Below, in pieces: positions 1 to 64,000 of a stretch of 64,000 nucleotides of DNA. The position numbers and the translations under genes were made by a program. Under the pieces are notes generated by a model. That model did no database searches. It was not told the origin of the DNA and worked only from the letters and a program-made list of their open reading frames with translations. The DNA comes from Paenibacillus lactis (GTDB lineage: Bacteria; Bacillota; Bacilli; Paenibacillales; Paenibacillaceae). Where the stretch lies: contig NZ_JAGGKI010000002.1 in assembly GCF_017873605.1 (NCBI RefSeq), positions 372,001-436,000 of the forward strand, read 5' to 3'. The number at the start of each line of letters is the position of its first letter. The first letter of the stretch is position 1.

Positions 1-47
1 CGTGGGCGGGAATCTATGAAGAGTAGCGGAAGAGAGGGGAATGATCG

Positions 48-1013
48 ATGGAACAGGCTGTTTTGAACCAAGGTGCCGGGAAATTCGGCAAGGGGGCGTA
101 TTCGTTAAAGCTGCTGGGGGGATTTGATCAGAGTGTATTCGAGTATGCCGGGGAGGATGGGTCCCGTTTCGTATTAAAGTTTCTGGATGCCGCCAAATAC
201 CGGAAGGCTGACATCATCCGGGAGCAGACCTGGATGGCCCATCTGGCCGGACACGGGCTTCGCATCGCGGAATCGTTAACCTCACATCAGGGACTCCTTA
301 TCGAAGAGGTAGCCCATGGCGGACAGTTATTTTATGTGATCGCCTTTACGATGGCCCCGGGCCGGCCGTTAACCGATCTGGAATCGGATGCTGCCGTGAT
401 CGAGCGCTGGGGACGCGGTCTGGGCAGGATGCATGCGCTCGGCAAGCACGGTTCCGCCGCTCTCCTTCACCAAATGGGCTTTGCCCATTGGAACAGCCAT
501 CCGATCTTTACGGATGAATTTCCGGCTGCCGCCGGCGAAAAGGTGCACACCCGTTGGAAGGAGTATCTAAAGGAGCTGTCCTCCCTCCCCCAAGATCCGC
601 AAGGCTACGGCATCGTCCATAATGATCTGCATCATCGCAATTTCCATGTCCACGACGGCGACATCGTCTTTTTCGACTTCGGAGACATTGGCTATCACTG
701 GTACGCTTACGATATCGCGATCTCGATCTATCATGCGGTACAGACCGTTCCCGGCCCGAGAAAAGCCGAGTTTGCCTCCCGCTTCTGCGATGCGCTCTTA
801 ACCGGATATCTTCAGGAGCATCCGCTCAGCACCGATTGGATCAAGCGGATTCCTTTTTTCATTGATTTTCGAAACGTATACTCCTTCGTCTACTTCTCCA
901 AATACGTTGACTGGCATGAGCTCGACGAACGGACCCGGAAGTATCTCGCAGGGATGAAAGCCGATATCGAGGCCGGCACTCCGGTCGTTCATTGCCGATA
1001 TCATAATCGATAA
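48..1013 (+). CDS. Aminoglycoside phosphotransferase/choline kinase-family protein
   Basis: A 321-residue cytosolic protein of the APH/choline-kinase-like fold, probably an ATP-dependent kinase of a small molecule. Seen: a candidate ATP-lobe lysine in VLKF (about residue 44), the catalytic-loop motif HNDLHHRN (191-198) with the catalytic Asp at 193, and the metal-binding DFGD (210-213). Length is normal for the family. A GAGGGG ribosome site lies about 10 nt before the ATG. The next gene starts 22 nt downstream, so the two are probably co-transcribed. Related Bacillota proteins include spore-coat-associated CotS-type and Srk-like kinases; the substrate cannot be told from sequence. Confidence 0.85.
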   Translation: MEQAVLNQGAGKFGKGAYSLKLLGGFDQSVFEYAGEDGSRFVLKFLDAAKYRKADIIREQTWMAHLAGHGLRIAESLTSHQGLLIEEVAHGGQLFYVIAFTMAPGRPLTDLESDAAVIERWGRGLGRMHALGKHGSAALLHQMGFAHWNSHPIFTDEFPAAAGEKVHTRWKEYLKELSSLPQDPQGYGIVHNDLHHRNFHVHDGDIVFFDFGDIGYHWYAYDIAISIYHAVQTVPGPRKAEFASRFCDALLTGYLQEHPLSTDWIKRIPFFIDFRNVYSFVYFSKYVDWHELDERTRKYLAGMKADIEAGTPVVHCRYHNR

Positions 1014-1035
1014 GGAAAGCAGGACCTATTTCAAA

Positions 1036-1542
1036 ATGAAATCAACCACGAAGCGAACACGGCGGACCCTCTTTCTTGCGGCGGGGCTGCTCCTCGCAGC
1101 CGCCTTGCTCTATCTGCTGTATCTCCGCCCCACACCGATTAAGACGGATTTCTTTACGACGGTCGACAACGAGCATACGATCATCTTCGAGGCGGTGAAC
1201 GAAGGGATTGCGGACGTGCAGCTGCTGGACGTGCTCGTCAACGGCGGACACCGGCCGGTTAAGGCAGAGCTTGGCGTGAGCTACTCGCTGCACCTTGTCG
1301 GCGGCTCCAACCTGGAGGGCAATCCCGATATCGCGTTTGTCGGGCTCGGGGACATGCCCCTCCATCCGGACCTCTCCCCGGAAGACAAGCAGGCCGCGCT
1401 GAACCAAAGCCCCCGCATCCCGCTGAATTATGGGATACGCCTACTCCACGATGAGCCGATCCGGGCAGTCGAGCTGAAATATCGATACCTGGGGCTGACC
1501 TTCAAGAGGAATATCTCGATGGGGCGTTTTTTTCAAGAATAG
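1036..1542 (+). CDS. Membrane-anchored hypothetical protein
   Basis: A 168-residue protein not recognised as a named family. A basic N-terminus (KRTRR) precedes one hydrophobic segment at about residues 12-30, followed by a roughly 135-residue soluble part rich in beta-prone stretches. This fits a signal-anchored protein with an extracytoplasmic domain. It follows the APH-family gene by 22 nt and is likely in the same transcript. The ribosome site is weak (AGGA about 13 nt upstream). No catalytic motif is evident. Confidence 0.7.
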   Translation: MKSTTKRTRRTLFLAAGLLLAAALLYLLYLRPTPIKTDFFTTVDNEHTIIFEAVNEGIADVQLLDVLVNGGHRPVKAELGVSYSLHLVGGSNLEGNPDIAFVGLGDMPLHPDLSPEDKQAALNQSPRIPLNYGIRLLHDEPIRAVELKYRYLGLTFKRNISMGRFFQE

Positions 1543-1546
1543 CGTG

Positions 1547-2098
1547 TTAGTGGACAACTGACAGAAAGGCTGAGGGCAGGGCGGTCTTAATGTCCTGTTC
1601 CCATTTCGCATTGGCTGCCTCGTCCAAGCTTTCCCGGTGCCAGTATAAAATCAGGACGTTCGCAAGCTCATGTTCATTCGGGACCTGCATATTATACACA
1701 TCCTTCTGCTTATGGAAATCAGCCTGGCCTTGGATGCGTTCTTCTTCCGTATCAAAAATGTACACCGAAATTCGCTCCTCGATGCCTGAGCCTTCCGGCT
1801 GGTTCTCATCCAGTGCATACATCATGGCTTGCACGCCACTTAGCACCCAGTCCGGGCTGATGTGCTTGGAGCGGAGGTCGATCCCTTGCCCCTTCAATGC
1901 TTCTTCCACATCCTCAAGCGTAAACCGTACCTCAGTGGCCTCCCCCGCGGCGGATGAGTCCATCGGGTTATCAGCCTGAGCCCGCCCTTCGGTTTCCTGC
2001 TTCGTAACAGGCCCCCTCGATTCCGCCTGGAAGCATCCTGCCAATGCGAATAGGGCAACCCATAGAAGGGTAAGCATCTTCAACGCTTTCAAAATCAT
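1547..2098 (-). CDS. Hypothetical lipoprotein
   Basis: A 183-residue secreted lipoprotein. The N-terminal hydrophobic segment ends in a lipobox LAGC, with the lipidated Cys at residue 22. A polar, low-complexity linker follows to about residue 55, then a globular domain with no recognised family. An AAAGGGG ribosome site precedes the ATG. It converges on the preceding gene with only 4 nt between the two stops, so read-through in either direction would make antisense RNA. Function unknown. Confidence 0.75.
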   Translation of the reverse strand: MILKALKMLTLLWVALFALAGCFQAESRGPVTKQETEGRAQADNPMDSSAAGEATEVRFTLEDVEEALKGQGIDLRSKHISPDWVLSGVQAMMYALDENQPEGSGIEERISVYIFDTEEERIQGQADFHKQKDVYNMQVPNEHELANVLILYWHRESLDEAANAKWEQDIKTALPSAFLSVVH

Positions 2099-2287
2099 GC
2101 ACCCCTTTTGCTCTTTGCGATCCCGTTCATTAAGGTCTTCTACATTTTTTTAGGCTATATCTTATAGACTCCGGAACGAAAGGCAAGGTTTCAGGTTATA
2201 ACCAAAAAAAATCCCCTCCTATTTATGTGACCAGCTGTGCTTTGTTAAGTTGATATTCACGTGTTTTGGCAGCAATGTTACTTATAA

Positions 2288-2327
2288 ACAAAGAGCCTTC
2301 ACCGCGCTAACGGTAAAGGCTCTTTGT
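2288..2327 (-). terminator. Intrinsic terminator
   Basis: A 12-bp inverted repeat (ACAAAGAGCCTT pairing with AAGGCTCTTTGT), extended by ACCG/CGGT around a short loop. On the minus strand a T-rich tail follows. It lies about 60 bp beyond the stop of the DUF4261-like gene. Confidence 0.85.
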
Positions 2328-2389
2328 TGCAACCCGGCATGGCTGCGGATCTTCACGGCAAGCGAAGAACCATGGCCAACAGCCTTGGA

Positions 2390-3520
2390 TTAGTACTGAA
2401 TTTTAAGCGTGTCCCCATGAACATACACGCCCTCGGAGCGGGTAATCGGCAGCTTATGCTCAGCCGAAAATCCGATGGTTTCCCCAGCCCTTAACGTGAC
2501 GTCCTGCTCAACAACATACAATGAAATATCCATCAAGAATTCACGGAGCTCAGCCGGGGTTACCTGGCTGTCCAGCACCTCAATTTCGTCCTTGCCTAAA
2601 GCTCTCAGCCCATAGGTATATCCGCTCACTCCCGATTCCGTTCCGACCAAACCGAAGTGAACCAGATTTAACAGAGGAAATAGATCTTCCTCCTTCATCA
2701 GCTCTGCCATATCGACAAAAATCTCGGGCTGAAATACCGTTCCGGATGAATAAAGCCCCACCGCATTGGGCAGCTTCAAACAGCTTGCCGCCACTTTCGC
2801 ATACATTTTTCCGCTGTCCAGCGGAGAACCTGTGCGTGTAAATACCGCCACGATCAGCTGCGCAACATGGGTCTGGGTAACCGCAGCCGCCTCGGGCCAC
2901 AAATAGTTTCCTTGCGCGTAATGCTCAGCCTCTCCATCCGGAACCGGAGCCTCAACGAAGCTGACCGCAGCCATACAGCCCTCTGCCTCAAAAACCAGAA
3001 TGCCGTCCTTCTCCTTACTGGAGGCACCATCTTCCTCCTCGGGGGACCAGGTGATATTCCAGTCATGCCGGAGATTGGCCTTGATCTGTTCCAGATCACA
3101 TTCCGGGGAGTTCAGCAGAACAAACCCGTTAAAGATGCCGGATCCGGATGATTCATCTGGCTCGGCCTTGCTGTCCTCTGCGGTTTCTTGTTCATAGGCT
3201 GCCGCCTGCTTCATCCAATACTCCCGGATCATTTCGACCATAGCTATGGCCTCCTGCTCTGCTGTTGCGGGGTTGTAGGGCTGCATCTCGCTAAATACAT
3301 GTCCGCAGTGGTCAGTATCAGAGGAGCTTTCATAGCCGCCGCAGACGCCAAGTAACCATTTCCCGAGCATGGACTTCTTATATTTAAATATGTAGTAATG
3401 CATATCGTGGAGATCAAATTCTCCGGCTATTTCGATTCTGCTGGGCTTGTGGCCGAGCTCCTGTTCATGGGCCAGCCATTCGATCATTGAATCCGTGGCC
3501 GCTTGCTGTTGAGCTGTCAT
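2390..3520 (-). CDS. DUF4261-like hypothetical protein
   Basis: A 376-residue soluble protein. The C-terminal two thirds (about residues 130-370) resemble the DUF4261 family: an opening FVLLNSPE-like strand, a central LWPEA...VTQTHVAQLIVAV segment and a C-terminal beta-rich region. The first roughly 120 residues are a separate helical domain that I do not recognise. There is no signal peptide or membrane segment. The start is supported by GGAGAGG upstream. It is monocistronic with its own terminator. Family function is unknown. Confidence 0.7.
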   Translation of the reverse strand: MTAQQQAATDSMIEWLAHEQELGHKPSRIEIAGEFDLHDMHYYIFKYKKSMLGKWLLGVCGGYESSSDTDHCGHVFSEMQPYNPATAEQEAIAMVEMIREYWMKQAAAYEQETAEDSKAEPDESSGSGIFNGFVLLNSPECDLEQIKANLRHDWNITWSPEEEDGASSKEKDGILVFEAEGCMAAVSFVEAPVPDGEAEHYAQGNYLWPEAAAVTQTHVAQLIVAVFTRTGSPLDSGKMYAKVAASCLKLPNAVGLYSSGTVFQPEIFVDMAELMKEEDLFPLLNLVHFGLVGTESGVSGYTYGLRALGKDEIEVLDSQVTPAELREFLMDISLYVVEQDVTLRAGETIGFSAEHKLPITRSEGVYVHGDTLKIQY

Positions 3521-3757
3521 GTATTCCTCTCCTTAATTTCATCTAGGATTGCACCTGTTATATTCTACCAGCCCCCAGCAGGTTCAGCAACAGAACGGCA
3601 GATGGCCAGCCAATCCACACTCCCGGAGGCTCTGGGGCGGTCGCTGCGGCGACATGTATCCTCAACACATGCGATTATGTCAAAACGCACTCACCATTCC
3701 CCTCCCCCAGCTCCCTCTTATGCAAGCAAACCAATCAAGCTCTCGGTCCCCTCATCC

Positions 3758-4618
3758 CTACGGCCTGTACTGCCGGCGATATTCCCTTGGCGACATGCCG
3801 ACGGTCCGCTTGAACACTTTCCCGAAATGCGAGAAATTGCCGAATCCGGCATGCAAGGCGACATCCGTTACGGAATCGCCGGATTCGCGCAGCAGACGCT
3901 GTGCTTCTTTGATCCGCAGCAGATTCACGTAATCGCTGAAGGTAAAGCCTGTCATCTGTTTAAACAACCGGCTGAGGTAATACGGGCTGATCCGGAAGTC
4001 TTCGGCGACACCGGTCAAGGTGACGGGGCTTTGGTAGTGCCGGTTCAAATACTGCACGATCGCCTGGGCTTTCGGATGAAGAGCCGGCTCGGTGTCCGCC
4101 GGGCGGACCTGGCCCAGATGCCGGCCCCGGTAAGCTTGGAGCAGCAGCTCCAAAGCGCGATGTCGCAGCAGCTGGCCGCTCCCCGCTTGAGGGCGGACCA
4201 TCTCGCCCACCATCTCGTCCACGATGCGCCGGATCGCTTCTCCTTCGGCGGTTGGAAGCCGCAGCAAAGGAACCTCCCAGCGGAAGGGCTCCAGCAAGCT
4301 CTCCTCGAGCTCGGACGAAACCGATAAATCGCCGAATAAGCCTGGGCTTATATACAGGACGACCCGGTCGTGGTCGGGCCGGCCGCTGTCCAGCGTCTTA
4401 TGCACCGCATTCCGGTCGACGAATACGAGGTCCCCCGCCATCACTCTGTACGAGCGGTCCTTAATAAAGTAAATACGCTCCCCGGACAAGAGATAATACA
4501 GCTCATAATGGTCATGAAGATGATCGGTCGCCATCGAGAAATACCCGATCCGGCGATCATATTCAATATCCAGGTATCCGCCCGGATCGCGGTACTCCGC
4601 TTTGAACGGTCTCACCAT
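3758..4618 (-). CDS. AraC-family transcriptional regulator
   Basis: A 286-residue one-component regulator. The N-terminal half is a cupin-like sensor domain (HDHYELYYLLSGER at about residues 34-47), and the C-terminal ~100 residues are an AraC double helix-turn-helix with the family signature GFGNFSHFGKVFKR and a closing MSPREYR. It is divergent from the Gfo/Idh/MocA dehydrogenase at 4747, with 128 bp between starts, so it probably controls that sugar locus in response to a carbohydrate. An excellent GAGGGGGCGAG ribosome site precedes the ATG. Confidence 0.9.
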   Translation of the reverse strand: MVRPFKAEYRDPGGYLDIEYDRRIGYFSMATDHLHDHYELYYLLSGERIYFIKDRSYRVMAGDLVFVDRNAVHKTLDSGRPDHDRVVLYISPGLFGDLSVSSELEESLLEPFRWEVPLLRLPTAEGEAIRRIVDEMVGEMVRPQAGSGQLLRHRALELLLQAYRGRHLGQVRPADTEPALHPKAQAIVQYLNRHYQSPVTLTGVAEDFRISPYYLSRLFKQMTGFTFSDYVNLLRIKEAQRLLRESGDSVTDVALHAGFGNFSHFGKVFKRTVGMSPREYRRQYRP

Positions 4619-4664
4619 GCGCTCGCCCCCTCTTGTTCTGAATTATAGCAAAATATGCGGTGTT

Positions 4665-4678
4665 TGAAAGCGATTACG
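4665..4678. promoter_or_regulatory. Candidate cre (CcpA) site
   Basis: TGAAAGCGATTACG fits the catabolite-responsive element pattern TGNAANCGNWWNCA at all positions but the last. It lies between the divergent AraC regulator and the dehydrogenase that opens the sugar locus. Such a placement would give glucose repression through CcpA. This is a pattern match only. Confidence 0.4.
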
Positions 4679-4746
4679 CATAAAATGCGGAGAAAGAAGT
4701 GTTCCCTTGTTATAGGCTTGAGCTATATTCAAGGAGGCGATTTAAG

Positions 4747-6036
4747 ATGAGCAGCAAAAAACGCTATGTCCTGGTCGGAACCGGGGGCCGGGCCGAATTT
4801 TTCTACGGTGCGCTGGCGGAGCATTTCCGCGATCAATCCGAGCTTGCGGCCTTTTGCGATATCAACCATACCCGCATGAACTATGCCAACCGGCTGCTTC
4901 GCGAGAAATATAACCACCCCGAGGTGCCAACCTACGGCGCCGATCAATTCGACCGGATGATCGAAACGGAGAAGCCGGACTACGTCATCGTGACAAGCAT
5001 TGACAGGACGCATCACAAGTACATTATCCGCGCCATGGAGCTCGGCTGCGACGTCGTAACGGAGAAGCCGATGACCGTCGACGAAGAGAAATGCCAAGCC
5101 ATTCTGGATGCCGCCAAAAGGACGGGCCGAAACATCCGGGTCACCTTCAACTATCGCTATGCGCCCCATCATACCAAGGTGCGGGAGTTGATCATGAACG
5201 ACACCATCGGACAAGTGACGTCGGTCCATTTCGAGTGGCTGCTCAATACGCGCCACGGCGCAGACTACTTCCGCCGCTGGCATCGGGATAAGCGCAATAG
5301 CGGCGGGCTTCTCGTTCATAAATCCACCCATCATTTTGATCTGGTCAATTTCTGGATCGGGTCTCAGCCGGAAACCGTGTTTGCTTTTGGCGATCTCATG
5401 TTTTATGGAAGGGAAAATGCGGAAGCCCGCGGAGTAACGCAGTTCTACAACCGGGCGACCGGAAATCCGGTCGCCAAGGACGATCCCTTCGCGCTCCATT
5501 TGGATTCCAATGACCATCTGAAGGCGATGTATTTGGATGCGGAGCAAGAGGACGGCTACCAGCGGGATCAGAGCGTGTTCGGGGACGGCATTAATATCGA
5601 GGATACGATGGGCGTCCTCGTCCGTTACCGCAACAAAGCCATCCTGACCTATTCCTTGGTCGCCTACCAGCCATGGGAGGGATACCGCCTTGCCATCAAC
5701 GGGACCAAGGGCCGGATCGAGATGTCGGTCATCGAGCAGTCCTACGTCAACTCGGGAGGAGATAAGAAGCTGGAAGGCGCGTTGAAAGGAAAAAGCCTCC
5801 GCGTACTTCCGATGTTCGGGGCTCCGTATGAAGTTGAGGTTGAAGAAAAGGCAGGCGGCCACGGCGGCGGCGATCCGGTTCTGCTGAACGATCTGTTCGG
5901 AGAGGCCGCGGAGGATCCATTCCACCGCGCGGCCAATCATATCGATGGGGCCCGATCGATCCTCACGGGAATTGCAGCCAACCGCGCCATCGCAACCGGT
6001 ATGCCGGTTCATATTCATAGCCTGGTCCGCTTCTAG
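4747..6036 (+). CDS. Gfo/Idh/MocA-family oxidoreductase
   Basis: A 429-residue NAD(P)-dependent sugar or inositol dehydrogenase-like enzyme. The Rossmann fold opens with YVLVGTGGRAEFF; EKPMTVDEEKC (starting about residue 106) carries the conserved EKP, and HKSTHHFDLVNFW includes the usual catalytic-domain histidines. The start at 4747 is chosen because AAGGAGG lies 9 nt upstream; an upstream in-frame start would lack a ribosome site. It is the first gene of a carbohydrate locus and ends in a strong terminator, so it may be transcribed separately from the two-component genes that follow. Substrate unknown. Confidence 0.9.
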   Translation: MSSKKRYVLVGTGGRAEFFYGALAEHFRDQSELAAFCDINHTRMNYANRLLREKYNHPEVPTYGADQFDRMIETEKPDYVIVTSIDRTHHKYIIRAMELGCDVVTEKPMTVDEEKCQAILDAAKRTGRNIRVTFNYRYAPHHTKVRELIMNDTIGQVTSVHFEWLLNTRHGADYFRRWHRDKRNSGGLLVHKSTHHFDLVNFWIGSQPETVFAFGDLMFYGRENAEARGVTQFYNRATGNPVAKDDPFALHLDSNDHLKAMYLDAEQEDGYQRDQSVFGDGINIEDTMGVLVRYRNKAILTYSLVAYQPWEGYRLAINGTKGRIEMSVIEQSYVNSGGDKKLEGALKGKSLRVLPMFGAPYEVEVEEKAGGHGGGDPVLLNDLFGEAAEDPFHRAANHIDGARSILTGIAANRAIATGMPVHIHSLVRF

Positions 6037-6077
6037 GAGCGCATAGGACGGCTTCCCGCCGGCATACACACATCCAT

Positions 6078-6106
6078 AAGGCTGCGTGCTTCACGCAGCC
6101 TTTTTT
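6078..6106 (+). terminator. Intrinsic terminator
   Basis: Perfect 11-bp stem AAGGCTGCGTG/CACGCAGCCTT with a 3-nt loop followed by a T run, 40 bp after the dehydrogenase stop. Confidence 0.93.
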
Positions 6107-6150
6107 GCTGCTTGAACAACAAACAAGTGGCAAACACAAGGAGGGGTTTC

Positions 6151-7968
6151 ATGTTTTTCTCACTAAAAAGCCGACTCATCGGATTGATCGTGGTGCTCTT
6201 CGTACTCTCGTTCGGCACGCTGTCCTTTCTGCTCTTCAGCGAGGCCCGCACCGTCATCCGTTCTTATATCGAGTCCTCCGCCTTGGAAAAGATGGAGGAG
6301 TATGGCTCGTATGTCGATATGGTGCAGATGCAGATTTACGATGCCGCTTCGCTTGTGTTCAACAGCGACACGACCAAGAACTGGGACAGCGCCTTGAATG
6401 ACAAATCGATGACCGAAGGCGAGAAGATGCTGGCCAATCTGGCAATGAGCCGCTTCCTTACTCAGGCAACCAACAGCTATACCAGCATTTCCGATATTTC
6501 GGTATACCGCGAGGACGGCCTGCGAGTCGGTGGTGAGAATCAAGTCGCCTTCGAACCGGCATTCCTGCAGGAGAGGTGGTATCGCAGCTTCTTCGACTTG
6601 GGAGAGCGCTGGCTTCCTGCCCACATCGATGCTCACGAACGAGTTCGGGACCATGGAAATCCGGTCATCAGCCTGTTGATGCCGATCGGCACATTCCACC
6701 ATCAAGCGGCTCAAACGGTCATGAAGGTAAATGTGAGCGAATCCTATTTTCTGGAGCCGCTGAACAGGATTCACTTGGCCAAGAACAGTACGATCTTCCT
6801 TTTGAATGAAAAGGGCGGGCCGATTCTTTCCCAACAAGCGCATGAGCTCGGCGCCGAGGCCGCGCACGAAATAGACCGCATCCGGAGCGGGCCGATGAAA
6901 TCAGGGGTTGTTTATCTGGACAACGCCGAAGGAAAGCGCGACATCCTGGTCTACAAGAAGCTCGGGCGAACCGGATGGATGCTCGCCGGATTGGCGCCGG
7001 AGCAAGAGCTGTATGCCTCGCTTCATAGACTTCAGAGCACGATCATAGCCGTCACGGCCATCCTAGTCCTCGTCTCGCTGTTCGCGGCGGCCTGGCTCTC
7101 CTATGGCGTAACCAAGCCCCTTACCCGTCTCGTGCTGGCGATGAGGCAGGTGCAGCGCGGCGCTTTCGATCAGGCCGAGACGATGTTGCCTCCTGATAAA
7201 AACGTAAAAAGCGAAGTCAGCTACGTTATCTCCACCTTCCGTTATATGATCAGCCGTCTCCGGCAGCATATCCAGAACGAATTCGAGCTCAAGCTGCTTC
7301 GCCAGCAGGCGGAATACAAAGCATTGCTTATGCAGATCAATCCGCATTTCATGTTTAACACGCTTGAGCTCATCAGCAGTCTCGCAATGCAGCGCCGAAC
7401 CGACGATACGGTTCAGGTCATCGAGGATCTCGGCAAAATGATGCGCTTTTCGATGAACACGAGCGATGACCGGGTTGCCCTAGCGGAAGAATTGGGTTAT
7501 GTCCGGCACTATATTTCCATTCTTCAAACCCGCTTCGGCGATAAGCTTCGCATCGATATCGCCGAGGAAGGACGACTGGAAGCACTGATGGTCATTAAGT
7601 TTATCCTTCAGCCGCTCATCGAGAATGCGGTCAAGTACAGCTTCCGGCACCAGCCCATCGCCATCGTGGAAATCCGGGTTACCCGGGAGGCCGACCGGCT
7701 CCGCCTGCGCATTTCCGATAACGGACCCGGCATGCCGAAAGGCATCTTGCGGAAGCTGCGAGATCAGGATGCCACCCCGCAGCTGGACCCGATTCTGGAC
7801 AGCCGGAGCTGGCATATCGGACTAGGGAACGTCATCGCCCGCTGCCACCTGCACTATGGTTCATTGTTCACGGTTAACATCCATGCCGAAGAAGGAACCG
7901 GCACTTGCATCGAGCTGATATTACCGGCACAGGAGGAACGTTATGTACAACGTATTGATTGCGGATGA
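6151..7968 (+). CDS. YesM-type sensor histidine kinase
   Basis: A 605-residue membrane sensor kinase. Two membrane segments (near the N-terminus and about residues 290-315) flank an extracytoplasmic Cache-like sensor region. A HAMP linker follows, then the His_kinase domain with phospho-acceptor His399 in QINPHFMFNTLE and an ATPase domain with N-box IENAVKYS and G-box SDNGPGMP. The start at 6151 has AAGGAGGGG 5 nt upstream; an upstream in-frame codon lacks this. Its 3' end overlaps the response regulator by 26 nt. It probably senses an extracellular sugar or the loaded binding protein and phosphorylates the next gene's product. Confidence 0.93.
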   Translation: MFFSLKSRLIGLIVVLFVLSFGTLSFLLFSEARTVIRSYIESSALEKMEEYGSYVDMVQMQIYDAASLVFNSDTTKNWDSALNDKSMTEGEKMLANLAMSRFLTQATNSYTSISDISVYREDGLRVGGENQVAFEPAFLQERWYRSFFDLGERWLPAHIDAHERVRDHGNPVISLLMPIGTFHHQAAQTVMKVNVSESYFLEPLNRIHLAKNSTIFLLNEKGGPILSQQAHELGAEAAHEIDRIRSGPMKSGVVYLDNAEGKRDILVYKKLGRTGWMLAGLAPEQELYASLHRLQSTIIAVTAILVLVSLFAAAWLSYGVTKPLTRLVLAMRQVQRGAFDQAETMLPPDKNVKSEVSYVISTFRYMISRLRQHIQNEFELKLLRQQAEYKALLMQINPHFMFNTLELISSLAMQRRTDDTVQVIEDLGKMMRFSMNTSDDRVALAEELGYVRHYISILQTRFGDKLRIDIAEEGRLEALMVIKFILQPLIENAVKYSFRHQPIAIVEIRVTREADRLRLRISDNGPGMPKGILRKLRDQDATPQLDPILDSRSWHIGLGNVIARCHLHYGSLFTVNIHAEEGTGTCIELILPAQEERYVQRIDCG

Positions 7969-9526
7969 TGAAATTGAGGTACGCGAAGGGCTAAAGCTCA
8001 AAGTCGACTGGCAAGCCTCCGGGTTTCAGATCACCGGCGAAGCGGCCAACGGCTTGGAAGCGGAGTCCCTGCTGAAAGCCGGCCATTATGACCTGCTGAT
8101 TACCGATATGAGCATGCCCGTTATGGACGGGGTGAAGCTGCTTGACGTGTGCCGGAGCTATATTCCCGACATTCGGATCATGATCATTACCGGCTACGAG
8201 GATTTTCAATACGCAAGAGCGGGCATCCGCAGCCAAGCCGCAGACTATTTGCTTAAGCCCGTAACACGGGACGATCTGAAGTCGGCACTGGAGCGCATCA
8301 AGGCCAGCCTCGATAAGGAGCGGAAAGTGCGGGATGAGTCGGAGATGATGCAGTGGCGACTATCCCAATACTATCAGGAAATGAAAGGGCGATTCCTAAT
8401 GGACTTGGTGAGGGGAGACCGGATTCCCCCCTCCTCGTTATCGGAACGCCTCCGCTTGTTTCATCTGGATGCTTGGCAGGAATCCGAAGTCTGCTTCATC
8501 ACGGCGGGCATCAGATCAACGCGTTCACGGATGGAGGCTGGCGGCCGGGATCTGGAACAGCTCCGCCTTCCGTTTCATATGCTCTGCCATGAACTGGCAC
8601 AGCTTCATTCGGAGAATATCCAGATGTTCCGTGATCATGCCAACGCGGCTACGGTGCATTGCGTTATCGCAAGGGGACTTCAACAGGAGTTCGCCCGCAG
8701 GCTGACGGAACAAGCCGATGCGCTACTGGACGTTGACGTTCTCATCGGAATAGGCCGGCCCGTAACGGGCTTGGCGCGTTGGAAGGAGGGCTATCTCCAT
8801 TCCCTCCTCGCTTGGAACATGGCTTGGCGTCAGGGCGGACCTACCCCTGCCCCGGTAACGGATCACAGCCCGTTATTGCCTGAGGAAACGAGCAGGACAC
8901 TGCATCGCTGTCTCGTTCGCGGACAAATGGATGCCTTCGGGGACATCATTCGGAAGGAACTCCGGGACGCTTTTGCTATTTCCTCTCCCCGGTTCTACCG
9001 CTGCATTTTTCAAATTTCGCTTCTCATGGAATCAATCTTGGCCGACGTACCGCGGGATCTTCCCGAACGCGAGCCGATCGGTCTCTCCCCGGATTGGGTC
9101 CTGCTGATGGAGTCGCCCGAGCAAGCCGAGCGTCTGCTGATGGAGTGGGCGCAGCAGTATGCCTTCGGAGAACGGGAAACACACGCCGAGCAGACGGTGA
9201 TCGAATCGGCCAAGCGGTATATTGAGGAACATTACATGCAGGACCTTACACTGACAAATCTGGCCGAGCAATACAACTACCATCCTACGTATTTTTCGGA
9301 GATGTTCAAGGAAGCGGCAGGTGTCACCTTCATTCAGTACGTCACGGAGATGCGCATGAGGCAAGCGGTTCGCCTTCTGACGGAGACGGGACTCACCGTT
9401 TGGGACATCGCGGAGCTGGTCGGATTCTCCTCCCCCGGCTACTTCAGTTCCAAATTCAAAAAGATGTTTCACATGAGCCCGTCGGACTTCCGCTTGGCAG
9501 CCACCCGAAAAAAACAACAATCATGA
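7943..9526 (+). CDS. YesN-type response regulator with AraC DNA-binding domain
   Basis: A 527-residue regulator. The receiver domain (1-120) carries the acidic pair D8-D9, phospho-acceptor D55 in LLITDMSMP and a conserved K near 110. A long linker of about 300 residues is typical of YesN proteins. The C-terminal AraC helix-turn-helix (about 425-525) contains NYHPTYFSEMFKEAAG and GFSSPGYFSSKFKK. AGGAGG lies upstream of the ATG. It is translationally coupled to the kinase and probably activates the ABC genes 145 bp downstream. Confidence 0.93.
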   Translation: MYNVLIADDEIEVREGLKLKVDWQASGFQITGEAANGLEAESLLKAGHYDLLITDMSMPVMDGVKLLDVCRSYIPDIRIMIITGYEDFQYARAGIRSQAADYLLKPVTRDDLKSALERIKASLDKERKVRDESEMMQWRLSQYYQEMKGRFLMDLVRGDRIPPSSLSERLRLFHLDAWQESEVCFITAGIRSTRSRMEAGGRDLEQLRLPFHMLCHELAQLHSENIQMFRDHANAATVHCVIARGLQQEFARRLTEQADALLDVDVLIGIGRPVTGLARWKEGYLHSLLAWNMAWRQGGPTPAPVTDHSPLLPEETSRTLHRCLVRGQMDAFGDIIRKELRDAFAISSPRFYRCIFQISLLMESILADVPRDLPEREPIGLSPDWVLLMESPEQAERLLMEWAQQYAFGERETHAEQTVIESAKRYIEEHYMQDLTLTNLAEQYNYHPTYFSEMFKEAAGVTFIQYVTEMRMRQAVRLLTETGLTVWDIAELVGFSSPGYFSSKFKKMFHMSPSDFRLAATRKKQQS

Positions 9527-9670
9527 TCCGAAGAAATGAGATTCCGCCTTCCGGACTCCCCCGTTATGATGAATGCAACGGATCGTGCACCGCGCCATTT
9601 GTAAGCGGTCACAATGCGCTGATCGAACTACCGGTCAGGCTACCACTGCATCATACCCGAAGGGAGGCTC

Positions 9671-10588
9671 ATGATGAGAAATTCGTCCAAACCCTTGTAT
9701 GGACAGCAGAACAAAACGGCATACCTCTTTTTGCTTCCTTGGCTCATCGGTTTTTTCTGTCTGACGCTCGGGCCGATGATTGCTTCATTGTACTTATCCA
9801 TGACCAAATTCAACCTGTTGTCATCGGCAACATGGACCGGACTGAGCAACTATGTCCAAATTTTTAGCGAAGATGATACCTTCCGGCGATCGCTATGGCT
9901 GACGTTCTATTACGTCTTCTTATCCGTGCCGCTCCGGCTCGCCTTCGCACTCTTGGTCGCCATGGCGCTGAACAAGGGCATCCGCGGTCTCGGCATCTAT
10001 AGAACCGTGTATTACATTCCTTCGCTGTTAGGGGGGAGCGTGGCCATTGCGATCGTATGGCGCCAGATCTTTGATGGCAGCGGACTTGTCAACCAGTTCT
10101 TAAGCTGGTTCGGAATTACCGGACCTTCCTGGATCGCGCATCCAGATTATGTGATCTATACGATCGTGACCTTGTCCATCTGGCAGTTCGGATCGGCGAT
10201 GGTCATCTTCCTTGCCGGCCTCAAACAGATCCCGGCAGACCTCTATGAAGCTTCGGGGGTCGATGGTGCCGGGAAACTGCGGCAATTTTTCAGTATTACG
10301 CTGCCGATGCTGTCACCCGTCATCTTTTTCAACCTGATCATGAGCATGATCAATTCCTTTCAAGCCTTCACGCCGGCTTATGTCATCGGCGACGGGCGTG
10401 GAGGACCGCTGGACGCCACCATGTTCTACACTCTGTACCTCTATCTCAAAGGGTTCTCGTACTTCGATATGGGATATGCGTCGGCGCTGGCATGGATCAT
10501 GCTGGGGATTATCGGCATCTTTACGGCAGTCGTCTTTCTGACATCGAAGTTCTGGGTTTTCTATGGCGACAACCAGGAAGGGAGGTAA
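9671..10588 (+). CDS. Sugar ABC transporter permease (MalF/UgpA type)
   Basis: A 305-residue inner-membrane permease with six hydrophobic segments. The cytoplasmic EAA loop (EASGVDGAGKLRQFFSITLPML, about residues 191-212) contacts the ATPase. GGGAGG precedes two adjacent ATG codons at 9671 and 9674. The stop is 4 nt from the start of the second permease. As with most CUT1 systems, no ATPase gene is present here, so a shared MsmX-like ATPase elsewhere in the genome is likely. Confidence 0.93.
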   Translation: MMRNSSKPLYGQQNKTAYLFLLPWLIGFFCLTLGPMIASLYLSMTKFNLLSSATWTGLSNYVQIFSEDDTFRRSLWLTFYYVFLSVPLRLAFALLVAMALNKGIRGLGIYRTVYYIPSLLGGSVAIAIVWRQIFDGSGLVNQFLSWFGITGPSWIAHPDYVIYTIVTLSIWQFGSAMVIFLAGLKQIPADLYEASGVDGAGKLRQFFSITLPMLSPVIFFNLIMSMINSFQAFTPAYVIGDGRGGPLDATMFYTLYLYLKGFSYFDMGYASALAWIMLGIIGIFTAVVFLTSKFWVFYGDNQEGR

Positions 10589-10592
10589 CGAT

Positions 10593-11432
10593 ATGCCATT
10601 GGAGCGCCGCCTTATTCAAGCTGGAAGGCATGCGGTTATCATTCTGCTGGGCATCGCCATGCTATACCCGGTCTTATGGCTCGTCTTGAGCTCGTTCAAA
10701 CCGAACCATCTAATATTCAACAGTTCCGGCCTCATTCCCGAGGTGTTTACTCTGGATCATTACGTAAACGGGTGGAAAGGCCTGCAGGGCGTGTCCTTCG
10801 GCCGGTTCTTCAGCAACTCGCTGGTCATCTCAATCCTCAGCGTCATCGGAAACGTCGTGTCCTGCTCGCTTGCAGCCTATGCATTCTCACGGTTGAAGTT
10901 CCGGCTCAAGGGCCTGTGGTTCAGCATCATGCTCGTGACCATCATGCTTCCGTACCACGTGACGCTGGTGCCCCAGTACATTATGTATAATGAGCTGCAT
11001 TGGATCAATACGTACTTTCCGCTGATTCTCCCGAAATGGCTTGCCCATGACTCGTTCTTCATCCTGCTGATGGTGCAGTTCATACGCGGTATTCCGCGCG
11101 AGTTGGACGAGAGCGCAACGATCGACGGGTGTGGTCAGGCGCAGATCTTTTTCCGAATCGTGGTTCCGCTTCTCGTACCCGCCCTGATCACCACCTCGAT
11201 CTTCACCTTCATCTGGAGCTGGGACGACTTCTTCAGTCAGATGATTTATTTAAGCAAAATCGACCTATTCACGGTTCAGCTCGGCATTCGATCCTTATTC
11301 GACCCTTCCGGACAATCCGATTGGGGCGCCTTGCTGGCCATGTCCACGCTGTCGCTGCTGCCCGTGACGATCATCTTTCTGTTATTTCAGCGGTATTTTC
11401 TCGAGGGCATCGCCACGACAGGCTTGAAGTAA
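10593..11432 (+). CDS. Sugar ABC transporter permease (MalG type)
   Basis: A 279-residue permease with six membrane segments and the EAA loop DESATIDGCGQAQIFFRIVVPLL. The start at 10593 follows AAGGGAGGT by 6 nt; an upstream in-frame ATG at 10563 would overlap the preceding gene and has no ribosome site. It pairs with the upstream MalF-type protein to form the channel for the sugar delivered by the lipoprotein at 11505. Confidence 0.93.
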   Translation: MPLERRLIQAGRHAVIILLGIAMLYPVLWLVLSSFKPNHLIFNSSGLIPEVFTLDHYVNGWKGLQGVSFGRFFSNSLVISILSVIGNVVSCSLAAYAFSRLKFRLKGLWFSIMLVTIMLPYHVTLVPQYIMYNELHWINTYFPLILPKWLAHDSFFILLMVQFIRGIPRELDESATIDGCGQAQIFFRIVVPLLVPALITTSIFTFIWSWDDFFSQMIYLSKIDLFTVQLGIRSLFDPSGQSDWGALLAMSTLSLLPVTIIFLLFQRYFLEGIATTGLK

Positions 11433-11504
11433 AGTTCCCTGCAGAAAAGCATCGTAATTGATGGCTTGTATAGCACGAATCACGAATTTTTGGGAGGAAT
11501 AACG

Positions 11505-12821
11505 ATGTTAAAGCGAATCATGGTTGGCATGTTGGCTTCTCTTCTCTTGTTCATCACAGCCTGCTCCGGAACGGATCATACGGGTAAGAGCGGAAGCACT
11601 GGTTCAGCGGGCGAAGCCGAAGGCCAAATCGAGCTGCGGATGATGTGGTGGGGAGACCAGAAACGCGCGGATATTACGAACGAAGCTCTTAAGATATTTA
11701 TGGAAAAACATCCAAACATCAAAATCGTAGGCGAGTTCTCGCCCTCGTCGGGATACTTCGACAAGCTGAACACGCAGCTTGCCTCCGGCACCGCTCCCGA
11801 CATCTTCTTCCTGGGCGGGAACGTCGTCGACTATGCCAAGAAGGACGTCCTGTTGAACCTCGATCCTTACGTCGGCAACGAGCTGAAATTGGATGGCATG
11901 GATCCGGCAATGGTGGAATACGGGCGCATCGACGGCAAGCTGCAGCATATATCCGCCGGTGCGAATGCAAGAGGAATTGTCATCAACAAGGCGTTGTTCG
12001 AAAAGGCAGGAATGCCAATGCCTAACCAGGATTGGGACTGGGAAGAGTACGCTGCAGTCAGCCGGGAGCTGTCCGAGAAGCTTGGGAATGGCGTATACGG
12101 AACGTATAACTTCACCGTGGACGGTATGGACATCTACTTGAAGCAGCGCGGAAAGCAGCTGTACGACATGGAGAACGGTACGCTCGGCTTTGCCCAAGAG
12201 GATATTCTGGGATGGTTTGAATATTGGGAGAGGGCATCGAAAGCCGGCGGCGTGGTGACGCCGGAGCTCCAAGTCTCCAATCCGCATGACGACACGAGCA
12301 AATCGCTGTTAATTACCGGCAAGGCGGCTATGAGCCTCCTTCCTTCGAATCAGCTGGCCGCTTTTCAGAGCCTAACGGAAGACCCGCTCGTGCTGTATCC
12401 GGTCCCGCGAGGTCCTAAGGGAACCGGCGTCGTGTTCGAATCGAGCCAAGGATTGTCCGGTTATGCCAATACGAAGCATCCGAAAGAAGTCGCCTTATTA
12501 ATGGATTTCTGGATTAATGATCCGGAAGCCGCCAAAATCCTCGGCAATGACCGCGGGGTGCCCGTCACGGAGGCGAACCGGGAGCTGCTGCAGAAGGAAG
12601 CCGGACCCGTCGAGGAGATCGTCTACGCTTATACGAGCCTGGTATCCGAGGCGACCAAAAAAGAGCCGTTCGACGTCAGCTATAACCCGCCGGGGTTCGC
12701 GGAATTCTCCAAGCTGGCCCAGACGACAACCCAGGAGATCGGCTTCGGGCGTAAAGACGTCAAACAGGCTGTGGCAGACTTTTATAACGGCACGGTCCGC
12801 ATTTTCGAATCCAATCAATAA
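11505..12821 (+). CDS. Extracellular sugar-binding lipoprotein
   Basis: A 438-residue solute-binding protein of the MalE/UgpB type. The signal peptide ends in a lipobox around ITACSG (Cys at about residue 21). An acidic and Gly/Ser-rich linker precedes the bilobal domain. The start at 11505 has GGGAGG 7 nt upstream. It delivers an oligosaccharide to the two upstream permeases. The aromatic-rich first beta strand (LRMMWWGDQKR) is common in this family. The neighbouring glycosidase-like gene suggests a plant or microbial polysaccharide fragment as ligand. Confidence 0.92.
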   Translation: MLKRIMVGMLASLLLFITACSGTDHTGKSGSTGSAGEAEGQIELRMMWWGDQKRADITNEALKIFMEKHPNIKIVGEFSPSSGYFDKLNTQLASGTAPDIFFLGGNVVDYAKKDVLLNLDPYVGNELKLDGMDPAMVEYGRIDGKLQHISAGANARGIVINKALFEKAGMPMPNQDWDWEEYAAVSRELSEKLGNGVYGTYNFTVDGMDIYLKQRGKQLYDMENGTLGFAQEDILGWFEYWERASKAGGVVTPELQVSNPHDDTSKSLLITGKAAMSLLPSNQLAAFQSLTEDPLVLYPVPRGPKGTGVVFESSQGLSGYANTKHPKEVALLMDFWINDPEAAKILGNDRGVPVTEANRELLQKEAGPVEEIVYAYTSLVSEATKKEPFDVSYNPPGFAEFSKLAQTTTQEIGFGRKDVKQAVADFYNGTVRIFESNQ

Positions 12822-12904
12822 CCTAACTTCTACCGTCATGTGACGCCGAGCACCGCGCTGGAAGCTTCGCGAGGAGCTCGGGGAAAAGGAGGTGGCTTTA
12901 GAGC

Positions 12905-14551
12905 ATGAACGAAAATGCAATGGAGAAGCTGCGCCGGATGTCGATTGAGGATCGGGTGCGGCCGGTCAAGCAGGAGGATCCGCTGCTCTTAGCCGAGTGG
13001 CAGGAATCGGGCGTCCGGTTCGCCGCTTCCGGCGGTAATCTGGAAGATGCTTACTATGCCGCGCTGCAGAAGCTTCTTTGCTGCATCGTCCCCATAAGGG
13101 GCCGCAATCCCATTCTCCAGGAGGGCGGCATCTATCTCGGGTGCTGGCTGGAAAGCACGGGGACAATCAATGCCGAGCTGTTGTCCCGCTTTCTTCCCTC
13201 TGTGGCCGAGTCGACTTATTTGGCCTTTGCCGACTTCCAGCGGGACGACGGCTTAATTCCATACAAGCTGACCGAGAACGGGCCGGCCTTCCGCCAGATC
13301 CAGCTGGTCACTCCGCTTGCACGCTGCATTTGGAATCATTACCGTCTGCATGGCCGGGACCGGTCCTTCCTGGACATGATGTATCAGGCCATGGCCCGGT
13401 ACGACGAGTGGATTGCGCTTAACCGCAACACCCGGGGCACAGGCTGCGTCGAAGCCTTCAGCACCTTCGATACCGGTCATGACTTATCACCAAGGTTCTG
13501 GCATGTACCCGATACACCTTACGGGAGCGATGCGGCGGCCTTCCACCCGGATTCGCCGATCCTCCCCTTCCTGGCACCGGATTTAACGGCCAACATCTAC
13601 TGCCAGCGGCTGTATTTGTCCCGGATCGCCGAGGAGCTCGGGCAATCCGGAGAAGGCTGGAGGGCGAAGGCCGTGGCCAGCCTGGACAGTCTCTTCCGCT
13701 ATTGCTACGACGAAGAGGATATGTTCTTCTATGACCTGGACCGAAACGGCCGTTTCGTACGGGTCCAGTCCGACGTTCTGCTGCGGGTCATGGCCTGCGA
13801 AGTCGGCGACCGGTCCTTGTTTGATACCATGCTGGAGCGTTATCTCCTTAATACGAGCAAATTTTTTGCCAAGTACCCTTTCACCTCCTTGGCCATGGAC
13901 GATCCACGTTTTGATCCGTTCTCTACTTATAACAGCTGGGGCGGACCATCCAACTTCCTGAGCCTGATCCGCGCGCCGCATGCGTTCGAAGCGCATCACC
14001 GTTATGTCGAGCTGACTTGGGTCATGCAGCCGATCCTGTCCGCCCTCGCCAGAGCCGAACGCTTCCCGCAGGCTTTGAGTCCGTGGACCGGTCAGGAGGG
14101 TTTTACGGAGACTTACTCGCCCGCCATCCTCTGCCTAATGGATTACGTGGAGCGGCTATGCGGAATCCTGCCTAAAGACGGAGAACGTCTATGGTTCACC
14201 GGCCTTCTGCCGGCAGCCATGGATCATGGAGAGGAAATCGCAGGCAGTACAGCTTATACCCGGATAGTGAACGGCATGCGTTTCGAGCTGACGAATGGTT
14301 CGGATACCATGACGATCCTCCGAGACGGAGCGGTTCACATTCAGGCTCCGTCCGGGATCCGGCTTATCACCGACACCGCCGGAAAACTGGAAGGGATTGT
14401 AGGCATGAGTGTACGAACCGTAACGGGAATGTTGCATTACGACGGCCGGTCAATAGCCGTCGAGATCAAGGGTAATGAACAGCAGCGCTACCAGGATGGA
14501 ATCCTGACGACCGAGCGGGATATCGGCATTATTTATCCGACGTACCGCTGA
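12905..14551 (+). CDS. (alpha/alpha)6-barrel glycosidase-like protein
   Basis: A 548-residue cytosolic protein with no signal peptide. The body has the helical repeat pattern of trehalase/GH63/MGH1-type glycosidases: DFQRDDGLIPYK, NRNTRGTGCVEAFSTFDTG, DLTANIYCQRLYLSRIAEELG and STYNSWGGPSNF. A beta-rich C-terminal stretch (about 450-548) completes it. It probably cleaves an imported oligosaccharide. AAAGGAGGTGG precedes the ATG at a rather long 12-nt spacing. The family and the catalytic acids cannot be fixed from sequence alone. It ends the locus, before a bidirectional terminator. Confidence 0.75.
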   Translation: MNENAMEKLRRMSIEDRVRPVKQEDPLLLAEWQESGVRFAASGGNLEDAYYAALQKLLCCIVPIRGRNPILQEGGIYLGCWLESTGTINAELLSRFLPSVAESTYLAFADFQRDDGLIPYKLTENGPAFRQIQLVTPLARCIWNHYRLHGRDRSFLDMMYQAMARYDEWIALNRNTRGTGCVEAFSTFDTGHDLSPRFWHVPDTPYGSDAAAFHPDSPILPFLAPDLTANIYCQRLYLSRIAEELGQSGEGWRAKAVASLDSLFRYCYDEEDMFFYDLDRNGRFVRVQSDVLLRVMACEVGDRSLFDTMLERYLLNTSKFFAKYPFTSLAMDDPRFDPFSTYNSWGGPSNFLSLIRAPHAFEAHHRYVELTWVMQPILSALARAERFPQALSPWTGQEGFTETYSPAILCLMDYVERLCGILPKDGERLWFTGLLPAAMDHGEEIAGSTAYTRIVNGMRFELTNGSDTMTILRDGAVHIQAPSGIRLITDTAGKLEGIVGMSVRTVTGMLHYDGRSIAVEIKGNEQQRYQDGILTTERDIGIIYPTYR

Positions 14552-14619
14552 TAGTTTCCGGTTATCTACCGAATGATAAGGAAGCATCACCTCCAATTTA
14601 TCCGTTCTAAAATGTAATT

Positions 14620-14646
14620 AGGGGAGCCGTATGATACGGCTCCCCT
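14620..14646. terminator. Bidirectional terminator
   Basis: A perfect 13-bp inverted repeat (AGGGGAGCCGTAT and its complement) sits between convergent genes. Neither side has a long T run, but both are AT-rich; it should end transcripts from both directions. Confidence 0.8.
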
Positions 14647-14660
14647 CTCTTATGAACTTA

Positions 14661-15680
14661 TTACAGCTTCACGATTTTGCCGGTAGCCTGGGATTCGAAC
14701 GCGCCCAGAATTACGTTGAGCGAACGGAGACCTTCTTCGCCGGAAATCCGCGGAGGCGTATTGGTCAGGATGCACTCCACGAACTCGTCGATAACGCCGC
14801 TCGGCACCTGCTTCTCGTTCGTTGCCATCGCACCGACTTTATATGTCTCAACCGTGCCGTCGGTCAGCTCGACGATCACTTCGTCGCCATGAACCGTACC
14901 GATCTTCATGGCACCCTTCTCGCACCAGAGCACGGTGCCGTTGTCGCCGGCCCGGTAATGCGTCCAGCTCGCCATCAAGGTGCCTACGGCCCCGCTCTTC
15001 ATGCGCACGATACAAGTCGCATTGTCGTCCACGTCGGTGCCTTCTTTATGAACTGTGCCGATGAAGCCGGCAACTTCCACGATTTCATCGTTCAGCAAGT
15101 AACGGATGAAGTCGGATTTGTGCACGCCGAGGTCGCCCATGGCGCCCATAACCGCTTCCTCCTTGCGGAAGAACCAGCTGTCGCGTCCGTCCAAGCTCCA
15201 TCCCTCCGGACCGCCATGACCGAAGGATGTACGGAAGGTCAGCACTTTACCGAGCTTGCCGGAGTCCAGAATTTCCTTCGCCTTCACATGCGGAGGCATC
15301 AGGCGCTGGTTGTGTCCGACCATCAGATAAACGCCGTTCTTGCGGGCAGCCTCGATCATCTGCTCCCCTTCTTCGGCATTGGAAGCCATCGGCTTCTCGA
15401 CCAGCACATGCAGGCCGGCATTAGCTGCCGCGATCGTCATTGGCGCATGCAGGTAGTTTGGTGTACATACGCTTACGGCATCCAGCTTTTCATTCTTCAG
15501 CAACTCCTGGTAGTCCGTGTACGCCGTACCGCCGTACTGGGCCGCCATTTCTTCGGCACGCTCCTTCACCGGATCGGCGAAGGCTACCAGCTCCACGTTC
15601 TCATTGTTGGCATACTCAGGAATATGTCTGCGCTGGGCGATCGCGCCGCAGCCGAATACAGCTACTCTAATTTTGCTCAT
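14661..15680 (-). CDS. Gfo/Idh/MocA-family oxidoreductase
   Basis: A 339-residue NAD(P)-dependent dehydrogenase. N-terminal Rossmann motif VAVFGCGAIAQ (residues 5-15), the conserved VEKPMASN (about 94-101) and GDLGVHKSDFIRYL in the substrate domain. The start at 15680 has AAGGAG 8 nt upstream; a TTG two codons earlier is less likely. It is the second gene after a sugar isomerase/epimerase, with 39 nt between them, a pairing typical of inositol or keto-sugar catabolism. Substrate unknown. Confidence 0.92.
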   Translation of the reverse strand: MSKIRVAVFGCGAIAQRRHIPEYANNENVELVAFADPVKERAEEMAAQYGGTAYTDYQELLKNEKLDAVSVCTPNYLHAPMTIAAANAGLHVLVEKPMASNAEEGEQMIEAARKNGVYLMVGHNQRLMPPHVKAKEILDSGKLGKVLTFRTSFGHGGPEGWSLDGRDSWFFRKEEAVMGAMGDLGVHKSDFIRYLLNDEIVEVAGFIGTVHKEGTDVDDNATCIVRMKSGAVGTLMASWTHYRAGDNGTVLWCEKGAMKIGTVHGDEVIVELTDGTVETYKVGAMATNEKQVPSGVIDEFVECILTNTPPRISGEEGLRSLNVILGAFESQATGKIVKL

Positions 15681-15719
15681 GAACAATTCTCCTTTTCCTC
15701 GTTCTCAGGTACGAATTAA

Positions 15720-16493
15720 TTAAAATTGGTTCAAATAGTTCTGCTTCAGCCAGTTCATGCTGTTCTCCACGCTTTGGAGCGGCGGATTCTGGCATACGTC
15801 CTGCTCAACGATCAGCCATTCCGTGCCTGCATCGGATGCAGCCTGAATGACGCCCGGCAGGTTTACGTCGCCCTGGCTAAGCTCCAGCGTCTTCATGTTC
15901 CCCTCGGCATCCTTGCTGAAGTCCTTCAGATGGAGAAGCGGCAGACGGCCAGCATATTTCGGAATATAGGCAAGCGGGTCCTGACCGGCAAATTGTACCC
16001 AGCATACGTCCATTTCCACTTGCACAGCTTCAGGTGAGGTTGCCGCATACATGGCATCAAATACGAACGCTCCATCCACTTTATCTTCAAATTCAAATGC
16101 ATGGTTGTGATAACCGAAGATAAGACCCTGCTTGCGGGCTTCAGCCCCTACCTCTTCCAAGAACGCGAACAGCTTCTTCCAATCCTCGGCATTCTCGCGG
16201 TCCTCCGGAGCAACGTATGGACACATCATATATTTCGCGCCGATCGTCTTCAGGTAATCGATCTCCTTCTGCAGATCCTCGCGCAGCAGATGCAGACCGA
16301 CGTGGCTGCCGATCGCTTTCAGTCCGAGCTCTTGAAGAAGCGTTTTCATTTCTTCGGCGGGAATGTCTCCGTAGCCTGCAAATTCAACACCCTCATAACC
16401 CAATTCCGCCACCTTGCGGAGCGTACCGCGGAAATCCTGTGCCGTCTCGTCGCGCAGCGTGTACATTTGCAAACCGATATTCATTCTTCTCAT
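15720..16493 (-). CDS. Sugar phosphate isomerase/epimerase (TIM barrel)
   Basis: A 257-residue xylose-isomerase-like TIM-barrel protein of the IolE/IolI kind. Seen: NIGLQMYTLRDE at the first strand, GYEGVEFAGY, FGYHNHAFEFE with metal-ligand type His, MDVCWVQFAGQDP, LLHLKDF and a closing EWLIVEQD. These carry the expected Glu, Asp, His and Glu metal ligands. The start at 16493 has GAGGTG 8 nt upstream. It is first in an operon with the dehydrogenase and is divergent from an AraC regulator that probably controls both. Confidence 0.9.
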   Translation of the reverse strand: MRRMNIGLQMYTLRDETAQDFRGTLRKVAELGYEGVEFAGYGDIPAEEMKTLLQELGLKAIGSHVGLHLLREDLQKEIDYLKTIGAKYMMCPYVAPEDRENAEDWKKLFAFLEEVGAEARKQGLIFGYHNHAFEFEDKVDGAFVFDAMYAATSPEAVQVEMDVCWVQFAGQDPLAYIPKYAGRLPLLHLKDFSKDAEGNMKTLELSQGDVNLPGVIQAASDAGTEWLIVEQDVCQNPPLQSVENSMNWLKQNYLNQF

Positions 16494-16634
16494 GTTTGGC
16501 GCACCTCGATTCAAAATTTGGGTTAATGCTCAATCTGCTACTATCATACAAGGAAATGGGCTAAAATGAACATAAACAATATGGCTGCAACATGAACTAT
16601 CTGCTTATATTTTTCACTGGAGGTTTTGGCCATT

Positions 16635-17453
16635 ATGGATGCAAGACTGCTGATCTGCGACTATTCGTACCACTTCCAGCAATTCAGCAACAGCCATCGG
16701 GGCGGCTTGACGAACTATTTGTTTCGTCTGCAGACGGAAGGATCCTGTGAGGTGTACTGCAACGGAATCGTGCACCATGTGCAGGGGGGAGATCTGCTGC
16801 TGCTGAAGCCCGGCGACGAGTACGAGCTGCGTGTCAAGGACGGCGGCGGGGAAGGCCGCGTGTCCAGCGGGGATTATTTCATATTTTGCGATGGGGCATG
16901 GATCGATGAATGGTGGGGCCGGATACAGCGCCCGGTCGTCAGCCGGATCGGGCTGGACGATCATCTGCTTGGACTATGGAGACATCTCCTCTTGGAGAAA
17001 CGGCGCGGAATGGACGGGGAAAACGATGAAATGACAGGCTACCTGCTGCGCGGGCTGTGCCTCAGCCTGGATCGCGCCATTACCGAGACGAAGCCGGCCG
17101 ACCGCCTCGCCTTTACAGCCCTCCGGCTGAAGCGGTTTGTGGAGGAGCATGCCACGGTTACCTTTAAGCTGGAGGATGCGGCAAAGCACGTCGGCCTGAG
17201 CCTGTCGCGGGCAGTCAAGCTGTTCAAGGAGTATTACGGCAAGACGATGATTCAATATGCTTTGGAAATCCGCCTCAACGCGGCCGTTGAGCGGATCAAA
17301 TACAGCACGATGACGCTGGAGGAAATCGCGGAAACCTCGGGGTTCGCCAGCTATTCCTACTTCCACCGCGTCTTCCGCGCCAACTACGGCATGTCGCCGG
17401 TTAAATTCCGGGAAGCTGCCACCGTCCCGGCGAGTCCTGAGCGCCTCATTTGA
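16635..17453 (+). CDS. AraC-family transcriptional regulator
   Basis: A 272-residue regulator. The N-terminal cupin-like sensor (CEVYCNGIVHHVQGGDLLLLKPGDEYEL) spans about residues 35-70, and the AraC helix-turn-helix lies at about 165-265 with LSLSRAVKLFKEYYG and GFASYSYFHRVFRANYG. GGAGG lies 11 nt before the ATG. It is divergent from the isomerase/dehydrogenase pair (141 bp between starts), so it is the likely local regulator. Its stop codon falls at the first unit of a tandem repeat. Confidence 0.9.
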   Translation: MDARLLICDYSYHFQQFSNSHRGGLTNYLFRLQTEGSCEVYCNGIVHHVQGGDLLLLKPGDEYELRVKDGGGEGRVSSGDYFIFCDGAWIDEWWGRIQRPVVSRIGLDDHLLGLWRHLLLEKRRGMDGENDEMTGYLLRGLCLSLDRAITETKPADRLAFTALRLKRFVEEHATVTFKLEDAAKHVGLSLSRAVKLFKEYYGKTMIQYALEIRLNAAVERIKYSTMTLEEIAETSGFASYSYFHRVFRANYGMSPVKFREAATVPASPERLI

Positions 17454-17577
17454 GTGTATTCTTCAACGAATACGCGGCCTATGAGCATTCTTCAACCAAT
17501 GGCGGCAGCCCATGAGTATTCTTCAACTTACTGACGGCAGCCCATGAGTATTCTTCAACCAACTGGCGGCGGCCTAT
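17452..17577. repeat. Four imperfect 31-32-bp tandem repeats
   Basis: Units start at 17452, 17483, 17514 and 17546. Each opens with GAG(T/C)(G)ATTCTTCAAC and ends with (C/G)GGC(A/G)GCC(C/T)AT, with most variation in the middle. The first unit overlaps the stop codon of the AraC regulator. Units lack dyad symmetry and have no spacers, so this is not a CRISPR array. Confidence 0.85.
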
Positions 17578-17607
17578 GGGATTTCGCTTCTATGAAAAGA
17601 GGCATCA

Positions 17608-18456
17608 TTATTCCTTCCATATATCCACCCCGAGCTGCCGGAGAACATTAACCGCCTCTTCTACCGGCAGCTTGGGGAGTTTGAATTCTTGATTGATGAC
17701 TTCACGTAATTCTCCAAGATCCGACAATACCCGCTTCTCGACCGTTCCATCGATATACCGGATGCTCAAACCATTGTTGACCAAGGACAGCGAACGCTGC
17801 TGATCCAGCTGCCAAAGCTGGCAGCGCAAGGTCGAAGTAAACATATCATCCGGCTTGAAATATTGCCGTATCGCAGGCTGGAAATCATCAAATTGATAGG
17901 TTTTTCTCGTATCGAAGGTCCACAAGAGATCCGTTTGCAGCTTGCCGTCGACATACCGGTAATACGCATAGGTTCCCGGTTCGCCGGCTGGGCGTAATCT
18001 TACTTCAATACCGGCATACGCAGACACGTAATCGGGCTCGCTCATCAATCGAACCGGCTGAAAGAATGGTGCTGCATTCCCGCAATCCACATAGACCTCT
18101 TCCTCCTCATCAGGAAGCTGAACGAGCAATCCGACATGCCCGCCTCCAAGCAACGTGTAGCGGCTGCGGAAACCAAGCTGTGTCAACAACTGTTGAAGGC
18201 TGCTGTTGATCATGTAGCAGGTCCCCCCCATATTGAACTGCAGCAGCTGATCCACGAACCGCTTTGCATCTTCCTGGAGGCTTCCTGTTTGATGATACTC
18301 ATGGAATCGAAGGAGTGTACTGATATTCTCAAACGGAATCCGGTTATGATGCGCCGTGCAGATTTCAGTTAAATACGCATAGGAAGGCTCCTTTAACGGA
18401 ACTTGAATATAGTTCAGATAATTGGTGACCCATTGGGGTAATCGCTCTTGATCCAT
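17608..18456 (-). CDS. Arylamine N-acetyltransferase
   Basis: A 282-residue cytosolic enzyme that transfers acetyl from acetyl-CoA to arylamines or related amines. The NAT catalytic triad is intact: Cys80 in GGTCYMINSSL, His107 in GGGHVGLLV and Asp124 in YVDCGNA, with RIPFENIS near residue 40 as the family hallmark. The start is set at the MDQERL methionine; a GTG one codon upstream is equally possible, and an AAGGGAGA site lies about 12 nt away. Bacterial NATs act on xenobiotics or in aromatic antibiotic pathways; no such pathway is seen here. Confidence 0.92.
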   Translation of the reverse strand: MDQERLPQWVTNYLNYIQVPLKEPSYAYLTEICTAHHNRIPFENISTLLRFHEYHQTGSLQEDAKRFVDQLLQFNMGGTCYMINSSLQQLLTQLGFRSRYTLLGGGHVGLLVQLPDEEEEVYVDCGNAAPFFQPVRLMSEPDYVSAYAGIEVRLRPAGEPGTYAYYRYVDGKLQTDLLWTFDTRKTYQFDDFQPAIRQYFKPDDMFTSTLRCQLWQLDQQRSLSLVNNGLSIRYIDGTVEKRVLSDLGELREVINQEFKLPKLPVEEAVNVLRQLGVDIWKE

Positions 18457-18601
18457 CACGATGATCAGTCTCCCTTCTCCGATAGTGGAAGCTATGCTCT
18501 TTATTTTAAAGACCTTCCATCTGAATACATCATACGAACGACTACTTAATCGATACAAAAAAAGTCCGGCCCGAGCTAAGACCATTCCCTACGACTTAAG
18601 T

Positions 18602-19663
18602 CTAATTATCAGCTCCGGCCCCCATCGCCCTCTCATGGTTTAACAGCCACTGCTTGCGCGACAATCCCCCGCCGTACCCGCCCAATTCACCATTCGCATT
18701 GATCACGCGATGACAGGGTATGACAATCGCGAGCTGATTCGCCCCATTCGCCTGAGCAACAGCACGGTACGCGGTTGGCTTTCCCATCGTTGCCGCGATT
18801 TCGCCATACGAAGACGTTTGACCGGTAGGAATCTGTAATAACCGACTCCAGACTTCGGTTTGAAACGGAGATCCCAACATGCGCAGAGGGGTTTGAAACA
18901 CCGTTAATTTCCCGTCAAAATACTCGCCCAACTCACGCTCAATCGAACGGAGGGGGGCGGTGCAACCCGGAATGATTGCCGAACGGGTTCTCCGCCGAAG
19001 TCGTTCAACCTCGCGCTCCAGCCCTCTGCGATCAACGAATTCAAGCAAATATAACGCTTCCTCGTCCGCAATCGCGATCATCGGCCCGAGGCGCGTGTCC
19101 AGCCAGGAAGCTCTTAGAACACGGTGATGGCCTGACCGGGTAGGCGCTGCGCCCATAATCCGGGAAAAGGCATCCCGAAACCCGCTGCTGGACTCGTAAC
19201 CGATCGTCAGCTGGGCATCGATGACGGCATGTCCCTCCCGAATCTGCTTCAAGGCAATCCCCATCCGCCGTGCCCTTGCATATTCGACAAAGGTCATCCC
19301 GAACCGCTTTTTGAATTGGCGCCTCGCCGTTGAGGCATCCACCGACAGCTCCTGAAAGTCCTGGTTGGTCCATCTCTTCTCCGGGTTTGCCTCCACCGCG
19401 TCTACAAGCAGCCGAACCAGGTCGGACACCTGATTGGGATGCGAAAGCGGCCGGCATCGTTTGCAGGGCCTGTAGGAAGCAAGCAGCGCTTCTTCGGCCG
19501 TCCCAAAAAATTCGCAGTTCTCGATTTTCGGCTTCCTTGCCGGGCATGTCGGGCGGCAGAATACGCCGGTTGTCTTAACGCCTACATAAAAGACGCCCTC
19601 GTATTCCGACTTCTTCTCCAGCAGCGCCTGGTAATATTCCTGTTGATTCGAGGCTGATATCAT
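18602..19663 (-). CDS. ada: Ada: bifunctional DNA alkylation repair protein and regulator
   Basis: A 353-residue three-part Ada. The N-terminal zinc domain has Cys36, Cys40, Cys67 and Cys70 (VFCRPTC and PCKRC) and accepts methyl groups from phosphotriesters. An AraC helix-turn-helix follows (about 85-180). The C-terminal O6-methylguanine methyltransferase has the suicide cysteine Cys317 in IPCHRV. B. subtilis splits these roles between AdaA and AdaB, while this protein joins them in the E. coli order. The start at 19663 has GGGAGG 7 nt upstream. It probably activates itself after alkylation. Confidence 0.93.
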   Translation of the reverse strand: MISASNQQEYYQALLEKKSEYEGVFYVGVKTTGVFCRPTCPARKPKIENCEFFGTAEEALLASYRPCKRCRPLSHPNQVSDLVRLLVDAVEANPEKRWTNQDFQELSVDASTARRQFKKRFGMTFVEYARARRMGIALKQIREGHAVIDAQLTIGYESSSGFRDAFSRIMGAAPTRSGHHRVLRASWLDTRLGPMIAIADEEALYLLEFVDRRGLEREVERLRRRTRSAIIPGCTAPLRSIERELGEYFDGKLTVFQTPLRMLGSPFQTEVWSRLLQIPTGQTSSYGEIAATMGKPTAYRAVAQANGANQLAIVIPCHRVINANGELGGYGGGLSRKQWLLNHERAMGAGADN

Positions 19664-19847
19664 GCAAAATTCCTCCCGTATCCTTTGTTGGCACGCCATG
19701 TGCGACCGTGGTTCATGTTGTGAGCTGCTTTGGGGTAATCCAGGCACCGCCATTTGTTCTCATTATATTTCTTCTGCAAGCATGACATCGCCGAAAATCG
19801 TGCATGAATTTTTTTAAAATTAACACGTTGAATCCACCGCCATCAAC

Positions 19848-19883
19848 AAAAACCCTCTTCCGAATGAATCGGTAGAGGGTTTT
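19848..19883 (-). terminator. Intrinsic terminator
   Basis: Inverted repeat AAAACCCTCT...AGAGGGTTTT with inner TCCGA/TCGGT pairing. On the minus strand TTTTGTTG follows. It ends the second YesMN/sugar transporter operon about 90 bp after its last stop. Confidence 0.88.
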
Positions 19884-19970
19884 CAAGATGCATATGAAGT
19901 GGAACTTCCTGAATCCATCGACTGTATTCCCGCTATACGGTACAGTTTGTTAATTTCCCTTGCAGCTGAC

Positions 19971-20840
19971 TTAACCTTTAATCGAGCCGGCCACCATGCC
20001 CTTCATGATCTGCTCCTGCAGGATCAGGTAAGCGACAATGGTCGGAATGACCGCGATGGCCATAGCTCCCATCGTCAACGCATAATCCGTACCGAAGCCG
20101 TCCGAGAAGAGCGACAGACTGAGAGGCAGCGTCTTCAGCGCTTGGGTATTGATAAAGACGAGCGCGAAGGAGAAATCGTTCCAGAACCGCAGGAACGCCA
20201 GAATCGAAATGGTTGCCACGATCGGCATACAGAGCGGAAGAATCATTCTGCCGAAGATTCCCCACCAGCCGCTGCCGTCGATCATGGCCGCTTCCTCGAT
20301 CTCCCTTGGAATCGATGACATATAAGCCATCGACAGGAAGATTGCGATCGGCAGCTCGAACGCCGTGTAGGGAAGAATGAGCGCCCCGTACGTATCGAGC
20401 AGGCCGATGTTCTTCATCATAATGAACAGCGGTACAAGCGTGCTGTGAATCGGGATCAGCAGGCCTGTCGTGAACAGAACCACGACGGCCTTTTTGAACG
20501 GGAACTGGAATCTGGACAGCACATAGGCAGCAAGAACGCTGAGCAGAATCGTCAGGGCGACGGATATAATGGTCACCACGGTCGAATTCAGCATCGCGCG
20601 GCCCATATTTCCAAGCTCCCACGCCCGGAATATGTTCTCTGACATCCATTCCTTCGGCAGGCCGTAAGGATTGGTAAAGAAATCCTGATTGGATTTAAAC
20701 GCGCTCGTAAAAAGCCAGTACAGGGGGTAGAGCGTAAGAATGGCGTAACCAAGCAGCAGCAGTTTGACGAACCCGGATAATCCCTTCATGATCGTTCTTT
20801 TTCCCGAAGCGCTTCCGATACCGGTTGTCTGTAAATTCAT
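19971..20840 (-). CDS. Sugar ABC transporter permease (MalG type)
   Basis: A 289-residue membrane protein with six hydrophobic segments and the EAA loop EEAAMIDGSGWWGIFGRMILPL. The start at 20840 has AAGGAG 8 nt upstream; a GTG at 20849 lies inside that ribosome site and is rejected. It is the last gene of the minus-strand operon, 18 nt after the MalF-type partner. No ATPase gene is nearby, so a shared ATPase probably powers it. Confidence 0.93.
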   Translation of the reverse strand: MNLQTTGIGSASGKRTIMKGLSGFVKLLLLGYAILTLYPLYWLFTSAFKSNQDFFTNPYGLPKEWMSENIFRAWELGNMGRAMLNSTVVTIISVALTILLSVLAAYVLSRFQFPFKKAVVVLFTTGLLIPIHSTLVPLFIMMKNIGLLDTYGALILPYTAFELPIAIFLSMAYMSSIPREIEEAAMIDGSGWWGIFGRMILPLCMPIVATISILAFLRFWNDFSFALVFINTQALKTLPLSLSLFSDGFGTDYALTMGAMAIAVIPTIVAYLILQEQIMKGMVAGSIKG

Positions 20841-20858
20841 GTCGCTCACTCCTTCCTG

Positions 20859-21734
20859 TTAACTTGACTTTCTGCGCGTTGCAAAATAGTTGATGGCGAT
20901 CAGGATCGCGCTGACAATCATGATCATGGTGGATACGGCCGAGCCGTAACCGTAACGATAGACGCTGAACGTGCTGTTGTACATGTAGGTGGCAAGCAGC
21001 TCCGTCGATTGCGCCGGTCCGCCGCCCGTCATGACGATAACGTGGTCGAACGCCTTCAAGCTTCCCGAGATGCAGAGCACGATGGTAACGACGACCGTGC
21101 TCCAGATCATCGGCAGCGTAATGTTTCTCAGCTTGTTCCAGCCCGAGGATCCGTCGATTTTGGCTGCGTCATGAATCTCCGGGGAGATGTTTTGCAGCGC
21201 TGCGATAAAGATGACCAGATACGGGCCGACGTTGGCCCAGTTGATCGGAATCGAAATCGCCAGCATATTCACCTTCGGATCCGACAGCCAGGCCCGGGTC
21301 CACGATTCCAATCCGAGCATTTCCAGCACGTGGTTTGCAATTCCGAACTGCGGGTGGTAGATGTACCCCCAGATGAGGCCGACAACCACCGTGGAAAGAA
21401 CCATCGGCATAAATACGGCCGAACGGATGAACCGGCTGAAGAGCGAATTTTTAAACAGGACGATCGCCAGAACCAACGCGATGGGCACCTGACCGATAAT
21501 CGAGGACACGACCAGGATCAAGTTGTTGCGAAGAGCGCGCCAGAAGATCGGATCCTTGAACATCTCTTTATAATTATCAAGTCCGATAAACGTGGCTTCA
21601 CCAAACCCTTTCCAGCTGAAAAATCCGTAATAGGCCGACCAGAACACCGGGATGATGACAAATATCAGAAACAACAGAAGCGCAGGAAGAAGCGCTATGG
21701 CTATAAATCCTTTGCTTCTCATCGCTGTAGGCAT
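20859..21734 (-). CDS. Sugar ABC transporter permease (MalF type)
   Basis: A 291-residue permease with six membrane segments. The EAA loop is HDAAKIDGSSGWNKLRNITLPM. The start is backed by an AGGAGGAGG run 6 nt upstream. It sits between the binding protein and the MalG-type partner, the standard order for a CUT1 sugar importer. Confidence 0.93.
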   Translation of the reverse strand: MPTAMRSKGFIAIALLPALLLFLIFVIIPVFWSAYYGFFSWKGFGEATFIGLDNYKEMFKDPIFWRALRNNLILVVSSIIGQVPIALVLAIVLFKNSLFSRFIRSAVFMPMVLSTVVVGLIWGYIYHPQFGIANHVLEMLGLESWTRAWLSDPKVNMLAISIPINWANVGPYLVIFIAALQNISPEIHDAAKIDGSSGWNKLRNITLPMIWSTVVVTIVLCISGSLKAFDHVIVMTGGGPAQSTELLATYMYNSTFSVYRYGYGSAVSTMIMIVSAILIAINYFATRRKSS

Positions 21735-21785
21735 GGCAGCCTCCTCCTCCTATCCTTATCCTTAAGCATGTTCAGGGCTGACAAT

Positions 21786-23111
21786 TTACGGAGTAGCGGA
21801 TCTGGCTTGCGCATCCTGCAGCTTCTTAGCCACATCTTCAACGGAGCCGCCCATCATAATTTCTTGCAGACCGTTGTTGATGACTTCAGCTGCTTCTGCA
21901 GACAGATAAGCATCGTATACCGGCGTGATTCCCGTCGATTTCACAAGGTTGTACGCCTTGTAGTAAAGGGAAGTTACTTTGGATTGGTCGATCTCGGCAT
22001 CGTACATAACCATGGAATTGCTCTCGGCAATGGATTTCTGGGCTTCCGGTCCGCTCACGGTGTAGATCAGCTCCAGTGCGAGCTCCTTCGCTTTGCCCTC
22101 GGTTCTGCTGCTGAGCGCAAGTCCGCCGCCGGCGCCGCCGGAAATGGTGTTCGCTTCGCCTTTGCCGCCTGGAATCGCCGGCAATGTGGTTACTTCAATG
22201 TCCTTCATTTGCTCTTCCGTAGAAGATGCCGCAAGATTCGTCAAGGTCCAAGCACCGCTGATCATCATCGCTGCATTGCCTTGAATGAAGTACTGCTCGG
22301 CTTGCGTGTTATCAATGCTGTTCGCGCCTTCTTGGAACGCCTTGTTATCCACGAGCTGCTTGAAATAGCCAAGCGCCTCGATGAATTCCGGATCGGTGAA
22401 TTTCGCTCCCTGCTGGGCAGCGGCATTCTTGAACCATTCCGTACCCGTTACCCGGTCCGCAAGCGAGCCGAGAATCGTCGACTGGGCTACCCACGGCGCC
22501 TTGTTGCCAAGCGCAATCGGCGTGATTCCGTTGTCGTTGAACGTCTTGATCGCGGTCATCATTTCATCCCACGTCGTTGGCACCTTCACGTTGTGCTTCT
22601 CAAAGAGCGCCTTGTTGTAATACAGGATCGATGTCGCCGACATTCCGAGCGGAGCGGAATATATCTGGCCTTCTTCAAATTCGAATGGATCGAATGCGCC
22701 AGGGAGGAACTTCTCTTTCCATTCCGGATGCGCATCCAGCACTTCCGTAATCGGCTGGAGCAGCTTCGCTTGATGCAGCTCGGACGATTGGCTTCCGGCA
22801 TAGACGAAGAATACGTCCGGCATTTCGTTGGCGGCAGCCACCGTGCTCAAGCGCTGGCGATAGCCGTCCGGCGGGATCGCCTGTGCGTCCAGCGTAACCT
22901 CCGGATGATCCTGTGCGAACTGATCGATATAGCTGCGAACGGCCTTCGCCCGCAGGTCGTCACCGGCAAAGTTGTGCCAGATCGTCAGCTTTACCTTCTC
23001 CGAGCCGTTCGTGCTCTCGCCGGCCTTCTCACTGCTCTTTCCGCCGCCGCAAGCGGCCAGGAGCAGAGACATGGCCAGCAGGACTAGACCTATTTTTCTT
23101 CCTGGTCTCAT
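21786..23111 (-). CDS. Extracellular sugar-binding lipoprotein
   Basis: A 441-residue solute-binding protein. The signal peptide ends in the lipobox LAAC (Cys21), followed by a Gly/Ser/Lys linker. The mature domain opens with KLTIWHNFAGDD and contains the family feature YYNKALFEKHNVKVPTTWDE. AAAGGGGGA lies upstream of the ATG. It is first of three transporter genes, 97 bp after the YesN-type regulator that probably activates it. Ligand unknown; there is no linked glycosidase. Confidence 0.93.
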   Translation of the reverse strand: MRPGRKIGLVLLAMSLLLAACGGGKSSEKAGESTNGSEKVKLTIWHNFAGDDLRAKAVRSYIDQFAQDHPEVTLDAQAIPPDGYRQRLSTVAAANEMPDVFFVYAGSQSSELHQAKLLQPITEVLDAHPEWKEKFLPGAFDPFEFEEGQIYSAPLGMSATSILYYNKALFEKHNVKVPTTWDEMMTAIKTFNDNGITPIALGNKAPWVAQSTILGSLADRVTGTEWFKNAAAQQGAKFTDPEFIEALGYFKQLVDNKAFQEGANSIDNTQAEQYFIQGNAAMMISGAWTLTNLAASSTEEQMKDIEVTTLPAIPGGKGEANTISGGAGGGLALSSRTEGKAKELALELIYTVSGPEAQKSIAESNSMVMYDAEIDQSKVTSLYYKAYNLVKSTGITPVYDAYLSAEAAEVINNGLQEIMMGGSVEDVAKKLQDAQARSATP

Positions 23112-23208
23112 AGTTAAATCCCCCTTTTATAATCGTTCGGATGGGTTAATCTCTTGATGATCGTCTTTAGTATAAAAGAGGATATAGCGCTTACATAGGG
23201 GATATACT

Positions 23209-24771
23209 TCAGTCCATAGAGGGACAAAATTCAGGATTTGCCCGATATTCCGACGGGGTCTGTCCGGTCCATTTCTTAAACAGCCGGTTAAAGTACTTGA
23301 TGTCCTCATAGCCGATTTCATTGGCAATTTCGCTGATTTTGGCCGGTGTCTCCCGAAGCAGCACCATGGCCTTCCGCAGCTTCGCCTGGGTGACGAATTC
23401 AATATAATTTTGACCGGTTTCCTTCTTGAACATCTCGCTGAAATAGTTCGGATTCATGTGCACATGGCGGGCAACCTGCTGGAGCGACAGGCTTTGGCCC
23501 AAATGCTCGTGAATATAGGCGATCGCCCGTTGAACCGGTGTCGTCGCCGATACCATTTCACCGTACTGCTTCATGATCAGCCCGAGATAACGGGTCAGCA
23601 CGCTCTCCGGCGAAATCTTCAACTCCCCGAAATGGATCGGCTCCTCCGAAGCCAGCGGGCTGGAATACCCGATCGAGTCCGCCGCGCGTTCAAGCCAGCG
23701 CTGCGCATAGATGAGCAGGGAATGCAGATATGCCTGCACCGATCCCGGGGTTGCGTCCGGATCGCTTGAAATCCGCTCGAGCAAACGCCCGATCCAGGCA
23801 TACAGAGCCGGCTCCTGGCCGGAACGAAGCAGCGAAGCGAGCTCCGCTTCCTCGTCCTGCGTGCATACGGTCCGGATCCCTTTACGGCCGGAGATGTCCT
23901 CAAAGCGGATGCTCCGCTCATGCCCCAGCAGCCATGCATAGGAGGCAGCCTCCTCCGCCGAAGCCACGGCAATATGCAGCTCCGAGGCCTCATGAACGGG
24001 CCGGCCGCTTGCGGCTAAGACCCGGCAGCCGTGCCGGGTCTCCCACGCTCGGACGGCGGCGTTCACCCGGTCCGGGAAGCCTGGCTCGGTTCTAGCAAGC
24101 ACAAGCAGCGCGCCGTTCCATTCAATCCACGCGCAGGGCAGCTCTTCGGCGAGGACGGAGCCTAGGGATGCGTTGCATTCGGTTGGCCGGGATGCTTCGT
24201 CCCCTTGCTCCATCGCCTGAATGGACAGCAGCCAAATTTGAAGCGACTTGCCCGCTTCGATGCGAAGCTGGGGATATCGGTTCCACAACTCAGCTATGCT
24301 CGCTTCATCGGGCGAAGAGCCCGTTGCAAGCACCCTTCGCAGAAAGCTGCGGTTAACGGCGGCTTCCTGCTCCATGCCCTTGGCGTGATGCTGCCTGCGC
24401 GCTTCAATCCGTGCCCTCGCCTGATTGGCAGCCTCGATGATTTCGGTCGGCCTGCTCGTCTTGAGCAAATAATCGCTGACCCCCTCCCGCATCGCCTGCT
24501 GGGCATAAACGAACTCGTCATAGCCGGAGATGATAATGATCTCGATCTCGGGAAAATGCTGCCGTACCTCATGAGCCAGATCGAGCCCGCTTGCGCCCGT
24601 CATCCGAATGTCGGTAAATATAATATCCGGCATCTCGAGCGGAAGCCGCTGAAGGGCTTCCTCAGCCGAAGCCGCGGGGGGAAGCACCGTATAGCCATGC
24701 TCCGCCCATTGAATCACCGTGCTCAGGCCATTGCGAATGATCACTTCATCATCAACGATCAATACCTTCAA
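23209..24771 (-). CDS. YesN-type response regulator with AraC DNA-binding domain
   Basis: A 520-residue regulator. The receiver (1-118) has D7-D8, phospho-acceptor D54 in IIFTDIRM and a conserved lysine in LLKTSRP. The long linker is followed by the AraC helix-turn-helix (about 415-510; NPNYFSEMFKKETG, GYEDIKYFNRLFKKWTG). It starts at a TTG overlapping the kinase's stop (TTGA), with GGGGATGA upstream. Translational coupling to the kinase is therefore expected. It probably activates the three transporter genes downstream. Confidence 0.93.
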   Translation of the reverse strand: MKVLIVDDEVIIRNGLSTVIQWAEHGYTVLPPAASAEEALQRLPLEMPDIIFTDIRMTGASGLDLAHEVRQHFPEIEIIIISGYDEFVYAQQAMREGVSDYLLKTSRPTEIIEAANQARARIEARRQHHAKGMEQEAAVNRSFLRRVLATGSSPDEASIAELWNRYPQLRIEAGKSLQIWLLSIQAMEQGDEASRPTECNASLGSVLAEELPCAWIEWNGALLVLARTEPGFPDRVNAAVRAWETRHGCRVLAASGRPVHEASELHIAVASAEEAASYAWLLGHERSIRFEDISGRKGIRTVCTQDEEAELASLLRSGQEPALYAWIGRLLERISSDPDATPGSVQAYLHSLLIYAQRWLERAADSIGYSSPLASEEPIHFGELKISPESVLTRYLGLIMKQYGEMVSATTPVQRAIAYIHEHLGQSLSLQQVARHVHMNPNYFSEMFKKETGQNYIEFVTQAKLRKAMVLLRETPAKISEIANEIGYEDIKYFNRLFKKWTGQTPSEYRANPEFCPSMD

Positions 24772-26573
24772 GGTTTGTCATCCCCTTTGTTATTTCCTTC
24801 ATGGCCGGTGTCATCCATCGTATCCGGTATCGTAAACAGGACCCGGGTTCCGGCACCTTCGGTGCTTTCGATCTCCAAGCCGGCATCCCGCCCGTAATGG
24901 AGAAGAAGCCGTTTATGCACATTGCGCAGCCCGTAGCTCCCGCGCTCGGCTTTCTCCCGTTCTTGCTGCTGCGGATGCTCCGTCAATTGCTCCTGCAGCC
25001 ATCTGAGGCGATCCGGGGACATCCCGATTCCGTCATCCTCCACGGTGAAGCGAATACCGCCCGGTACGCGCTCCCCGTAAATCGTAATCATCCCTAGGCC
25101 GTCCCGGCTCAAAATACCATGCAGCATGGAGTTTTCCACGAGGGGCTGCAGCAGCAGCTTCAGCATCGTCTGGTTATACAAGCTCTCCTCCACGCGGACG
25201 TCAAACTCGAACTTGTCCGGGTACCTGATCTTCTGAATATTCACATAATGGCGGACATGCATGATCTCTTGCTGAATCGTGCAGTATTCCTGGCCGTTGT
25301 TCAGGCTGAACCGCAAAAAGTCGCTGAGCGAGCCCACCATCTCGGCAATCTTTACATCCTGGTTCATCAGGGCCAGCCAGTGGATGGAGGATAGCGTATT
25401 GTAAAGGAAATGCGGATTGATCTGTACCTGCAGCGCGTGCATGTCCGCTTCCTTCTTCAGCGACTCGCTCAGCTTTACCTCATCGGTCAGCTTCACAATC
25501 CGCGAGCTCAGACGGTTATAACTGATGATCAGCTGGCCGACCTCGTCAACCGTTTTGACCGGGAGGGCCGGCAGCGGCTCCTCGGGACTGGAGTTTTTCA
25601 GGAACTTCGCGAGCACGGACAGCGGGTTCGTAATTTTCTGGATCAGAAACAAGACGAGCACGATCACGAACACGACGGCCACGGTGACCGCCACCGCCGT
25701 TAGCTTCAAGAAGTATTGGTTCTGCGAGCGGTATTCCTGCGACGGGATGATGCCGACGAGCTTCCAGTTCACGCTGGACATTTTTTTATATAGGATGGTC
25801 TTCTTGTCTTCATCCTTGCCGTAATCCATGCTGCCGCTGACGCCTTCAAATTCGCCGATGGAAGGGTAGTAATCCGAAAGCGTCAGATTGGTCTCCATAT
25901 CCGGCGGGCCGACGATGATCCGGTTCTGCTCGTCCAGAAGCAGCACGAAGCCGCTCTTCTCCAGCACCGCCTGCCGGAATTGGTTCGCGATGACCGCTTG
26001 ATCGAGGTTGATCTGCAAATTGCCGATCGGCTTGTACTTGTCCGTGCTGCGGATCGGCCTCGCCAGGGTGATCACCTTCCTGACTCCTTCAAAAGTCCAC
26101 TGCCGGTGGACGAAAGACCACCATTTCGGATGCTGCGCGTAATAATCCGGAATCTCCTCCGTAATGTCCTTGAACTCGGATCGCACCAGCGATTTATGGG
26201 AGATCGGATCCTTATTGCCGAGCGGCTCCACGATAATGTTGGCGATGTAGTCTTTGGAAAACGCCAGATTGGTCAAAAAGTTGATGACGGTCGTCTGCTG
26301 AACGTAATTGCTCTCGGACGACTTCAGATAGGACTGCACTCCGTTATGGCCGATCAAAAACAGCGACATGTTCTCAACATCCTTCACCATCGTATCGAGA
26401 TACGCTTCAAGCTGGCGCAAGGTGTTCATGCCCGTAATTTTGGCCTTCTCCTCCGTCAGGCTTTCCGCCATGTTAAAAGAGAAAAAGCCGAGAAACAGCA
26501 AAGGAACCATCGTCGTAATAATGATAAGCAGCGATAATTTATGCTTTAATGATTTCCCAAGCCATTGCTGCAA
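24768..26573 (-). CDS. YesM-type sensor histidine kinase
   Basis: A roughly 601-residue membrane kinase. Membrane segments at about residues 15-35 and 290-310 flank a dCache-like sensor. HAMP (NPLSVLAKFL) follows, then phospho-acceptor His388 in QINPHFLYNTLSS, N-box VENSMLHG and G-box EDDGIGMS. The TTG at 26573 is preferred because GAGGTG lies 6 nt upstream; a GTG at 26582 is the alternative and would add three residues. Partner of the regulator at 23209. Confidence 0.9.
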   Translation of the reverse strand: MQQWLGKSLKHKLSLLIIITTMVPLLFLGFFSFNMAESLTEEKAKITGMNTLRQLEAYLDTMVKDVENMSLFLIGHNGVQSYLKSSESNYVQQTTVINFLTNLAFSKDYIANIIVEPLGNKDPISHKSLVRSEFKDITEEIPDYYAQHPKWWSFVHRQWTFEGVRKVITLARPIRSTDKYKPIGNLQINLDQAVIANQFRQAVLEKSGFVLLLDEQNRIIVGPPDMETNLTLSDYYPSIGEFEGVSGSMDYGKDEDKKTILYKKMSSVNWKLVGIIPSQEYRSQNQYFLKLTAVAVTVAVVFVIVLVLFLIQKITNPLSVLAKFLKNSSPEEPLPALPVKTVDEVGQLIISYNRLSSRIVKLTDEVKLSESLKKEADMHALQVQINPHFLYNTLSSIHWLALMNQDVKIAEMVGSLSDFLRFSLNNGQEYCTIQQEIMHVRHYVNIQKIRYPDKFEFDVRVEESLYNQTMLKLLLQPLVENSMLHGILSRDGLGMITIYGERVPGGIRFTVEDDGIGMSPDRLRWLQEQLTEHPQQQEREKAERGSYGLRNVHKRLLLHYGRDAGLEIESTEGAGTRVLFTIPDTMDDTGHEGNNKGDDKP

Positions 26574-26582
26574 TGCGTTCAC

Positions 26583-27290
26583 CTCATTTATACCCTAGGG
26601 AATGGGTCCGTAAGGCTAGTTAGCTTTGTATGCGGTTACTACAAAATTGGACAACGGTCGACATCCACCAAGTTTATTACCTATCTTAGAGGATACTTAA
26701 GACTCAAGTAAATGGTATTAAAGGCTTAGGGAGGAAAATATACGTTCCCTTCATCCCGCTCACCAGAAATCCAGGAAGCAGCTTATGGGAAGCGCCTTTT
26801 GCAGCCTTACATATTACCTTCTGCAGCTTGTCTTAAAACCGGAAGATCTCTTGGCCCAATGGGCCCCAAAGCCACTAGAGAGCTTAGAAGGGTTCTATTC
26901 AAAGCTCTTACACATGGTCAGCAGTAGCAGGCCAGGGGAGCTTTACATGCCTGCGAAGCCAATGCCTTGCGGTGCATTCTATAATCTATCATAAACCGTT
27001 TAGATTTGCAGAAATATGCAATACAGGCAAGAACCGTTTGCTTCCCAGTGTCCGAGTCGGCATGGAACACCAAGAGCCATTTTCCCACGCACGATTGTGC
27101 GCGATTGTGCCCGATACATATTACGATTACCACCAATTAGACAGAAATTTAATTAAAAATTCGTTAACTTGACCCGAGATCAGTAGCACCGCTTTGGCAA
27201 ACTACCAGCTCTAAAGAGTACAATATGTCCCGATATGAAACAAACATTATTTGATAAAATGTGTTTTTATAATTAGATACTTAAAAAACC
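26583..27290. other. Intergenic stretch without a supported gene
   Basis: About 700 bp with no convincing gene. Short open frames exist (for example around 26785-26994) but have no ribosome site and no recognisable product. From about 26990 the base composition becomes AT-rich compared with the rest of the window. Confidence 0.6.
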
Positions 27291-27307
27291 TATTAGGAGG
27301 AGAAGCA

Positions 27308-27598
27308 GTGCAGGAAAAAAGCAAATTAACTATTATGATTGGAATCTTAATTTGTCTTATAATTATTGCTCTTAAGCCAGTCCCCCAAAATAATGCTCCT
27401 GATTTTCCATCATACGTCAGCGAGTCAGTTGTACAACTAGCTGAGAACAGAATAGCTATAGTTGAAACAGAAACTAATTCTGGACTGAGTGGAGAAGTAA
27501 TTGTTTTGGAGTTCAATGAGGACAGGAAGACCTTTGAGCCTATTGGAAGATATAATTATCTCGACTTTTTTAAAAACCCTGAAAAATACAATTTCTAA
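27308..27598 (+). CDS. Small membrane-anchored hypothetical protein
   Basis: A 96-residue protein starting at GTG, with AGGAGG 7 nt upstream; earlier in-frame codons lack a ribosome site. Residues about 7-22 form one hydrophobic segment (IMIGILICLIIIAL) and the rest is a polar extracytoplasmic part that includes VSESVVQLAENRIAIVET. No known family. The AT-rich codon use differs from all neighbours, suggesting acquisition by transfer. It may be a remnant. Confidence 0.6.
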   Translation: MQEKSKLTIMIGILICLIIIALKPVPQNNAPDFPSYVSESVVQLAENRIAIVETETNSGLSGEVIVLEFNEDRKTFEPIGRYNYLDFFKNPEKYNF

Positions 27599-27789
27599 AA
27601 CTCGTTTTTATTTTTGGTTTTATTTTGCTAAACGAAAATGGATTAAAGCTTACAAGGCGAAAAGGGCGCAAGATATAAAGGATACATGTTCTTCTCCTAA
27701 TTGATTTAATATGAAAACATCCTTCCTGCAGCTCAAACATCGTCGCCCGGATCCAGAGCAATTGATTCTATTGGAGGAGGTGATGGACT

Positions 27790-27960
27790 GTGAGCATGAG
27801 TTTTTCCGCATTTGCATTCTTGCCGCTTATCGCATTAATCGTTCAGGGGCTATTGGCACTGCTTGGCCTTTATGCGCTGTTTCTTCTGATCAAGCTATTG
27901 ATCCGGCTCATCACGGCGGTCGAGCTGTACATTGATGATAAGAAGAACCGTCGTCTATAA
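27790..27960 (+). CDS. Small membrane protein, 56 residues
   Basis: A 56-residue protein found by reading the frame with an excellent ribosome site: AGGAGGTGA lies 6 nt before the GTG (a second start, ATG, is at 27796). Two hydrophobic stretches (FAFLPLIALIVQGLLALLG and LYALFLLIKLLIRLI) are nearly continuous, and a basic end, DDKKNRRL, should lie in the cytoplasm. No family recognised. A weak inverted repeat after the stop (AAAAGGAA/TTCCTTTT, 27959-27998) could end its transcript. Confidence 0.65.
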   Translation: MSMSFSAFAFLPLIALIVQGLLALLGLYALFLLIKLLIRLITAVELYIDDKKNRRL

Positions 27961-28265
27961 AAGGAAGCCTGACGGCAAATAACATGCAAGTTCCTTTTGG
28001 AAGATTTGCTTAAAACCTGGGGGGCTCCCTACCGCTGCTTGTCACGCACATCTGCTGCTTGCTGAGGATATGGAGCTCCCTTTGGCGCGTACGTTTCTCT
28101 TCTCCCGATGGCTTCTAGCTCCCTTTCTCTCTTCGGCCCCCTGTTTCATGCATGTTAGGGAATTTTTCCACTGTTTCGGCTTCTTGGCCTTGTTTCGCCA
28201 ATTCTGTGAATATGATAGATTAAATGGATACATGGATATAAATTCTCTTAGGAGACTATGCGAAC
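27961..28265. other. Intergenic stretch before the SWIM gene
   Basis: About 305 bp. The weak inverted repeat at 27959-27998 is the only structure seen. The last 60 bp are AT-rich and probably hold the promoter of the SWIM/SNF2 operon; no clear -35/-10 pair was assigned. Confidence 0.5.
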
Positions 28266-29918
28266 ATGAATTCATACTTGACCTTAGACGATATGCAGTG
28301 GCAGGAACTCATTCAGCGAACGACCCAGACCTTCAGCGACCTCACGATCAAGAGGGGCTTTCAATATTTCAAGCAAGGCCGCGTCCGCTCAAGCGAGCTG
28401 TCTGACCCTTCCTCCGGGGTGATCGATGCCCTCGTACAAGGCTCGGTTGCGGAACCCTATCAGGTCCGGCTTCGCGTCAATTCCCTGAGCGACAGCGAAT
28501 GCTCATGCCCTGTTGAAGGGGCATGCAAGCATATGGCGGCCGTTCTGCTGGATTACGCCCAGCAGCAAGGGCGGTCCATTCACGCCCTCGTCAATGCACA
28601 TTCGATGTCCTGGGCCAGCTCCCCCATTACTCCCAACTCTCTACGGCCCAGGACTGCAGCAGGGCAGGCTGCTCCGAGCCCCCAGAAATGGAGAGACAAA
28701 GCGGAGCAGCTGCCGACGCTGCCTATTACGGCATGGCATGAGCTGTTTGATATTTGCACGGCTTCGCTCGGAACGAACACCCAAAATTCGTTTTACGCCA
28801 AAAACGCCTTGGCCGCCCTTCATCATATCAAGCCGCCTCTGCCTGCCGATCTGGAACCGCTATACGGGCTGCATGCCCATCTCTTTGTACTGGAGAAGCT
28901 GGTAAAGCAGCAGGCGAGCGCCTGGAATTCCTCCGGCTCCTATATCGGCTACCATACCCAAGTGGCAGCTGACCACGTCCAAGACCAAATCGGGAGAATC
29001 TTAAAAGACGGACTTGAAGACATTGAACCGGGAGAGGCGTTTCGGGAACGCCTGGACGAAACCAAGGCGTATATCCGCAGGAGCATGCTGGTCGAGCCGA
29101 GGAACCGGAAGTTTTTTGCCAAGGTCTATATGCAGCTGTGGATCTACTGGATCAGCCCGGTTTACGGGGAGAATCAGCAGACATATGCGGATGAGCTTAA
29201 GGAGCTGCAAGCGGCCGAAGGCGATTTCGGCGCATCGCTCTCCCGTGCGGCATGGTTGACGTCACAGAGCCTGATGCACTTCTATATGAGGCAAGACGAG
29301 GCGGCCTGGGAGCTGCTCCGGGAAGCGGACAAGCTCAGCACCCTTTCGGCCGAATTCGTGTTGGGCTTCTTCCATATGCTGTATTCGGCTTCCGAGTGGG
29401 AACGACTCGCCCGCTGGCTTCCGGAGATCGGCCCGCTGCTTGGCAGCCATCGAAACGAACATCTCAGCCGTTACCAGGACTACTGGGATGCGGTGATCGA
29501 GCATGTTCCGGAGGCGGCCGAGCGCATGTGGAATTGCCTTGCCTCCCTGCTTCCATACTCCAAGCACATTTACCAAAATGCGCTCATGACCCACGGCCGC
29601 TGGCGGGAGTGGATCGATTATCAGCTGAGCACGGGCAGAGAACCGCTGGAGCTGAGGGTAAGCGACCTTGCGCCTGTTGAGAAGCATGCGCCGGAGCTTC
29701 TGCTGCCGTTTTACCACCAGGCGGTCGAACGCTACATTCTCCATAAGAACCGGGACGGCTACAAAGCTGCCGTCAAGCTGCTGAAGCGGTTGGCCAAGCT
29801 GTATAAGAAGCTCAAGCAGCAGGAACGCTGGGATTTGTTTATCACGTCCCTATCCGTCCGCAACAGCAGGCTGCGCGCATTTCAAGAAGAGCTGCGGAGA
29901 GGAAAGCTGATATCATGA
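28266..29918 (+). CDS. SWIM zinc-finger protein
   Basis: A 550-residue protein with the SWIM zinc signature CxCx(n)CxH: Cys79, Cys81, Cys87 and His89. The remaining roughly 450 residues are helical and unassigned. In B. subtilis the ywqB/ywqA pair has the same arrangement of a SWIM protein with an SNF2 helicase, and the SWIM domain is thought to bind DNA or protein. TTAGGAG precedes the ATG. The stop overlaps the helicase start by 4 nt (ATGA), so translation is coupled and the proteins probably act together in DNA repair or remodelling. Confidence 0.9.
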   Translation: MNSYLTLDDMQWQELIQRTTQTFSDLTIKRGFQYFKQGRVRSSELSDPSSGVIDALVQGSVAEPYQVRLRVNSLSDSECSCPVEGACKHMAAVLLDYAQQQGRSIHALVNAHSMSWASSPITPNSLRPRTAAGQAAPSPQKWRDKAEQLPTLPITAWHELFDICTASLGTNTQNSFYAKNALAALHHIKPPLPADLEPLYGLHAHLFVLEKLVKQQASAWNSSGSYIGYHTQVAADHVQDQIGRILKDGLEDIEPGEAFRERLDETKAYIRRSMLVEPRNRKFFAKVYMQLWIYWISPVYGENQQTYADELKELQAAEGDFGASLSRAAWLTSQSLMHFYMRQDEAAWELLREADKLSTLSAEFVLGFFHMLYSASEWERLARWLPEIGPLLGSHRNEHLSRYQDYWDAVIEHVPEAAERMWNCLASLLPYSKHIYQNALMTHGRWREWIDYQLSTGREPLELRVSDLAPVEKHAPELLLPFYHQAVERYILHKNRDGYKAAVKLLKRLAKLYKKLKQQERWDLFITSLSVRNSRLRAFQEELRRGKLIS

Positions 29919-32875
29919 GCAAATACACGGAAACCATCACGATTCATATGGCTATAAGCGAATTCGGGGACGCGGTGATTTACGGCTCGACCCTGATGCA
30001 GGGCTATGTACCCGGAACGTATTTGAAGCATCGCTTATTTGCTTGGCATGAGGACTCCTTCTACGGCACGGAGCTCACGGTCCAATCCGTCTCCGATATC
30101 GAGGTCGTCATACTGCCGGCTGAACAGGCCATTCCGTTCTTCGCGGACCTGCAGCTGCTGGAACATATCGAATGGCTGTGGGATGAAGCCTGTATTCCCT
30201 TTATCGAATTGGCCCCTGCCCTCGCTGCGTGCGCGAGGGACCGCCGCTTTGTTCCCGATTTCGGCGCCTACAAGGCCGGAAAGCTGCAGTGGGTGTGGGA
30301 TGAGCAGGCTTTAACCCATGAGGGGCAGGAGAAGCTCGCCCTGCTGTGCGCGGACGAAACATGGGATGAGGGACTGCGCGCTTCCTTCTCGGCCTATGTT
30401 CACCGCCTATATTATGGAACGGAAGAAGCGGCAGCCGATCTGCGCAGAGAATATCCTTTGCTCTTCACGCCGCAACGGGCGGCGGCAGCCGGCATGGACG
30501 CGGCGGCTTGGCTCATCTCCATCGGATGGCGTCCGGATACCGCTCCCTTCCGTCCGCTGCTGCAGCTGCTGGAGCCCGATGAAGAAGAGACGAGTTGGCG
30601 TCTTGCGCTTGTGCTGCAGGACAAGCAGGACGCGGCGGCTTTTACCGACATACGGCTGGCGGAAGACGGAACGGCGCATGGTGCTTGGCCGGACACATGG
30701 GCTGCCCATATCGCCGAGCGCTCTCCCGGCTGGCTCCGAAGCTTGAGAGCGGCACTGCCGGACCGCTTCTTTGACGGCCATGGTGAACAAGTGCTCGGCA
30801 AGCCCCTCTCCGATGAGGCCGCCTGGCAGTTTCTGACGGCCGACAGCGCTCGGCTGCTGGAGGCCGGCTGGCAGGTGCTGCTTCCCGCCTGGTGGGAAGC
30901 GGCGCGCCGGAAGAAGCCGAAGCTGCGGGCCAAGGTGCGCGCAGGGGAAGGCGAGGCCGCAGGAGGAAGCAGCGGTGGCTCCTTGTTCGGCTTGGATTCG
31001 CTGGTCAACTTCGACTGGCGTATCGCCATCGGCGAATCCACGCTGACTGAGGCCGAATTCGCCGACCTTGTCGCCCGGAACGAACGGCTTGTCCGGTTCC
31101 GAGGGGAGTGGATTCCGCTCGATCCGGCCCTCGTCGCGCAGATCCGTCAGATGATGGCGGGCATGAACCGCGAAGAGGGGCTGTCCTTCCAAGACATTCT
31201 TCAGCTGCATTTACTGGGCAGCAGCGACGAAGCGGAGACGTCCGAAGCCGCCGGGGAATCTTCATCAGACGCAGATCGGGTGAAGCTGGAGGTAGAGCTT
31301 AACGAGCATTTCGTGAAGCTGATCGGGCGGCTCGGCCGGCAGGAAGAATGGCCGGAGCTTCCCGTGCCGCCAGACCTTAAGGCCGAGCTTCGAACCTATC
31401 AGCGGGACGGCTTTGCATGGCTTGCTTACCTGCGGCATTACGGCCTCGGAGCCTGCCTTGCCGACGACATGGGCCTTGGTAAAACCGTGCAGTTCATCGC
31501 ATACCTCCTGCATGTGAAGGACACGGTGCGGCAGCGCGGCGAAGAGCCGCTTCCATCGCTGCTGATCTGCCCGACCTCGGTTCTAGGCAATTGGCAGAAG
31601 GAGCTGGAGCGCTTTGCACCGACGCTGCGGGTCATGCTTCATTACGGAGGCAAGCGAAGCGGTGGCGAAGCATTTTATCGGATGGCCTATGATGCCGACA
31701 TCGTGCTGACCTCCTATGCGACCGCCACGCTCGACCAGGAGCTGTTAAGGGACGTCAAGTGGGAGTCCATCGGCATCGACGAGGCCCAGAACATCAAAAA
31801 CGCAGACACCAAGCAATCCGCCGCTGTCCGCAGCTTTCCCGCAAGGCACCGCGTCGCCTTGACCGGTACGCCGATCGAGAACCGCCTCTCGGAGCTGTGG
31901 TCGATCTACGATTTCATCAATCCGGGATATCTCGGCAGTCTCCGCGGATTTACCGTGCGGTTCATTCAACCAATCGAGAAGGACAAGAACGAGCAGCGCA
32001 TGGCGGAGCTGCAGAAGCTGATCAAGCCGTTCATGCTCCGGCGCAAGAAGAAGGATCCGGCCATTCAGCTCGACCTGCCGGAGAAGAACGAGATGAAGAC
32101 CTATATTCATCTGACCGCCGAGCAGGGCGCCCTGTACGATCAGACGGTAAGCGGACTGCTGGAGCGGATGCAAAAGCTCGAAGGCATCGAGCGCAAAGGC
32201 GCGATCTTGGCCGCCTTGACGCAGTTCAAGCAGCTCTGCGACCATCCTGCTCTGCTGACGAAGGAGCCGCTTCCCGAATTGCCGGGAACGGGCGGGCTTC
32301 TCGACACCGAAGCGATCGTGAGCAGATCTGCGAAGCTGGAGCGGCTGCTGTCCATGGTGAAGGAGCTGCGGGAAGAAGACGAGCGCTGCCTGATCTTCAC
32401 CCAATATATCGGCATGGGCGATATGATGCGCCAGGTGCTGGAGCAAGAGCTTGGCGAGCCGGTGCTGTACCTGAACGGAAGCACGACCAAGCGGGCCCGG
32501 GACAGCATGATCGAGCGGTTCCAATCCCGGTCGCTGCCCCCAAATGAACAGCCGAATGTGATGATCCTGTCGATTAAGGCGGGCGGCGTCGGTCTCAACC
32601 TGACCGCCGCCAACCACGTGTTCCACTTCGACCGCTGGTGGAACCCGGCCGTTGAGAATCAGGCAACGGACCGGGCCTACCGGATGGGCCAGACCAAGGA
32701 TGTCCAGGTGTACAAGTTCATCTCTATGGGAACGCTCGAGGAACGGATCGATGAGATGCTGGAGAGCAAGCAGATGCTCAGCGATCAGGTCATCTCAAGC
32801 AGCGAAGGCTGGATTACCGAGCTCTCCACCGATGAATTGAAGGAGCTGTTCACGCTGCGGCGGGACTGGGTGTAG
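29915..32875 (+). CDS. SNF2-family DEAD/DEAH-box helicase
   Basis: A 986-residue ATP-dependent DNA translocase. The N-terminal ~480 residues are the SNF2-associated region of bacterial members. The motor has Walker A DDMGLGKT (Lys523), Walker B-type IGIDEAQN (DEAQ), motif III LTGTPIENRLSELWSIYDF, and C-terminal motifs NGSTTKRARDSMIERF, LSIKAGGVGLNLTAAN and DRAYRMGQTKDV. All seven helicase motifs seem intact. It is coupled to the SWIM gene. Likely role: moving on duplex DNA or displacing proteins during repair or transcription, as inferred for YwqA-type proteins. Confidence 0.95.
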   Translation: MSKYTETITIHMAISEFGDAVIYGSTLMQGYVPGTYLKHRLFAWHEDSFYGTELTVQSVSDIEVVILPAEQAIPFFADLQLLEHIEWLWDEACIPFIELAPALAACARDRRFVPDFGAYKAGKLQWVWDEQALTHEGQEKLALLCADETWDEGLRASFSAYVHRLYYGTEEAAADLRREYPLLFTPQRAAAAGMDAAAWLISIGWRPDTAPFRPLLQLLEPDEEETSWRLALVLQDKQDAAAFTDIRLAEDGTAHGAWPDTWAAHIAERSPGWLRSLRAALPDRFFDGHGEQVLGKPLSDEAAWQFLTADSARLLEAGWQVLLPAWWEAARRKKPKLRAKVRAGEGEAAGGSSGGSLFGLDSLVNFDWRIAIGESTLTEAEFADLVARNERLVRFRGEWIPLDPALVAQIRQMMAGMNREEGLSFQDILQLHLLGSSDEAETSEAAGESSSDADRVKLEVELNEHFVKLIGRLGRQEEWPELPVPPDLKAELRTYQRDGFAWLAYLRHYGLGACLADDMGLGKTVQFIAYLLHVKDTVRQRGEEPLPSLLICPTSVLGNWQKELERFAPTLRVMLHYGGKRSGGEAFYRMAYDADIVLTSYATATLDQELLRDVKWESIGIDEAQNIKNADTKQSAAVRSFPARHRVALTGTPIENRLSELWSIYDFINPGYLGSLRGFTVRFIQPIEKDKNEQRMAELQKLIKPFMLRRKKKDPAIQLDLPEKNEMKTYIHLTAEQGALYDQTVSGLLERMQKLEGIERKGAILAALTQFKQLCDHPALLTKEPLPELPGTGGLLDTEAIVSRSAKLERLLSMVKELREEDERCLIFTQYIGMGDMMRQVLEQELGEPVLYLNGSTTKRARDSMIERFQSRSLPPNEQPNVMILSIKAGGVGLNLTAANHVFHFDRWWNPAVENQATDRAYRMGQTKDVQVYKFISMGTLEERIDEMLESKQMLSDQVISSSEGWITELSTDELKELFTLRRDWV

Positions 32876-32952
32876 GCGAGCAGGAAGTTTGGGGTGTGAT
32901 CGACTGACCTAAACTATAGTACACCGTTTGTCGCAGATTATTGGAATTTACT

Positions 32953-32982
32953 GGGACAAGCGTTTTATTATGATGCTATACT
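32953..32982 (+). promoter_or_regulatory. Candidate sigma-A promoter of the 29-residue peptide unit
   Basis: A -35-like GGGACA at 32953-32958 and -10 TATACT at 32977-32982 are separated by 18 bp. Transcription would start near 32989, 60 nt before the small frame at 33049. Confidence 0.5.
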
Positions 32983-33048
32983 CATCTACAAGGACAAAGT
33001 GCGGTGGAGTGATCACGGCGTTAGCCTCTTGTTAAAGGGGATGATGCC

Positions 33049-33138
33049 ATGATCACCCTTGTGGAGCTGCTGAACATTCTCAAAGGTGTTGCCGCCGTGT
33101 TAAGCATTCTGCTTAGTGCACGGAAGCTGTACCGCTGA
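33049..33138 (+). CDS. 29-residue hydrophobic peptide, toxin-like
   Basis: A 29-residue frame with AAAGGGGAT upstream of the ATG. It begins MITLVELLNILKGV, continues with a hydrophobic helix AAVLSILLS, and ends with basic and aromatic residues ARKLYR. This is the shape of membrane-acting type I toxins and of some small holin-like peptides. It has its own promoter and a hairpin terminator 2 nt after the stop, giving a transcript of about 200 nt. No antisense RNA promoter was identified. It could also be a chance frame in a small RNA. Confidence 0.5.
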   Translation: MITLVELLNILKGVAAVLSILLSARKLYR

Positions 33139-33139
33139 A

Positions 33140-33189
33140 CTGCACCCCTAATGTTGGACACCATCTAACATATTGGGGGTGCAGTTTTT
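33140..33189 (+). terminator. Terminator hairpin made of two facing IS150-like ends
   Basis: Arms CTGCACCCCTAATGTT and AACATATTGGGGGTGCAG form a stem, followed by TTTTT. Read from either side the sequence begins AACTGCACCCC(C)..GTT.GA, which resembles the inverted ends of IS150-group IS3 elements. Acts as a strong plus-strand terminator. Confidence 0.8.
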
Positions 33190-33231
33190 GTATGGCTAAA
33201 TTTAATGCCGAAAACAGACCCAGACCCTAAC

Positions 33232-34077
33232 TCACCCCCCCATCTCCTCCATCAGCTGCCGCAGCTTCGCTTCCGTATTCGTGTCCTGTGCAGGCGTGTA
33301 GATGCTGCAGCGCAGGTCGGCATTCCCGTACACCTTCAGCGAGGTGAGCTCGTACACCATTTTTCCGGCCTTCGCATGCCTGAATTCCAGATGCACCTCC
33401 GGCGCGTAGCTGACCTGGCTCTCCTCCCACATCCGGGTAAAATCCGGATTCTTCCGTTTCATTTCTTCCAGAAATCGGTCATACCATTCATCTCCGACAT
33501 ATTGTCCGTAGTAGGACCGGAACATCGCCAGATAACCGCTGGCGAACTGCTCCCAGTTCACGGCCAGCCGCCGGAATTCGCGGCGTGTGAACAGCAGGCG
33601 GATCATATTCCGTTCCTCCGGCGGAATCCGGTCGAAATCCAGGAATACGAAGGCTGCGGCCCGGTTCCACCCGACGATGTTGCACATCCGGTCGGAGATC
33701 ACGACAGGGCACAGCTTGAGCTCTGTCATGATCTTCTGCAGCGAAGGACTGATCTGAACGGCTTCCTGCTGAACGGGGTACACTTCCCCACCCCCCTCAA
33801 ATGCCAAAGAGTACAAATACCGCCGCTCATCCGCATTCAGCTGCAGCGCATTCGCAACGCAATCCAGCACGGACGAGGACACCTGAATGTCCCGTCCCTG
33901 CTCCAGCCATGTATACCAGGTGGTGCTAACGCCGGCCAGCTGTGCCACTTCTTCCCGGCGCAACCCCGGCGTTCTTCTGCGCGTACCTGGCGGCAAGCCG
34001 ACGGATTCCGGCGATATTTTGGCCCGCTGGCCTTTCAGGAACGCCGACAGCGCCTGCAGCCTGACTTGAGAGTTCAT
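33232..34077 (-). CDS. Helix-turn-helix regulator with MmyB-type ligand domain
   Basis: A 281-residue regulator. An XRE-type helix-turn-helix with GLRREEVAQLAGVSTTWYTWLEQGRD occupies about residues 38-63. The remainder (about 105-275) fits the MmyB-like ligand-binding domain (VVISDRMCNIVGWNRAA, RNMIRLLFT, WYDRFLEEM, FRHAKAGKMVYELTSL). Domains of this family have been linked to fatty-acid-like ligands. It is divergent from a FabF paralogue (138 bp between starts), which makes that gene the likely target. No enzyme motif. Confidence 0.9.
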   Translation of the reverse strand: MNSQVRLQALSAFLKGQRAKISPESVGLPPGTRRRTPGLRREEVAQLAGVSTTWYTWLEQGRDIQVSSSVLDCVANALQLNADERRYLYSLAFEGGGEVYPVQQEAVQISPSLQKIMTELKLCPVVISDRMCNIVGWNRAAAFVFLDFDRIPPEERNMIRLLFTRREFRRLAVNWEQFASGYLAMFRSYYGQYVGDEWYDRFLEEMKRKNPDFTRMWEESQVSYAPEVHLEFRHAKAGKMVYELTSLKVYGNADLRCSIYTPAQDTNTEAKLRQLMEEMGG

Positions 34078-34215
34078 ACCTGTCCCCCCTCGCTATCCAG
34101 CTCAGGATAGCAGTAATTATACTAGGATAAACACTATCTTGTAATAGGATATAACTAGTGACATTATAGCCTTAAGCAAGACAAGATATAAAGTCTTAGA
34201 GGAGGCTGACATCTT

Positions 34216-35460
34216 ATGGAAAGAGTTGTGATTACGGGCATGGGCGTCATTTCGCCGCTCGGCAATGACACCGAAACCTTCTGGGCGAGGCTGTCCCGGG
34301 GCGAGTCCGGCGTTTCGCCTATCGATACATTTGATACCTTAAAGCATAAAGTGAAAATAGCAGGCACCGTCAAAGAATTCGATCCAAACGAGCGATTCGG
34401 CGCGAAAGAAGCCCGCCGCATGGACCGCTTCTGCCAGTTTGCCCTGGCAGCGGCCGATCAAGCCGTGTCCAGCTCCGGGCTGGACCTGACCCAGGTCAAC
34501 CGGGAACGCATGGGCGTCTACGTCGGCTCCGGCATCGGCGGCATCCAGACACTCATGAATCAAAGCGAAACGTTGGCCTCACGGGGGCCGGAGCGAATAA
34601 GTCCTACGCTCGTGCCGATGATGATCCCCAACATGGCTGCCGCCATGATCAGCATTCGGTACGGGACGTTAGGGCCGACGCTCGCTCCGGTGACCGCCTG
34701 CTCGATCGGGAACACCGCCATCGGCGAGGCCTTTTATCACATCCAGGCTGGCCGCTCGGATGTCATCATTGCAGGTGGTACGGAAGCGGCTCTGACCGGC
34801 ATATCCGTCGCCAGCTTCGCGAACGCAACCGCCCTCTCTACCCGGGAAGGCGATCCCGCCCGCGCCAGCCGTCCGTTCGACGCGGATCGCGACGGCTTCG
34901 TCATGGCGGAGGGCGCCGGCATCCTGATCCTGGAGTCGCTTACGCATGCCAAGCGCAGAGGCGCTCCCATCCTTGGCGAAGTGATCGGCTACGGCGCCAG
35001 CTCGGACGCCTATCATATGGTTGCTACTCCTGCGGATGGCGAAGGAGCTGCCCGGGCGATGAGAGCTGCGCTTGCCGAGGCACGGCTGTCGCCAGCCGAT
35101 ATCGATGTCATCAGCGCCCATGCCACGAGCACCGTCATTGGCGACCGTTCGGAAACAGCGGCCATTAAGCAGGTATTCGGGGAGCATGCGTACCGGATTC
35201 CGGTGACGGCCAACAAATCGATGACCGGCCATATGCTTGGCGCCTCGGGCGGCATCGAGGCGATCGCGCTCGTCAAATCACTGCAAGAGGGCGTCATTCC
35301 GCCCACCATCAATCTGGAAACGCCAGACCCCGAGTGCGATCTCGATTATGTACCGAACCGGGCCAGACGCTCCGATGGTCTGCGGATCGGCATCTCCAAT
35401 TCGTTCGGCTTCGGCGGGCATAATTCCGCGATTATTATCCAAAAATGTGAAGGTGAATAG
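34216..35460 (+). CDS. fabF: 3-oxoacyl-ACP synthase II paralogue
   Basis: A 414-residue condensing enzyme that extends acyl-ACP with malonyl-ACP. The catalytic triad is complete: Cys162 in VTACSIGNTAIG, His302 in SAHATSTV and His339 in NKSMTGHMLGA, with Lys334. Two usually invariant places differ from housekeeping FabF: TACSIG replaces TACATG, and AHATST replaces AHGTST. It stands alone beside an MmyB-type regulator and not in a fab cluster, so it is probably a regulated second copy or a specialised synthase. AGAGGAGG lies upstream. Confidence 0.9.
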   Translation: MERVVITGMGVISPLGNDTETFWARLSRGESGVSPIDTFDTLKHKVKIAGTVKEFDPNERFGAKEARRMDRFCQFALAAADQAVSSSGLDLTQVNRERMGVYVGSGIGGIQTLMNQSETLASRGPERISPTLVPMMIPNMAAAMISIRYGTLGPTLAPVTACSIGNTAIGEAFYHIQAGRSDVIIAGGTEAALTGISVASFANATALSTREGDPARASRPFDADRDGFVMAEGAGILILESLTHAKRRGAPILGEVIGYGASSDAYHMVATPADGEGAARAMRAALAEARLSPADIDVISAHATSTVIGDRSETAAIKQVFGEHAYRIPVTANKSMTGHMLGASGGIEAIALVKSLQEGVIPPTINLETPDPECDLDYVPNRARRSDGLRIGISNSFGFGGHNSAIIIQKCEGE

Positions 35461-35471
35461 AAGTTAGCGTC

Positions 35472-35498
35472 AGGACCCCGGTGAAGCTGGGGTCTTTT
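35472..35498 (+). terminator. Intrinsic terminator
   Basis: A GACCCC/GGGGTC stem with TTTT after it, 12 bp beyond the fabF stop. Stem is short but the loop and T run are good. Confidence 0.75.
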
Positions 35499-35570
35499 GC
35501 TTGTTGCGCGGCTTTCTCTGCCTGCTAAATCGTGGACGGTCGCAGCAGACCAAAATTTTTTTTAAGCTAA

Positions 35571-35597
35571 TCAAACTTTTCAAACCACTCGCACGTC
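35571..35597 (+). promoter_or_regulatory. Candidate ECF-sigma promoter of the sigma operon
   Basis: TCAAAC (35571-35576) and CGTC (35594-35597) are 17 bp apart. The AAC and CGTC elements are typical of SigV/SigW-class promoters. This suggests the sigma factor drives its own operon. Confidence 0.5.
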
Positions 35598-35661
35598 TTG
35601 CTTCCGTAAGGCAATTGCAATTGATGGTTACCCGCGCGGGCCCAAAGGAGTGTCTGATTAC

Positions 35662-36174
35662 ATGAGAGGCGGCCGGAAGCTGGAGAAGCTTCTAATCCAA
35701 TGCATCACCGAAAACCAGGAAAGGGCGTATCGACTGGCTTACAGCTATGTCCGCAACAAAGAGGATGCCCTCGACATCGTACAGGACGCCATCCACAAAG
35801 CGTTCATGTCCATGGAAAACCTAAAGTATACGGGTTCATTAAAAAGCTGGTTTTTCCGGATCGTTGTGACAACATCCCTGGATTTCATACGAAAACAGAA
35901 AAAAGTCCAAATCATGGACGATGAAAAACTGGAGGTCGTGCTGCCAAGCAGTCAAGACCATTATCCGAATCTGGACCTGGCAAGATCACTGGATGAACTG
36001 CCGGACAAATACCGGATCGTGATTATCCTCCGCTTTTTTGAAGATATGAAGATCGAAGAAATTGCCGAAGTGCTCCATGAGAATCTCAGTACCGTGAAAA
36101 CAAGGCTCTATCAAGGACTGCAGAAGCTTCGGGTGAACATGAGCGAGGAAGACCAAGAGGAGGAGCGACGATAA
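35662..36174 (+). CDS. ECF RNA polymerase sigma factor (SigV-like)
   Basis: A 170-residue sigma factor. Region 2 (about 15-85) includes AYSYVRNKEDALDIVQDAIHKAF and SWFFRIVVTTSLDFIRK, and region 4 (about 105-160) includes ELPDKYRIVIILRFFEDMKIEEIAEVL and STVKTRLYQGLQKLR. The start at 35662 lies 11 nt after AAAGGAG; a GTG at 35650 sits within that site and is rejected. The stop overlaps the next start (TAATG), so it is coupled to the anti-sigma gene. A promoter-like sequence upstream suggests autoregulation. Confidence 0.92.
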   Translation: MRGGRKLEKLLIQCITENQERAYRLAYSYVRNKEDALDIVQDAIHKAFMSMENLKYTGSLKSWFFRIVVTTSLDFIRKQKKVQIMDDEKLEVVLPSSQDHYPNLDLARSLDELPDKYRIVIILRFFEDMKIEEIAEVLHENLSTVKTRLYQGLQKLRVNMSEEDQEEERR

Positions 36175-37058
36175 TGCATGACAAGCTGAATAGGATGAAG
36201 CAGGAGTATGAGTCCATTCCTATTCCCGATGAATTAAACGAGATGGTGAACAGAACGATCGCCTCCCGGCGAAAAAAAATAAAGGCCATGCCCTGGCTCG
36301 CCAGCGCCGCGGCTGCATGCATCCTGCTGTTTGCCGGCGTAAACGCCAGCCCGGCCTTCGCCCAGGCGCTGTCTGAAGTGCCGGTGCTCGGGAAGATCGT
36401 CAAGGTGATCACCATCCGGGAATATGCCGAGCAGAACGAAAACACCGATGTGCATCTTAAAACGCCCGGCATTGCCGGCACCGGCGATCCTGAGCTGGAG
36501 CAGTCCCTAAATACCAAGTATTTGGAGGAAAACAGGAGGCTGTACGAGGACTTTAAGGATGAAGTGGCTCAGCTGGAAAAAGGCGGGGGCGGACATCTCG
36601 GGCTGGAAAGCGGCTATGAAGTCGTCACCGATACGGATCGGCTGCTGACCCTCTCCCGTTATGTCGTCGAATCGGCCGGATCATCCGCCGAATCCCGCAA
36701 ATACGATACGATCGATAAAATCAATCACATCGTCATCACGCTGCCGAGCCTCTTCAGCGACGACCGCTATATCCAAGCGATCAGCGACAATATTAAAGAG
36801 CAAATGCGTCAGCAGATGAAGGACGACCCTAACAAGGTCTACTGGGTTCAGCAGCCGGGCATCGAACCCGATATGCCGGAAGAGGAGATGTTCCGAAGCA
36901 TCGCGAAGGATCAGAACTTCTACATTAATCAGGACGGCAAGCTGGTCATCAGCTTCGATGAATATGACGTAGCGCCGGGCTACATGGGCGTTGTGGAATT
37001 CACGATTCCGACGGAGGCGATCCAGGACTTGCTCGTCAGCAACGAGTATATCAACTAA
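36174..37058 (+). CDS. RsiV-like transmembrane anti-sigma factor (DUF3298)
   Basis: A 294-residue protein. A cytoplasmic segment (1-38) can hold the sigma factor, a single membrane segment (about 40-60) follows, and the extracytoplasmic part (about 80-290) carries a DUF3298-type domain (NQDGKLVISFDEYDVAPGYMG). In B. subtilis RsiV binds lysozyme and is then cut by signal peptidase. Here SPAFA|Q right after the membrane segment matches a signal-peptidase AxA site. Together this predicts release of the sigma factor on contact with lysozyme or a similar ligand. Confidence 0.85.
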   Translation: MHDKLNRMKQEYESIPIPDELNEMVNRTIASRRKKIKAMPWLASAAAACILLFAGVNASPAFAQALSEVPVLGKIVKVITIREYAEQNENTDVHLKTPGIAGTGDPELEQSLNTKYLEENRRLYEDFKDEVAQLEKGGGGHLGLESGYEVVTDTDRLLTLSRYVVESAGSSAESRKYDTIDKINHIVITLPSLFSDDRYIQAISDNIKEQMRQQMKDDPNKVYWVQQPGIEPDMPEEEMFRSIAKDQNFYINQDGKLVISFDEYDVAPGYMGVVEFTIPTEAIQDLLVSNEYIN

Positions 37059-37200
37059 CTAATAAGAAGCCGTTTTGTACCGCGCAATAGCTCCACAGTG
37101 TACGGTGTGGCGTCACATGTCGGGAAATCAACCACATGAATGGCGCCGCGTAAGGGAGCAGGAAATCGCCTCGGGCGAGCCCGGCTGGGCATGATTCCAA

Positions 37201-37227
37201 TGTAACAACTAACAACTACTGTACGAC
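37201..37227 (+). promoter_or_regulatory. Candidate ECF-sigma promoter of the secreted DUF3298 gene
   Basis: TGTAAC (37201-37206) and CGAC (37224-37227) are 17 bp apart, the same spacing as the element before the sigma gene. This would place the gene at 37261 in the sigma factor's regulon. Confidence 0.4.
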
Positions 37228-37260
37228 TATATCCTTTTTTAACACCAGGAGGTAATTACG

Positions 37261-38385
37261 ATGAAAACGATGCAGCATACAACAAAATGGACCAAAACCT
37301 TGGTTGCGGCCGGCTTGGCAGGCATTCTGATGGTGTCCGCTTCCGGGCTTCCTTTCGCTCATGTCCATGCACAGGCCCAGGCCGCTTCCGGCAACGGACG
37401 GATCACGGCTCCCGCGCTTGCCGCGCCGCTGGTTACCAGCAAGACGCTCCAATCCACCGAGAAATGGCTCGAGGCCGATATCACCATTCCCGTATTCCAA
37501 GGGCTCGCCGACACCAAATATCAGGATCAGCTGAACGATATCATTGAATCCCATGCCTTCAAGGATCTCGCAATATGGGAACAGGAGGCCGCGGCATCCG
37601 CAGCTCTGGCCCAAAAGAACGGCTACGCCATGCATCCCTACCAGCTGCTGATTCAATATGAGCTGACATCAGACGGCTCGGACAACGGTCTGGTCTCCCT
37701 GAAAATCACGACGGAGGGGACCGGCATGAACAATCCGGATACCCGTATCGATACGTACAACTTCACGAATGAGGCCGAAGCGAAGCGCGTAACGCTTGCG
37801 GACCTGTTCGGCAGTAAGTACCCATCCATTCTGGATGCGCATATTAAATCCGCGATCGCTGCAGATCAAGAGCGCTATTTTGAAGGGGAGGACGGCTTTC
37901 AGGGTGTAGATCCCGAGCAGAGCTTTTACGTGAAGGACGGCAAAGCGTACATCGTGTTCCAAGAATACAGCATCGCCCCGGGATCGACCGGCACGCCCGA
38001 ATTTGCCGTGAAGCTTCCGGACCGTAAGGAGGAAGTGCACGGAGCTGTCCAATCGATCATTCCTTCCGGCAAGCATTACATCGGCAAAGACGGCAAGATC
38101 ATGGTGCCGTTGGCAAGCGCCCTGCGCCAGCTGCAGTTCGACGTTGCATGGAACGGCAAGCGCAAAGCCGCCGACATTTCGAAGGGTGCCCTTTGGAGCT
38201 CCATCAGCTTGAACAAGGACAGCTACTTCCTTGGAAAAAAAGCCCCCCGCAAGCTCGGTGCAGCACCGGAGATGAGAAACGGACACGTATACGTGCCGCT
38301 TGAGTTCCTGTCCGACATTCTGAATTTGAAGGTCAGCCAAGATAATAAGAACGGTCAGATCACAATCTCCGTCGCAGGAAAATAA
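37261..38385 (+). CDS. Secreted DUF3298/DUF4163 protein with copper-amine-oxidase-N domain
   Basis: A 374-residue exported protein. The signal peptide covers about residues 1-37 (cleavage near HVHAQA). Residues about 55-260 repeat the DUF4163/DUF3298 arrangement of the neighbouring anti-sigma (FVKDGK-like YVKDGKAYIVFQEYSIAPGSTG). Residues about 265-372 form a copper-amine-oxidase N-terminal-like stalk (GKIMVPLASALRQLQFDVAWNG, YVPLEFLSDILNLKV). CAGGAGG lies 6 nt before the ATG. It may bind the same ligand as the anti-sigma factor, for example lysozyme, outside the cell. Confidence 0.85.
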   Translation: MKTMQHTTKWTKTLVAAGLAGILMVSASGLPFAHVHAQAQAASGNGRITAPALAAPLVTSKTLQSTEKWLEADITIPVFQGLADTKYQDQLNDIIESHAFKDLAIWEQEAAASAALAQKNGYAMHPYQLLIQYELTSDGSDNGLVSLKITTEGTGMNNPDTRIDTYNFTNEAEAKRVTLADLFGSKYPSILDAHIKSAIAADQERYFEGEDGFQGVDPEQSFYVKDGKAYIVFQEYSIAPGSTGTPEFAVKLPDRKEEVHGAVQSIIPSGKHYIGKDGKIMVPLASALRQLQFDVAWNGKRKAADISKGALWSSISLNKDSYFLGKKAPRKLGAAPEMRNGHVYVPLEFLSDILNLKVSQDNKNGQITISVAGK

Positions 38386-38432
38386 AAAAACGCGCTTCAG
38401 TCCTTCTACACGCCCTCATATTACAGTACATT

Positions 38433-38474
38433 AAGAGACCGCCCGCATTCATTTGCGCGAGCGGTCTCTTTTTC
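38433..38474 (+). terminator. Intrinsic terminator
   Basis: Perfect 10-bp stem AAGAGACCGC/GCGGTCTCTT followed by TTTT, about 50 bp after the DUF3298 gene. Confidence 0.9.
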
Positions 38475-38579
38475 ACAGCCAAAATGCCTATTCTCTCGTC
38501 GAAGCGACGATGTTTAAGGCACCTTCCGAACCGTCATCATTATAAACATACAGATGGTATTCGCCCCATGACTGCTTCC

Positions 38580-38999
38580 CTACGCCCTTTTCAAATACTC
38601 CCGGTAGCCCCACAGGGCTTCATCCAGCTGGCCTTCGCCTTCCAGCAGCACCATGACCGCATAAGAGATCATGTCAATCCATTCCTCGATTGTTTCCTCT
38701 TGGTCGGCCGTCAAGAGCCCATTCCTCCGCAGCATCCCCTCCGGATACACCGCCCAGGCCGTTGCCAGTTGGCAGATGCTCCAGAAGCAAGCGATGATCT
38801 CCCGATCCAGCGCCGGTTGGCCAAGGTCATCAGCCAGCACCTCGATGATCTGCATCAACTCGTGAAAGTTCTCCTCCACCAGCTCGCCGTTGAACGGGCG
38901 CAGCATGCCGAGAAACCCGCGCTGCATCTTCGGATGCTCGAGGTCTTCATGCACGAAAGCGTGACATTTCAGAAGGAATACGGCATGCTCTCGATCCAT
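38580..38999 (-). CDS. Hypothetical protein, helical
   Basis: A 139-residue acidic, helix-rich cytosolic protein with no family recognised. Features include HAFVHEDLEHPKMQRGFLGML near the N-terminus, an ACFWSICQLATAWAVYPEGML segment and a C-terminal EEWIDMISYAVMVLLEGE. No metal or nucleotide motif. GGGGTGA lies upstream of the ATG. It may share a transcript with the CBM9-like gene, 65 bp upstream on the same strand. Confidence 0.7.
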   Translation of the reverse strand: MDREHAVFLLKCHAFVHEDLEHPKMQRGFLGMLRPFNGELVEENFHELMQIIEVLADDLGQPALDREIIACFWSICQLATAWAVYPEGMLRRNGLLTADQEETIEEWIDMISYAVMVLLEGEGQLDEALWGYREYLKRA

Positions 39000-39064
39000 T
39001 TTGTTTCACCCCATGTTGTTTATGTATAAAGGAGAGCCTTTTATCCGCTGAACCATTTAAGCCT

Positions 39065-39694
39065 CTATTCCTCAAATACGAGCTTGCCGAACCGGGACGG
39101 AATATGGTAATTCACCTCTCCCGTCGGGCTCCACGCCTGAAATTCCTGCAAGCCCTGGGGATCCTCGTCTATACGGTAAAAGTTGACGTTCCAGCTCCCG
39201 CCCGCACGAGGCGGATTCCCGAAATTGACGGCCGGGATCGCGATGTCGTATATTCTTCGACCTTTGTCATCCTGCGTTACGGTAGTTTCAAGTCCGGCCA
39301 AATCCCACGCCACATCACTGGCGGTAATCGACTTCATGCCGTCGTTTTGGATCCGGGCGTCAAAAACAACATTATGCGGGCTGACCTCAAGCTCGATATA
39401 TTCGCGCCCCGCTCCCGTCTCATCAATGAACAGCTCGACCACATCCTGCTCGTACAGCGGATCATCCCTGTGCCGATATCGGGATACAACATGAGAGTCT
39501 TTGCAGATAAACCGGACATGAAACCATTCCGGGCTCCAACAGGCCTGGACGCTTGTCTGTTCCTTCACAGGCTTTCCCGTCACGGTATCGGTCAGCTCCA
39601 CCGCTTCACAGCGCTCCCAATCGATTGCGGCGCCGTCCTCTCCTGCCCCCCTGTAAACCGCGCGCTTGCAAGGATAAATCGGTACTGATGCCAT
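39065..39694 (-). CDS. CBM9-like carbohydrate-binding protein
   Basis: A 209-residue protein made of one carbohydrate-binding family 9-like domain. Typical elements: VQACWSPEWFHVRFICKDSHV, the DVVELFIDE motif, a YIELEVSPHNVVFDARI strand, and WNVNFYRIDEDPQGLQEFQAWSPTG near the end. There is no signal peptide, so it seems cytosolic, as are other stand-alone members. AGGAGAG lies upstream of the ATG. Sugar ligand unknown. Confidence 0.85.
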   Translation of the reverse strand: MASVPIYPCKRAVYRGAGEDGAAIDWERCEAVELTDTVTGKPVKEQTSVQACWSPEWFHVRFICKDSHVVSRYRHRDDPLYEQDVVELFIDETGAGREYIELEVSPHNVVFDARIQNDGMKSITASDVAWDLAGLETTVTQDDKGRRIYDIAIPAVNFGNPPRAGGSWNVNFYRIDEDPQGLQEFQAWSPTGEVNYHIPSRFGKLVFEE

Positions 39695-39892
39695 CCTTCA
39701 TCTCTCCTGTCCATATGAGCATTTAGCTTTATGATAATCGATCCAGATTCTGTTAACCATTCCTTGGTTAGAATAATGATGAGAAAAATTCGAAAATCCC
39801 AGCTTTTACTCTGCGTCCTCATAGTGAAAAAAGGCGCATGCTGTGCTACAATAATGAAATTGTAAACTTCTAGGGAGGGTTATGGATTCGCC

Positions 39893-40528
39893 ATGCTCAT
39901 TATAGGTATCGCCGGCGGCACGGGGTCGGGCAAAACAACGGTTGCCCGCTCAGTCATCGACCGACTCGGCTCAGATAAAGTGACGTTCATTTCTCAAGAT
40001 AATTATTACAAGGATCACCCGGAGCTCAGCTTCGAGGAGCGCGAAGCGATCAATTACGATCATCCGTTTGCCTTCGATAACGACCTGCTCATCGAGCATC
40101 TGGGCATCCTCAAGCAGGGCTTGCCGGCACAGGCGCCCGTGTATGACTTTACCAAGCATGCCCGCTTCAAGGATCAGACCGTAGAGCTTAAGCCCAACAA
40201 CATTGTCATCATCGAGGGACTGCATGTGCTGTCCGATGAGAACCTTCGCAAGCTGCTGCACATTAAAGTATTCGTGGACACCGATCCCGATGTGCGCCTC
40301 CTCCGCCGGGTCGTCCGGGATATCGAGGACCGCGGCCGGACGATTCAGTCCATCCATAATCAATACCTGTCGACCGTAAAACCGATGCACGAAGCGTTTA
40401 TCGAGCCTTCGAAAAAATACGCCGACCTGATTATTCCGGAAGGCGGACAGAATGAAGTCGGCATCCAGCTGCTATCCACCCTGACGGAAAAATATTTGAC
40501 CGGCGACCGCTCGCTGTCCGGCGAATAG
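39893..40528 (+). CDS. udk: Uridine kinase
   Basis: A 211-residue cytosolic kinase that phosphorylates uridine and cytidine in pyrimidine salvage. The P-loop GGTGSGKT (8-15), ISQDNYYKD, the YDFTKHAR motif, VVIEGLHVL-type strand (IVIIEGLHVL) and lid RRVVRDIEDRGR are all present. Length matches Udk. AGGGAGGG lies about 13 nt before the ATG, a slightly long spacing. It stands alone, divergent from the CBM9-like gene. Confidence 0.95.
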   Translation: MLIIGIAGGTGSGKTTVARSVIDRLGSDKVTFISQDNYYKDHPELSFEEREAINYDHPFAFDNDLLIEHLGILKQGLPAQAPVYDFTKHARFKDQTVELKPNNIVIIEGLHVLSDENLRKLLHIKVFVDTDPDVRLLRRVVRDIEDRGRTIQSIHNQYLSTVKPMHEAFIEPSKKYADLIIPEGGQNEVGIQLLSTLTEKYLTGDRSLSGE

Positions 40529-40572
40529 AAGCCCTTAAAAACGCATAACTGACCGTAGCTTTGCATAACAAC

Positions 40573-40607
40573 AACGCCCGCATTTCCTATACAGGAAGGC
40601 GGGCGTT
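40573..40607. terminator. Bidirectional terminator
   Basis: A stem of AACGCCCGC/GCGGGCGTT with inner TTTCCT/AGGAA pairing lies between convergent udk and the kdp operon. The minus-strand tail (TTGTTGTTA) is more T-rich than the plus-strand one. Confidence 0.8.
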
Positions 40608-40686
40608 CTGATAACTGGAACACTATCGGCGGGTCATTGAGCGTATAGGGCATCATCGGCTATCTATCGCCTGAAGCAACCGCCCT

Positions 40687-43005
40687 TTACTGGCCGGTGT
40701 CGGCAATGACCAGCACATCCATATGCCTGGCCCGTCTCAGCAATTGCTTCACAAACCGCATTTGGGAGGAGCCAGGGAACCCTTTGCCCGGCGGCTGAGC
40801 AATAATAAGCTGGGTAGCCTTCACTTCATCAGCCGCCGCGATCAGAAGCGCAGGCAAGTCGTACGCTTGCTTTCCCTGCAGCTCCAGCGGACGAAAAATC
40901 CCCCCAAGCCGCTCCGTCATCGCCTGAAATGGATCCCTTCGTGCCGGCATGGACAGCTTGCCGTCTTCAGATCTATCCGGCAGCGGCGTTACATACCAGG
41001 CCGCCTTCAGCCGGTAGGCGATTCGAAAGCCGCGGCGAATGATTCGCTCCGACTCGGGACCGCTGCCGACGAGAACATAGATCACTTCCTCCCGTCGCCA
41101 CGGTCCCCGCAGCGAGGCGCTTCGCTCAAGGGATTCCAACCGCTCATCCACGTCGTCGGCGATTTCCCTTAGCGCTAGTTCCCGCAGCGCAATCAGGTTT
41201 CCGGTCTTGAAGAAGGAGCCGAGCGCTTGCTGAATGTTCTCGGACGCATAGATTTTGCCCTCCCGCATCCTCTGCTGCAGGGTCTCGGGGGTGACGTCGA
41301 TCAGTTGAACCTCGTCAGCCAGCTGCAGAATGCGATCAGGCACAGTTTCCCTGACGCGGACGCCGGTAACCTGCAGGACCGCATCGTTCAGGCTCTCCAG
41401 ATGCTGCACATTCACGGTCGTAATGACGGAGATTCCGGCAGACAAGATATCAAGCACATCCTCATACCGCTTTTTGTTCCGGCTGCCGGGCACATTCGTA
41501 TGGGCCAGCTCGTCGACCAGCACGACATCGGGCTTTCGCCGCAGGATCTCGTCGGTATCCATCTCTTCCAATCGCGTCCCGCGGTATTGCTTCGTCTTCC
41601 GCGGCATTACTTCCAGCTCGCCAACTTGAGATTGGGTTTCGGCGCGGCCGTGGGTCTCGAGGAGACCGACGATCACGTCCAGACCTTTTCGGCGCAGGTC
41701 GCCGCCTTCCCGCAGCATCGCATACGTTTTTCCAACGCCGGGGGCCGCGCCGATATACATCTTGAACCGCCCCCGCTTTGCCTGCTCGATCCGCTCATCG
41801 AGCTCGGTCCCGCTAAGCCGTTGAAACGCCCCTGCCCTCGGCGGATTCGGTTGAATCCGGGCGGGAATGATGCGCTCGCCGTTATTGGCTGTCCGGTCAG
41901 CCACCACGAGCAGGTCCACCCCTCGCATTTGCCGGAGCAGATCATGAATGACCGAGCCCTGCCACAGCTCTTGACTTCGGGTCTGCTTCGAATGTCCCAG
42001 CACGATCCGGGTGACATGCCGATCCAGTGCATACGTCAGGATCGCTCCTGCGAGTTTGCGCCGGGAGCGTAACGGAAGCTCCTCCAGGGTCGCTCCGATT
42101 CGCTCTGCCAGCTTCTGAAGGGAACTTCTGAAGGCGGCTTGCTCCTTCCCGAGCGTCGATCCGGGCTTCACGAACGTGACGACGAGCAGCTCGCCGTTCA
42201 GCCGCTTGGCAATCTGCTGGCCGCGACGCATATAGATGGATCCGTTCCAATGATACTGCGCTGCGACCAGGATCCGCTCGGCGGCGCCGGAAGGGCCTGT
42301 CAACCCACGCTCCCTCCGATGCCGCTCCAGCGAGCTGTTAACGCCCTCCGCTACCAGCCGAAGGGTAAGCTCTCTAAGCACGGCCAGATTGCCCCGCTCC
42401 CAAGCATCGCCGCCGGCAAGCAGACCGCTTTGCACCCGCTCCAGCATCGTCTCGGGCGTAACGTCGATCAGTACCACTTCGTCGGCGAACTCCAGCGTAT
42501 CCGCAGGCAGCGAATAACCGGCCGTGACGCCCGTCAATCTGCTCGCGATATCGCCTACGTCCTTCAGCTCATAAGCATTGATCGTCGTAATAACGCTGAT
42601 GCCGTGGCTAAGAAGAAAACGGATATCCTCTAGCCGGGTCTCGAACCTGGCTCCCTGGCGGTTCCGGTGCGCCAGACCGTCTACCAGCAGCACCTCCGGA
42701 TTCCGCCGCAGCAGCCGTTCCAGATCCAGGTCCTTACGCTCATTCCCGCTTTCGAACCAGTGGATGCTGGACACCCGCTCCAACTCCCGGGCCTGCTCCA
42801 CCGTATCAGGCCTCTGCATCGTTGATACGGCGGAGATGACAACATCGATCCCCTGCCGTTTCAGGCTCTGGCCTTCGCGGAGCATGTGATAGGTTTTGCC
42901 GGACCCGCTTACAGCTCCGATATAGACCTTGAGACGTCCTTGCCTCAGCTTTAAGATCGATCGCAGGATTTCCTCCGGCGATTTTCTTCGGTAGGGCTCA
43001 GTCAA
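40687..43005 (-). CDS. Tandem KdpD-type sensor domains without histidine kinase
   Basis: A 772-residue cytosolic protein made of two copies of the KdpD N-terminal module, each with a P-loop sensor domain followed by a USP domain. Copy 1 covers about 1-372 and copy 2 about 400-772. Copy 2 keeps GAAPGVGKT (419-427) and VDELAHTN; copy 1 has GAVSGSGKT (30-38) and a changed VDGLAHRN. There are no KdpD membrane segments, dimerisation His or ATPase domain. Its start overlaps the kdpC stop by 4 nt. In S. aureus the KdpD USP domain binds c-di-AMP, so a c-di-AMP-sensing role is plausible; it cannot be a sensor kinase itself. Confidence 0.92.
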   Translation of the reverse strand: MTEPYRRKSPEEILRSILKLRQGRLKVYIGAVSGSGKTYHMLREGQSLKRQGIDVVISAVSTMQRPDTVEQARELERVSSIHWFESGNERKDLDLERLLRRNPEVLLVDGLAHRNRQGARFETRLEDIRFLLSHGISVITTINAYELKDVGDIASRLTGVTAGYSLPADTLEFADEVVLIDVTPETMLERVQSGLLAGGDAWERGNLAVLRELTLRLVAEGVNSSLERHRRERGLTGPSGAAERILVAAQYHWNGSIYMRRGQQIAKRLNGELLVVTFVKPGSTLGKEQAAFRSSLQKLAERIGATLEELPLRSRRKLAGAILTYALDRHVTRIVLGHSKQTRSQELWQGSVIHDLLRQMRGVDLLVVADRTANNGERIIPARIQPNPPRAGAFQRLSGTELDERIEQAKRGRFKMYIGAAPGVGKTYAMLREGGDLRRKGLDVIVGLLETHGRAETQSQVGELEVMPRKTKQYRGTRLEEMDTDEILRRKPDVVLVDELAHTNVPGSRNKKRYEDVLDILSAGISVITTVNVQHLESLNDAVLQVTGVRVRETVPDRILQLADEVQLIDVTPETLQQRMREGKIYASENIQQALGSFFKTGNLIALRELALREIADDVDERLESLERSASLRGPWRREEVIYVLVGSGPESERIIRRGFRIAYRLKAAWYVTPLPDRSEDGKLSMPARRDPFQAMTERLGGIFRPLELQGKQAYDLPALLIAAADEVKATQLIIAQPPGKGFPGSSQMRFVKQLLRRARHMDVLVIADTGQ

Positions 43006-43634
43006 TGTTCCAAAAGCTCTTGCAGCGCCAGATTCAGCTTGAGCACATTGACACGGGGCTCGCCAAACACGCCGAAATCCCGCCCTTCCGTATGCTCCTT
43101 CACCAGTCGTTTCAACTCCGCTTCGGCAATTCCCGTCCGCTCGCTGACGCGCGGAATTTGAACTTCAGCCGATTTCGGCGTGATATGAGGGTCTAGTCCC
43201 GAGCCCGAGTTCGTGACGAGATCGATCGGAAGCTCTTGGACGGGAACGTTCGGGTTGTTCTTCTTCCACGCCTCGATCTCAGCCTTGGTCCGCTCCAGCA
43301 TTTCCGGGTTTGACGGGGCATAGTTGTTGCTGCCGGATCCCGCCCCGTTATATTCGATGCTGGATAACCTGCCGTGGAAATATTTCGGATCCGGGAAGCT
43401 CTGACCGATCAATTCCGAGCCCACCACATTGCCGCTTCGATCCTCGATCAAGCTGCCATTGGCCTGCTTCGGCATCAGCAGCTGCGCGGCGCCTGTCGTT
43501 ACGAGCGGGTACAGTAAGCCGCACAGAACAATAAAGACAAGGCTCGTTCTCACCGCAATCCCGACCGGAACGCGGGTCGCCTCGGTTTGAGCGGAAACAC
43601 GTCCAAAGGCTTTTTGCACAGGATGCTTCATCAT
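43002..43634 (-). CDS. kdpC: K(+)-transporting ATPase subunit C
   Basis: A 210-residue subunit that assembles KdpB with KdpA. One N-terminal membrane helix (about 28-50; VFIVLCGLLYPLVTTG) is followed by the outward domain with GQSFPDPKYFHGRLS, NYAPSNPEM, DLVTNSGSGLDPHI and the closing RVNVLKLNLAL. The start at 43634 has AAGGGATC upstream; an open extension to 43736 has no ribosome site and would overlap kdpB. Spacing to kdpB is 92 bp. Confidence 0.93.
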   Translation of the reverse strand: MMKHPVQKAFGRVSAQTEATRVPVGIAVRTSLVFIVLCGLLYPLVTTGAAQLLMPKQANGSLIEDRSGNVVGSELIGQSFPDPKYFHGRLSSIEYNGAGSGSNNYAPSNPEMLERTKAEIEAWKKNNPNVPVQELPIDLVTNSGSGLDPHITPKSAEVQIPRVSERTGIAEAELKRLVKEHTEGRDFGVFGEPRVNVLKLNLALQELLEH

Positions 43635-43726
43635 GGTTCTTCGATCCCTTCTGATTAGGTTCATCGCGATATTGCGACCGGCGGGCAAACTCTTCATCCC
43701 TTGATAGGACCACCAAGACGCTCGCC

Positions 43727-45760
43727 TTAAATCCATAGATGGACAATCATATCTATCAGCTTGATGCCGACGAACGGGACGATAACCCCGCCCAATCCGT
43801 AGACCAGCACATTGCGCTGCAGCAGCTTGGATGAGCTCATCGGCTTGTAGGACACGCCCTTCATCGCAAGCGGAATCAGCACTGGTATGATGATCGCATT
43901 GAAAATCAGCTCCGATAAAATCGCCGACATCGGGGAGCCGAGCCCCATAACATTAAGTGCGCCCATGCTTGGGATAGCCGCTGTGAACATGGCCGGAATA
44001 ATTGCGAAATATTTGGCCACGTCATTAGCCACGCTGAACGTGGTCAAGGCACCGCGCGTCATCAGCAGCTGCTTGCCAATCGCAACCACCTCGATGATTT
44101 TCGACGGATCGGAATCGAGATCCACCATGTTGGCCGCTTCCTTCGCGGCAACCGTGCCGCTGTTCATGGCGAGGCCAACATCGGCCTGCGCCAGCGCCGG
44201 AGCGTCGTTCGTCCCGTCGCCGGTCATGGCAACCAGCTTGCCCTCCGCCTGCTCCCGTCGGATGACCGCAATCTTATCCTCCGGTTTGCTCTCCGCTATG
44301 AAATCATCGACGCCCGCCTCGCGGGCGATCGTCGCTGCGGTCAACGGATTGTCGCCGGTGCACATAATCGTCTTGATGCCCATCCGGCGCAGCTGCTCGA
44401 ACCGCTCCTTCATGCCCGGCTTCACCGTATCCTTAAGATAGATCAAGCCGTAGAGCCGGTCGTCGACGGCGACAGCCAGCGGCGTGCCGCCCTCGGTGGC
44501 GATAGCATCGCTGCTTGGGATCAGATCTGCGGGGATTTCTCCTCCTTGTGCCTGCACCCAGGCTTTCACCGCATCCACCGCTCCCTTACGAACCTTCCGG
44601 CCATCCTTCAGGTCCATGCCGCTCATCCGCGTCTCGGCCTTGAATTCAATGCACTCGCCGCCGGACGCCGTCTCTTCATCGAAGGCATACCCTTCCCTCT
44701 TCATCAGCTCCAGCACGGAACGGCCCTCGGGCGTCTCATCCAGCAGGGAGCTGACGGCCGCCCACTGGGCAACGGAAGCCAGCGGTTCGCCGCCCACCGG
44801 GATGAACCGGCTAGCCATCCGGTTCCCGAATGTGATCGTCCCTGTCTTATCGAGAATCATCGTGTTGATATCTCCGGCCGCCTCCACCGCCTTCCCCGAC
44901 ATTGCCAGCACATTGAACCGGGTGACCCGGTCCATCCCCGCAATGCCGATCGCCGACAGCAGGCCGCCGATCGTCGTCGGAATGAGGCAAACAAGCAGCG
45001 AAATGAGCACGGGAACCGACAGCTCGATGCCTAGATACTTCGCAATCGGCGCCAGTGTCACCACCACGATCAGGAAGATGAGCGTCAGTACCGTCAGAAG
45101 CGTGTTCAGCGCAATTTCGTTAGGCGTCTTCTGACGGGAGGCTCCTTCAACAAGCGAGATCATTCGGTCGAGAAACGATTCTCCCGGATCGCTCGTAATC
45201 CGAATTTTGATCGTATCGCTGACCACGCGGGTGCCCCCGGTAACCGAGCTGAAGTCGCCGCCGGCCTCTTTGATGACCGGCGCCGATTCGCCAGTAATGG
45301 CCGATTCGTCGACGGATGCCAATCCCGCGATGACCTCGCCGTCGCCGGGTATCATTTCGCCTTGGGACACGATGACGATATCCCCTTTGCGCAGCTCGGT
45401 CGACGGAACCGCCGTGACGCCGCCTCCTTCCGTTACTTTATTGGCCGTCATCTCCTTCTTGGACTGCTTCAGGGAATCGGCCTGCGCTTTGCCGCGCCCT
45501 TCCGCCATCGCCTCCGCGAAATTCGCGAACAGCAGCGTAAAGAGCAGGATCAGGAACACGGTCAGATTGAAGCCGATGCTGCTCTCCGTCCCGAAATAGG
45601 ACGGAAACAGCATCATCAGCAGCACCACGATCGTTCCGGCCTCCACCACGAACATGACCGGATTTTTCAGCATCAATACAGGATTCAGCTTCACAACGCT
45701 GTCCTTCAGCGCCTGACCGACCATCGCTTTGGTCATTAAACGTTGTTTGGGATTATTCAT
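43727..45760 (-). CDS. kdpB: K(+)-transporting P-type ATPase subunit B
   Basis: A 677-residue P-type ATPase, the energising subunit of high-affinity potassium uptake. The actuator TGES (156-159) and the phosphorylation motif DKTGT with D304 are intact, as are the hinge MVTGDG-equivalent [13 protein letters not shown] and the membrane motif [19 protein letters not shown] carries the serine whose phosphorylation inhibits the E. coli pump. It starts 23 nt after kdpA. Confidence 0.97.
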
Positions 45761-45783
45761 TTGTCTTAATTCACCTCTTCTAT

Positions 45784-47463
45784 TTAACGGATCGTAAGAT
45801 GCTCGGCAACCGGCCCGAGAACCAGTACAGGCAAAAAGGTCAGCGCGCCGATAATCAGCACGACGGCAATCAGGATGCCGGCGAACAGTCCGTTATCGGT
45901 CCGGAACGTTCCCGGCGTCTCCGGCACCCGCTGCTTCCGCGACAGCGATCCGCCGACCGCCAGCAATGCGATCATCGAAATATAACGGCCCAGCAGCATG
46001 ACCAGTCCGGTTGTCACGTTCCAAAACGGCGTGTTATCGGCAAGCCCTTCAAACCCGGACCCGTTGTTCGCTGCCGAAGACGTATACTCATACAACACCT
46101 GGGAGATGCCGTGGAACCCTGCGTTCGTAATGCCTGATTGACCCGCATTCGTCATCAACGCGAGCGCTGTCGGTGCCAGGATGATGAACGGGTGCACCAG
46201 GATCACGACGGCGATCAGCTTCATTTCCTTCGCTTCGATCTTCCTGCCAAGAAATTCGGGTGTTCGTCCGACCATCAGCCCGGCCAGGAATACGGCCAGA
46301 ATCGCGTACATGAGCATGTTCATCAAGCCGACGCCCTTCCCGCCGAAGACGGAATTAAGCATCATTAGCGCTAGCGGCGTGATGCCCCCAAGCGGGGTCA
46401 GGGTATCGTGCATGTTGTTGACCGATCCGGTCGTGGCCGCCGTCGTGACGGTCGTAAACAAGGAGGATTGCGGAATGCCGAAGCGGACCTCTTTGCCTTC
46501 CATGCTGCCTTGGGACGAATCAATCCCGAGCCGGTTCAGCGCTGGATTCCCGCTTGATTCGGCCGCATAGTTCAGGGATAGAAAACCGATGAACAGCGTC
46601 ATCATGACAGAGAACACGATCCAGCCCTGCTTGCGGCTCTTGGCGAACAATCCGAACGTATAGGGCAGGGCAGCCCCGAGGCTCCACATGCACAATATTT
46701 CGATCACGTTCGTCAACGGGGATGGATTCTCGAACGGATGCGCGGAATTGGCTCCCATATGGCCGCCTCCGTTCGTTCCCAAGTGCTTGATCGATTCAAG
46801 CGCGGCTACCGGGCCGACCGCAATCTGCTGCTCTGATCCCGAAAGGGTCGTTACGCTCATGGTCGGCTTTAACGTCTGCGGCACCTGCAGTGCCACCAGC
46901 AGCATGGCAATAAGGAAGGCCGCCGGGATAAACACCCGGGTCATGGCCTTCACGAAGTCTTCGAAGAAGTTGCCGACCGTAGCGCCTTTCGTCGTCACGG
47001 CCCGGATAAAGGCGATGGCAACGCACAGCCCGGTGGCGGCGGACGTGAACATCATCATCATGATCACGGCCATCTGGGAAAAGTAAGAGAGGCCCGACTC
47101 CCCGCTATAGTGCTGCAAGTTCGTATTGGTCATGAAGCTGATCATTGTATTGAGCGACAACGTCGACTCCATGTTCTCGATGCCGTTCGGATTCCACGGC
47201 AGCACCTGTTGAAAACGGAGGATGGCATACCCTGCTCCGACCAGGATGATATTGGTGAGCAGGAAGCTGAGCGCATAGCCCTTCCAGCTCATCCCCCTGC
47301 GTTCCTTGAGTCCGATGAGGGCAAATATCGGGCGTTCCGCCCAGGAGAACCATTTGTCCGTGCCGCCGGGTTCATTGCGAAACACGAGATAGAGGTAGGT
47401 TCCAAGCGGCTTGACGAGCAGCAGCAGAACCAGGATGACGATGGCGATTTGTACGATGCCCAT
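45784..47463 (-). CDS. kdpA: K(+)-transporting ATPase subunit A
   Basis: A 559-residue channel-like subunit with about ten membrane helices that selects potassium. Selectivity-loop motifs include [39 protein letters not shown] and [10 protein letters not shown]. coli has GGGFFNANS where this protein has GGGHMGANS, a variation I believe occurs in Bacillota. It follows kdpF by 31 nt. Length is normal. Confidence 0.97.
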
Positions 47464-47494
47464 GATAAGCGGCTTCCTCCTTTATGTTGGAATC

Positions 47495-47572
47495 CTAAAA
47501 TTTTTCCGGATGAATCAGCGCATAAACCAAATATAAAAATATCGCAGCGGTCAATATCAAAATCAGCGTCAT
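47495..47572 (-). CDS. kdpF: K(+)-transporting ATPase subunit F
   Basis: A 25-residue single-helix peptide that stabilises the Kdp complex. It starts MTLILILTAAIFLYLVYALI and ends HPEKF, the typical KdpF closing of L(I/L)xPExF. GGAGGGTGA lies upstream. Its ATG overlaps the TGA of the preceding small gene (ATGA), so it is translationally coupled to it. Position just before kdpA is canonical. Confidence 0.93.
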   Translation of the reverse strand: MTLILILTAAIFLYLVYALIHPEKF

Positions 47573-47679
47573 GGCCTGTCACCCTCCGATTCTTGAATAA
47601 CGCGGCCGCACCAGCTTATGAACAGCCGGAACAGCCCGTAGGCTGCACCTAGCAGAAGCAGCATATATACATCCTGCAT
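47569..47679 (-). CDS. 36-residue membrane peptide coupled to kdpF
   Basis: A 36-residue frame with a very good ribosome site (AAGGAGGG, 6 nt before the ATG). It begins MQDVYMLLLLGAAYGLFRLF, one probable membrane helix, and ends in a polar VIQESEGDRP tail. Its stop overlaps the kdpF start, so the two are translated together. I do not know a named family for it. The placement suggests an accessory subunit of the potassium pump or a coupling leader. Confidence 0.75.
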   Translation of the reverse strand: MQDVYMLLLLGAAYGLFRLFISWCGRVIQESEGDRP

Positions 47680-47727
47680 TGTTATCCCTCCTTGGCGGTA
47701 AGCCGTAAAAACAGCTCTTTCCGGTAG

Positions 47728-48138
47728 CTAGTCTAAAAGCGCGGCGATCAGGAAATCGACGCGGTCATGATTCGTATGCAGCACGACATCCGCGCCAAGC
47801 CCTCTGTAAATCAGTCTCGGATTGCCGGAATTTGTAATAACATAGATCGAAGCCGAGGTCCATGTCCGGCATATTCGCAAGTAGCGGCAGCAGAGGTTCA
47901 AACTGTTCTCGAACAGAAACACCTTGCCGATCGGCCGTTCGGGAAGCACCCAGGTCTGCTCGTCTCTCGTGTCGATCATGATGACATCCTTGCATCCGAG
48001 CCTGCTCGCCCTCTCCCCCTCTGCAGGGTTGTTTGCCAGAACGGCGAACGGGATCTCCCTTAAGAGCAATTGGCGGATGAATGCCTCTCCGGCCTTGGTC
48101 GGCGCGGATATCAGAATCGTGTCTTGCTGTTTTTCCAT
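47728..48138 (-). CDS. Rossmann-like hypothetical protein heading the kdp operon
   Basis: A 136-residue cytosolic protein resembling the nucleotide-binding core of TrkA-N/RCK regulators. ILISAPTKAGEAFIRQLL would be the first strand-loop-helix, although the GxGxxG glycines are mostly missing; DVIMIDTRDEQTW and SIYVITNSGNPRLIYRGLGADVV follow. RCK-type proteins control potassium channels and transporters. GGAGGAG precedes the ATG. It is the first gene after the c-di-AMP riboswitch and its terminator and 48 bp before the small membrane peptide. The family assignment is tentative. Confidence 0.7.
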   Translation of the reverse strand: MEKQQDTILISAPTKAGEAFIRQLLLREIPFAVLANNPAEGERASRLGCKDVIMIDTRDEQTWVLPERPIGKVFLFENSLNLCCRYLRICRTWTSASIYVITNSGNPRLIYRGLGADVVLHTNHDRVDFLIAALLD

Positions 48139-48173
48139 ACGTTCTCCTCCTCGTGTCCGTCGGAGAAGGCAAC

Positions 48174-48219
48174 AAAAAAGAAGCCTCGGGAGGAGAAGAA
48201 CTCTTCCCGCGGCTTCTTC
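48174..48219 (-). terminator. Riboswitch expression-platform terminator
   Basis: A stem of GAAGCC/GGCTTC extended by CGGGAGGAG/CTCTTCCCG with one mismatch and a 5-nt loop, followed on the minus strand by TTTTTT. It lies between the c-di-AMP aptamer and the first kdp-operon gene and would stop transcription when the ligand is bound. Confidence 0.92.
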
Positions 48220-48255
48220 CTAAAAGCGCGGCGAAAAACACCGCGGCTTCGTCAA

Positions 48256-48455
48256 GTCACGACAATCGTTGCCTCTCTCGATACGCTTACGAGGTTAGCT
48301 GACGGATTCGGGCGTGAGAGTCGCCCTACCCATAGACCGTTATCTTGTCTATGGGATTCACCCCGGAGAGAACGCGCGAAATCGCGTCTCCCGATTGGTT
48401 CCCCCGCTCCTTTTTCATTCAAGGACTCAGCGAAAATGAATCTAGCGAGCTGCAT
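48256..48455 (-). ncRNA. c-di-AMP (ydaO/yuaA) riboswitch
   Basis: On the minus strand the hallmark blocks of the ydaO aptamer follow in order: TTTTCGCTGAGTCC, AAAGGAGCGGGGGAACCAA, CCGGGGTGAATCC, GGGCGACTCTCACGCCCGAA and TCCGTCAGCTAACCTCGTAA. Aptamers of this class bind cyclic di-AMP and usually turn genes off when it is high. The terminator downstream fits an OFF switch. Since c-di-AMP rises with potassium, kdp would be expressed only at low potassium. Edges are approximate. Confidence 0.95.
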
Positions 48456-48481
48456 GTATTCGGTTAATGGTTGACCCTGAT

Positions 48482-48493
48482 GTTTTCGAAAAC
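48482..48493. promoter_or_regulatory. 12-bp palindrome near a TTGACA element
   Basis: GTTTTCGAAAAC is a perfect palindrome next to a minus-strand TTGACA (48494-48499), just upstream of the riboswitch. It may be an operator of the kdp leader promoter. No good -10 at the right distance was found. Confidence 0.3.
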
Positions 48494-48639
48494 TGTCAAA
48501 GCGGCCCGGCCGAGGGTCAAGCGGTGAGAGGCACTTGACGCAAGTACGAGCCGAAGGACCCCATGGCGGTCTCCGGCATACGCGCTTTTTTCCGATGGAA
48601 GGCCGCAGCTCCCACACTGGCCGGCTTCCACTGCGGTAT

Positions 48640-49010
48640 CAGGCCGCCCTGCCAGCTTCCGGAAATCATCCGGTCAATTCATAGTTCGTATCATACGACC
48701 GGCGATTCGGGAAGTAAATGCAGACGAAAACCCGTGTAACGTATTATGGAACAGGTGCAATCCGGAAAGTCCTCTTCATCCCCGATTATCTTCTCCATAC
48801 TCGATATCCCTCTCTATTTCGCCATTTCTTAGCAATAAAGCGATATAAGGCGATGGAATGGCAATAATGAATGCCATTCCCAAATGTACGCGCTTTCCTT
48901 CGCTGTTTTCACGTTTTTTCAGAAAATAACGGCCACAAATCGGAATTTACTTTTTCCGACCTTTCGTACCGTTTCCCTACCGAAATCGCCAGCGGTATTT
49001 CGCTTCCCAA
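48640..49010. other. Intergenic stretch after proline dehydrogenase
   Basis: About 370 bp between the proline dehydrogenase stop and the kdp leader. No gene, strong hairpin or repeat was recognised; short frames here have no ribosome site. Confidence 0.5.
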
Positions 49011-49931
49011 TCACTTGAACATATTCCTCAGCACCATCATCAGATTGGCCGGCTTCTCTGCAATGCGGCGGGTAAAATACGGGTACCACATCGTGCCGTA
49101 CGGCATGTAGCATCTTATTCGATAACCGTCCTGCGCTAGCCGGGCCTGGTCCTTCATGCGCAGCCCATACAGCATTTGAAACTCGAACGCATCCTTCTTG
49201 ATCCGGTTCTGCTCTGCAAATACTTTGACCCAATCGATGATGTTGTTATCGTGGGTCGCGACAGCGGTATAGGCTCCTTGGTCCAGCTGAAGCTTGATTA
49301 AATTTTTATAATTGCCGATGATCTCCTGCTTCTTCTGATACGCAATCGTTCCCGGCTCCTTATAAGCTCCCTTGACCAGCCGGAGTTTCACCCCTTCCTT
49401 CATTAGCATCCGGACGTCCTCCTCCGACCGGTACAAATAGGCCTGGATGACCGTTCCCACATTGGTCAGCCCCTCCTTATGAAGCCGCAGCGTCATATCG
49501 ATCGTGGCCTGCGTGAATGGCGAGTCCTCCATGTCCAGCCGTACGAAGTTGCCATGCCTTTGGGCCGCCCGGACCACCGTTCTAATGTTCTCGTATGCTG
49601 CCTGCGGGTCGAGCGCCAAGCCCATCTGCGTCGGCTTCAGGGATACGTTCGATTGCACTCCCCGGTTGGCGATGCCCTCCACAAGCCGAATATATTCCTC
49701 CCGGTAGGCCGAAGCCTCCGTCAGCGAAGTAATGCCCTCTCCCAGATGGTCCAGCGTTACCAGGATTCCCTTCCCGTTCAGCCTTTCGATCTCATCGAGT
49801 GCCTCTTCCAGCGTATCTCCCGCAATGAATCTGCCCGCTAGTTTCTTGCCGTAACGAATCGAAAGCCATTTCACCAGCCGGTTCCCCGACACCGTCAACA
49901 CGACTTTCCGGTAAAGCTCGGTCCCGTCCAT
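49011..49931 (-). CDS. Proline dehydrogenase
   Basis: A 306-residue FAD enzyme of the monofunctional PRODH (FadM/PutB) type that oxidises proline to pyrroline-5-carboxylate. TIM-barrel motifs seen: VTLDHLGE, NVSLKPTQMGL, FVRLDMEDS, KLRLVKGAYKE, ATHDNNII, FEFQMLYG and the C-terminal RCYMPYGTMWYPYFTRRIAEKPANL with the substrate-binding YxxRR. Length matches the family. The P5C dehydrogenase partner is not in the window. GAGGGTGAGG precedes the ATG. Confidence 0.95.
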   Translation of the reverse strand: MDGTELYRKVVLTVSGNRLVKWLSIRYGKKLAGRFIAGDTLEEALDEIERLNGKGILVTLDHLGEGITSLTEASAYREEYIRLVEGIANRGVQSNVSLKPTQMGLALDPQAAYENIRTVVRAAQRHGNFVRLDMEDSPFTQATIDMTLRLHKEGLTNVGTVIQAYLYRSEEDVRMLMKEGVKLRLVKGAYKEPGTIAYQKKQEIIGNYKNLIKLQLDQGAYTAVATHDNNIIDWVKVFAEQNRIKKDAFEFQMLYGLRMKDQARLAQDGYRIRCYMPYGTMWYPYFTRRIAEKPANLMMVLRNMFK

Positions 49932-50082
49932 GCATGCCTCACCCTCTTCTCGGAGTAAAATGCGCTCTACCTTAACTCATATGCAAAAAAGGTCGCATCA
50001 TGCGAAGAGGACATTCCTTCGGCTTGGTGGGAGTTTCCGCTAAAATGGAAAAGCGACTTCGGAAGGGAAAGAAACACACGTT

Positions 50083-50110
50083 AAAAAACGCTCGGAGAAA
50101 TCTCCGAGCG
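50083..50110 (-). terminator. Intrinsic terminator
   Basis: Perfect 10-bp stem CGCTCGGAGA/TCTCCGAGCG followed on the minus strand by TTTTTT. It ends the sugar-locus transcript after the serine hydrolase gene. Confidence 0.93.
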
Positions 50111-50206
50111 TCCAAGCGCGTTTCTTCATTGCTGACGTTACGGCTGTGCTTCAAGCAATTCTATGGTTCACGCCCCAATCTGCACTTGAGGGAGCGCCTA
50201 GCCTCA

Positions 50207-51646
50207 TTACTGCCCTTCCCTTGCCTGACCCGTAATCGGCTTCAGCCCCGGGTCTCCAAAGGATACATTGAACGATTGGGCCAAATGAAGCCCGCCGTCC
50301 GTAAAGTCAGCCTCCATAGTCAAGCAGAACGGCGTCTCGACCGCTCGAAGCGTGATCACCAGGTTGCCCTTATCATTCCACGTCATGGAGGAGCATACCT
50401 TGCCTTCCTCCATCCGGAACAGTCTCGTCGTGCCTTCCACCCATGCGTTCCGGCCAAGCGTGAGCGATTCGAGGCCGTAGTGCGCTTCGATCTCCAGCAA
50501 GGCTTCTTCCTCCGAGAAACGAACGCAGAAGGTACGAAGCTTCTGCTCATTCTCCTCGAGCTCGAACACGATTCCGGAAACTTCCGGCTCCCGAGTGGAG
50601 GAAGCCTGGAGTTTCGGCGGCTGCACGTTCAGCGCTCCAAGCGTTTCGGTGAGCGAGACCGCCGCCCCTTCATTCTCCGGTAAAGCCTCCGGCTCAAAGG
50701 CCGGCAACAGATGCTCCCATACGCTGTTCAGGACGGCCTGCATATCATTCAAGCCCGAGGTGATGGCGATAACCGCCTCCAGCTCGGGGTGAACGATGCA
50801 GTATTGGCCGAATGCGCCATCGCCGCGATAGGCGCCGTGCCGGCATCTCCAGAACTGGTAGCCGTATCCTTCCGTCCAATCGGAGGAGCCGTCTGCCGGC
50901 CCGTTCGAAATCTGCTTCGACGTCGCTTCGAGGACCCACGCCTCCGGAATGAGGCGCTTGTCTCCCCAAACGCCCTTCTGCAGATACAGCTGACCGAATT
51001 TCGCAATATCCTCCGTCTTCAGCTTGAGTCCCCAGCCGCCGGCATTGATGCCCCGCGGACAACTCTCCCATGTGGCTCCGTGAATGGCGAGCGGTTCGAA
51101 GAGCCGGGGCTCCAAATACTCCAGCAGCGTCTTGCCGGTAATCTTCTGCAGGATCGCCGAGAGCATATACGTCGCCGCGCTGTTGTACACGAAGTGGGTT
51201 CCCGGCTCATGCTCTACGGGCTGCTTGAAGAAGTCGGCTACCCAGTCCTCGGATTCCAGCGCCGGTTCCGCCGCATGGCCGGTCCCCATCACGAGCAAAT
51301 CCCGCACAGTCATCGCCGCCAGATTTTCAGATGGAGCCTCCGGCGCATATTCCGGAAAGAAGCCGATCACTGGATCCGTCAAGGCGATGCGGCCTTCCTC
51401 TGCGAGGAGTCCGATCGCAGTCGAGGTAAAGCTCTTGCTTAACGAGAACAGCATGTGCGGAAGCTCGGGCCCGTACGGATCCCACCAGCCTTCCGCAATG
51501 ACATGGCCGCGGCGAAGCAGCATAAAGCTGTGCAGCTCTAGCCCTTGATCCTGGACCGAACCGATAAAGCGCTCGATCGCCCGCGAGGAAATGCCTTGGC
51601 GTTCGGGGGTGCTTCTTGACAATGATTGAACCGTGTCCATACTCAT
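50207..51646 (-). CDS. Serine hydrolase, beta-lactamase/class C PBP family
   Basis: A 479-residue protein. SxxK is SLSK (about residues 69-72) and YxN is VYNSAAT (about 154); a GDGAFGQ motif stands where class C enzymes have KTG/HxG. The N-terminal ~330 residues are the esterase/beta-lactamase fold, and the last ~130 are a beta-rich domain of unknown role. No signal peptide, so it is probably a cytosolic esterase or amidase. GGGAGAGGCGG lies 6 nt before the ATG. It is the last gene of the LacI-controlled sugar locus, 54 bp after ChbG, and may deacylate a sugar derivative. Confidence 0.85.
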   Translation of the reverse strand: MSMDTVQSLSRSTPERQGISSRAIERFIGSVQDQGLELHSFMLLRRGHVIAEGWWDPYGPELPHMLFSLSKSFTSTAIGLLAEEGRIALTDPVIGFFPEYAPEAPSENLAAMTVRDLLVMGTGHAAEPALESEDWVADFFKQPVEHEPGTHFVYNSAATYMLSAILQKITGKTLLEYLEPRLFEPLAIHGATWESCPRGINAGGWGLKLKTEDIAKFGQLYLQKGVWGDKRLIPEAWVLEATSKQISNGPADGSSDWTEGYGYQFWRCRHGAYRGDGAFGQYCIVHPELEAVIAITSGLNDMQAVLNSVWEHLLPAFEPEALPENEGAAVSLTETLGALNVQPPKLQASSTREPEVSGIVFELEENEQKLRTFCVRFSEEEALLEIEAHYGLESLTLGRNAWVEGTTRLFRMEEGKVCSSMTWNDKGNLVITLRAVETPFCLTMEADFTDGGLHLAQSFNVSFGDPGLKPITGQAREGQ

Positions 51647-51700
51647 AAGAATCCGCCTCTCCCTGTATATTGCAAGTAATCGATCATCCTGTCAGAACCA

Positions 51701-52462
51701 TTATACACCAGATCCTGAAACCGCTTCATCATATCGAACCGGTCGAAAGCCATGGCGCTCGCTGATCTCGATCAAGTTCTCCTGCATCAGAAAGGCAGCC
51801 TCGGCATCACGCCCGCGCGCAAGCTCTTCGCCGTCGACCCGGGCGTTGCCGCATTGCGTCATCTCCTCCGAATAGAGTGCCGGATGGGACAGAAAGAAAT
51901 ATTGCTCGTCTGTGAGCCTGCTGAGCACAGCCTCGAATTGCGGGATGGAAGATGGAACGCCGTCAGGGAAAAAGTTATAGTAATACCGGTGATTGATCAG
52001 TCCTTTGCTTGCGATCCAGCGGTCCAGCTCTTCCTGAAGTCCGGGGACGAAGCGCTCCGGCATCATATGCGAATCCGCATACGTTATGCGAAAGCCTAGC
52101 GCCGTCAGCTTATCCAGCTGCGCGCTGCACTCGGCCACAATCTCCTCCAAGGCCGGAGGAGATTGCTGGAACATCGACGGATCCTGATAGAAATATCCGC
52201 TTGGGTCCACAAGCGAAGGAACCTGTTCCTTCGCCGAAACAGGTCCCCATCTGATGCGGTCCCACTCCGCATTCAGCGTCATGTGGAATCCGAAGCATAT
52301 GTCATCGCGGCGGGCCAGCAGCTCGGCAGCTTCCGCCACATACGGCCCCGGCGCCATAACGGATACGTTTTTGATAAATCCGGCGTTTACGGTTCTTGCA
52401 ATCGCCAGATTGGCCGAACGGCTCGAGCCCAGATCATCCGCTCTGGTAATGATCCGCCTCAT
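51701..52462 (-). CDS. ChbG/YdjC-family carbohydrate deacetylase
   Basis: A 253-residue enzyme of the family that removes acetyl groups from N-acetylated disaccharides. Metal-site motifs are TRADDLG (Asp9-Asp10), CFGFHMTLN and YADSHMMP with the expected His residues. The start at 52462 overlaps the permease stop (ATGA), with AGGTGCGG upstream. Being coupled to the importer, it probably acts on the imported sugar, which suggests an acetylated or amino sugar such as a chitin-derived fragment. Confidence 0.88.
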   Translation of the reverse strand: MRRIITRADDLGSSRSANLAIARTVNAGFIKNVSVMAPGPYVAEAAELLARRDDICFGFHMTLNAEWDRIRWGPVSAKEQVPSLVDPSGYFYQDPSMFQQSPPALEEIVAECSAQLDKLTALGFRITYADSHMMPERFVPGLQEELDRWIASKGLINHRYYYNFFPDGVPSSIPQFEAVLSRLTDEQYFFLSHPALYSEEMTQCGNARVDGEELARGRDAEAAFLMQENLIEISERHGFRPVRYDEAVSGSGV

Positions 52463-53298
52463 TTTACCGCACCTGCAGCAATCCCTTTGATGATATACTT
52501 TTGCGCGAAAATATAGAAGATGACCACCGGGATAATCGTTAAGGTCAGGCCGGCCATCGCCTGGTTCCATACGATCGTGAATTCCCCGAAGAAGTAGAAC
52601 GTCGAAAGCGGAATCGTCCGCAGCCCTTTATCCGACAGCGTCAGGGACGGCAGCAGATAGTCATTCCACAGGGCGATCACGTTCAAAATCGCTACCGTTA
52701 CGGTGATGTTCTTCAGCAGCGGAAATACGATTCTCCAGAATACGCCCAGCTTGGAGCAGCCGTCCAGCGTCGCGGCCTCTTCCAGAGCGACCGGTACCGA
52801 CTTGATAAAGCCATGGTATAGGAAGACCGCCATGCTCGAGGTAAAACCGACATTCATATAGATCAAGCCCTCATGCGTGTTCAGCATCGGAATATGCAGA
52901 TTGCTGCGAATCCAGTCCATGACCTGCATGAGCGGCATCATCAGCGTCTGGAACGGAATGAGCATCGTCGCCACGAACGTGAAGAAAATGATTTTGCTCA
53001 GCTTGTTATCCGTCCGCACCAGCATCCATGCCGTCATGGAAGCCAGCACGATGACAAGAATCACTGAGACGACCGTCACGTAGAGCGAGTTGCCAAGCGC
53101 CGTAAAGAAATTCATCTTCTCCATCGCCGACTTGTAATACTCGAAGCTGAAGGATGACGGAAACGCAAGCGCGTTCTCATACAGCTCCGCACGGTCCTTG
53201 AACGAGTTGATCAGCATGATGAAGACGGGAGACAGGAAGACGATCGCGAAGAGAAGCAGCACAATATCGAGCAGCCATTTGCCTGTTTTCTTCATCAC
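52459..53298 (-). CDS. Sugar ABC transporter permease (MalG type)
   Basis: A 279-residue membrane protein with six hydrophobic segments and EAA loop EEAATLDGCSKLGVFWRIVFPLL. Its start overlaps the stop of the MalF-type partner by 4 nt, and its stop overlaps the deacetylase start, so three genes are translationally coupled. Confidence 0.93.
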   Translation of the reverse strand: MMKKTGKWLLDIVLLLFAIVFLSPVFIMLINSFKDRAELYENALAFPSSFSFEYYKSAMEKMNFFTALGNSLYVTVVSVILVIVLASMTAWMLVRTDNKLSKIIFFTFVATMLIPFQTLMMPLMQVMDWIRSNLHIPMLNTHEGLIYMNVGFTSSMAVFLYHGFIKSVPVALEEAATLDGCSKLGVFWRIVFPLLKNITVTVAILNVIALWNDYLLPSLTLSDKGLRTIPLSTFYFFGEFTIVWNQAMAGLTLTIIPVVIFYIFAQKYIIKGIAAGAVK

Positions 53299-54170
53299 AT
53301 CTGCACCTCTCTTCTCTTCGTAATGATCACTTGGGTCAAGGTAAGTCCGGCTACGATCAGGAAGAAGATGATCGCTTTCGCCTGGCCTATGCCGTAATTG
53401 CCGTAAGCGAATATTTCATTGAAAATATTCATCGCAAACATCTCGGTCGCGTTATTCGGACCGCCCTTGGTCAGGGACAGGTTCACGTCGTAGATTTTGA
53501 ATGCGCCCGACAGGGTCAGGAACAGACAGATCGTGAACGATGGCATCAGGAGCGGGAAGACGATGCTCTTCAGCCGCTGCCACAGGCTCGCGCCGTCGAC
53601 TTTGGCCGCTTCCATCAATTCATCCGGGATCCCCTGGATGCCGGCAATGTAGATGATCATGGTATAGCCGGCAAGCTGCCAGGTAAATACGACAACGATC
53701 GCATAAAGCGAGAACTGCGGATGCAGGAGCCAGTTGAAGAAGATGCTGCCGAGCCCGGTTTTCTCCCCAAGGAAGCTAAAGGCATCGGTGAAAATGAACT
53801 GCCAGATATAACCGAGAATAAGGCCGCCGATCAGGTTCGGCATAAAGAACATCGTCCTTGCGGCATTACGCGAGCGAAGCTTGGTCGTCACTAGCAGCGC
53901 GAATCCCAGGCCCAGGATATTGACGCATACCAGCGCCAGAAGCGTAAACTGCACGGTGTGCCAAGCCGATGACAGGAAGCGTTCGTCCTGGAAGATCTGG
54001 ACATAATTGTCCATGCCCACAAATACTTTCGGATTGGCCGGAATTCCGTCCCACTGGACGAAGGAGTAATAAATCCCGATGATGAACGGGATGATGACCA
54101 CGGTCGTGAAAATAAACAAAAGCGGTACCGTGAACAGGGCAAACCAGGCTTTGTCCTTTCCTTTGCTCAT
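53295..54170 (-). CDS. Sugar ABC transporter permease (MalF type)
   Basis: A 291-residue permease with six membrane segments and EAA loop MEAAKVDGASLWQRLKSIVFPLL. It lies 292 bp after the binding-protein gene, a gap that holds a terminator-like hairpin. No ATPase gene is near, so a shared MsmX-type ATPase is likely. Confidence 0.93.
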   Translation of the reverse strand: MSKGKDKAWFALFTVPLLFIFTTVVIIPFIIGIYYSFVQWDGIPANPKVFVGMDNYVQIFQDERFLSSAWHTVQFTLLALVCVNILGLGFALLVTTKLRSRNAARTMFFMPNLIGGLILGYIWQFIFTDAFSFLGEKTGLGSIFFNWLLHPQFSLYAIVVVFTWQLAGYTMIIYIAGIQGIPDELMEAAKVDGASLWQRLKSIVFPLLMPSFTICLFLTLSGAFKIYDVNLSLTKGGPNNATEMFAMNIFNEIFAYGNYGIGQAKAIIFFLIVAGLTLTQVIITKRREVQM

Positions 54171-54360
54171 AATCCATACCTTCTTTCTGTCCCGGATGAT
54201 CCCCGTGGTAAGGCATCACCTTGATACTTGCAATTGCTGTGTTTTTCGTTTAAACGAGCCCGGTCGGGGACGTTTCTGGCCCCTTCCGAAGCCGTTGTGC
54301 TATGCATGCTGGTGGGAGTAGATGATGTTCGTTACCCGATACTTCGAGCTTGAAAAAACA

Positions 54361-54407
54361 AAAGCCTAACGCTCAGAGTCAATTCGGAACGTCAGAGGCT
54401 AGGCTTT
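54361..54407 (-). terminator. Intra-operon terminator/attenuator
   Basis: AAAGCCTA/TAGGCTTT stem with a long internal loop, followed on the minus strand by TTGTTTTTTC. It lies 56 bp after the binding-protein stop and before the permeases, and probably keeps binding-protein mRNA in excess. Confidence 0.7.
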
Positions 54408-54462
54408 CGTTATGATGAAATTGTTTAGATCACCGCTCGTTCACGAGCGCTTGCTGTATCCC

Positions 54463-55725
54463 TTATTTCGAGGCTTTCGCCCAAACCTCATCCAGCTTCT
54501 GCAGGAATTGCTCGCCTGTCATATCCTTGTTCATGAAGAATTCCTGAGTAGCCGGCGCCAAGTCGTTCGTGATGATGCCGGACGGGAAGTAGTTCAGCGC
54601 CCAAGGAATCGTCTGGCCGCTGTTCGTCGCTTCATGCACGGCCTGGGACAATGGATCCAGGTTGCCTGCCTCGATGTTGGTCAGCGCCGGAATGAACTTG
54701 AAGTCGTCGACGATCGCTTTTTTACCGGTATCGCTGGTGAAGAGCCAGTTCAAGAATGCGTTGGCTGCTTTCACTTCGTCCGCATCGGCCTGGTTGTTGA
54801 TCACCCAGTAGCTCGCAACCCCGACCGCAAGTTTATCGTTGCCTGCCAGCGGGAACGGCATCATGCCGATTTTCGAATCCATATCCCCGAAATCGGCGAG
54901 CATGGAATAGCTCCAGTTGCCTTGGTGAACCATCGCCGTTTTGCCTGTTGCGAAATCACCCATTTGGCTGTCGTACTTCACTTCCATCGGGTTTTTGGCA
55001 TTGGCTTTGATCGCGTCCATGAATTTCGCCCATTCCTGGAATTCCTTCGTATCCGCCATCTTCACTTCGCCTTTGTTCAGCTGGTCGATAAAGGCCAGCG
55101 GATCGGACTGAAGCGCGAACGGAGTATTCAGGATATGCCCGATCAGAAAGTAAGCTTCCTGCGACAGGCTCAGCCCGTTCTTGCCTTCTGCCTTCATCTG
55201 CTCCAACAGCTTCGTGAACGAATCCAGGTCCTTCACGTTTGCCGGATCGACGAGATCCTTGTTGTACACGAGGCCGAAGCCTTCAACGCCGTAAGGAACG
55301 CCGACCGTCTTGTCTTCCACCTTCAGCTCCATGTCAGGCGCGATATTTTTGACGTATTCCTCACCGCTCAAGTCCGTAAAGTAAGATTTCAATTTCTCCG
55401 ATTCAGGCCCCGGCGCTACGCTGAAAATCGTAGGGCCTTGATTGCTGCCAAGCTTCGCTACCAGCTGCTGCGAATAAGCATCGCCGGCGGCTCCCCATAC
55501 TTCAACCTCATTGCCGGTTTCTTCTTTATAGGTCTTAACCAGTGCTTCAAGAGGCTCCGTAATTTCAACCTTCGATTGGAAGAGTGTTATTTTCTTTAGT
55601 TTGTCTCCTCCGGATGCTGCTCCCGAATCTTTGTCGGCTGTACCGGAAGTGCCGCCGCAGGCCGCCAATGTGGCCACCAAAGCCGTTGCAGTCAGTACGC
55701 TTAATACCTTTTTTACTTTTTTCAA
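54463..55725 (-). CDS. Extracellular sugar-binding lipoprotein
   Basis: A 420-residue MalE-type binding protein. Signal peptide with lipobox LAAC (Cys23) and a Gly/Ser/Asp linker. Mature motifs: EVEVWGAAGDAYSQQLVAKL near the N-terminus, GVPYGVEGFGLVYNKDLV, and the ligand-site region KTAMVHQGNWSYSMLADFG. It is first of the transporter genes, with a strong promoter and a LacI-type operator in front of it. Ligand unknown; the linked deacetylase suggests an acetylated sugar. Confidence 0.93.
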   Translation of the reverse strand: MKKVKKVLSVLTATALVATLAACGGTSGTADKDSGAASGGDKLKKITLFQSKVEITEPLEALVKTYKEETGNEVEVWGAAGDAYSQQLVAKLGSNQGPTIFSVAPGPESEKLKSYFTDLSGEEYVKNIAPDMELKVEDKTVGVPYGVEGFGLVYNKDLVDPANVKDLDSFTKLLEQMKAEGKNGLSLSQEAYFLIGHILNTPFALQSDPLAFIDQLNKGEVKMADTKEFQEWAKFMDAIKANAKNPMEVKYDSQMGDFATGKTAMVHQGNWSYSMLADFGDMDSKIGMMPFPLAGNDKLAVGVASYWVINNQADADEVKAANAFLNWLFTSDTGKKAIVDDFKFIPALTNIEAGNLDPLSQAVHEATNSGQTIPWALNYFPSGIITNDLAPATQEFFMNKDMTGEQFLQKLDEVWAKASK

Positions 55726-55760
55726 GTGACACGCCTCCCCCGTAAGGACTCAATAAAGTA

Positions 55761-55768
55761 AAACGTTT
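55761..55768. promoter_or_regulatory. LacI-type operator core
   Basis: On the minus strand TGTAAACGTTTTAC has the CG-centred AAACGTTT core typical of LacI-family sites. It starts within a few bases of the predicted transcription start, so repressor bound there would block the promoter. The linked LacI protein is the obvious candidate; CcpA is an alternative. Confidence 0.55.
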
Positions 55769-55776
55769 ACAACCCA

Positions 55777-55805
55777 ATCATAGGCCTGTTATGCGCTCAT
55801 GTCAA
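55777..55805 (-). promoter_or_regulatory. Sigma-A promoter of the third sugar locus
   Basis: TTGACA (55800-55805) and TATGAT (55777-55782), read on the minus strand, are 17 bp apart: a near-consensus promoter for the binding-protein gene. Confidence 0.8.
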
Positions 55806-55824
55806 TAAAAATTGTACGCGTTTT

Positions 55825-55858
55825 CATAAAATATTAAGTAAAATATTTAGTAAAATAT
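55825..55858. repeat. Three AT-rich repeats with 12-bp period upstream of the promoter
   Basis: CATAAAATAT, AGTAAAATAT and AGTAAAATAT start at 55825, 55837 and 55849. They lie about 20-55 bp upstream of the minus-strand -35 box, where an UP element or an activator site would sit. Confidence 0.6.
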
Positions 55859-55889
55859 ATTACTTTTTACTAGAATAGTTCGTAAAACT

Positions 55890-56849
55890 TTATTTAACGG
55901 TCTTTCTCCACTGAATGGTGGCACTTAATTTAAAAGGCTCCTTGCCAGTCGTCCCCTTAATCATGCCGAGCAGCTCCTTGGCGGCCAAATAACCGCTCTC
56001 ATAACGCGGGATCGCAATCGTCGTCAGGCCTGCCATGGCCGCCGCGTCCGAGTTGTCAAAGCCGGTAACGGAAATATCCTCCGGCACGCGGAGCCCGTTC
56101 TCCTCGAAAGCCTTGATCGCCCCAAGCGCCATATTATCATTCGCGCATACCAGCACTTCCGGAAGCGAGTTCCCGAGAATCAGAATTTTGGCTGCCTGAT
56201 ATCCGCTCTCTTCGCTGTAGTCCCCATGGAAGTAGTTGCGGCGGTCAAAGAGGATCCCATTCTTCTCCAGCGTATCGACGAATCCGGCGTACCTCTCTTT
56301 ATGGTCAAGCGTAAACTCGAGACCGCCCATAAACCCGAAACTGCGGAACCCCTTATCCACCAACGCCTGCACCATATCGCACATCACCGGATAATTGTCG
56401 ACAAGGACGCTTTTGGTATTGGCAAATGCATTATCGATAATGCGGTCCATGAGCACGACAGGGAATTGAGGGGTCGCCACGGAGATTAAATAATCGTCCG
56501 TCATATGCCGATCCAGGCTTATGGTACCGCTTGCAAATTTGCTGCGCATGAAGTTCGCGCTCGATTTGCTGGTGCAGATGATCAGATCATAGCCGTTCTC
56601 CGTCAGGCAGTGGCTGATGCCCTTAATAATTTTCAAATAATAGTCGCGGTCGAAATCGCTGAATACAAAGATGATCGTGTTGCTGTGATCGGATTTGGCC
56701 GCCTTGTTCGGAAAATAACCTTGCTCCGAGCAGATCCGAAGCACCCGTTCCCGGGTGTCCTTGCCAACGTTCTTCCGTCCGTTGAGCACATTGGATACCG
56801 TCGAAACCGAGACCTCCGCGAGCTTGGCAATTTCCTTTAAACTACTCAT
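55890..56849 (-). CDS. LacI-family transcriptional repressor
   Basis: A 319-residue regulator. The N-terminal helix-turn-helix with SLKEIAKLAEVSVSTVSNVLNGRKNV and hinge region covers about residues 1-60; the rest is a periplasmic-binding-protein-like sugar domain (VVLMDRII, FGFMGG, VCANDNMALGAIKAFEENGLRVPEDISVTGFDN). The ATG follows GGAGGGGGACT. It is upstream of the binding-protein gene on the same strand and probably represses it via the operator at 55761. Confidence 0.95.
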   Translation of the reverse strand: MSSLKEIAKLAEVSVSTVSNVLNGRKNVGKDTRERVLRICSEQGYFPNKAAKSDHSNTIIFVFSDFDRDYYLKIIKGISHCLTENGYDLIICTSKSSANFMRSKFASGTISLDRHMTDDYLISVATPQFPVVLMDRIIDNAFANTKSVLVDNYPVMCDMVQALVDKGFRSFGFMGGLEFTLDHKERYAGFVDTLEKNGILFDRRNYFHGDYSEESGYQAAKILILGNSLPEVLVCANDNMALGAIKAFEENGLRVPEDISVTGFDNSDAAAMAGLTTIAIPRYESGYLAAKELLGMIKGTTGKEPFKLSATIQWRKTVK

Positions 56850-57003
56850 GATTCCAGTCCCCCTCCAAACGCTATGTAATTTTAATATAACATGGTTTTA
56901 TTTTTAATAAAATTTACTTGTTCTGGGTAAACGAATTTTTTTGCCGGAAGCTTCCCCCTGTCACTATATACTTCCGGACCGAACAGCTCCTTTTTTCTCA
57001 AGC

Positions 57004-57028
57004 AAAAAGCAGGCCGTGCCGGGCTGCT
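57004..57028 (-). terminator. Terminator-like hairpin
   Basis: AGCAGGCC/GGGCTGCT stem with one mismatch and, on the minus strand, TTTTT after it. It is a second terminator for the ArsR operon. Confidence 0.6.
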
Positions 57029-57036
57029 TGCAGAAG

Positions 57037-57059
57037 TCCGATTGAAGTTTTCAATCGGA
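57037..57059. repeat. Perfect 10-bp inverted repeat
   Basis: TCCGATTGAA and TTCAATCGGA are separated by 3 nt, between two terminator-like hairpins. No T run on either side; role unknown. Confidence 0.6.
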
Positions 57060-57069
57060 TGCAATAACA

Positions 57070-57104
57070 AAGAACCGTGGCCCTTTTAGCCACGGTTTCT
57101 TTTC
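57070..57104 (-). terminator. Terminator of the ArsR operon
   Basis: GAACCGTGGC/GCCACGGTTTC stem with a short loop; both sides carry T-rich tails. It lies just after the alpha/beta hydrolase stop. Confidence 0.85.
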
Positions 57105-57118
57105 ACGCTATGCACTTC

Positions 57119-57943
57119 TTATCTCGAAATATGGCCCGCTGAAGGCTGCAGAAAGTCCACGATCTCCGGGGCCAGCACCTCCGGCGCCATGACGACAGCC
57201 GAATGGTCTTGGCCTGGAAGCATGCGGTGTTCACAATGCGGGAGCAAGCCGGCCAAAGCGCTGGCAGCGTTATGGAATAAAGCCCCGCTGTTCGCGCCCG
57301 TCATTACCATCACCGGGGCACTGACCTCCCACCGGTCCGTAGGCAATGGTTGACCGGATTGCGTATTTCCCATAATCATTCCGTCGTAAGCCAGCGTATG
57401 CGCTAAACCCTCCATCGCCTTCCAGGATGGGTCTGCCTTCATGAATTCGATGTATTCGCCCGGAATTCCCAGTGCGGCTGTCATGTAGTATTCTACCGCT
57501 TCGCTTCGTTGGTTCCCGGCCATCAATGCATTCAAGTGCTGCACGTATTCCGGCGGTACCGGAGCACGGCTGTCATCGATGATAAACGGCGGTTCGTATA
57601 GAAACAGCTTGCTAACTTTACCGCTGCCGAGGCTGCTGGCTGCATCCAGGGCCAGAACGGCCCCCGATGAGCTCCCGAACACATAGGCGCTGCCGCCTGC
57701 CTCCTGGATAAGGGCTTCCAGGTCTTCGATCTCGCGTTCAACTGCATATGGAGCCGTATCCGCGCTGTCGCCGCGCCCTCTCCGATCGTAATTGTAGACG
57801 GTGAAATGCTCGGACAGCAGCTCGGCAAGGCGCGATCCGTCGTTGTGATCCGCAGCGGCGGAGGACACAAGCACGATTGCCGGTCCCGTACCCTTTTTCT
57901 CATAAAAAATCCGTGTACCGTCTTTCGAAATCACATGGCTCAT
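57119..57943 (-). CDS. Alpha/beta hydrolase
   Basis: A 274-residue cytosolic hydrolase. Strand motif AIVLVSSAAADHNDGSRL, YDRRGRGDS (about 53-61), nucleophile elbow GSSSG (Ser at about 95) and a C-terminal GQDHSAV with the catalytic His. An Asp in the TGANSG region could complete the triad. AAGGAGG precedes the ATG. It is third in the ArsR operon, 15 nt after the AHSA1 gene. Related enzymes are often called peroxidase- or esterase-like; substrate unknown. Confidence 0.88.
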   Translation of the reverse strand: MSHVISKDGTRIFYEKKGTGPAIVLVSSAAADHNDGSRLAELLSEHFTVYNYDRRGRGDSADTAPYAVEREIEDLEALIQEAGGSAYVFGSSSGAVLALDAASSLGSGKVSKLFLYEPPFIIDDSRAPVPPEYVQHLNALMAGNQRSEAVEYYMTAALGIPGEYIEFMKADPSWKAMEGLAHTLAYDGMIMGNTQSGQPLPTDRWEVSAPVMVMTGANSGALFHNAASALAGLLPHCEHRMLPGQDHSAVVMAPEVLAPEIVDFLQPSAGHISR

Positions 57944-57958
57944 CCCAATTCCTCCTTG

Positions 57959-58468
57959 TTATGGTTGATTAATTATGTACTGCATTTGATGCTCGAATCT
58001 TTCCAGCGTCTCCTGGTATCCTTCCACCATGCCCATGGGCTCCGCCTGATCCAGATCCTCTGCGCTTGCAAACTGAGTGATAATGCTCAGCCTTGTTCCA
58101 CCCCTTGCCTCGTCGAATGTGACGGACGTCAGCATATCGCTTCCCTCGACGGGGTTCCACTGCGAGTCTGTAAATGTGTCATTGTAGACAAGCCTCGACC
58201 ATTCCACCACTTCGGTATAAATCGCCTTGCAGAATGCCGTATCTCCCTCACCGGCCGTATCGGGCGCAATCCGGTAGCGCCAAGCGCCGCCCGGTCTTAC
58301 ATCCATTTCGTACACCGTGGCGGTCCAGTTCCTCGGCCCCCACCAGCGTTCGATGTGCTCAGGCTTGGTCCAGCCTTCCCAGGAAAGCTTCAGGGGGATG
58401 GAAACGATGCGTTCCACCGTCAGCTTTCGCTGTTCTCTGTCTTTCGTAATGGTTGTCTTCCTGCCCAT
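57959..58468 (-). CDS. SRPBCC/AHSA1-family protein
   Basis: A 169-residue protein of the START-like fold related to the C-terminal domain of Hsp90 activator Aha1. Hallmarks are SWEGWTKPEHIERWWGP, GGAWRYRI, LVYNDTF and TRLSIITQF, ending in a long helix GMVEGYQETLERFEHQM. These proteins bind hydrophobic ligands and are very often encoded next to ArsR-type regulators, as here. GGGAGGG lies upstream of the ATG. Confidence 0.92.
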   Translation of the reverse strand: MGRKTTITKDREQRKLTVERIVSIPLKLSWEGWTKPEHIERWWGPRNWTATVYEMDVRPGGAWRYRIAPDTAGEGDTAFCKAIYTEVVEWSRLVYNDTFTDSQWNPVEGSDMLTSVTFDEARGGTRLSIITQFASAEDLDQAEPMGMVEGYQETLERFEHQMQYIINQP

Positions 58469-58537
58469 GTGAATCCCTCCCGTCTATTCGGCTCTGCCCC
58501 GGCAGAGCCCTTCCTGTGGATCTAGCAAAAAAGTCAA

Positions 58538-58870
58538 TTAACTCTCCTTTCCGTTCAAGTCGCTCATATAGTCTTCGAAATTGTCGAGTCTCTCTTCCCA
58601 CAGGCGGCTGAAGGAGTCGAGCCACTCGTCCAGTTCCTGGAACGGACGGGCTTCAAGACTATAGATGCGCTGCTGCGCATTCTTGCGGACCTTCACCAAT
58701 CCCGCTTCGTTCAGGATCCGCAAATGCCGGGATACTTGCGGCTGACCGATGTTAAGCAGCTCTACGAGGTCACTTACCGAACGCGGTCCTTGCTTTAATA
58801 GCTCGATAATGTTAAAACGGTTCGGTTCCGAGATCGTAGACAGGGTTAATTGCATTGCTGAAGTGTTCAT
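58538..58870 (-). CDS. ArsR-family helix-turn-helix regulator
   Basis: A 110-residue regulator with the ArsR winged helix: LSTISEPNRFNIIELLKQGPRSVSDLVELL and GQPQVSRHLRILNEAGLVKVRK. The metal-site cysteines of the arsenic/cadmium sensors (ELCVC) are absent, so it probably does not sense metals. The ATG at 58870 has no ribosome site and coincides with the predicted transcription start, which suggests leaderless translation; an ATG at 58855 is an alternative. It heads the operon with AHSA1 and the hydrolase and likely represses itself through the palindrome at 58878. Confidence 0.9.
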   Translation of the reverse strand: MNTSAMQLTLSTISEPNRFNIIELLKQGPRSVSDLVELLNIGQPQVSRHLRILNEAGLVKVRKNAQQRIYSLEARPFQELDEWLDSFSRLWEERLDNFEDYMSDLNGKES

Positions 58871-58876
58871 GATTGA

Positions 58877-58906
58877 AATATACACCAATGTGTATATACG
58901 TGTCAA
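58877..58906 (-). promoter_or_regulatory. Promoter of the ArsR operon
   Basis: Minus-strand TTGACA (58901-58906) and TATATT (58877-58882) are 18 bp apart. The start of transcription would fall near 58870, at the ATG itself. Confidence 0.7.
58878..58897. promoter_or_regulatory. ArsR-type operator palindrome
   Basis: ATATACAC-CAAT-GTGTATAT is a perfect 8+4+8 palindrome lying between the -35 and -10 boxes and overlapping the latter, the usual place for an ArsR-type autorepressor. Confidence 0.75.
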
Positions 58907-59135
58907 CGAATATATTGGCGTAAACATTATTTTTCTTTCAAATGCCTCCCGTCAGCCTCTTCTTCTCAGCATCGTTAACCGGGCGGATCTTCCCTGGTGA
59001 GTGCTCAGTGCTCTATCCTATATCAAAGAGAAAAAGACAGCCCGATCGGGCTGCCTCCCCCTAAAATGAACTGCTTACGAGAAATTGAAATCCCGTCGCA
59101 CCATTACCCTTTTATGCCTCTTTTATGCCTGCACA

Positions 59136-60803
59136 TTAGGGCTGAATGGACACGTCGTGCAGCTGCATTATGCCATTCGGGTGCCTCCAGAATCCTTGCA
59201 CCTTGCTGCTAACGCCGTTCAAATACTCCTGGTGGTGAATGTAGAGCATCGGTGCGAGTTCGACCAGCTTCTCCTGGGCCTGCTTATAGATCGCCTTGCG
59301 TTTCTCCGGATCGTTCTCCTTGCGTCCGGCATCGAGCAGCTGATCCAATTCAGGGTCATTGGTAAAGGTTCGGTTGCCCGGCTCTCCGGCGTTCTTCGAG
59401 TGAAACAGCTCATACATTCCGTAGTCGGCATCGGCCGTGACCGTGGACCAACCGAGCACGAACATATCATGCTTGCCCTCTGCCGTTTGGGCGAGGTAAG
59501 ACCCCCACTCCACCACTTCGATTTTGACGTCGATGTTCAATTCTTTCAGCTTGGACTGGACGTACTCCGCGATCTTGATCCGTTCCGGATTGTCGTTCGT
59601 CCAGATGGACGTCGAGAAGCCTTGTTCATAGCCGGCCTCCTTCAGGAGCTCCTTCGCCTTATCCATATTGTATTCAATCGGCTTCACGCTCGGATCATAG
59701 CCGTTCACGTCCGGGGCTAGCGGGCCGACGGCCGGAATTCCCGTTCCTTCGTAGATGCCCTGCATAATTTCGTCTTTATTGATGGCCATCGTCAAGGCTT
59801 GCCGCACGCGAATATCGTTAAACGGCTTCTTATTGTTGTTGAACCCGATATAAGACAAGCTTAACGACGATTGCCGATTCAGCGACATTCCGTCATTGCT
59901 CTCAATCCGGCTGATGCTGCTTGGCGATACCGGATCGATGATATGGGCATATCCGGTCTCCAGCTCCGCAATCCGCGTCCCCTCTTCGCTGACGACCTTG
60001 AACGTCACCCGGTCCACCTTCGCCTTGGTTCCCCAGTGGTCCGGGTTGGCCGCAAGCTTCACCTCTGAGCCCGGATTCCAGCTCTCCAGCTTAAAGGTCC
60101 CCGTGCCGACCGGATTTTGGGCGAGATAAGCACCGGCCTTTTCGCCGGCATTGACCTTCTCATAATCCAGCTTGATCGCCTCCGCGCTGATTATGCCGAC
60201 GGCCGGATGGGCGAGATGGGCGAGCAGCGGCGAGTAAGGATACTCGGTTATAAGCTGAACCGTGTGTTCATCCACGACCTTGACCTCTTTAATCATAGCG
60301 ACGAGCGAAGCCCGCGGCGATGCGACCTTCGGATCCTGCATACGATCCAGATTGGCCTTCACCACTTCGGCATTAAAAGGCGATCCGTCCGTAAATTTCA
60401 CGCCTTGTCTCAGCTTGAACTCCCACGTTAATTCATCGACAGCCTCCCAGCTCTCGGCAAGCCCCGGCTGGAAGTTCAGGTCTTTATCATGCACCAGCAG
60501 CGTGTTATAGATATGCGATGTCACGATGCTGCTTTGCTGGTCTGTCGACATGTGGGGATCCATCGACGCCGGATCCGAAAGCCAGGCTATCACAAGCTCA
60601 TTAGCTGCCGCCTCCCCGGTATCCTTGCCGGTGTCCGTGCCGGGGTCCTTGTTGTCCGTCCCGGAAGGCGGCGTTGTTGTTCCGCCGCTTGGCGGCGTCT
60701 CCGGGTTAGCGCTCTTGCCGCCGCCTGCGCAGGCCGACAGCAGCAGCGTAAAGATGACCAGCATGCAGATCAGCCACCATTTTGTCCTCTTGTTACCTGT
60801 CAT
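59136..60803 (-). CDS. Oligopeptide/nickel-type ABC transporter binding lipoprotein
   Basis: A 555-residue solute-binding protein of family 5 (OppA/DppA). Signal peptide with lipobox LSAC (Cys at about 24), a long Gly/Pro/Thr linker, then the domain with LAESWEAVDELTWEFKLRQGVKFTDG, VGTGTFKLESWNPG and DIRVRQALTMAINKDEI, all family hallmarks. The start at 60803 lies 9 nt after GGGGGAGG; an ATG at 60812 touches that site. It is divergent from the permease and ATPase genes. Ligand (peptide, nickel or other) is not evident. Confidence 0.93.
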   Translation of the reverse strand: MTGNKRTKWWLICMLVIFTLLLSACAGGGKSANPETPPSGGTTTPPSGTDNKDPGTDTGKDTGEAAANELVIAWLSDPASMDPHMSTDQQSSIVTSHIYNTLLVHDKDLNFQPGLAESWEAVDELTWEFKLRQGVKFTDGSPFNAEVVKANLDRMQDPKVASPRASLVAMIKEVKVVDEHTVQLITEYPYSPLLAHLAHPAVGIISAEAIKLDYEKVNAGEKAGAYLAQNPVGTGTFKLESWNPGSEVKLAANPDHWGTKAKVDRVTFKVVSEEGTRIAELETGYAHIIDPVSPSSISRIESNDGMSLNRQSSLSLSYIGFNNNKKPFNDIRVRQALTMAINKDEIMQGIYEGTGIPAVGPLAPDVNGYDPSVKPIEYNMDKAKELLKEAGYEQGFSTSIWTNDNPERIKIAEYVQSKLKELNIDVKIEVVEWGSYLAQTAEGKHDMFVLGWSTVTADADYGMYELFHSKNAGEPGNRTFTNDPELDQLLDAGRKENDPEKRKAIYKQAQEKLVELAPMLYIHHQEYLNGVSSKVQGFWRHPNGIMQLHDVSIQP

Positions 60804-61030
60804 AGTAAACATCCTCCCCCTTCTTGCGATAAATAGGAAAATATTTCATGCACAGTTAACATATATTTTACTATTTGATATTTATACGAGGATTTTGCAA
60901 AAATCCAAAGATCGACTTTCCATCAGCTATATTGCATATTCCTGATACCAGCTAGATATTAATCCAACATCCGCATGCGCATGTTAGCAACAATTCTCAA
61001 ATTCATATTTTGGAGAAAGGATGATTCCCC

Positions 61031-61933
61031 ATGGATAACCTGACCGCTGATGCTAGAACAACACAGCAGCCCGGCCTGCATGAGGCTCACAGGACTAGAT
61101 GGAAATCTTTCTATTATCGGTTGAGGAAGAATAAAGCGGCATTATTCGGAGGCTACTTTCTCCTATTCGTCATCCTCGTTGCGATAATCGGTCCGCTATT
61201 GACCCAATACGACCCGAGCAAAATCGACTATACGGCCAAATTCCTGAAGCCATCCGCCGATCATTGGTTCGGCACGGACCATAATGGACGAGATATCTTC
61301 ACCCGCATCATTCACGGCATGCGGCTGACGCTGTCGGTCGGCTTCGTCTCCGTCATCATCGGCGCCGCGTTCGGGATCGTGCTCGGGATTGTTTCGGGGT
61401 ATTACGGGGGCAAATGGGATACGTTCATCATGCGGATCACCGACGTGATGCTTGCATTCCCCGGCATACTGCTTGCCCTGGCGATCGTCAGCGTTCTTGG
61501 CAAAAATCTGTTCAATGTCATCATCGCCGTCAGCATTTTCTCCATCCCCATGTTCGCCAGGGTCGTGCGCGGCTCCACCCTTGCCGTACGCCGGCTGGAG
61601 TACATTGATGCCATGCGCTCGCTCGGCGCCAGCGACCGGCGGATTATTTTCGGCCACATACTGCCGAATATCCTGTCGCCGATCATCGTACAGGCTACGC
61701 TCCGGATTGCCGTTGCTATTCTGACGGCTAGCGGGCTCTCCTTCCTCGGGCTCGGGGCCCAGCCGCCCACGCCGGAATGGGGGGCCATGCTGAACGACGG
61801 CCGCAACTATATTACCGACCATCCGCATGTCGCTTTGTTCCCCGGCTTGTCGATCGTGCTTGTCGTCATTGCCTTCAATCTGCTGGGCGACGGACTGCGG
61901 GACGTCCTTGACCCGAAATTAAAAAAATTATGA
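61031..61933 (+). CDS. Oligopeptide-type ABC transporter permease (DppC/OppC)
   Basis: A 300-residue membrane protein. An N-terminal helix after FYYRLRKNKAALFGG is followed by the hallmark HWFGTDHNGRDIFTRIIHGMR and the EAA-like loop EYIDAMRSLGASDRRIIFGHILPN. The end LLGDGLRDVLDPKLKKL is typical. GGAGAAAGGAT lies upstream. It is first of the divergent operon and 16 nt before the second permease. The DppC-before-DppB order is less common than the reverse. Confidence 0.93.
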   Translation: MDNLTADARTTQQPGLHEAHRTRWKSFYYRLRKNKAALFGGYFLLFVILVAIIGPLLTQYDPSKIDYTAKFLKPSADHWFGTDHNGRDIFTRIIHGMRLTLSVGFVSVIIGAAFGIVLGIVSGYYGGKWDTFIMRITDVMLAFPGILLALAIVSVLGKNLFNVIIAVSIFSIPMFARVVRGSTLAVRRLEYIDAMRSLGASDRRIIFGHILPNILSPIIVQATLRIAVAILTASGLSFLGLGAQPPTPEWGAMLNDGRNYITDHPHVALFPGLSIVLVVIAFNLLGDGLRDVLDPKLKKL

Positions 61934-61949
61934 AGGGAGCTGCCGGGCC

Positions 61950-62873
61950 ATGCTCAAGTATTCCGTTCGGAGACTGATTCAGACGATTCCCGTGATCATC
62001 GGCGTCACGATTGTCGTCTTCCTGCTCATGCATCTCATTCCCGGGGACGCGGCACAGGTCATCATCGGGGAAGGCGCGCCGAGAGAGCAAGTCGAACAGA
62101 TCCGGGAAAATCTCGGACTCAACGATCCGCTGCCGCTTCAGTATTGGAACTATGTCAGCGGGCTGCTTCAGGGGGATCTGGGCGACTCGATCCGCAGCAG
62201 CCGGCCGATTGCCGATGAGATTTTCACCAGCCGGTTCTGGATTACGTTAGAGCTCGCCGTGTATAGTACGATTCTGGCCGTGTTTCTCGGCATCCTCGCC
62301 GGCATCATCTCCGCCGTCAAGAAAAGCTCCCCCGCCGACATCGGGGTCATGTTCATCGCCCTGTTCGGGCTGTCGATGCCGAATTTCTGGCTCGGTCTGA
62401 TGCTGATCCAATATTTTGCAGTGGATCTCGGCTGGTTCCGTCCCTCCGGCTGGGGCACCTGGTCGCAGACCGTCCTGCCCGTCATTACCCTTGGGACCGG
62501 CGGTGCCGCGATCATTGCGCGGATGACCCGCTCCAGCATGCTGGAGGTGATCAGCCAGGACTATATCCGCACAGCGCGGGCGAAGGGCGTTCGGGAACGC
62601 GTCATCATCTACCGGCACGCGCTGAAAAATGCAATGATTCCGGTCATCACCGTCATCGGGCTCGAATTCGGCGGACTGCTTGGCGGCGCCGTGCTAACCG
62701 AATCCGTATTCGCGGTCAATGGCATGGGCCGTTATGTGGTCGATTCCATCAGGGGCAGGGATTTCCCGGTCGTGCAGGCTACGGTGCTGGTGCTCTCGGT
62801 CATGTTCGTGCTCGTCAACCTGCTCGTGGACATCTCCTATCGGTATTTCAACAAACGCATTGATTTCGATTGA
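61950..62873 (+). CDS. Oligopeptide-type ABC transporter permease (DppB/OppB)
   Basis: A 307-residue permease. It opens with MLKYSVRRLIQTIPVIIGVT and HLIPGDAA, the family start, with QYWNYVSGLLQGDLGDSI at about 70-87, the loop DYIRTARAKGVRERVIIYRHALKNA and the closing LVDISYRYFNKRI. GAAGGGAG precedes the ATG. It pairs with the DppC-type protein. Confidence 0.94.
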   Translation: MLKYSVRRLIQTIPVIIGVTIVVFLLMHLIPGDAAQVIIGEGAPREQVEQIRENLGLNDPLPLQYWNYVSGLLQGDLGDSIRSSRPIADEIFTSRFWITLELAVYSTILAVFLGILAGIISAVKKSSPADIGVMFIALFGLSMPNFWLGLMLIQYFAVDLGWFRPSGWGTWSQTVLPVITLGTGGAAIIARMTRSSMLEVISQDYIRTARAKGVRERVIIYRHALKNAMIPVITVIGLEFGGLLGGAVLTESVFAVNGMGRYVVDSIRGRDFPVVQATVLVLSVMFVLVNLLVDISYRYFNKRIDFD

Positions 62874-62906
62874 TCGACGAATTCGAAGAGAAGGGAGCGA
62901 GGGTAG

Positions 62907-63923
62907 ATGAAGTCAGCATCAACGCTGCTGGACATTAAGGATTTGCGGACTTCTTTTTTCACGGAGCAGGGGGAGGGCAAGGCCGTGGACGGGGTCAGCC
63001 TGCATGTCCGCAAAGGAGCGACGCTTGGGATCGTAGGCGAATCAGGCTCGGGGAAGAGCATTCTGTCCTTGTCGATTCTCCGTCTCATCTTGAGTCCGGG
63101 CCGGATTGTAGGCGGTCAAATTCTATATAACGGCGAGAATCTGCTGGATAAAACGGACCGGCAGATGCGCAAGCTGCGGGGCAATCAAATTTCGATGATC
63201 TTTCAGGAGCCGATGACATCGCTGAACCCGGTCTTTACGATCGGTGATCAAATCGCCGAGGTTTATCGCATTCACGAGCAGCTGGGCAACAAACAAGCGC
63301 TGGAGAAAGCCGTGCACATGCTGCGGCTTGTCGGCATCCCCTCCCCGGAGAAGCGGATTTCGCAGTACCCGTTCCAGCTGTCCGGCGGGATGCGGCAGCG
63401 CGTCATGATTGCGATGGCGCTCGCCTGCAATCCCGACCTCCTGATCGCGGATGAGCCCACGACCGCGCTCGACGTGACGATTCAGGCGCAAATTCTGGAG
63501 CTGATGAAAGAGCTGCAGCAGAAGCTGCATATGTCGATTATTTTCATCACGCATGATTTGGGGATTGTCGCCGAAACCTGTGATGATGTGGCGGTGATGT
63601 ACTGCGGCAAGGTCGTGGAATATGCCGATGTCCGGTCCCTATTCAAGCATCCGAAGCATCCCTACACCATCGGATTGATGAATTCGCTGCCGCGCCATGA
63701 CGTCGACCAAGAAGCGCTGGAGCCGATCCGGGGCTCGGTGCCGAGCCCATTCGACCTGCAGAAAGGCTGCCGGTTTGCCCCGCGCTGCCCGGATGCCCGG
63801 AAGCTCTGCTATGATCAGCAGCCCGAGCTGTCGGCGCTGACGAACCGCCAGCAGGTCAGCTGCTGGAAGTATACCGATCAATGGGATGCCGTAAGCGAGG
63901 TGAATGATAACGATGAGCGATAA
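62907..63923 (+). CDS. Oligopeptide-type ABC transporter ATPase (DppD/OppD)
   Basis: A 338-residue ATPase. Walker A GESGSGKS (about 40-47), Q-loop QEPMTSLNP, signature LSGGMRQRV, Walker [15 protein letters not shown] and the switch His in FITHDLG are intact. The C-terminal oligopeptide-transporter extension has the cysteine cluster [15 protein letters not shown], a probable iron-sulfur site. It overlaps the next gene by 11 nt. Confidence 0.95.
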
Positions 63924-64000
63924 TAGAACCGCAAAGGAATTATTGTCCGTTAAGCATCTGAAGCAGTATTTTCCGATCAAGGGCGGCATCTTTGGACGTA
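63913..64000 (+). CDS. ABC transporter ATPase, DppF/OppF-like (cut by window end)
   Basis: Only about 29 residues are in the window. Starting at ATG 63913 the frame reads LLSVKHLKQYFPIKGGIFG, the classical opening of DppF/OppF-type ATPases. It overlaps the preceding ATPase gene by 11 nt and continues beyond 64000. Confidence 0.85.
   Translation, partial: MSDNRTAKELLSVKHLKQYFPIKGGIFGR

Follow-up and report, generated by a model that had tools for sequence, protein, structure and literature searches.

A conserved gene for a KdpZ-like one-helix peptide ahead of kdpF in Paenibacillus lactis and its putative place in the Kdp potassium pump

The 36-codon open reading frame that precedes kdpF in the kdp operon of Paenibacillus lactis is a real conserved gene, and the amino acids of its product are under selection. 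The product, found in the window (the whole stretch of 64,000 nucleotides analysed), appears to be a KdpZ-like membrane peptide, and we regard it as rather probable that it is translated as a single-helix protein of the KdpZ kind and that, beside KdpF, KdpA and KdpB, it serves KdpFABC, the textbook potassium pump known mostly from E. coli, as a small accessory subunit or stabiliser.

The gene (47569-47679, minus strand) encodes a product of 36 amino acids, MQDVYMLLLLGAAYGLFRLFISWCGRVIQESEGDRP, and shares the bases ATGA with kdpF (47495-47572, minus strand). According to the sequence and the scan, its Shine-Dalgarno sequence AAGGAGG (47687-47693, minus strand) lies 7 nt 5' of the ATG, while a GGAGG within the peptide gene (47583-47587, minus strand), 10 nt 5' of the kdpF start, is the probable Shine-Dalgarno sequence of kdpF. 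As to the location of the frame, its 36 codons, the strong ribosome site and the ATGA overlap, the sequence, the ORF list and the scan fully agree with the preliminary description, and the one hydrophobic helix claimed there corresponds to the single helix predicted by AlphaFold2 from the single sequence for residues 2-32 (mean pLDDT 91). No Pfam or NCBIfam model scored above its cut-off for the window peptide or for nine relatives, PHROGs gave no match to the window peptide, and no PDB chain matched the family profile at E <= 1. The PID-CTERM sorting signal was rejected for the window peptide (NCBIfam NF046080, 12.7 bits against a cut-off of 26); IPTL-CTERM for one relative of the WA type described below (16.9 bits, under the cut-off of 20.5) and BcsF for a Rhizobium peptide (13.9 bits, under the cut-off of 23) scored too low as well.

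Among 100 genomes of the genus, 91 possess kdpA. Of the 95 distinct genus loci examined, three (L239, L240, L243) have a divergent KdpF that ends in GDGK, and the KdpF of the other 92 is of the usual Pro type. A membrane ORF of 20-48 codons whose end falls within -35 to +30 nt of the kdpF start is present at 90 of 94 loci, which correspond to 88 of 92 distinct ones after removal of the repeats L246 and L247, while only 48 of 1880 dinucleotide-shuffled upstream stretches (2.6%) pass the same rule. Frameshifts or stops in close relatives, which according to the preliminary description would speak against a gene, did not refute it: the frame is open in the same 88 loci, and the exceptions are L028, where the gene is absent, and L143, L144 and L150, where an in-frame deletion has removed about 17 helix codons and left the start, the tail, the frame and the kdpF overlap in place. 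The peptide can thus be dispensable, its helix being lost in three similar genomes and the gene missing at L028. At the three GDGK-type loci no peptide was seen, and two genomes that hold both kdp types (G018, G019) show it only at the Pro-type (PEKF) copy. A protein search of 295 genomes of the family gave matches at E <= 1 in 159 of them, from 13 of the 19 genera, the weak matches being not all real. In genus g7 of the same family, weak profile matches (E about 0.02-0.08) contain internal stops in six genomes (G135, G145, G164, G218, G225, G238); two loci of this genus that were read (L133, L134) encode the short form, which terminates ahead of kdpF, so that the stops appear to fall downstream of the point where this shorter peptide terminates.

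Selection on the amino-acid sequence was evaluated with 148 loci that have an alignable core of 29 codons (127 distinct cores, identical ones being merged), from which 49 disjoint closest pairs of 75% identity or more were drawn; loci lacking a D-to-W spacing of 20 and pairs below 75% identity were left out of this set. In the frame of the peptide dN/dS is 0.173, against 1.29 and 1.73 in the other two frames, and the differences by codon position number 107, 67 and 285. Since the 3' end of the gene contains the GGAGG of kdpF, which would preserve Gly codons through selection on the RNA, a 22-codon core that ends before this motif was computed separately, and its dN/dS is 0.142 (bootstrap 0.112-0.175). 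In ten additional pairs, drawn half from Bacillota and half from other phyla, pN/pS is 0.21 in frame versus 1.54 and 1.69 in the other frames. Such frame-specific purifying selection is what characterises a translated gene. The question raised in the preliminary description, whether conservation here follows the RNA or the codons, is consequently answered in favour of the codons, and its 'likely real gene' is borne out both by this result and by the excess over chance in the genus; the same dN/dS pattern and the shuffle rate rule out a spurious ORF. That the frame is untranslated and owes its conservation to RNA or to chance has a virtually negligible likelihood: the last codons do overlap the Shine-Dalgarno sequence of kdpF, so that selection on the RNA may account for some of the Gly-rich tail, but the synonymous pattern is specific for the frame and the presence at 88 of 92 loci stands against the 2.6% of shuffled stretches.

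Another explanation treats the gene as a leader ORF with an inert product, whose translation serves just to bring ribosomes to kdpF. The arrangement in Paenibacillus speaks in its favour, as the overlap between the peptide stop and the kdpF start measures 4 nt in 63 loci and 1 nt in 22 (85 of 88 in all, the remaining three having a gap of 2 nt), and the three genomes that lost the helix have retained frame and overlap. A pure leader role is nevertheless unlikely, given the strong selection on the amino acids, the own GGAGG of kdpF in the window, and the arrangement elsewhere: many relatives have no overlap with kdpF and are separated from it by some 10 to more than 40 nt instead, and the order is kdpF-Z-kdpA in Burkholderia arboris, B. 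stagnalis, Rhizobium mayense and a Rhodanobacter. A leader ORF would be expected to combine regular overlap or abutment with the lack of selection on its residues, and this combination was not found. From the four proteobacterial loci it also follows that the peptide stays with the operon when the gene order changes. As for the translational coupling to kdpF that had been claimed, the overlap on which it was based is present, and coupling in P. lactis may be deduced from it; as a general property of the family it does not hold, because of the gaps and of the location of the peptide 3' of kdpF in these four loci.

Outside the genus, the family was followed with profile A1, composed of 29 peptides, in all rows of which D3, M6, W23 and C24 are invariant. 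In a search of the class, 103 of 398 genomes reached E <= 0.1, with chance accounting for many of the weaker matches, and kdpA was present in 144 of a draw of 398 genomes of the same class; in all 21 loci of this search that were opened (L072-L092) kdpA lies directly 3' of the match. Sixty fetched loci, chosen so as to include those without a clear match, were read upstream of kdpA: 47 have a membrane peptide of about 27-40 codons followed by kdpF, two have the peptide and no recognised kdpF (L098, L121), three are the helix-deletion cases already mentioned, and eight, from families f22, f2, f5, f35 and f10, have no peptide (L093, L094, L111, L124-L128). In 40 more loci, mostly from other classes of the phylum, the peptide was found in 12 and not found in 27, most of the latter having a KdpF that ends in A-E-x-L or similar; the remaining one (L190) is without kdpA. 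Three types of the peptide can be distinguished, namely a long form with WC, a long form with WA and a short form whose end reads F/C-D/E-R/K; the residue pair is WC in 109 of the 127 distinct cores, WA in 16 and FC in two. In profile comparisons the Paenibacillus peptide (A1) scores 52.7 with the WA type and 46.4 with the short Bacillota type, a set of 22 rows including the ORF of Alicyclobacillus acidocaldarius (40 column shuffles gave at most 13.1). Judging by these profiles and by position, homologues precede kdpF in many families of Bacilli, including A. acidocaldarius, and in some Clostridia. Among the named relatives, the peptide is present on Bacillus badius pPM400, Niallia taxi pMEGANia, Listeria innocua pLI100 and a plasmid of Subdoligranulum variabile, and none was seen in the kdp locus of Staphylococcus epidermidis. 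The tables for the B. badius and L. innocua plasmids, incomplete by their own description, list no gene either for the peptide or for kdpF, and the peptide tends to go unannotated in kdp operons.

Named genome loci were ranked by likeness to a clostridial KdpA, and the best 80 of 580 were considered. The positional rule finds the peptide in 65 of these 80, two of these finds (L330, L331) being kdpF itself; reading adds ten loci (L274, L276, L283, L300, L303, L323, L330, L332, L338, L339), which brings the number to 73 of the best 80. No peptide was found in the other seven (L264, L282, L298, L302, L315, L317, L331), and in L282, L302 and L315 kdpF was likewise not recognised. Pseudomonadota, Chloroflexota and Bacteroidota with short forms are included in the same best 80 loci. 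In two Bacteroidota loci, L331 (Epilithonimonas) and L338 (Chryseobacterium), a further one-helix ORF, of 37-42 codons, separates kdpF from kdpA. Plasmid records with the peptide belong to Rhizobium, Sinorhizobium, Azospirillum, Acetobacter, Burkholderia, Mycetohabitans, Deinococcus and Arthrobacter. None was seen in E. coli 3-72, plasmids of Klebsiella and Duffyella, Moraxella, Enterococcus gilvus, Lactiplantibacillus and Halobacterium, nor in Picosynechococcus and Sphingobium, in which kdpF was not recognised either. The peptides of the cross-phylum alignment A6 were selected visually and by their position, a choice that favours likeness, and the Arthrobacter peptide was left out. On this basis the Bacillota short form scores 29.5 against the pooled Pseudomonadota, Deinococcota and Chloroflexota (at most 15.7 in 100 shuffles) and 22.1 against Bacteroidota (at most 16.7 in 100 shuffles); the two A6 groups score 17.3 against each other, and the WA type 13.6 against Bacteroidota. 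Kinship across the phyla is therefore likely as far as such profiles can tell, and less firm than that within Bacillota.

The peptide resembles KdpF (PF09604, TIGR02115) in being a one-helix peptide of similar size encoded in the same operon. It is, however, neither a duplicate nor a paralogue of KdpF: the window peptide has no match to either KdpF model at E <= 10, its family profile scores 12.9 (5% probability) against the KdpF profile, a score that shuffled profiles also attain (up to 17.1), and a true KdpF follows it. The KdpF control alignment (A4) used here gives alternative starts as an initial M; in addition, a single residue is altered in one of its rows, and one row carries an extra M. 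The presence of the peptide goes with the type of KdpF. After 24 loci without a recognised KdpF had been dropped from 325 distinct ones, 301 were left, and the peptide was detected in 244 of the 270 loci in which Pro stands four residues from the KdpF C-terminus, as compared with 5 of the 31 others; these counts ignore phylogeny and pool unevenly sampled taxa, and the detector yields false negatives as well as false positives. Of the 26 misses of the Pro type, at least 14 do have the peptide on reading (L023, L129, L131, L178, L184, L197, L207, L274, L303, L330, L332, L352, L358, L359), and of the five exceptions of the other type two look spurious (L164, L360) and three real (L118, L119, L354). 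An ORF reported by the same detector in Duffyella was judged spurious on reading.

In the window the operon runs on the minus strand in the order c-di-AMP riboswitch, 136-codon ORF, peptide gene, kdpF, kdpA, kdpB, kdpC and a gene for a 772-residue protein, the first two being an addition to the context given in the preliminary description. The aptamer is of the ydaO/yuaA type (48268-48442; RF00379, cmscan 96.2 bits, E 2.7e-22). KdpF has 25 residues and ends in HPEKF (PF09604 E 9.9e-9; TIGR02115 28.3 bits, cut-off 26.85), and kdpA (45784-47463) is recognised by TIGR00680 (694.9 bits) and PF03814 (773 bits); kdpB (43727-45760) was read by eye from its P-type ATPase motifs, and kdpC (43002-43736) from its ORF and position in the operon. 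The 136-codon ORF (47728-48138), which lies between the riboswitch and the peptide gene, has no match in Pfam, NCBIfam or PHROGs; its single-sequence model (pLDDT 65.6) is weakly Rossmann- or TrkA-N-like, with TrkA-N, KtrA and MthK chains matched at E about 1e-3 together with many other Rossmann folds, and a homologue occurs in at least 42 of 96 kdp loci of the genus (two repeats included) and in some other Bacilli. Going by this model, an RCK-like co-regulator of Kdp is possible. By eye, the 772-residue protein (40687-43005) is built of two halves that both resemble KdpD-N and both contain a Walker A-like motif, and a histidine kinase part was not seen in it; read in this way it would be a tandem version of the KdpD serine-kinase module. 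At one further locus (L139) two tandem c-di-AMP riboswitches (1141-1320 and 1394-1595, minus strand) stand 5' of one kdp operon. In Bacillus thuringiensis BMB171, according to PMC6488665, terminator and kdpF are 143 nt apart. The peptide is not a simple companion of the c-di-AMP riboswitch, as the fetched stretches of several peptide-bearing loci (e.g., L100, L106, L108, L134, L145, L195, L204) contain no such riboswitch, with the reservation that a distant one may lie beyond the stretch.

These surroundings bear upon the main alternative to a subunit, namely that the peptide is, in the manner of AcrZ or MgtR, a regulator of the pump, of its inhibition by the KdpD-N serine kinase, or of its turnover; we give it a clearly smaller chance, in the order of one reading among several. 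A regulatory role is common among one-helix peptides. AcrZ and MgtR are both named in PMC9650054, and according to PMC11018627 KdpB is a phosphorylation target of KdpD-N, while a short KdpD responds to c-di-AMP. The KdpD-N-like protein encoded in the operon and the occasional loss of the peptide would fit modulation of this kind; nothing, however, ties the peptide to KdpD, and the loci in which it occurs with no riboswitch in the fetched stretch do not favour it.

The accessory subunit is the simplest account because it covers at once the company of KdpF, the selection on helix residues, the persistence through changes of gene order and the co-variation with the C-terminus of KdpF. The selected helix residues include, in Paenibacillaceae, the N-terminal Asp and the nearly invariant Trp at the far end. 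In P. lactis the peptide would be made together with KdpF from a kdp transcript presumably controlled by c-di-AMP through the riboswitch; it would be inserted probably with the acidic N-terminus outside and the short charged tail in the cytosol, and would then bind beside KdpF, KdpA and KdpB as an accessory subunit or stabiliser of the pump. The 'extra small subunit' proposed earlier is thereby a plausible reading, the physical association being putative. Counted against it are the pumps of the E. coli lineage, which are devoid of the peptide, the fact that KdpFABC of E. coli works without it, the lack of a matching PDB chain, the loss of the helix or the gene in four loci of the genus, and the fact that the link to KdpF ignores phylogeny.

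A more general proposal, which we put forward tentatively and hold to be somewhat on the doubtful side, is that in many bacteria the Kdp pump is KdpZFABC, with a fifth, one-helix subunit that occurs in at least five phyla and pairs with Pro-type KdpF; the E. coli, staphylococcal, enterococcal/lactobacillar and many clostridial lineages would be excluded from it. If this is true, KdpFABC as studied so far may be a reduced form of the complex, and the additional subunit would have been overlooked because the structures and the biochemistry come from E. coli, which is without the peptide, and because gene finders drop ORFs so short. In that case the assembly of the pump, its regulation by potassium and c-di-AMP and the function of KdpF would be worth re-examining where the peptide is present. 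For annotators it is a family to model, absent from the family libraries.

As to the identity of the peptide, a 2006 study of the A. acidocaldarius locus reportedly named the operon kdpZFABCN. In A. acidocaldarius 104-IA the ORF VEDVISIALFLAVFALLYVIHRSFDRS adjoins kdpF on its 5' side, that is, at the place of kdpZ, and belongs to the short type related to A1 by profile; the three rows of its family alone score 19.9 against A1 (60% probability), so the link between A1 and Alicyclobacillus leans on bridging families. The transcript of C. acetobutylicum is given as kdpZYABCXDE in the one relevant passage on kdpZ that the open literature searched contained (PMC5401905). Two Clostridium relatives (L281, L283) have the same gene order and a WC-type peptide, in two others (L298, L317) none was seen, and a third (L315) showed no recognisable peptide or kdpF. 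The window peptide likewise is encoded by a small gene directly 5' of kdpF and kdpA in a kdp operon. Because of its kinship, through the short form, with the A. acidocaldarius ORF and of these two operon names, it is most probably KdpZ and best called KdpZ-like; that the Alicyclobacillus and Clostridium ORFs are the kdpZ of their authors is our inference from place and name. To call the peptide unnamed, as had been done, was accordingly not quite right, and the kind is, as far as known, a known but uncharacterised one. In the same literature we did not find the breadth of the family reported, nor anything on a small protein of the Paenibacillus kdp operon or on a 'potassium ABC transporter ATPase' together with kdp; the passages on unannotated small proteins and sORFs seen there only name or cite KdpF.

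The last of these terms is the automatic product name of WP_212667346.1, a KdpZ-like peptide of Mycetohabitans endofungorum (L354, 676-780) that, similarly to the window peptide, overlaps the annotated kdpF by 4 nt at the end of its 34 codons; the name is apparently a misnomer, as a peptide of 34 residues cannot be an ABC ATPase. With the small accessory subunits CydX and AcrZ the window peptide can be likened by kind: they are short one-helix proteins encoded with a membrane complex or acting on it, and gene finders easily miss them, while the association of the window peptide with its complex is putative. The closest counterpart is KdpZ of A. acidocaldarius and C. acetobutylicum, with which it shares the position as the first small kdp gene before kdpF and kdpA and the single hydrophobic helix, and to the A. 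acidocaldarius ORF it is further related through the profile similarity of the two families; the latter ORF has 27 codons and ends in FDRS, whereas the window peptide has 36 codons, WCGR and a longer tail.
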